21,585 bases of DNA from a virus. The DNA is taken from positions 1 through 21,585 of IMG/VR virus record IMGVR_UViG_3300046330_000709; one strand, given 5' to 3'. A model generated the notes under the pieces. The model made no database searches. It saw only the letters and a list, made by a program, of their open reading frames with translations, and had not been told where the DNA came from. Positions 1 to 21,585 of this stretch are shown piece after piece (position 1 is the first letter of the stretch; each line of letters opens with the position of its first letter). The translations under genes were made by a program, and so were the position numbers.

Positions 1-1794
1 GCTATTGACATCCCACAAAGGATAACCAGCCCTCCACCCTCCAAAATTCAGATGCTGGTTGAAATAACTTGTACCATTAAACCTGATAGTCCTAAAAGCA
101 GTATCTGTCAAGGATGAACGATAGTAAGTGTTGCTGTCAAGCCTTGTAAACATGCTATCCAAATTACCGCCATCAATGAAATTATAGAAGTACAAAGTCC
201 ATCCTGTAGGCTGTGTAATTATGTTATTTGTAAAAATTAAATTACTGATAGGAATACCATAAGCGTGGTCATCATGGGCTATCGCAAAGCCTGACACCCC
301 ACAATTACTTACATTATTTCTACTTGCTGTTACGTTGGTTATATTATGGTAGTAGATACCATGATTAGCGGCTGTTGTTACTATATTGCTGTCAATTCGT
401 ACACCATTAATCTTATCATCAAGATAGATACCATTTGCCACATTGCCGCCATCGGGAGTTCCAACGCCTGCACCAATTCCCCTAGTAACTGTATTGCCTA
501 CTATATCAATCCCGGTTTCGGTTGTTGCACCAAATGTTACATCAAAAAAGTTTATACCACCACCATCGTCTGTTATGTAATTGTGGTAGTTGATATTGTT
601 GTTTCTAACTTTAGTATTAGAGTAGTAAGCTGCAATGCCAACATGCCCAACCGTATCAATTATGTTACCTGTAATTACTGCCGAATCTCCCAATACGGTA
701 ATGCCATTGTAGCTGATATTGCTACTTGTACTTGCCTGTATAAATCCCATGCCTGGCAATGTACCAGTGTGTTTAATCGTGTTATTTGAGATATTAATAT
801 TCAAACTTCTGCCACCCTCGTTTTCACAATAAATACCATTATTCAGGCTGTAGTAAATTGAATTACCCTCAATTGAGCAGTAACGGTTGAATGTACAATA
901 AATAGCGTTCCTGCCACTATAAGTAAATGAGCAACCTCTGATGGTATCGTTTACCGCCTGACCAACTGTAGGACCACCAAACGCTACAGCAGCAATATTT
1001 GCTCCTTGAAACTCAATACCACTGATGGCAATATTATCAAAAGCAGATAGATAGCATAATGTGTCAATGGTTGATATTTTTACACTCGTTGGGTTGGATG
1101 TGCTGTAAATTCGTAACTTTTTTGTTATTGGATTAAAATACCATTCACCCTCTGTATCCAATGTATTGGGGTGGTTTTCTACAAAATAGCCGTAACCGGT
1201 CAATGTATTGTAGCCTGATATACTATTTGCATAAAGGGTATCAATGCTATGTGCTGTAATAGAATCGTTACTTATTATGTCGTGCAATTTCCTTACACAC
1301 AACCTGCCGCCTGTAAAGTTCCTACCTGTTAGGGCTGCATCTTTAATGTAACCTGTGGTAAATGAAGTGTAGAAATTGTACCCTGCATTTGGGTATCTGC
1401 CCATTGCTTTTGCCACGCCGCCAATAGTTACCATGTTGGGCTTATTAGTTCCGGTAATTGCTACACTCTCCCAAATATTACTACCCAGATTTGTCCAGCT
1501 TGTTACATTTGTAAATCCCGAAATTATAGGCTTTGCACCTGTGCCGTAACTGCCAAATTTTAAACCTGTCTTAAATCCTGTAATAGCTCCATAAAAAGTA
1601 TCTCCACACTTAAACAAAACTGAATCACCATTTGCATAAGTGGCCATATCAGTATTTAATTTAGAAATACTAAGCTGTGGTAATAAAGAACTTAAGCCAT
1701 TATTTGCATCGCTACCAGTAGAAGAAAAATAATGATTGGCAGCAAAGCAATTGCAGCAAAGCATTATTAAAAATATTGTTGTACTTTTTTTCAT
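1..1794 (-). CDS. Secreted right-handed parallel beta-helix protein, probable tail spike (C-terminus cut off)
   Basis: The frame starts at ATG 1794 and appears open to base 1, giving 598 codons without the C-terminus. Residues 1-18 (MKKSTTIFLIMLCCNCFA) look like a Sec signal peptide. Next comes HYFSSTGSDANNG, which resembles the N-terminus of many Bacteroidota beta-helix proteins. A long region follows with short repeats rich in Asn, Ile, Gly and Ser, such as NISNNTIKHTG and GNIIDTVGHVGIAAYY, typical of a pectate-lyase-like solenoid. Proteins of this fold serve as phage tail spikes, often degrading surface polysaccharide, or as secreted bacterial polysaccharide lyases. No catalytic site could be assigned. 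Its start overlaps the stop of the upstream coiled-coil gene by 1 nt, so it belongs to the fibre operon. The role as a spike is inferred from position. Confidence 0.75.
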   Translation of the reverse strand, partial: MKKSTTIFLIMLCCNCFAANHYFSSTGSDANNGLSSLLPQLSISKLNTDMATYANGDSVLFKCGDTFYGAITGFKTGLKFGSYGTGAKPIISGFTNVTSWTNLGSNIWESVAITGTNKPNMVTIGGVAKAMGRYPNAGYNFYTSFTTGYIKDAALTGRNFTGGRLCVRKLHDIISNDSITAHSIDTLYANSISGYNTLTGYGYFVENHPNTLDTEGEWYFNPITKKLRIYSTSNPTSVKISTIDTLCYLSAFDNIAISGIEFQGANIAAVAFGGPTVGQAVNDTIRGCSFTYSGRNAIYCTFNRYCSIEGNSIYYSLNNGIYCENEGGRSLNINISNNTIKHTGTLPGMGFIQASTSSNISYNGITVLGDSAVITGNIIDTVGHVGIAAYYSNTKVRNNNINYHNYITDDGGGINFFDVTFGATTETGIDIVGNTVTRGIGAGVGTPDGGNVANGIYLDDKINGVRIDSNIVTTAANHGIYYHNITNVTASRNNVSNCGVSGFAIAHDDHAYGIPISNLIFTNNIITQPTGWTLYFYNFIDGGNLDSMFTRLDSNTYYRSSLTDTAFRTIRFNGTSYFNQHLNFGGWRAGYPLWDVNS

Positions 1795-2192
1795 TACAAA
1801 GGTTTTTTAATCCAGGATTCAATTAATGTAAATCTTGAATCATTCATGATTTGTTTTGAATCTTTTGCTATTTTATCAGCCTCTAAAATAGCAATTCTAT
1901 TTGCCAGTGCTGTTATCAATGAACCCTGTGAAATCACTGTATTATTAAGGTTTGTGCTAGCCGCCTCCAATGTAATAATCCTATTCAATAATTTCAAATT
2001 AGCACTATCAAAATTTACATTTACAAAATCATTTTTGCTGGTAAAGCCGGTGCCAAGCTTAAAGGGCTTTATATTCTCAATGTTTAAAATCCTTGAATTG
2101 AAAACATTTAAAATAGAATCTGTATTACTCTTAATTTGAGCATTTACCCCAATGGAAATCAGTAATAAAATAATCGATAATAGTTTTTTCAT
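1794..2192 (-). CDS. Secreted small coiled-coil protein of the fibre cluster
   Basis: This 132-aa protein begins with a clear signal peptide (MKKLLSIILLLISIGVNA, cleavage before Gln19). The mature part is mainly helical. A heptad-like stretch around residues 65-112 (LLNRIITLEAASTNLNN, then LITALANRIAILEADK) suggests a trimeric or dimeric coiled coil. The C-terminus is short and basic (WIKKPL). It sits between the LRR fibre gene and the beta-helix gene, 16 nt and -1 nt from its neighbours, so it is co-translated with adsorption proteins. It may be a stalk or connector for the spike, but no family is recognised and that role is only inference. Confidence 0.7.
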   Translation of the reverse strand: MKKLLSIILLLISIGVNAQIKSNTDSILNVFNSRILNIENIKPFKLGTGFTSKNDFVNVNFDSANLKLLNRIITLEAASTNLNNTVISQGSLITALANRIAILEADKIAKDSKQIMNDSRFTLIESWIKKPL

Positions 2193-2208
2193 GATTATGA
2201 TAGCTTTT

Positions 2209-3663
2209 TTAATCTGTTATTACTGTACAACCATAAGTTATAAGGTTATTCTTTGAAGTTATACCAGCTCCAGTTGGTGAAGCTGATGGTGTTTGCTGAT
2301 CTAAAGTAAATGCAGCATTAGTATTAAGTAATGTACCAGAATCGAAATAAGTTAATATACTATTAATTTCTGTAACAGGCAATTGATTATTGCTCAAGTC
2401 TACTACATACGTGTTTCTTGGAGTTGGTCCATTTATATGGAATTTTACTAAATCATTATACCCAACGTTTATTATTTGTAAAGCATTTATACTGGGTAAT
2501 GACAAGTTAAAATTGGATATGTTATTGTGATCTAAACTTAGATACGTCAACGAACCGCTTAAAGGCTTTCTTGGATTAAAATGAGTAAGCTGATTATAGC
2601 TTAAACCTAATGAATATAATTGAGTTAATAAATCGAGATTATCAATATAAACTACTTTTTGATTATTTAAGAGTAAAGCAGTAACCGTTGAAAAGCTGTT
2701 AAATTTAAAGGATGCATTATGTATCCCATTTGTGGTATATGTATGAGATACAGTTATAGTATATCCAGCGTAATTATTTATAACACCATCACCCCAATCT
2801 ACTCTTGCTGTAAAAAAGTCGCTACCTTCTATATCAAAGCTTGTAGAGTTATTGTCAATATTAAAGGAGATTAAAACAGCAGCAGTATCTGGTATATTTT
2901 TATAATCTTTAATAAAAATATCACCAATAGTAGGGGTAAAATTAAGTGATACAGCTTTTGTATAAACAGGATTGAAATCAGTATTTCTTAGCCTTAACCC
3001 ATTCCTATAAATGGCAATAGTCTTTTTTAAATAAGCACTATCAAATTCTAATATATTGTTACCATCGCTAATTTTTTCTTCACCTATTATCTGATTATAA
3101 ATAACTGGAGATGATTGAACCGCCCATGCTGAATTACCATCTGCATCACTTGTAAGTACCTTACCTGCCCCCTGAGTTCCATCTACTATTTTTACATTGC
3201 CGGCAATATGCAGTTTTGCTGTAGGTGTACTGGTGCCAATGCCTACATTACCTGTATTTTTGTTGTAAATGTTATCAAGATCATAATCCATATCCCAATC
3301 TTTAAAAGCAAAAATATTTGCCCTAGTTGCAATGGTTCCTCCAAATTCTGCTGTATCTCCAAAAGTTACAACAGTACTGTCAATCTTTATCAGAACTGTA
3401 CTATCATTAATAACATTCGCTACCAAGCCAGTATCTACCAATACATGTTTTATCTGATGCTCAGCAAATTGCCTCACTCCATTAACTGCATCTAGAGTTT
3501 TATTGATAGCTGTATTTACCTTAGTGGCAGTAATTGCCTTAGATGCATTCGTTACAATATTGGTATTGTTGTATGCCCTGGCACTATCTACAAGTGCGGC
3601 AGGTGTTTGTGCAAATGCAACTCCAAAAAAAAGTAATGGAAGTATAAAAAGTAATTTTTTCAT
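2209..3663 (-). CDS. Secreted tail-fibre-like protein with GIGT stalk, PKD-like domain and leucine-rich repeats
   Basis: The 484-aa protein has a signal peptide at residues 1-18 (ending VAFA, then Gln). Residues 20-68 match the same region of the neighbouring 271-aa protein. The motif GNVGIGTSTP lies at 138-147, followed by KLHIAGNV and GKVLTSDADGNSAW, a pattern common in Bacteroidota fibre-like proteins. A beta-sandwich of PKD type with DWGDG at 289-293 comes next, then irregular leucine-rich repeats at about 325-427 (for example YSLGLSYNQL and TYLSLDHNNI). The tail QTPSASPTGAGITSKNNL resembles a recurring end of Bacteroidota LRR proteins. The PKD and LRR part probably binds a ligand, making this a receptor-binding candidate. 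It ends 16 nt before the coiled-coil gene. Confidence 0.75.
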   Translation of the reverse strand: MKKLLFILPLLFFGVAFAQTPAALVDSARAYNNTNIVTNASKAITATKVNTAINKTLDAVNGVRQFAEHQIKHVLVDTGLVANVINDSTVLIKIDSTVVTFGDTAEFGGTIATRANIFAFKDWDMDYDLDNIYNKNTGNVGIGTSTPTAKLHIAGNVKIVDGTQGAGKVLTSDADGNSAWAVQSSPVIYNQIIGEEKISDGNNILEFDSAYLKKTIAIYRNGLRLRNTDFNPVYTKAVSLNFTPTIGDIFIKDYKNIPDTAAVLISFNIDNNSTSFDIEGSDFFTARVDWGDGVINNYAGYTITVSHTYTTNGIHNASFKFNSFSTVTALLLNNQKVVYIDNLDLLTQLYSLGLSYNQLTHFNPRKPLSGSLTYLSLDHNNISNFNLSLPSINALQIINVGYNDLVKFHINGPTPRNTYVVDLSNNQLPVTEINSILTYFDSGTLLNTNAAFTLDQQTPSASPTGAGITSKNNLITYGCTVITD

Positions 3664-3673
3664 TGGTAATATT

Positions 3674-4489
3674 TTATGGGTAATATCTTATTTCTAAATA
3701 GCCTCTGTATATACCATCAACTAAACCACCAGCATGATCGTAGTTATTTATGGTATATACTAATGTTGTTGTACTGCCAGATGCTGATTGAGAAACTAAA
3801 TTGTAATTATATTTTAGTAAGCCAGTTAGGTTAATTGTAAAATTATCTTCAGTGGCAGTAGTAATTGTATTATCCCAGGTTAATGTAATTGTGTAAACTC
3901 CTACCCCTGTTCTTCCATAACTTACGGCAATTCCCGGCAACCCAGTGTCTGGAAAATAATGAGCTACTGCAGGAGCAAAAGTTGATACCTGATAAATTCT
4001 TGCAACATAACTTTTATACGGCCTTGAATCTGGCAGGCTAGTAAGATTTGATCCATTGCCATAATAAAAATATGCAGCTACTGATCCAGTAACATTTACG
4101 TCACCATTTACATCTAATTTACTATTGGGAGTAGTGGTGCCTATACCAGTATTGCCATCCTGTGTAACTGTAATTGCCGGAACGCTATTCGTTCTAATTA
4201 TAAAACTTGCTGTATCGTTTGTACCGATATATTTAGTTATAGAGCTAGTTCCTGTATTGCCAGTTAATCCCCAACCAGTAGAACCCGTTGCACTATCCCT
4301 CAATGCAGCTATAGCGTCTAATATTTTTGTATTGGCTGTATTTACTTTAGTAGCTGTTATAGCCTTCACATTATTGGTAACAATATTGGCACTATTGTAT
4401 GCTCTTGCTGTTGCAATTTTAGCCGTTGGGTCTTGCCCAAAAGATAAAAGGCAGATAGAAAATGAAAGGAATAAAAAAAGAATTTTCAT
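3674..4489 (-). CDS. Secreted tail-fibre-like protein with GIGT stalk
   Basis: This 271-aa protein has a signal peptide (MKILFLFLSFSICLLSFG before Gln19). Residues 20-66 are clearly paralogous to the next gene: both carry ARAYN, NIVTN and KAITATKVNTA. WGLTGNTGTSSITKYIGT at about 73-90 and GNTGIGTTTP at 112-121 are patterns frequent in Bacteroidota phage fibres and in secreted host proteins of the same type. The C-terminal 110 residues are predicted beta strands (VYTITLTWDNTITTATEDNF) and have no counterpart in the paralogue. The gene is the first after the intrinsic terminator and lies 10 nt before the LRR fibre. The likely role is a fibre or receptor-binding subunit, supported by domain type and position only. 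Confidence 0.72.
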   Translation of the reverse strand: MKILFLFLSFSICLLSFGQDPTAKIATARAYNSANIVTNNVKAITATKVNTANTKILDAIAALRDSATGSTGWGLTGNTGTSSITKYIGTNDTASFIIRTNSVPAITVTQDGNTGIGTTTPNSKLDVNGDVNVTGSVAAYFYYGNGSNLTSLPDSRPYKSYVARIYQVSTFAPAVAHYFPDTGLPGIAVSYGRTGVGVYTITLTWDNTITTATEDNFTINLTGLLKYNYNLVSQSASGSTTTLVYTINNYDHAGGLVDGIYRGYLEIRYYP

Positions 4490-4507
4490 TGTAAGTATGT
4501 TTTAAAA

Positions 4508-4533
4508 GAAGGGGTAAAATAATTTACCCCTTC
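4508..4533 (-). terminator. Intrinsic terminator after the tail tube gene
   Basis: A perfect 11-bp inverted repeat (GAAGGGGTAAA at 4508-4518, TTTACCCCTTC at 4523-4533) encloses a 4-nt loop. On the minus strand the hairpin is followed at once by TTTT. It begins 2 nt after the stop codon of the -1 frame extension at 4536-4538. The T-run is short and the next gene starts only 18 nt beyond the hairpin, so readthrough is likely and it may set the tube-to-fibre expression ratio. Confidence 0.7.
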
Positions 4534-4535
4534 CC

Positions 4536-4610
4536 CTATCCGTTTAAAAAATCATCGTTGAAATCTTCATTGAATTCTCCGGTGTAAGGGATACCGGACC
4601 CCCCACCTAA
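4536..4610 (-). other. Putative -1 frameshift extension of the tail tube gene
   Basis: The zero-frame gene ends GAT TTT TAG. Slipping back one base on T TTT, with the TAG stop in the A site, lets a tRNA-Phe re-pair perfectly and reads TTA, then GGT GGG GGG, for 24 more codons up to TAG at 4536-4538. The added peptide has a glycine linker (GGGSG) and an acidic repeat (GEFNEDFNDDFLNG). The terminator hairpin starts 2 nt after this second stop, which suggests that the extended frame is the real gene end. A T5/T6 homopolymer error would look identical. Confidence 0.55.
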
Positions 4611-5173
4611 AAATCCCCACAAACAAAGAGCGATTCAATGGTAGCCAGTGGATATTTAGCAGGAATATTTTTGCTAATTACCTCACATTCTACATTCCAG
4701 ATTACTTCTTCTTCCAGATCATCAGCTACAGGATCCTTTGCTTTGATAGAAGCAGTTTCATCAAATAAATGAAGCAAGCTGCTGGTACCAAAAAATGGAA
4801 TTAAATCTGTCCTGTCAATGATCTCATTATAGAAATGATAATTCTCATAATACACAGGATCATTAATCAACAACTTCATGTTGCGTGGACCATAAGTAAC
4901 CCGGCGGCTACCAAAGCCCTTCAACTCTTTTGGCTCTCCCGGATCATAATTACCGGATGTTTCAGGCAATATGATAATATTTCCAGCATCAACACCAGCT
5001 TGCCAAACTGCAAGATCAAGTGGACTAGCTTTAAGGGTAGCGTAATAATTTTTTTTCACAAAACCAGAAAGGCGAACCCGGGCAAATTCTCTTTCAAAAG
5101 AACCCGGGCAATCGTGGCATACGTGCAGAGCTTCGCTACCGCCGCAACCATATAATGATGAATAGGAACCCAT
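4607..5173 (-). CDS. Putative major tail tube protein
   Basis: This 188-aa protein follows the neck and terminator-like genes, where the tail tube gene usually lies. Predicted beta strands dominate (GFVKKNYYATLKAS, GNIIILPETSG, SRRVTYGPRNMKLLINDP), with a helix near FYNEIIDR and an acidic C-terminal part. The strand-rich layout suits a tube subunit, but no family is recognised with certainty. The N-terminus has four cysteines in a short span (YGCGGSEALHVCHDC), perhaps a metal site. The start at 5173 is the first ATG after the 59-nt gap that holds the tandem repeat and hairpins. The zero-frame stop TAG at 4607-4609 seems to be bypassed by a -1 shift that adds 24 residues (see 4536-4610). It could instead be a minor tail or neck protein. 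Confidence 0.5.
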   Translation of the reverse strand: MGSYSSLYGCGGSEALHVCHDCPGSFEREFARVRLSGFVKKNYYATLKASPLDLAVWQAGVDAGNIIILPETSGNYDPGEPKELKGFGSRRVTYGPRNMKLLINDPVYYENYHFYNEIIDRTDLIPFFGTSSLLHLFDETASIKAKDPVADDLEEEVIWNVECEVISKNIPAKYPLATIESLFVCGDF

Positions 5174-5181
5174 AATATAAA

Positions 5182-5202
5182 ATTGAAAAATTGAAAAATT
5201 GA
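5182..5202. repeat. Period-8 tandem repeat in the tail tube leader
   Basis: The unit ATTGAAAA occurs twice in full plus a third partial copy (ATTGA). On the minus strand this is a run of CAATTTTT directly before the tail tube start codon at 5173, so it lies in the mRNA leader. An unstructured A/U-rich leader can favour initiation in Bacteroidota, which rarely use Shine-Dalgarno sequences. That role is inferred. Confidence 0.6.
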
Positions 5203-5208
5203 TGTTTT

Positions 5209-5222
5209 ACCGGCTAACCGGT
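5209..5222. repeat. Short inverted repeat (ACCGG-CTAA-CCGGT)
   Basis: A perfect 5-bp stem with a 4-nt loop lies in the gap between the secreted 151-aa gene and the tail tube gene. It is followed on the minus strand by AAAA, not by a T-run, so it is not a standard terminator. It may be a processing or stability element. Confidence 0.4.
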
Positions 5223-5225
5223 CAT

Positions 5226-5251
5226 GCCTTACTTAAAAATTATAGTAAGGC
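5226..5251. repeat. Inverted repeat over the stop codon of the 151-aa gene
   Basis: GCCTTACT at 5226-5233 and AGTAAGGC at 5244-5251 form a perfect 8-bp stem with a 10-nt A/T loop. The stop codon TAA at 5233-5235 lies at the stem-loop junction. No T-run follows on the minus strand. It could stabilise the 3' end or act as a weak terminator between two late genes. Confidence 0.45.
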
Positions 5252-5688
5252 TTTATTAAGGTTCGCCACTTGATACTTAAAGCAGCCTTTCCGGTTATCG
5301 TTAACTTTCCATTACCGTATGATGTGGCTGCAAAAGCGAATGTGGCACCACTAACATTGGTATCTGCTACAATGGCTGATGCTACCTCTGCAGTTGCTAC
5401 CGTTAATGTGCCGGCAACTTTTTTATACCGGTAATATAATTTGCCAGTTACACCGTCACCTGCTGTTGTGGAACCTACAGCAACAATTTCCATTATACCG
5501 GCACTATTGTCTGCAATGGCAAGTGTATCAATTACTACAGGTGTTGCATTGGCTGTGGTATATGTTGCAATTTTACCAACTGGTACTAGTTTACCGGATA
5601 TTGTTTTTTGATACTGGATTTGAGCAGATAACGATAAGCTGCAAGCCAATACTAACATGGAGCAGATAAGAAATTTTAAACTTTTCAT
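5233..5688 (-). CDS. Secreted beta-domain protein between tail terminator and tail tube
   Basis: The preferred start is the ATG at 5688, giving 151 aa that begin with a strong signal peptide (MKSLKFLICSMLVLACSLSLSA before Gln23). The longer frame from 5745 would overlap the upstream gene by 28 nt and bury this peptide, so it is rejected. The mature part is one beta-sandwich-like domain: strands near GIMEIVAVGSTTAGDG and KLYYRYKKVAGTLTVA, ending KLTITGKAALSIKWRTLI. This layout resembles a small beta domain seen at the ends of many phage fibres, where the last strand carries a Trp followed by alternating hydrophobic residues. A decoration or fibre tip role is possible. An exported protein inside the tail morphogenesis block is odd. 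Confidence 0.65.
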   Translation of the reverse strand: MKSLKFLICSMLVLACSLSLSAQIQYQKTISGKLVPVGKIATYTTANATPVVIDTLAIADNSAGIMEIVAVGSTTAGDGVTGKLYYRYKKVAGTLTVATAEVASAIVADTNVSGATFAFAATSYGNGKLTITGKAALSIKWRTLIKPYYNF

Positions 5689-5717
5689 TTTTGATGAATT
5701 TTTAAGTTGAATAAATT

Positions 5718-6314
5718 TTATTGACAAAGGCATTGATCTACACATGCCTGGTTAAACTTCATTTCAATTCTGTATCGGATTAAAAACATACTCATTTGCT
5801 CATTTAAAAAATAGTCACTCTTTGGGTATTCCTGTCTAAATACTTCTACATGATTCATATTAGATCCCAAAGGAGTAATAGAGCAATTGATGATATTTAA
5901 TTGCTGTAAAAAGCTTTGTGTTGGTACCTGTGGTATTCCAAAAACAAAGAGTGGCTCTACTGCATCTTTATTACTACCAATTAATTTACTGTTGGTAATA
6001 ACAATCATGGCCAGCTCTGTACTGCTTTTTACATCATAATTATTGCCATAGCTTTTTTTCTCATAGCTGTACACATTGGTAAGCTGCTTATGATAAATTT
6101 GTATGGCCAATTTACTATCAGGCGTTATCACCATGGCTTTGCCTTCTGGTGAAATAATGGCCGGTAAATATTCAGGCTCTTTTTGTGTAGCATTTTTGCG
6201 TACTACTACTGTACTGAGCTCATGATATACTGCCGGTTGCAATGCTGATTTATTCAAAGAACCTGCCTTTAAAGAATCATTGATGTAGGTTACTATCTGA
6301 TTAATAAAAGGCAT
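5718..6314 (-). CDS. Putative tail terminator / tail completion protein
   Basis: The 198-aa protein begins right after the stop of the neck gene with no gap, so translation is probably coupled. It opens with an amphipathic helix (INQIVTYINDSLKAG) and continues with strands, which fits the general layout of tail terminator proteins that cap the tube at the neck. Its position after capsid and connector genes and before the tube gene supports this. It has no signal peptide. The C-terminus is unusual, ending CVDQCLCQ, a cluster of three cysteines. No family motif is certain, so the role rests mainly on gene order. Confidence 0.45.
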   Translation of the reverse strand: MPFINQIVTYINDSLKAGSLNKSALQPAVYHELSTVVVRKNATQKEPEYLPAIISPEGKAMVITPDSKLAIQIYHKQLTNVYSYEKKSYGNNYDVKSSTELAMIVITNSKLIGSNKDAVEPLFVFGIPQVPTQSFLQQLNIINCSITPLGSNMNHVEVFRQEYPKSDYFLNEQMSMFLIRYRIEMKFNQACVDQCLCQ

Positions 6315-6938
6315 TTATTGTAATGTTTTTAAATAGTCAGGAACAAAATCTTGTGCTGATTTTATTGCCAAATCCTTTTCTTCCTTCGTTAATTTGGTCA
6401 ATATTTTTTTCTTGTATTTGGCCTCACAATAAGTAGCCTTTTTAAAATTATCCGGATTCAGATAACCAATTCCGTATCCATTACCGGTAGGTATAATACT
6501 CAAATCGTTTTCCATTTGCCGGGTAAGTGAGAGTATCACTTTATTATCGCTAGTTCTGTTATAAGTTGGCCTATTGGTGCCGGTTTTATCCTCTCCGGTA
6601 AATACACCGGTATTTTTATTTAAGCGAATAGTTCTATCAGTAAATTTCCCGGCTTCTCCTTTTTTCTTTTTATCCTTAAATTCACCTGCTTTAGCACCTT
6701 TTTTAATTTTGGCTGCATCCTGATAATTACCTGTTCTTACTTTCATGTAACCCGGACTATATTCTCCAATCTGTCCGCCGTTACTATCCTTACCATCCAC
6801 ATGAATCCGGTGTTTAAATTCTGGTAATACCGCCAATGCTACTGTTCTTAAAATCGGATCAGGGTTGTTTTTTAAGGCTTGAATTTGCTCCAGCTTTGCT
6901 TTAATGATAACATTGATATTGCTGTTTACGCTGATCAT
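6315..6938 (-). CDS. Putative neck / virion morphogenesis protein
   Basis: I take the ATG at 6938, which overlaps the upstream stop as ATGA (6935-6938), giving 207 aa. An ATG 18 nt further up at 6956 is possible. The segment FKHRIHVDGKDSNGGQIGEYS followed by GYMKVRTG resembles Mu gpG-like and HK97 gp10-like neck proteins, where a helix is followed by a Gly-rich loop in which the phrase 'G.. IGxYSxGY' recurs. The middle (about 75-110) is very Lys and Gly rich and probably disordered. The C-terminus is a charged helix. Such proteins join the capsid connector to the tail. The next gene starts at the adjacent base. Confidence 0.5.
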   Translation of the reverse strand: MISVNSNINVIIKAKLEQIQALKNNPDPILRTVALAVLPEFKHRIHVDGKDSNGGQIGEYSPGYMKVRTGNYQDAAKIKKGAKAGEFKDKKKKGEAGKFTDRTIRLNKNTGVFTGEDKTGTNRPTYNRTSDNKVILSLTRQMENDLSIIPTGNGYGIGYLNPDNFKKATYCEAKYKKKILTKLTKEEKDLAIKSAQDFVPDYLKTLQ

Positions 6939-7492
6939 GGTGTTTGCATTACCCATTTTACGGTGTCGTTACATTCCACACAACTTATTACACAGTCACT
7001 ATCAGCAGGATTGATACTATTTACAGCATCATCCAAAGCAGCAGAAAACTCTCGAAAAAACTCTTCCTTTAATTGCTCTGCCTTCTCTAAATCAATAGTT
7101 GTAAACCGGCTCATTTCATCCGTGCTAGTCCTTTCAATCATCAATTCTGTTCCATGCAGGTACCAAAGCGCCACATCAAACAATTCCTTTTTTTCGCAAA
7201 CAAGGCACTCCACTACTGTTTTATCAGTTAGCTTATAACACCGGTTTAATTTTGCTTTTACCAGTATCTCAAACTTCTTCATGGTCCTAAGTGCCACATC
7301 ATTCCATACCCCAATAAATGTTTCCTGTTCATCATCTGCCAGTGCTTCAATATTTTCTAAAGTAACCCCTGGTAGCTGATTTATAAAAAGGATAGGCAAT
7401 TCTTCAACTACTGGAGTTACCCCCGGTGCTGAAGCAGTTATGGATGGAGCTCCGCAACCTTTTATGCCTATCCTATTTACTAAACAGTTCAT
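6935..7492 (-). CDS. Putative head-tail connector protein, cysteine-rich
   Basis: This 185-aa protein lies 8 nt after the capsid gene and overlaps the neck gene by 4 nt. It is predicted mostly helical from residue 50 on (EALADDEQETFIGVWNDVA, EKAEQLKEEFFREFSAALDD), as expected of adaptor proteins that dock on the portal. Cysteines are frequent and paired: C3 and C13 near the start, ECLVCEKKEL in the middle, CVISCVECND near the end. These may bind metal or cross-link subunits. The function is inferred from position and helical character. No family is recognised. Confidence 0.45.
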   Translation of the reverse strand: MNCLVNRIGIKGCGAPSITASAPGVTPVVEELPILFINQLPGVTLENIEALADDEQETFIGVWNDVALRTMKKFEILVKAKLNRCYKLTDKTVVECLVCEKKELFDVALWYLHGTELMIERTSTDEMSRFTTIDLEKAEQLKEEFFREFSAALDDAVNSINPADSDCVISCVECNDTVKWVMQTP

Positions 7493-7500
7493 TTATTTTA

Positions 7501-8622
7501 CTATGCGTTTGTAGCTGAGTAAAGGAAGGTTCCGTTTACCTGATTTAACCTGTCAGTAGCCTCATAGCTGTTAGAAGGAATATTTATTGTCTGGTATGAG
7601 CAGCTCAAAATGATATTCCAACCACGACCAATTTGTACCGGTGCACCGCCGTTGATTACTATTTCACTTGGGCAGGTTCTGTATGCCAATTGAACATCAA
7701 ATTCAAAATAACCTAAATCACCCTGGCCAAGACTATCAATCAAAGGCAACCTCAATGTCATAAAGAAATCACTTCCTTTCTGACCAGCTTTGGCACCTCT
7801 GAAACGGCAGGTATTTACAAACTGGATTGCATCTTTTTCAAACAAACCAAACTGATTAGCTCCCCATGATGTTTGGGCATAAGGATCAAAATAAAAGTTT
7901 GGTAATGCCAACATAGATGTATTAATACCAGCCTGATTGCCTTGCCCTGCAGGTATTGCACTTTGGTTCAGGTAATAGTTGTTGATCAAACCGCTACCTA
8001 CTATGCATGCTCCAGAAAGACGCATTTCATTTGCCATTGCATCAGCCATTACATCTGTCATGCCAGATGCTAAAGGATTGGTAGCAGTGCTTAATGGGAA
8101 GTTTACTGCTTTGGCAGTATTAAATCCGGTAGTGGCATTCTTTCCAAAATTGGCGGCCTGTAATGCCAATAAATCAAGGTTGATATCAGCAACAAAACCA
8201 TTGGCTTGCTCAATGATTGCTTCATATACATCCTTCATGATGCCTGTCATGGTAGGATTACCGGCACTCAATTGTGCCAATGAATCGCTTTCAAATTTGG
8301 CAATTTCATCATCTTCAAAACAAAGCCCAAAAGCACGATAGCTGGTGGCAGGAACTACCAGTTCCTGATAGGCTGGCTTTACTTGTACAGAACAATCATC
8401 AGTTGTTACTGATCTGCCGGGAACACCCCTGGTACGGAATCTGATTTTAAGATCACGTAAATATCCTGTGCCATCATCTTTTGCCATGCTGACAATCTTT
8501 GGCTTGTTATTCTGCAGCAGGTACTGCAAAAAACCCGGAGTGGTTAATTTAGTTATAGGCGTAGCTCCTCTGAAAACTTCACGGGAAGATATCAAGAGGG
8601 CATTGGCTAATCCTTTACCCAT
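7501..8622 (-). CDS. Major capsid protein
   Basis: This 373-aa protein is placed right after a scaffold-like gene and before connector genes, the standard position of the major head protein. Its composition fits: long stretches of beta structure without a signal peptide or enzyme motifs, and segments typical of capsid proteins such as GACIVGSGLINNYY in the middle and QFGLFEKDAIQFVNTCRF, where capsid families often have 'G.F..DAI.F.N'. There is no cleavable N-terminal domain of obvious HK97 type, so the separate upstream scaffold probably drives assembly. The direct evidence is size, context and these motifs. The fold is presumed HK97-like. Confidence 0.7.
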   Translation of the reverse strand: MGKGLANALLISSREVFRGATPITKLTTPGFLQYLLQNNKPKIVSMAKDDGTGYLRDLKIRFRTRGVPGRSVTTDDCSVQVKPAYQELVVPATSYRAFGLCFEDDEIAKFESDSLAQLSAGNPTMTGIMKDVYEAIIEQANGFVADINLDLLALQAANFGKNATTGFNTAKAVNFPLSTATNPLASGMTDVMADAMANEMRLSGACIVGSGLINNYYLNQSAIPAGQGNQAGINTSMLALPNFYFDPYAQTSWGANQFGLFEKDAIQFVNTCRFRGAKAGQKGSDFFMTLRLPLIDSLGQGDLGYFEFDVQLAYRTCPSEIVINGGAPVQIGRGWNIILSCSYQTINIPSNSYEATDRLNQVNGTFLYSATNA

Positions 8623-8661
8623 TGTAATTAAGTTGAAAAAATAAAAGAGATAGTATTGAGC

Positions 8662-9543
8662 CTATTTAAAAATCTGTGCATCAATCTCTGCAACAATTGT
8701 TGCATTTCCTTTTGCGCCAGTTCCTGGAATAGTTTGTGCTCCTTGTGACCCCTGTTGTTGTTTCTGAGCATTAGGGTCATTAATGTTCAGTAATTTGTTT
8801 TGCGTAAGCACGCCGTCAATGTATGAGTGTGGACTGTCAATTGGTTCATGCTTATCAGTGTACGCTTTTTGGCCTTCTTTATCGGTAATTACCAATGATC
8901 CGGCTTCGTTTCGTTTGATAACCAATCCCTTTTCGGCTAGGTCCTTATTGAGAGCTCCCAAAGCAGTTTGTACTTTTAAAGAACTATCCATTTCCTTAGG
9001 AAAAACATAGTCTTTCCCAAGTAATATTTTTTGCAGTTCAAATGATGTAAGATCACTCTCCCTGATATTTTTAAATTCAGATTCCTTACTGGTAAGTCCG
9101 TCTGTAAGGTCTTTCAATTTCTTTTGCATATCAGCTTCTTTAGCTGCAAATGCTTCACGCTCTTTTTTCAAAAGATCACTTACACTTTCTTTGCTGTTAC
9201 CTTCCCCTTTTTTCTTCCCCTGCTCATGCAACATTTTACTCAGCATGCTAATTTTTTCATAGGTATTCTTTTCACCTGCAAAATCTTCACCTACTGTCAG
9301 GCCCATTTCCTTAATAATTTCATCCATCTTAGCATCAGCCCCGGCAAGGGTACTCTGCTTTAATGACTTGGTTATTTCAGGATTGGTTTTGGCAGCCTCT
9401 AGGGTAAGTAACCCTTTGTCAATTTTAGAAGCAACATCATCAGGCATTTCCCCTTCTATCTCAAGAACTGTTTTCAGTTCGTCTGTAATTTCTATACCTA
9501 ATTTCTTAAACTGTCTTTCTAAAACTGAGCTGATTTTTGCCAT
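8662..9543 (-). CDS. Putative capsid scaffolding protein
   Basis: This 293-aa protein is highly charged and helical, with a coiled-coil core at about 120-165 (LLKKEREAFAAKEADMQKKLKDL) and a Gln/Gly-rich flexible C-terminus (QKQQQGSQGAQTIPG). It lies 39 nt before the capsid gene. Scaffolding proteins are typically elongated helical proteins encoded just before the major capsid gene, and GP20-like scaffolds share this layout. No protease motif is visible, so a fused maturation protease is unlikely. A minor head protein is the alternative. Confidence 0.6.
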   Translation of the reverse strand: MAKISSVLERQFKKLGIEITDELKTVLEIEGEMPDDVASKIDKGLLTLEAAKTNPEITKSLKQSTLAGADAKMDEIIKEMGLTVGEDFAGEKNTYEKISMLSKMLHEQGKKKGEGNSKESVSDLLKKEREAFAAKEADMQKKLKDLTDGLTSKESEFKNIRESDLTSFELQKILLGKDYVFPKEMDSSLKVQTALGALNKDLAEKGLVIKRNEAGSLVITDKEGQKAYTDKHEPIDSPHSYIDGVLTQNKLLNINDPNAQKQQQGSQGAQTIPGTGAKGNATIVAEIDAQIFK

Positions 9544-9586
9544 AAAAAAGTATTATTGTTGGGTTAAAACAATCGGGTTGAATAAA

Positions 9587-9934
9587 TTATTTTTTTGCTG
9601 CTGGTTCCTTAACCGGCGCTGCTGGAATAACCGGTGCTGCTGCCTCTGCCGAAGCGCTCAATGCTGCCAACTTTGCTTCCAGTTCAGCAATCCTTGCATC
9701 CTTCACTTCTACTTCCTGAGTAAGTACACCAACTTTATTTTGTGCCTCACCTGCTGTTACATAGGCATCGTCAATAAAAGGTAGCTTTTCTGCTTCTTCT
9801 GCTTCCATTTCCTCAAATGTCCATTTTTGACCGGCTGGTAACCTGTTGTTGAAAGCTAGTAAAGTGGCTTTATTTTGAAGCGAAACTTTGTGAATGGTCT
9901 TATCTGTTTTGCGAATAACTAGAACTTTTGACAT
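9587..9934 (-). CDS. Small coiled-coil phage protein, unknown function
   Basis: The 115-aa protein has a compact N-terminal domain (KVLVIRKTDKTIHKVSL, then LPAGQKWTFEEMEAEE), a coiled coil at about 65-92 (VGVLTQEVEVKDARIAELEAKLAAL), and a Pro/Ala tail ending AAKK. It is the first protein gene of the capsid block, 15 nt after the tRNA and 43 nt before the scaffold. It may be a head accessory protein, but no family is recognised. The Ala/Pro/Lys tail suggests a flexible linker or nucleic acid contact, which is speculative. Confidence 0.6.
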   Translation of the reverse strand: MSKVLVIRKTDKTIHKVSLQNKATLLAFNNRLPAGQKWTFEEMEAEEAEKLPFIDDAYVTAGEAQNKVGVLTQEVEVKDARIAELEAKLAALSASAEAAAPVIPAAPVKEPAAKK

Positions 9935-9949
9935 AGTTTAAATTTTTTG

Positions 9950-10022
9950 TTGCAGTGGCTGGACTCGAACCAGCGACCTAAAGATTATGAGACTTTCGAG
10001 CTACCAGCTGCTCTACACTGCT
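9950..10022 (-). tRNA. tRNA with anticodon CAU (elongator Met, or Ile2 if lysidine-modified)
   Basis: A full 73-nt cloverleaf can be folded: acceptor stem, D arm (GAGC/GCTC), anticodon loop CTCATAA, and T arm (GCTGG/CCAGC with loop TTCGAGT). The anticodon stem has one T-T mismatch and lacks the three G-C pairs that mark initiator tRNA. The first acceptor pair would be A1-A72, a mismatch. CCA is not encoded. It lies upstream of the capsid block, 11 nt after a TAnnTTTG box, so it probably shares a transcript with the late genes. CAU could also be read as Ile after lysidine modification; the sequence does not decide. Confidence 0.88.
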
Positions 10023-10033
10023 GTTTTGCCTTA

Positions 10034-10041
10034 CAAATTTA
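10034..10041 (-). promoter_or_regulatory. Candidate -7 box for tRNA and capsid operon
   Basis: On the minus strand TAAATTTG fits the Bacteroidota -7 consensus TAnnTTTG. The tRNA 5' end lies 11 nt downstream, a fitting distance. No convincing -33 TTTG element was found at the usual spacing, so the call is tentative. Confidence 0.4.
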
Positions 10042-10082
10042 ATCAGATTGATAAATTTTTAATCATTGAGATAATTTAAGTT

Positions 10083-10113
10083 GTACATTTGATATGAGTT
10101 AAACAAATTGTAC
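10083..10113. promoter_or_regulatory. Inverted repeat, candidate operator of the ribbon-helix-helix gene
   Basis: GTACATTTG (10083-10091) and CAAATTGTAC (10104-10113) form a near-perfect palindrome with one unpaired base and a 12-nt spacer. The left arm contains the candidate plus-strand -7 box, and the RHH start codon lies 4 nt after the right arm. Ribbon-helix-helix proteins commonly repress their own operon by binding such repeats, so autoregulation is likely. This is inferred from layout. Confidence 0.5.
10084..10091 (+). promoter_or_regulatory. Candidate -7 box for the plus-strand small-gene operon
   Basis: TACATTTG fits TAnnTTTG exactly and lies 26 nt before the ATG at 10118. A possible TTG element at 10066-10068 is somewhat close for a -33 box. 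The box overlaps the left arm of the palindrome at 10083-10113. Confidence 0.45.
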
Positions 10114-10117
10114 TTTT

Positions 10118-10273
10118 ATGCCGGGAATAAGTTTAAAGGAAATACCTACCAAAGTTTTTAACCTGATACTGGATAAGCAGGTGGAAGAAACAAAAAAGAA
10201 AGGACAGAAAATCAATAAAAGCCAGGCTGTTATTATGCTGATTAAAGAAGCTTATTTAAAAGAAAAAACATGA
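10118..10273 (+). CDS. Small ribbon-helix-helix-like regulator
   Basis: A 51-aa frame starts at ATG 10118 and ends at TGA 10271-10273. The sequence MPGISLKEIPTKVFNLIL, a basic middle (EETKKKGQKINK) and SQAVIMLIKEAYLKEK match the beta-strand, helix, helix plan of CopG/Arc-type proteins, including the SQAV start of the second helix. Such proteins act as DNA-binding dimers, often in autoregulated operons. The palindrome at 10083-10113 would be a natural target. It overlaps the lipoprotein start by 4 nt (ATGA), so the two are translationally coupled. The fold assignment comes from pattern only. No antitoxin partner is evident. Confidence 0.6.
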   Translation: MPGISLKEIPTKVFNLILDKQVEETKKKGQKINKSQAVIMLIKEAYLKEKT

Positions 10274-10473
10274 AAAAATTTTCATTGCTACTGATTGTAG
10301 CTACTATTTTTTGCTCTTGTTCAAAAGATAATAGTAAACTAAAATGTATGGAGTGTGTTGATAACACAGGTACCATTACCTGTCAGCCATTTAAGCAAAC
10401 GGAGGATTGGGCAAAAGCCAATACTACAAATGCAAGTCGCTATCACATATTACCAGACGCATCTTGCAGATAA
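10270..10473 (+). CDS. Small phage-encoded lipoprotein
   Basis: The 67-aa product has a lipoprotein signal: MKKFSLLLIVATIFCS followed by lipid-acceptor Cys17, then SKDN. Acidic and Lys residues right after the cysteine recall the Bacteroidota lipoprotein export signal for surface display. The mature part is about 50 aa and has Cys26, Cys29, Cys38 and Cys66, enough for two disulfides. Phage lipoproteins such as Llp of T5 block superinfection, and others alter the host surface, so a similar role is plausible but unproven. It is the second gene of the plus-strand island, coupled to the RHH gene. Confidence 0.7.
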   Translation: MKKFSLLLIVATIFCSCSKDNSKLKCMECVDNTGTITCQPFKQTEDWAKANTTNASRYHILPDASCR

Positions 10474-10482
10474 ATTTTTATT

Positions 10483-10728
10483 ATGGCCGCAAAATTTTGT
10501 TGTACCTGCTTACACTGGGAGAAAATAGCACCGGTTTCTGGTGATCAGTTTGGCATTTGTCAGGATGTAGGAGTGGCAATGAAAGTAGCTATGGATGGAA
10601 AAACACATCTTGCAGAAGAAGGTACTTTATGGACAGAAGCCTATTTTGGTTGTATATACTGGAGGGAGAATGACGGTAGCTTGCTAAGTTTAAATGATAT
10701 AGAATTTGAAGAGGATGAGGAAGATTAA
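10483..10728 (+). CDS. Small cysteine-rich, probably zinc-binding protein of unknown function
   Basis: The 81-aa protein carries Cys6, Cys7, Cys9, Cys26 and Cys57 with aromatic partners (FCCTCLHWEK, FGICQDVG, YFGCIYWREN), a layout typical of small zinc-binding phage proteins. The C-terminus is strongly acidic (EFEEDEED). No signal peptide is seen, so it is likely cytoplasmic. It lies 9 nt after the lipoprotein gene. The function is unknown. An acidic tail of this kind also occurs in DNA-mimic inhibitors, but that is only a thought. Confidence 0.6.
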   Translation: MAAKFCCTCLHWEKIAPVSGDQFGICQDVGVAMKVAMDGKTHLAEEGTLWTEAYFGCIYWRENDGSLLSLNDIEFEEDEED

Positions 10729-10751
10729 TTAATGCAAAAAAATATTTAGAA

Positions 10752-10955
10752 ATGGATAACACTGAGAAATATTTAAAAATGACCGGGCAAGATTTTAAAT
10801 ACCTAATGAGCGGCAGTAGGCAATACGGCGATAATTTTATTACGGAAGAGTTAGTAACGCTTGCTATATCTGAAAATAAAAAAATTGTCTGGAATCAGCA
10901 TTTAGTTGATGGTGAAGATATTGGCCTGTTGGATTATGAATTACAACCAATCTAA
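10752..10955 (+). CDS. Small unknown protein, convergent with the MuF-metallopeptidase gene
   Basis: This 67-aa protein (start MDNTEKYLKMTGQDF) is acidic, has no signal peptide or membrane segment, and is not recognised. It lies 23 nt after the cysteine-rich gene, so it is probably the last gene of the plus-strand operon. Its 3' end overlaps the stop of the MuF fusion by 15 nt on the opposite strand. Immunity genes usually lie downstream of toxin genes on the same strand, so its placement only weakly suggests immunity. An internal ATG at residue 10 could be the real start. Confidence 0.5.
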   Translation: MDNTEKYLKMTGQDFKYLMSGSRQYGDNFITEELVTLAISENKKIVWNQHLVDGEDIGLLDYELQPI

Positions 10956-12551
10956 AATCTTTGTTTTCATTTCTTCAATAACCTGTTTCATTTCAGCATT
11001 GCTATTTGCAAATTTATTATCTACTTTCAATAAAGAAATAGAATGAGCAAATATTTCAGCTTCTGAATAACCTACCCTGTTATAATATTTCAGTTCATGA
11101 CCCCATCCATATTTACCCTTAGTTAAACTACCCAAAATATCAGCTAGTACACCAATTTGTTCTTTCTCATCTTGGTTTGAACCAGACCTTGTTTTAATTA
11201 AGAAATCCTCAACTGATTTCTCCTTGCCTTTTATGATTGATTTTAAATTATCAAAATGAGAGGCAAAACCTTCGCTTACCTTCGCTTCAATATTATTTGC
11301 TTTTTGAGGTAATATAATCACCTCTTTTTGTACATGTATGGCATGTCCTGTTTCATGAGCCATTACCGTATCTCTGAAATAATCTGATAGATTTCGATTT
11401 TTGTAAATAAAACCTTTGCTTTTTCTATCTCTATTATAATTACCTATTACAACTGTTTTACCATCTGTTGTACAATACGCTTCAGCTTTATTGGTTTTTT
11501 TAATTACAATAGTCTCAATAAGATTATCAAACAAATCATCATAAATGGCAATTTTGTCATCACTAATTTTTTTTATCGACTCTTTATTATTTTGTAAAAT
11601 ATCATTCTTTAAAGCTTTTTTAGTAGGCATAGCCGGTTCCTCTTTAGCAGGAACTTTGCCCCCTGCAAACTTAGCTTTCACCTCCTCCGGCACTGCACTA
11701 TCCGGCACCCAAAAAGCCTGATGTCCGCAATTGTATCCACCCCTACGAACTTTAAAATTATCAACATTGGTACCTGGGATCATTCCCAATGGCAAACCGG
11801 TAGTTTTACTCAGCTTGCATTCTGTGTCACCAATATGGCCTTTAATAATATCCGGCAATTCGGTTTTATGTGCCCATTGCTTTTTTGTCATTAAAATACA
11901 AAACTCCCGGCTGGTAGTTAGGTTACTGCCTACATACCGGCACCAGTTAAATTGCAGGTCCTGGGCAATGGTATCATGGTAAGTGGCATTATACTGATGA
12001 ATGGCATCTGTAGTAATCTGTTTGGTATAGCGCTCCAGGCTGCCATCTCCGGTTTCATTATTTAAAATATGATTCCTTAATTGATTTTGAAAGTTGGCAT
12101 AATTGCCACCGGTTGTAATATTTTGGGTTAAAATTCTCTGTATAGGATCTATCACATTACTGCTCATCCCTTGCCCTACCAAATCAGTAATAGTGCTTTC
12201 AACTGCCAACTGCTTAATTATAGGCAATGTATTTTTTGCCTTATACTTTTGGTTAAACTGGCTGAAATAATCCTGCTGCAGGTTGGCCACCACTCCAAAG
12301 CTTTCAATGAATTTTTCTACAGATTTTTTATACTCCGGATTAATAATAATTTTCTCCAGCTTATTTTTCAGTTCACCAATAAGCTTCAGGTTGTTTACAT
12401 TATTCAACAGCTTTCCATCCTTAATATCAATCTTCTTTAACAATGGCTGCAGTTCATCATAGATCAATTTCTGTATGCCGGGAATGGCATCCTGAAACTT
12501 TGCAATTGCATCGTCTATTGTGGATAATATTTGCTTGACAGACTGCTCCAA
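10941..12551 (-). CDS. MuF-like minor head protein fused to an HExxH zinc metallopeptidase
   Basis: The 536-aa protein starts at TTG 12551; no in-frame ATG lies between the upstream stop (12615-12617) and this codon. Residues 1-200 are helical. A Mu gpF / SPP1 gp7-type head morphogenesis region at about 200-285 shows RYVGSNLTTSREFC, GHIGDTEC and the hallmark RRGGYNCGHQAFWV. After a linker (PAKEEPAMPTKKALK), residues 320-536 form a metallopeptidase: HETGH at 399-403, with SEAEIFAHS at 496-504 a likely source of the third zinc ligand. MuF proteins of temperate phages are known to carry C-terminal toxin or enzyme domains that can travel in the virion. It follows the portal gene, as usual for MuF. 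Peptidase targets are unknown. Confidence 0.75.
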   Translation of the reverse strand: MEQSVKQILSTIDDAIAKFQDAIPGIQKLIYDELQPLLKKIDIKDGKLLNNVNNLKLIGELKNKLEKIIINPEYKKSVEKFIESFGVVANLQQDYFSQFNQKYKAKNTLPIIKQLAVESTITDLVGQGMSSNVIDPIQRILTQNITTGGNYANFQNQLRNHILNNETGDGSLERYTKQITTDAIHQYNATYHDTIAQDLQFNWCRYVGSNLTTSREFCILMTKKQWAHKTELPDIIKGHIGDTECKLSKTTGLPLGMIPGTNVDNFKVRRGGYNCGHQAFWVPDSAVPEEVKAKFAGGKVPAKEEPAMPTKKALKNDILQNNKESIKKISDDKIAIYDDLFDNLIETIVIKKTNKAEAYCTTDGKTVVIGNYNRDRKSKGFIYKNRNLSDYFRDTVMAHETGHAIHVQKEVIILPQKANNIEAKVSEGFASHFDNLKSIIKGKEKSVEDFLIKTRSGSNQDEKEQIGVLADILGSLTKGKYGWGHELKYYNRVGYSEAEIFAHSISLLKVDNKFANSNAEMKQVIEEMKTKILDWL

Positions 12552-12569
12552 AATTTTTATATTTAAAAC

Positions 12570-12674
12570 ATGAAATCTTTTCTTAGAGATATTGGTAAAG
12601 TATTGCTGGTCCTTTTACTTGCCCAAATTGTATGGATGCTTATTGGCCTCCTGATGCTTGCTGTCCGGGGTTAG
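12570..12674 (+). CDS. Candidate 34-aa single-pass membrane peptide
   Basis: An ATG at 12570 opens a 34-codon frame ending at TAG 12672-12674. It reads as a charged N-terminus (MKSFLRDIGK), one hydrophobic segment (VLLVLLLAQIVWMLIGLLM) and a short basic end. It fills the 88-nt gap between the portal and MuF genes and overlaps the portal 3' end antisense. The composition is that of a small holin-like or toxin-like peptide, but a frame this short can arise by chance. No promoter was found. Confidence 0.25.
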   Translation: MKSFLRDIGKVLLVLLLAQIVWMLIGLLMLAVRG

Positions 12675-14436
12675 CCTGTTTCATTTCAGCCAATACAGCC
12701 TGCTTTTGAGCATCAATCATTTGGCTGGCAGCATCATTTGCCTTAATTTTTTCCTGAGCGTATTTTATAAGCACATCCATCTGTGGTTGATAATCCATTT
12801 TATCAAAGTCTGCATTTTCCCTCAATGCTCTTTTTATAAAGCTGGCCATATAGCTGCTGATTACAAAATCTTCTTTAGTAATGGCCTGATTACTGATCAG
12901 GCTCATTTTTTCATCCACAGATAAACCAGGCAATGGATCAAGGTCAAAATATAGCTTAATGTTACAAGCAAGATCAGGCTGGTTGTAAAACTTCTTGGCG
13001 GCAAGCTGCTGTTCCAGAGTAGCAATTAATAATGGATTTACCTTGGCAGTTCTTGCATCGGTTACTTCCTTCATCAAATAATCTTCTGGCAACAAATCAA
13101 AATTTTGTGGAACTGGTATCTCTGGCAACATTTCCTCTCTTTTATTCTTATCAGCAACAATGTATATATACCGCCACTCATTGATAAAATAAATAACCTT
13201 CTCAACTGTATATACCAAATCTTCTGCAGTATTATAAACGGTGTTGTTTAGCTCCTCCCTGTCAACCTGCTTTGCATCGCCAGATATTGAAAGTGGTGTC
13301 TGATCAAGAAACTGCATATTCATTGCAGAGAGCGCCTTATAATTATTCTTTTCAACACATTTTTCCTGTAATTCTAAAATGGCAATATCACGTTGTATAT
13401 AACCAGCCGGTGGTATTGGATTGGCCTGTGTGCCTAGTGTGGCAGGATCAACTTGAATATGTGCAAAGGGAGAAAATTTTACTTTTCCGCTACCTGCACA
13501 ACTTTTACAATCTGTATGTCCATTTTCAGTAGCAACCTTGCCTATACCATTACAACTATTACAGCTTTTATTTTGATAGTACCAAAACAGCGGATACAAA
13601 TGCTGAATCTTACTGCCATCTAAATCACTATCCCCAGTTGCAGCTTTATTCAAAAACGGCACCATGGCATGTAGCCGGCTTCTGTTTAAGTTCATATTCT
13701 CATACTGCCGGTAGCTTTCTGATTTTACTTTAAAGACAGGAAATTGCTTGATTGTATTTACCTGAAAAAATACAGGCACGTAACCATCCTTTGATTGCTC
13801 ATAAATAGCAATTTCATTATCATCTATGTAATAAAATCTTTTACCACTTTGAAAATGATTATTTGCATCCTGGTAGTTGACTATTATTTTGCTTTCAAGA
13901 ATGCAATATTTATCCTTTTCGCTATAAAACATTACCTGATCACTGTTGAATAATATAGGCGTTGGCATAGCGTATTCAGTTGCAGTAATTTCCTTTATTG
14001 GTATTACTGCTATCACTGCATTGGCATCAATTAAATTTTGAGGAAGCAAAATATCAAAAGCCCAATTAGTAATGCTTGTAAAGCCTGGTAATTGTTCACT
14101 GCAATATTCCTCCAGCGTTTCATCTTCCGCAATTTTAGCAGAAACCTTATCGGTAGGGAATTTTATCATCCAGTCTGGTGATCTTCTGATTTTGCTGTAG
14201 CAATTTATTACCTTGCTAAGAGGAAGCTTTGTTACTGCTTCGTAAATGTCTTTTCTATAAACAAGAATCTCTTCGCTCTCTGATGGACGTTGCTTTTCTA
14301 TCAAATGACCTGGAAATGAACCGTCCGCATGCACCTTTAAATCATTGTACAATTTTACAGAATCAACATACAAAGGGTAATAATTACCACTGCTGGTAAA
14401 ATACATTTGCAATTTCTCATTACTAATCTTTGGCAT
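12640..14436 (-). CDS. Portal protein with inserted DnaJ-like zinc element
   Basis: The 598-aa protein has the size and setting of a portal: it directly precedes the MuF head gene. The first 250 residues have alternating strands and helices, then long helices (about 360-420, EELNNTVYNTAEDLVYTVEKVIYFINEW), and a Gln/Ala-rich C-terminus (PGQQASGGQ). At 292-318 a four-cysteine element reads CNSCNGIG, about 10 residues, then CKSCAGSGKV, the CxxCxGxG form of the DnaJ zinc domain. Portals form the dodecameric DNA gate at one vertex. The zinc element probably projects from the ring as an extra domain, a role I infer. It starts 1 nt after the glycosyltransferase stop. Confidence 0.65.
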   Translation of the reverse strand: MPKISNEKLQMYFTSSGNYYPLYVDSVKLYNDLKVHADGSFPGHLIEKQRPSESEEILVYRKDIYEAVTKLPLSKVINCYSKIRRSPDWMIKFPTDKVSAKIAEDETLEEYCSEQLPGFTSITNWAFDILLPQNLIDANAVIAVIPIKEITATEYAMPTPILFNSDQVMFYSEKDKYCILESKIIVNYQDANNHFQSGKRFYYIDDNEIAIYEQSKDGYVPVFFQVNTIKQFPVFKVKSESYRQYENMNLNRSRLHAMVPFLNKAATGDSDLDGSKIQHLYPLFWYYQNKSCNSCNGIGKVATENGHTDCKSCAGSGKVKFSPFAHIQVDPATLGTQANPIPPAGYIQRDIAILELQEKCVEKNNYKALSAMNMQFLDQTPLSISGDAKQVDREELNNTVYNTAEDLVYTVEKVIYFINEWRYIYIVADKNKREEMLPEIPVPQNFDLLPEDYLMKEVTDARTAKVNPLLIATLEQQLAAKKFYNQPDLACNIKLYFDLDPLPGLSVDEKMSLISNQAITKEDFVISSYMASFIKRALRENADFDKMDYQPQMDVLIKYAQEKIKANDAASQMIDAQKQAVLAEMKQANPGQQASGGQ

Positions 14437-14437
14437 T

Positions 14438-15277
14438 TTAAATTAATTTTCTTTCAGGTAAAAAAGTACGTTTATCAACCACCTGATAGGGATTTAATAA
14501 ACCAAGTTTTGCGAAGTATGCTTTCGCCAAAATATTGTAATTGTCTTTTACATTATTGGGAATTTTATTACCGCCAATGCTGTAAGTAATATATTCTGTC
14601 AATTCAAATGGATACTTCCTGCTATTTTTAATATCCCGGTCAAACCAAAAATTTGGAAGCCAATTTTCTTTATGAGGGTAAATACCCGTTTTTATTGATG
14701 CTGCCTGAAATGCCAGTTCATCAGCCATATTTGCATTGGCAAACTTATTTGCAGTAGTTATTTTATTATCATCATAAATTTTTATTGCGGCCTTAAAGAA
14801 ACTTTTTACAGCAGCACACTTTTTAAAGTAAATAAACTCACTGTGATAATTCCAGAATGGATTATTACCATACAAGCTTTTCACTTCTTTAATACTTGCC
14901 CATATACTCTCCTTTGCAATACCGGTATTACTGATAGCCAAATCAATACCGGCAAGCTCATCAAATAATGAACTTAATTTCCTCCCCATTATCATTACCT
15001 GATCCACATCTAAAAATATAGTTTCATCAAAAGGGCTATACTCATACATGTAGGTCTTAGCCTTTATAAATTGTATGGCGCCTTTAACCGTAATACTTTT
15101 TTCAATCGGAGGATTGATAATATCAAATAACAGCTTATGCTCTTCCTGCACCTTATTTCCGGTAATTAAACAAATGGGCAAATCAGGATCATTAACTTTT
15201 ATAGAAGCTGCTAACACAACCGCCATACGGTAATAATTCTCATTACCCAAAGCCATTAATAATATTCCTTTTTTCAT
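14438..15277 (-). CDS. GT8-like nucleotide-sugar glycosyltransferase
   Basis: The 279-aa protein begins with a GT-A type fold: KKGILLMALGNENYYRMAVVLAASIK as the first strand and helix, then a DVD metal and nucleotide-sugar motif at residues 90-92 (ETIFLDVDQVMIMG). A later MADELAFQAA fits the DExxF-type acidic motif of GT8-related enzymes. There is no signal peptide or membrane segment, so it acts in the cytoplasm. It lies between tail and portal genes in one operon (3 nt and 1 nt spacing), so it is expressed with virion proteins. It could glycosylate a structural protein or modify a host surface sugar. The acceptor is unknown. Confidence 0.7.
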   Translation of the reverse strand: MKKGILLMALGNENYYRMAVVLAASIKVNDPDLPICLITGNKVQEEHKLLFDIINPPIEKSITVKGAIQFIKAKTYMYEYSPFDETIFLDVDQVMIMGRKLSSLFDELAGIDLAISNTGIAKESIWASIKEVKSLYGNNPFWNYHSEFIYFKKCAAVKSFFKAAIKIYDDNKITTANKFANANMADELAFQAASIKTGIYPHKENWLPNFWFDRDIKNSRKYPFELTEYITYSIGGNKIPNNVKDNYNILAKAYFAKLGLLNPYQVVDKRTFLPERKLI

Positions 15278-15280
15278 AAA

Positions 15281-16759
15281 TTATAACGTTGTTACGTTTA
15301 CCGGTGGTAGTGCCTGTACTATTCCATTTAGCGAATGCATTCTTCTTACTACTTGATAGGTTGTACCAGTTGTAAGGCCGGTAACTATATAGCTAGTACT
15401 TGTTAATCCAGTTAAAATATAAGTAGCTCCACCATCTAAGCTTATATCAAAACTTACACCCGAACTAAAGCCACTATTCAACTGAAAGGATGTTGAAGTA
15501 ATAGAAGTTGCCACAAATGTTAAGCTATAGTCCTCACTATAATAATACAAATGTGCTGTGGCTGATGCTCCATTGGCACATACCGTTCTCACCCTTATAT
15601 AGTGAGGTACCGTATCGCTTACATTCGGAGGTATTGAATAATTTGCTGTAAGTGTTAAGCCGCTGGTTGGTCCAAAACTTATAATAGGATACCAGGTAAT
15701 ACCTAAATCAAGACTATAGTCAATTACAGTACTTTCCGGTTGCACATCCAATAAAAATACAGCCGTGTATATTAAATCTGTTTCTGTATTTTCATAGGAA
15801 AAGGCAGTTGTAGCAATACCAATAATACATACTGGCCTTTCGGGTAATACAGCAGTATTACAATCCGTACAATTGGCATTTTTAAAAGTAAAGCCGTATG
15901 CGATCGCTTTAAAATTTGCCGGTGCAGTACATAAATTTAATTCAGCATCCCACTCAATGGCATATTCTCCATTTTTACTAATGCCACCTTGATATTTTGT
16001 ATCGTACAAATTAAGCAGGTCATTATGTGCCAATGCAATGGATAATTTATCATGAAGTTTCTCTGTAAGAAAATCAGTTATAGCCAAATATTCTTTGTAC
16101 AATAAAGAACTATTTTGCTTTATGATTCCATTGCTCTTTCTATAAACAGACTTATCCTCTTTATGACTAGGCTGGGTAAGGTACATTGGCAGCCTAACCC
16201 GATTTACAAAATCATCAATATTGCAATACCTAAAGCCGGCATAGTCTTTTTTATTGCTGTACTCAATTACTGCTGTATAGCAGCTATCACAAACATGTTT
16301 AAAAACATTACTGATTGCATTGAAATTGTATTCAGTGGCACCTACTAAAAATGGTTCAATATAAATACCCAATTGAAAACAGCCATTGCAGGCAAATAAT
16401 GTTTTTACATCGTACAAAGGATGACGCCATAAATAAGTAATTTCTAATGCACCGGTTATAAACTTTTCAAACTGCAATTCATCTTCTTGTGTCCAGTTTC
16501 TTACCAGATTAGTAAATATTGGTAATCCCTCATTGCCTTCTCCACTCATTCCATATAAATGAATATCCGACAGCGTAATATCATTTACTGCCTGAATTTC
16601 TTCTGCATTATCGGCCACAATACTAAACTGAAAATAAAGGTCTGTTTCCTCTGCTACAGGTAAAGCACATAACTCTTCTTCAGTACAACAGCCCTGTATT
16701 GATTCCGATTGCCCAAATTGAACAAAACTATATGTTGGTGAAATTATTCTTATGGCCAT
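15281..16759 (-). CDS. Minor tail protein with CxxC motifs and Fn3-like C-terminus
   Basis: This 492-aa protein follows the 869-aa tail protein by 1 nt. Its first 300 residues contain repeated cysteine pairs: GCCTEEELC near residue 23, ACNGCF, HVCDSCY and NCTDCN, perhaps metal sites or disulfides. Residues 310-492 look like two immunoglobulin or fibronectin type III domains (repeating strands such as SVDISLDGGATY-like segments, ITSTSFQL, TYQVVRRM). Such modules are frequent on phage tail proteins and help binding to cell surfaces. A tail tip or baseplate-associated role is likely from position. Confidence 0.55.
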   Translation of the reverse strand: MAIRIISPTYSFVQFGQSESIQGCCTEEELCALPVAEETDLYFQFSIVADNAEEIQAVNDITLSDIHLYGMSGEGNEGLPIFTNLVRNWTQEDELQFEKFITGALEITYLWRHPLYDVKTLFACNGCFQLGIYIEPFLVGATEYNFNAISNVFKHVCDSCYTAVIEYSNKKDYAGFRYCNIDDFVNRVRLPMYLTQPSHKEDKSVYRKSNGIIKQNSSLLYKEYLAITDFLTEKLHDKLSIALAHNDLLNLYDTKYQGGISKNGEYAIEWDAELNLCTAPANFKAIAYGFTFKNANCTDCNTAVLPERPVCIIGIATTAFSYENTETDLIYTAVFLLDVQPESTVIDYSLDLGITWYPIISFGPTSGLTLTANYSIPPNVSDTVPHYIRVRTVCANGASATAHLYYYSEDYSLTFVATSITSTSFQLNSGFSSGVSFDISLDGGATYILTGLTSTSYIVTGLTTGTTYQVVRRMHSLNGIVQALPPVNVTTL

Positions 16760-16760
16760 T

Positions 16761-19370
16761 TTAATTTGCTTTTGGTATTAATGTAAATGTTGCTTTCCCC
16801 TGCTCCGGTTTATAGATCATTGCTTCTATCCATCCCTCACCTGCTTCACAATCGCTGCTAAAGCTTACCAGGCCATAAGGATTGGCTTTTATATCAGCAT
16901 ACTCACTACTCGTCATTGGATATTCAAATTGAATCCTCTCTGCCATCATTAATGGCATGGCATTACTCTTATCTGCATAAATAGAAAGATTGACCATTTC
17001 GTTTTCTTCAATAGCTGCATTTTCAAGTTTACCATTGGTAGCTGTCATTTCGCCTTTGGCAAAATAATTACCATCACCATCGGTAAACAACAACTTAGCA
17101 TCAGCATCAAAATTTCGATAACTGGCCAATACCTTATTCATCCATCGCATCGCATTGCGGACCGGTGAAATGCGATAATTATAAATGGTTGCTGGATCAA
17201 TAATGTTTTCCGGAGTGGAAATATTCCCCTGTTCAACTATTAAAGCTGTAGAACCGCCCAATAGAAATGTTCCTGAACCACCAACCTCATAAACAAGTGT
17301 TGCAGGTAATACAAATATTTGATAGCCCGGTGTTATTTGTCCTACTATGCTAATTGTTTGAATATCTGAAATAGTATAACTCCCGTTATTGCTGGCAGTA
17401 CCAGTGATGGTAATTGTCTGGCCAATAAATTGATTTGGCAAAGCTTCAAAAACAATAAACCTGTCAGTATTGATAAAATCAGCATTTCTGGTAACCGGTG
17501 TATTTCTTTTACAGCAAATAATAAATGTATCCTTATCATACCGCCAGTCCTTACTATCCTCATTTCCTTTGCGCCGGGTAATTTCCAGAGCATAGCCGCT
17601 GGCAACCATCTTTGATAATTTCGATAGATCATTTTTAATTTGACTAAGGGTAGTTCTATAAGTTCTTTTGGTTAAAAATTCATCCAGTCCATTAAACTCC
17701 TCAGCCTCCCATTTTTGATAACCAAATTGAAAGGTGGAGAAAATATCCCTGGCCTCTGCCTTACGTATAATCTTGTCAATATTTGTACAAGTAAAAATGA
17801 CTGCATTGTTATAGAAGAAAGTCCAAGGCTCGACTCTTAGCCGATTGTATCCCGTTCTGTTAATATCTGCTTCAATACCCATTCCAATATTATGGATAGG
17901 ATTTAAACCCTCAAACAGATCCTGTAGGGAAACAGCAAATACAGAAGTTTTCCCAGCTATTTTATTCTCCTGGCGCCTTACCCTTATGCCATCTGTTACT
18001 ACTTCCAGTGATCCGTTACCATCAGCATCTACAGTATATGGCTGGCTATCCGTTCTGCCAAAATATTCACTATAAGCCCTGAGCTTATCATTGGTAATGG
18101 CCTCCGATACCCTGCTGATCGTTTCATTGATGGCAAATACTTTGGAAGTAGTGGCAACTGCTTTTGATAATGCCAGCAAATCCAGCGTGCCGGCTTTACC
18201 TACTAAATTAAAAGCTGGATCACCTGCAGTAGCTTCAGTATTTAAATATTGAGAAAGGCCACATAACACAATAAATAAATAATCCCCGTCATTTAGCATT
18301 ATATCGCTGATTGTAAATATATCAGATACCGTATGTGTTGTATTGGGTGCCCAATAACTGCCTGTCACATATCCGCCCGGCGAACCGCTTCCACCGGTAG
18401 CACTTAATTCTTGAATATTATGCAGTACTTCTGTAGTTCCATTTTTTCGCCTGATTAAAACAACTTTATTCAAAAATAAAATCCTTGCATTTTTAGTATC
18501 AAATTGAATAGTATATGAAAGAGAGAGATTGAATTTATTAATAAAATCAAAATTGTCTTTATTATTGTCGTTGTATAAAGTTGGAGTACAATTACTCCAA
18601 TCAAAATAAAGTGTCCTATCGGTTGTACCGGCAATATTCCCGGCTCTAACTTTAAATAAATCCGGACATTTATCATCATTATAAATCCCACTGCATATAA
18701 AATTATTTTCAGGAGTTAGGGCTGTTGAAAATTTACCAAATTCACTCAGTTTGATAGTTTCAATTTGGGGTACTACCTGAAACCAACCAAAATTATAATT
18801 TGATGGAGCGCTATCATATTGAATATTTGGAACATCAGCTAAACTAATCTCTGTAGTTCCTTCCATTTCCCAAATTGCTTTATCCTGAACATTAATAGAC
18901 TTACCCGGTAACTCCATAGTAAATGGAAGATGGCTATAAGGAATTAAAGCTGTGGTGCCATCAAAACCGGTCAAAGTTTCAAGATCTACTTTCTGATTTA
19001 TTCGGTTTCTTAAATCCATCACCTCACCAATACTTTCAATAGGTATTTTAACAAAGCAACTACGTTCGCAAATAAATTCATACTTATTAAAATCGAATTT
19101 ACCCCGGCTGTATTCTACATATCCGTTGCCGCAATTCTCCTCAATAATCAAAACCAAATTACCCTGACTGCCATAACTATTATATTCAGCCTGTAGCAAG
19201 TCCTTTGCTTCATCGTAAAACTCAAAAGTATCACCCTGATTATCAAAGAAAATACCATGGTAATCTTTATCCCGGTTTAAGGCAGCTTCACAAGCATCCC
19301 ATCCCACTGGCTCTTCTATAACCGTAGCAATATTTAATCTGTCTAATAAAGTGAATCTCCAGTTACTCAT
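16761..19370 (-). CDS. Large tail tip or baseplate protein
   Basis: The 869-aa protein lies after the tape measure and endonuclease genes, the usual place of distal tail and tip proteins. The N-terminus (MSNWRFTLLD, VIEEPVGWDACEAAL, KDYHGIFFD) resembles a conserved opening of Bacteroidota phage tail proteins, as far as I can tell by pattern. Mostly beta structure follows, with Gly/Ser-rich loops (ATGGSGSPGGYVTG) and small beta modules near 640-710 (TITGTASNNGSYTISD). There is no signal peptide. It probably forms the tail tip hub and contacts the following CxxC tail protein. No enzymatic motif was recognised. The exact part is unknown. Confidence 0.55.
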   Translation of the reverse strand: MSNWRFTLLDRLNIATVIEEPVGWDACEAALNRDKDYHGIFFDNQGDTFEFYDEAKDLLQAEYNSYGSQGNLVLIIEENCGNGYVEYSRGKFDFNKYEFICERSCFVKIPIESIGEVMDLRNRINQKVDLETLTGFDGTTALIPYSHLPFTMELPGKSINVQDKAIWEMEGTTEISLADVPNIQYDSAPSNYNFGWFQVVPQIETIKLSEFGKFSTALTPENNFICSGIYNDDKCPDLFKVRAGNIAGTTDRTLYFDWSNCTPTLYNDNNKDNFDFINKFNLSLSYTIQFDTKNARILFLNKVVLIRRKNGTTEVLHNIQELSATGGSGSPGGYVTGSYWAPNTTHTVSDIFTISDIMLNDGDYLFIVLCGLSQYLNTEATAGDPAFNLVGKAGTLDLLALSKAVATTSKVFAINETISRVSEAITNDKLRAYSEYFGRTDSQPYTVDADGNGSLEVVTDGIRVRRQENKIAGKTSVFAVSLQDLFEGLNPIHNIGMGIEADINRTGYNRLRVEPWTFFYNNAVIFTCTNIDKIIRKAEARDIFSTFQFGYQKWEAEEFNGLDEFLTKRTYRTTLSQIKNDLSKLSKMVASGYALEITRRKGNEDSKDWRYDKDTFIICCKRNTPVTRNADFINTDRFIVFEALPNQFIGQTITITGTASNNGSYTISDIQTISIVGQITPGYQIFVLPATLVYEVGGSGTFLLGGSTALIVEQGNISTPENIIDPATIYNYRISPVRNAMRWMNKVLASYRNFDADAKLLFTDGDGNYFAKGEMTATNGKLENAAIEENEMVNLSIYADKSNAMPLMMAERIQFEYPMTSSEYADIKANPYGLVSFSSDCEAGEGWIEAMIYKPEQGKATFTLIPKAN

Positions 19371-19372
19371 TA

Positions 19373-19852
19373 TTAATAATTAGCAAATTGTTTATGTAAT
19401 CTATTTGCACCTTCTTGATAAGCAGAAGCTGCTTCTTCCTTAGTACTATAGAATCCCAAACAAATATCTTTGTTGTTTACGCTTATCCTTGCCCTCCATC
19501 TATCAGGTGGATAATAATAAACCCCCTTAAATCCACTGGTATTGTTTTTGTACTTTTTCCCATTCTGTTGATTCTGTCCATGATTGGCAATTCTTAGGTT
19601 TTCAATCCTATTATCAGTTCTGATCAAGTTCTCATGATCGATTTCTTTACCTTCTGGTATTTCGCCAAAATGCATTGTATAAATAATTCTGTGAGCTTTT
19701 CTCGGCTTTCCGTCAAAGCATACTACAACATATCCATTTCGATCTAAGCAGCCGGCTAAAGAGCCAATTCCTTTAGTCCCATTCCTTTCAACCTTCCAAA
19801 AAAGTTGACCATCATTGTAGTCGAAAATTGTATTTAAAGATTCTTTTTTCAT
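19373..19852 (-). CDS. Free-standing HNH endonuclease with AP2 DNA-binding domain
   Basis: The 159-aa protein has an HNH core: AHRIIYTMHFGEIPEGKEIDH at about 53-73 and NRIENLRIAN at 81-90, which together give the H-N-H metal and catalytic residues. An AP2-type DNA-binding domain follows at about 107-150 (SGFKGVYYYPPDRWRARI, LGFYSTKEEAASAY). This pairing is typical of phage homing endonucleases that spread by cutting related genomes. It overlaps the tape measure stop by 4 nt (ATGA) and ends 2 nt before the large tail gene, so it sits neatly in the operon. No intron or intein is visible. Confidence 0.85.
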   Translation of the reverse strand: MKKESLNTIFDYNDGQLFWKVERNGTKGIGSLAGCLDRNGYVVVCFDGKPRKAHRIIYTMHFGEIPEGKEIDHENLIRTDNRIENLRIANHGQNQQNGKKYKNNTSGFKGVYYYPPDRWRARISVNNKDICLGFYSTKEEAASAYQEGANRLHKQFANY

Positions 19853-21585
19853 GTCATTGAATAGCGTTGATTTTTATACTCAGTTTTATTGCCATTTTTT
19901 ATTACTAATCTTTGAAATCCACTTTCATCTATATTGTTCTGAATGTATGTAGGCTCAGGTATTTTACCGGCAATGGCCAAAGCCAATTTTTCATAATCAA
20001 TCTGTAATCCATTTTGCCCAGCAATCAAACCTTCAGGTATTTGAGGCATAGCAAGCTTTGTAAAATGACTGGCCAGATAACTTTCAAATTGATTATTATT
20101 GATTGCCTCCAGCGCTTGTTTCCATTTGTTGGTTGCCTTGGCATTAATAACGCTTTCTCCCCGGCTGATCATAGCCGGTATGCTATCGCTGGTTGTTGTG
20201 CCAGGTCCTTCAATACCTACCTTTCCTTTAAAGAATTTAGGAGTTTTAGCTGCTGAAATTTTAGCAACCTGAATAGCAGTAGTAGTTACAGTCAAAGCAG
20301 TAAGGATAGCTGCTAAAATTGGGTTACCTGCATTTTGTGCCCATACATTGGTAACAGCCAATAATCCATTTATTATTGCCTGTTCTTTTTTAGCTCCTTT
20401 CTCTGCCTCAAATGCTTTTATTTTCTCCTGCCGTTCCTTGTCTTTATACTTTTTATCTATCTCAGCCTTTTGTTGCTCTGTCAAATTCTTATTACTAAGC
20501 TCTTTATTTTTCTGCTCATCCAATATCGAAAGAGTATCCTGTAATGTAGCTGCTCTTTGGGCACTGTTATCTGCAAAAAGCTGATTGGTAATTTCTTGCA
20601 TAGAAGCAATGGCAGATCCGGCCAGTTGTTTAAATCCTTCAGCAGAAGTAATGGTACCTGCTTTTATTTTTGCAAATACATCTTGTGCCTGTACACCAAA
20701 GTTTTGCAAATCAGTTAAAGCTGTAGTTAATGGAGAATTTCCCAATGTAGCCTGCAAACCTTTTTGAACGATAGAAAAAACATTTTGAAGACTGACGGTT
20801 CTCTTTTCAATTTCCTTCAATGTTGCAGCAGTAGTTTCTTCCTCACTTTTGATGGCAGCAGCTGAACGTTGATTATTGATTAACTGAACAGCAACATCAT
20901 ACTCATGTTGTGCAAACAATCGCTTATTAATATCATCTCCAGCAGCTTCTAATCCAACAGCAAGTTTTTTCTTTTCGGCAGATGCTTCTAAATCAAGACT
21001 AAGTAATTTATTGGATAATAACTGTTTACTTGCAGCCACTCGTTGGTCAAATGTTGATTTATCCTGAGTTAATATTTTCTCATTGGCAGCATTGGAGATT
21101 CCGCTAAATGCATCAACAGTTTTTAAATTATCAGCCAATACATTTGCAATAGAAGCTTTATTTGCTTCGATATTTTGTAAATCATACTTAGCATTAATCT
21201 CCGCTATTTTAGCAGCATTATCTTCTGCTTGCAATATTTCAAGATCACGCTGTTTATCAAGCCTTCTAATTGTAAGCTCCAATTTTCTATTTTCAGACAA
21301 TCCAAACTCAGCAATATTTGCATCAAAATAACTGATCTCATTCTCTAGTTTTTTAACTGCAAATTCCTGATCCAGCGCTTTCTTTTTTACATAAAAATCA
21401 GCTTCTATTTTTAGCTTGTCATTTTTTGTAACCTTAGTAGCAGCTAATAAAGTTTGTTGCTCATTTTGCAAAAACAGAAGCCTTGCCTGGTATTCATCCT
21501 CACTACCCTTTTTTGCAAGCAATACTTTGGCTTCTATACCGGCAGTATCAATTTCTAATAGTTTTTGAGAAAGAGCTTTTCTATT
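19849..21585 (-). CDS. Tail tape measure protein (N-terminus beyond the window)
   Basis: The frame is open to the right edge, with 578 residues visible. Most are long coiled coil rich in Ala, Lys, Glu and Gln (for example LEIDTAGIEAKV, QDTLSILDEQKNKELSNK). A hydrophobic stretch near residues 400-440 (AILTALTVTTTAIQVAKISAA) and then GIEGPGTTTSDSIPAMISRGE lie toward the C-terminus; this GPG.TSDSIPAM.S.GE pattern is characteristic of tape measure proteins. The protein sets tail length and may help DNA entry through the hydrophobic segment. A TTG at 21522 is not the start, since codons continue upstream. Stop and next start overlap as ATGA. Confidence 0.85.
   Translation of the reverse strand, partial: NRKALSQKLLEIDTAGIEAKVLLAKKGSEDEYQARLLFLQNEQQTLLAATKVTKNDKLKIEADFYVKKKALDQEFAVKKLENEISYFDANIAEFGLSENRKLELTIRRLDKQRDLEILQAEDNAAKIAEINAKYDLQNIEANKASIANVLADNLKTVDAFSGISNAANEKILTQDKSTFDQRVAASKQLLSNKLLSLDLEASAEKKKLAVGLEAAGDDINKRLFAQHEYDVAVQLINNQRSAAAIKSEEETTAATLKEIEKRTVSLQNVFSIVQKGLQATLGNSPLTTALTDLQNFGVQAQDVFAKIKAGTITSAEGFKQLAGSAIASMQEITNQLFADNSAQRAATLQDTLSILDEQKNKELSNKNLTEQQKAEIDKKYKDKERQEKIKAFEAEKGAKKEQAIINGLLAVTNVWAQNAGNPILAAILTALTVTTTAIQVAKISAAKTPKFFKGKVGIEGPGTTTSDSIPAMISRGESVINAKATNKWKQALEAINNNQFESYLASHFTKLAMPQIPEGLIAGQNGLQIDYEKLALAIAGKIPEPTYIQNNIDESGFQRLVIKNGNKTEYKNQRYSMT

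Follow-up and report, generated by a model that had tools for sequence, protein, structure and literature searches.

What is encoded in the reading frame that stays open past the stop codon of a phage tail gene, and do ribosomes enter it? The question is raised by the window, the whole stretch of 21,585 nucleotides analyzed here (positions 1 to 21,585 of IMG/VR record IMGVR_UViG_3300046330_000709). On its minus strand, the zero-frame gene (4607..5173) encodes a tail-tube-type protein of 188 aa, the short form, for which 28 homologues were aligned, and its C-terminal end ...VCGDF is specified by the codons ...GGG GAT TTT TAG (TAG 4609-4607). A sequence-only reading had proposed a -1 programmed frameshift at this point, and its coordinates were borne out when we re-read the minus strand: the stop TAG at 4607-4609 directly follows GAT TTT, and the -1 reading, TTT TTA GGT GGG GGG TCC ... 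AAC GGA TAG, yields F-LGGGSGIPYTGEFNEDFNDDFLNG. The extension (4536..4610, minus strand) thus adds 24 residues past the Phe, namely a Gly linker and then a C-terminal tag, EFNEDFNDDFLNG (4539..4577, minus strand; an acidic/Asn-rich F-x3-F-x3-F motif with the core EFNEDFNDDF, in peptide form GDFNDDFNNDFNN), before it ends at TAG 4536-4538. The 10-bp hairpin AAGGGGTAAA/TTTACCCCTT (4509..4532, minus strand), which had been described as a terminator starting 2 nt past the -1 stop, is present but begins 3 nt past it, and a consensus scan scored no terminator there.

The openness of the -1 frame, taken by itself as a signal, turned out to be insignificant: of 199 gene stops in related phages, 44% are followed by a -1 frame open for at least 24 codons. 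Its length is therefore weak evidence, uninformative on its own and in need of comparison. Relatives were reached through the terminase of the 56 kb record, and the 188-aa protein was then searched against those records. This retrieved homologues in G002 (65% identity), G003 (59%), and G005, which carries two tandem copies (36% and 28%), and a profile scan added L027 (58%); a wider terminase scan with profile search found homologues in 31 of 50 records. Close relatives are few, four in all, and two of them, G003 and L027, have all but the same core. A tblastn search of the core and two distant homologues against isolated phages and two scans of bacterial genomes gave no match, and a viral scan with the G008 homologue recovered G008 alone.

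Among these relatives, the C-terminus at the stop of the 188-aa gene is a conserved end. G002, G003, and L027 stop at the residue identical to that of the window, all with TTT TAG G, and their -1 frames stay open for 45, 20, and 25 codons, respectively, reaching almost to the next gene. G003 and L027 combine near-identical cores with -1 extensions that differ greatly. In more distant family members, too, the stop falls within a few residues of the same point. Comparison with homologues thus upheld the stop and the open -1 frame, which are kept in G002, G003, and L027, although the slip sites vary. In G005-type phages the -1 extension is absent, and the tandem second gene copy bears a tag in frame, SFDNSFDDSF.

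This conservation bears on the simplest alternative, that a T was lost from a T6 run through a sequencing or assembly error and that the only product runs in frame through the extension. With a longer T run there would indeed be one open frame, and homopolymers are error-prone on some platforms. The T5 run is also found in a second record, IMG/VR 3300046331_000690 (56,120 bp), which is 100% identical over the entire window, a weak independent support since reads may be common to both records. The decisive point is that relatives of 58-65% identity share the stop residue and the -1 arrangement, with T4 at the stop in G003 and L027, and that distant members end nearby, so the same error would have had to occur independently in every assembly. 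We consider a lost T, which the sequence-only reading had kept as its alternative, to be ruled out by the identical stop of the relatives, with a negligible probability left to it.

Two further groups of homologues also show open -1 frames. G031-33 (L125-127) have a long open -1 frame past the stop with no slip site, which we left out of the support because it may then simply be the next gene. The distant homologues L139 and L136 (G024 and G028) have -1 frames of 207 and 225 codons with no ATG close after the stop and slip sites of G_GGG_GGG or T_TTT, and probably carry large, frameshifted C-terminal domains.

How would ribosomes reach the second frame? The proposed slip site, T_TTT_TAG (4607..4613, minus strand), would let the P-site tRNA-Phe slip back by one base and pair perfectly again while the stop codon occupies the A site. 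The perfect re-pairing holds, but the site is not a canonical heptamer, unlike those of three close relatives: no X_XXY_YYZ heptamer occurs in the window overlap, which offers the P-site T_TTT_TAG alone, and the overlaps of G002 (A_AAT_TTT), G003 (C_CCA_AAG), L027 (C_CCA_AAC), and G024 (G_GGG_GGG) all contain canonical heptamers. The perfect P-site slip T_TTT is found in the window, G008, and G028, with T_TTT_ACG and T_TTT_ATT among the sites of relatives, and most other family members lack a slip-prone site in the overlap. Slip-prone sites occur in 5/5 members with a tag-type -1 ending vs 3/20 others (Fisher p = 0.001), and canonical heptamers in 3/5 tag-type members against a background of 0.0057 per codon. 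By its sequences, the family appears to behave as a -1 frameshift of which the window copy is a less canonical member. The claim that -1 recoding extends the tail-tube-like protein by 24 residues is accordingly strongly backed by relatives, in which the stop, the open -1 frame, slip-prone sites, and the tag recur.

A possible stimulatory stem-loop (4581..4607, minus strand) starts at the G of TAG, and stems lie at the equivalent place in G002, G003, and G024, beginning at or just past the stop in several relatives. The folding z for the window is about -0.2 to -1.0, near zero and not significant, and it reaches significance in some relatives (L027, G008). By eye, the window and G002 seemed to share a conserved pseudoknot (GGGGT:ATCCC with CCGGT:ACCGG), which was set aside since the folding z-scores are weak for both. 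A +1 shift on T_TTT was likewise rejected: in the window and three relatives the +1 frame adds just 3-14 unconserved residues, with the extensions FRWGVRYPLHRRIQ, FRWG, FRGFGKPTNRIFR, and FRD.

The same products could arise if RNA polymerase, rather than the ribosome, slipped on the T run, and G024 does have a G8 run. G003 and L027 carry ribosomal heptamers instead, and the T5 of the window and the T4 of G003 and L027 are shorter than the runs usually known to slip, so that transcriptional slippage is highly improbable. Separate translation of the extension as a short peptide, by re-initiation after the stop, seems just as remote. Stop and downstream frame do adjoin, and coupled translation is common in phages, but the -1 frame has no ATG, GTG, or TTG past the stop and a single internal TTG in the overlap, and the in-frame examples that we checked have the tag at the end of a larger tail protein. 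From sites and frames together we infer ribosomal slippage, at a rate that would leave the longer form in the minority.

The content of the extension, unlike its openness, exceeds chance. The acidic F-x3-F-x3-F motif arose in 3 of 400,000 random 25-codon stretches (a chance of ~1e-5 per 25 codons), and it appears once in the full six-frame translation of this phage, at the extension. Across ~610 kb searched in six frames, it is confined to the end of the 188-aa-type gene, bar two stop-broken frames: it lies in the -1 frame in the window, in G003 (EFSDEFSDEF), and in the distant G008, where DFNQDFGPDF closes a 128-aa -1 extension, and in frame on the second tandem copy of G005-type phages. The whole records of this phage (G001), G003, and G008 hold exactly one tag each, which in every case belongs to the -1 extension, and the fibre motif described below occurs solely downstream of it; G002 has neither. 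These observations weigh on the view that the open frame is non-coding chance and the protein 188 aa only. The base rate of open frames at gene stops and the unimpressive RNA structure speak for chance, yet the tag's rarity, its standing as the sole tag in three genomes, and the way it tracks the fibre motif of the next gene make chance very unlikely.

The tag extends well beyond this family. A degenerate DNA pattern for F[ND][DENK]DF[ND][DENK]DF, for which ~0.2 chance matches are expected by our estimate, matched at least 119 stretches in IMG/VR. In 59 of the 80 stretches fetched, the tag lies no more than 8 residues from the C-terminus of an ORF, with the consensus GDFNxDFNNDFNN. Its carriers span several unrelated families: two clusters of 16, gpJ-like tail proteins, proteins that look LysM-like by eye, and others. 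A few matches fall within proteins, and the 80 include a few D-rich proteins of a different kind (e.g., L164, L221). In L143-L222, as at 4539-4577 of the window, the gene behind the GDFNxDFNNDFNN tag usually has an N-terminus of the TNGNNEITG type. For one G005-type phage (L113, record G054), the predicted structure of the second tandem copy has a disordered tag region (pLDDT ~40), as expected of a free peptide. As far as the sequences go, what the window extension carries is a C-terminal tag that recurs among phages and goes together with the gene that follows, a property invisible from the window alone. A literature search covering few subscription journals found no description of the tag.

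Downstream of the extension, the next gene (3674..4489, minus strand; 271 aa) has a signal-peptide-like start and then a fibre N-terminal motif, NIVTNNVKAITATKVNTANTKILDAI, which makes it the proposed docking partner. It is followed by a second fibre-like gene (2209..3663, minus strand; 484 aa) with the same N-terminal motif, NIVTNASKAITATKVNTAINKTLDAV. Signal-peptide-like starts (e.g., MKILFLFLSFSICLLSFGQ) occur on the virion-type genes 3674-4489, 2209-3663, 5233-5745, and 1794-2192, an uncommon feature of phage structural genes. The N-terminal motif N..I[TS][GA] (typically TNGNNEITG; also TNGNxEITG), a pattern composed after the sequences had been viewed, is present in 40/51 genes that follow a tag vs 12/333 other ORFs from the same loci. 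The p-value of this adjacency is inflated by related sequences, yet the tagged proteins come from several unrelated families.

We also built a fibre N-terminal HMM from other phages, with no tube-family locus included, and ran it on 543 ORF N-termini. Its best match of the 543 is the window's next gene (E = 7.4e-6), followed by the neighbour of that gene (E = 1.2e-5) and by the genes after the G008 and G003 extensions. No other N-terminus scored below 0.1, and none in G002, whose extension has no tag. The next gene in G005-type phages is motif-like by eye (NYITGQ) and was missed by the HMM. At its end, the partner in G008 has a GDSL lipase/acylhydrolase domain, which would fit a tail fibre or spike. 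Isolated phages show the same pairing: in Parabacteroides phage PDS1, gp59 ends with GGDYNKDFNNDFNNNDVS and gp60 starts with VIKTNGNQEITG, and in Croceibacter phage P2559S the tag and motif are likewise in adjoining genes. Phage B124-14 of Bacteroides joins the gp59-type domain straight to the fibre and lacks the tag; a fusion in place of tag and motif is what a docking pair predicts.

A second arrangement was seen in G002 (L018, 2142 onward) and L027 (4606 onward), which share another -1 ending, VNGDYLSIN / VNGSFLNIN. Their next genes have a different common start, DIP..S..IMTHD / EIP..S..IMVHD, and by sequence this ending and start suggest a second type of tag and partner.

The frameshift may be real and the tag may serve something other than fibre docking, for instance as a binding site for a tail-assembly chaperone, a processing signal, or a contact to the host surface. 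We regard this as unlikely, though it carries appreciable weight: docking rests on adjacency, the motif is missing from the genes behind some tags (e.g., L150, L154, L193), and a few tag matches are internal. The excess of motif-bearing genes directly after tags over the controls argues against it, as do B124-14, where both parts are fused and the tag is gone, and the phages with the other extension type, which lack the motif. Adjacency thus leads us to favour, with some reserve, a tag that docks the fibre encoded next.

As for the core, its identification as a tail tube protein is no firmer than probable. Sequence searches with the family in PHROG, Pfam, and PDB gave nothing convincing. An AlphaFold model of the core from the 28-sequence alignment reached pLDDT 81, and its fold matches are weak, the best in PDB being the Sf11 tail (E = 3.5e-3) and the others mostly tail tube, terminator, and baseplate proteins. 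The gene order in the window and relatives (MCP, connector-type, terminator-type, then the 188-aa gene) fits a tail tube as well, with roles assigned to the neighbour genes by position only, as they have no PHROG match. Further along the window, an HNH-type endonuclease-like ORF (by eye) lies at 19373-19852, where it separates the tape measure gene from the next tail gene.

Tail and capsid proteins extended by frameshifting have been described before, mostly with Ig-like domains as the extension, and the SPP1 extension is reportedly dispensable. No Ig/FN3-like domain was found in the window extension, which consists of linker and tag only. The likeness named in the sequence-only reading holds for the products, since SPP1 and Listeria PSA each make a C-terminally longer second form, but fails for the direction of the shift, which is +1 in both and not -1. 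In SPP1, the tail tube forms gp17.1 and gp17.1* share an N-terminus, and the minor form is extended at its C-terminus through a shift at the stop codon (PMC6316719, PMC8718954). That shift is +1, at CCC UAA, and the part gained is an FN3 domain of 87 residues (PMC6316719), whereas the window has a -1 frame with a 24-residue linker and docking-type tag, and the codon before its stop is TTT, not a rare proline codon as in SPP1. The tail-shaft gene (tsh) of Listeria PSA, A118, and A500 likewise gives a longer second form by a shift on the codon before the stop, but this is a +1 shift, at CCC UGA, with a different extension (PMC5009743). A closer -1 precedent is the tail protein of Lactobacillus phage A2, in which a tail structural gene is recoded; A2 is grouped with Ig-like extensions (PMC5009743), a comparison made by description. 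The lambda pair gpG/gpGT also comes from a -1 programmed frameshift in a tail gene and sets the ratio of two products, but these are chaperones absent from virions and encoded beside the tape measure gene (PMC5009743). In the phage of the window, though outside the window itself, two overlapping ORFs just precede the tape measure gene (L010:14906-15639). The second of them lies in the -1 frame and a T9 run (T_TTT_TTT) is present; they are probably a tail assembly chaperone frameshift of the gpG/gpGT type.

Taken together, we consider it very likely, from sequence comparison, that a -1 frameshift makes a minor, tagged fusion form of the tail-tube-type protein. Most ribosomes would terminate at TAG and release the 188-residue protein, and a minority would slip by -1 at or just before the stop, here most plausibly through tRNA-Phe on T_TTT with TAG in the A site, and append the Gly-rich linker and the tag EFNEDFNDDF. 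The tag would then be the peptide onto which the fibre from the next gene docks through its N-terminal motif. Because an abundant tube subunit cannot usefully bear a fibre on every copy, the tagged form would need to be limiting, and a frameshift would provide a low-copy tagged form of such a subunit, which fits the few fibres per virion. Two ways of limiting it are suggested: this lineage would use the frameshift, and G005-type phages a second gene copy reserved for the tagged form.

More broadly, and on balance only slightly in its favour, we propose that phages of Bacteroidota hosts use an undescribed 'peg and socket' mounting of fibres, in which a short C-terminal DFNxDFNxDF peg on whichever tail protein is encoded before the fibre gene pairs with an N-terminal ITG-type motif, the peg being supplied by -1 frameshifting here and by gene duplication in a related group. 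The tag and its partner motif occur in many phages, including isolates of Parabacteroides and Croceibacter, and could aid the finding of fibre genes in unannotated gut and environmental phages and the understanding of modular fibre exchange. If the proposal is true, a -1 frameshift at a stop codon would set how many tail subunits can bear a fibre, and a short tag with a testable partner would open the reason for the frameshift, the stoichiometry of fibre mounting, to direct test.
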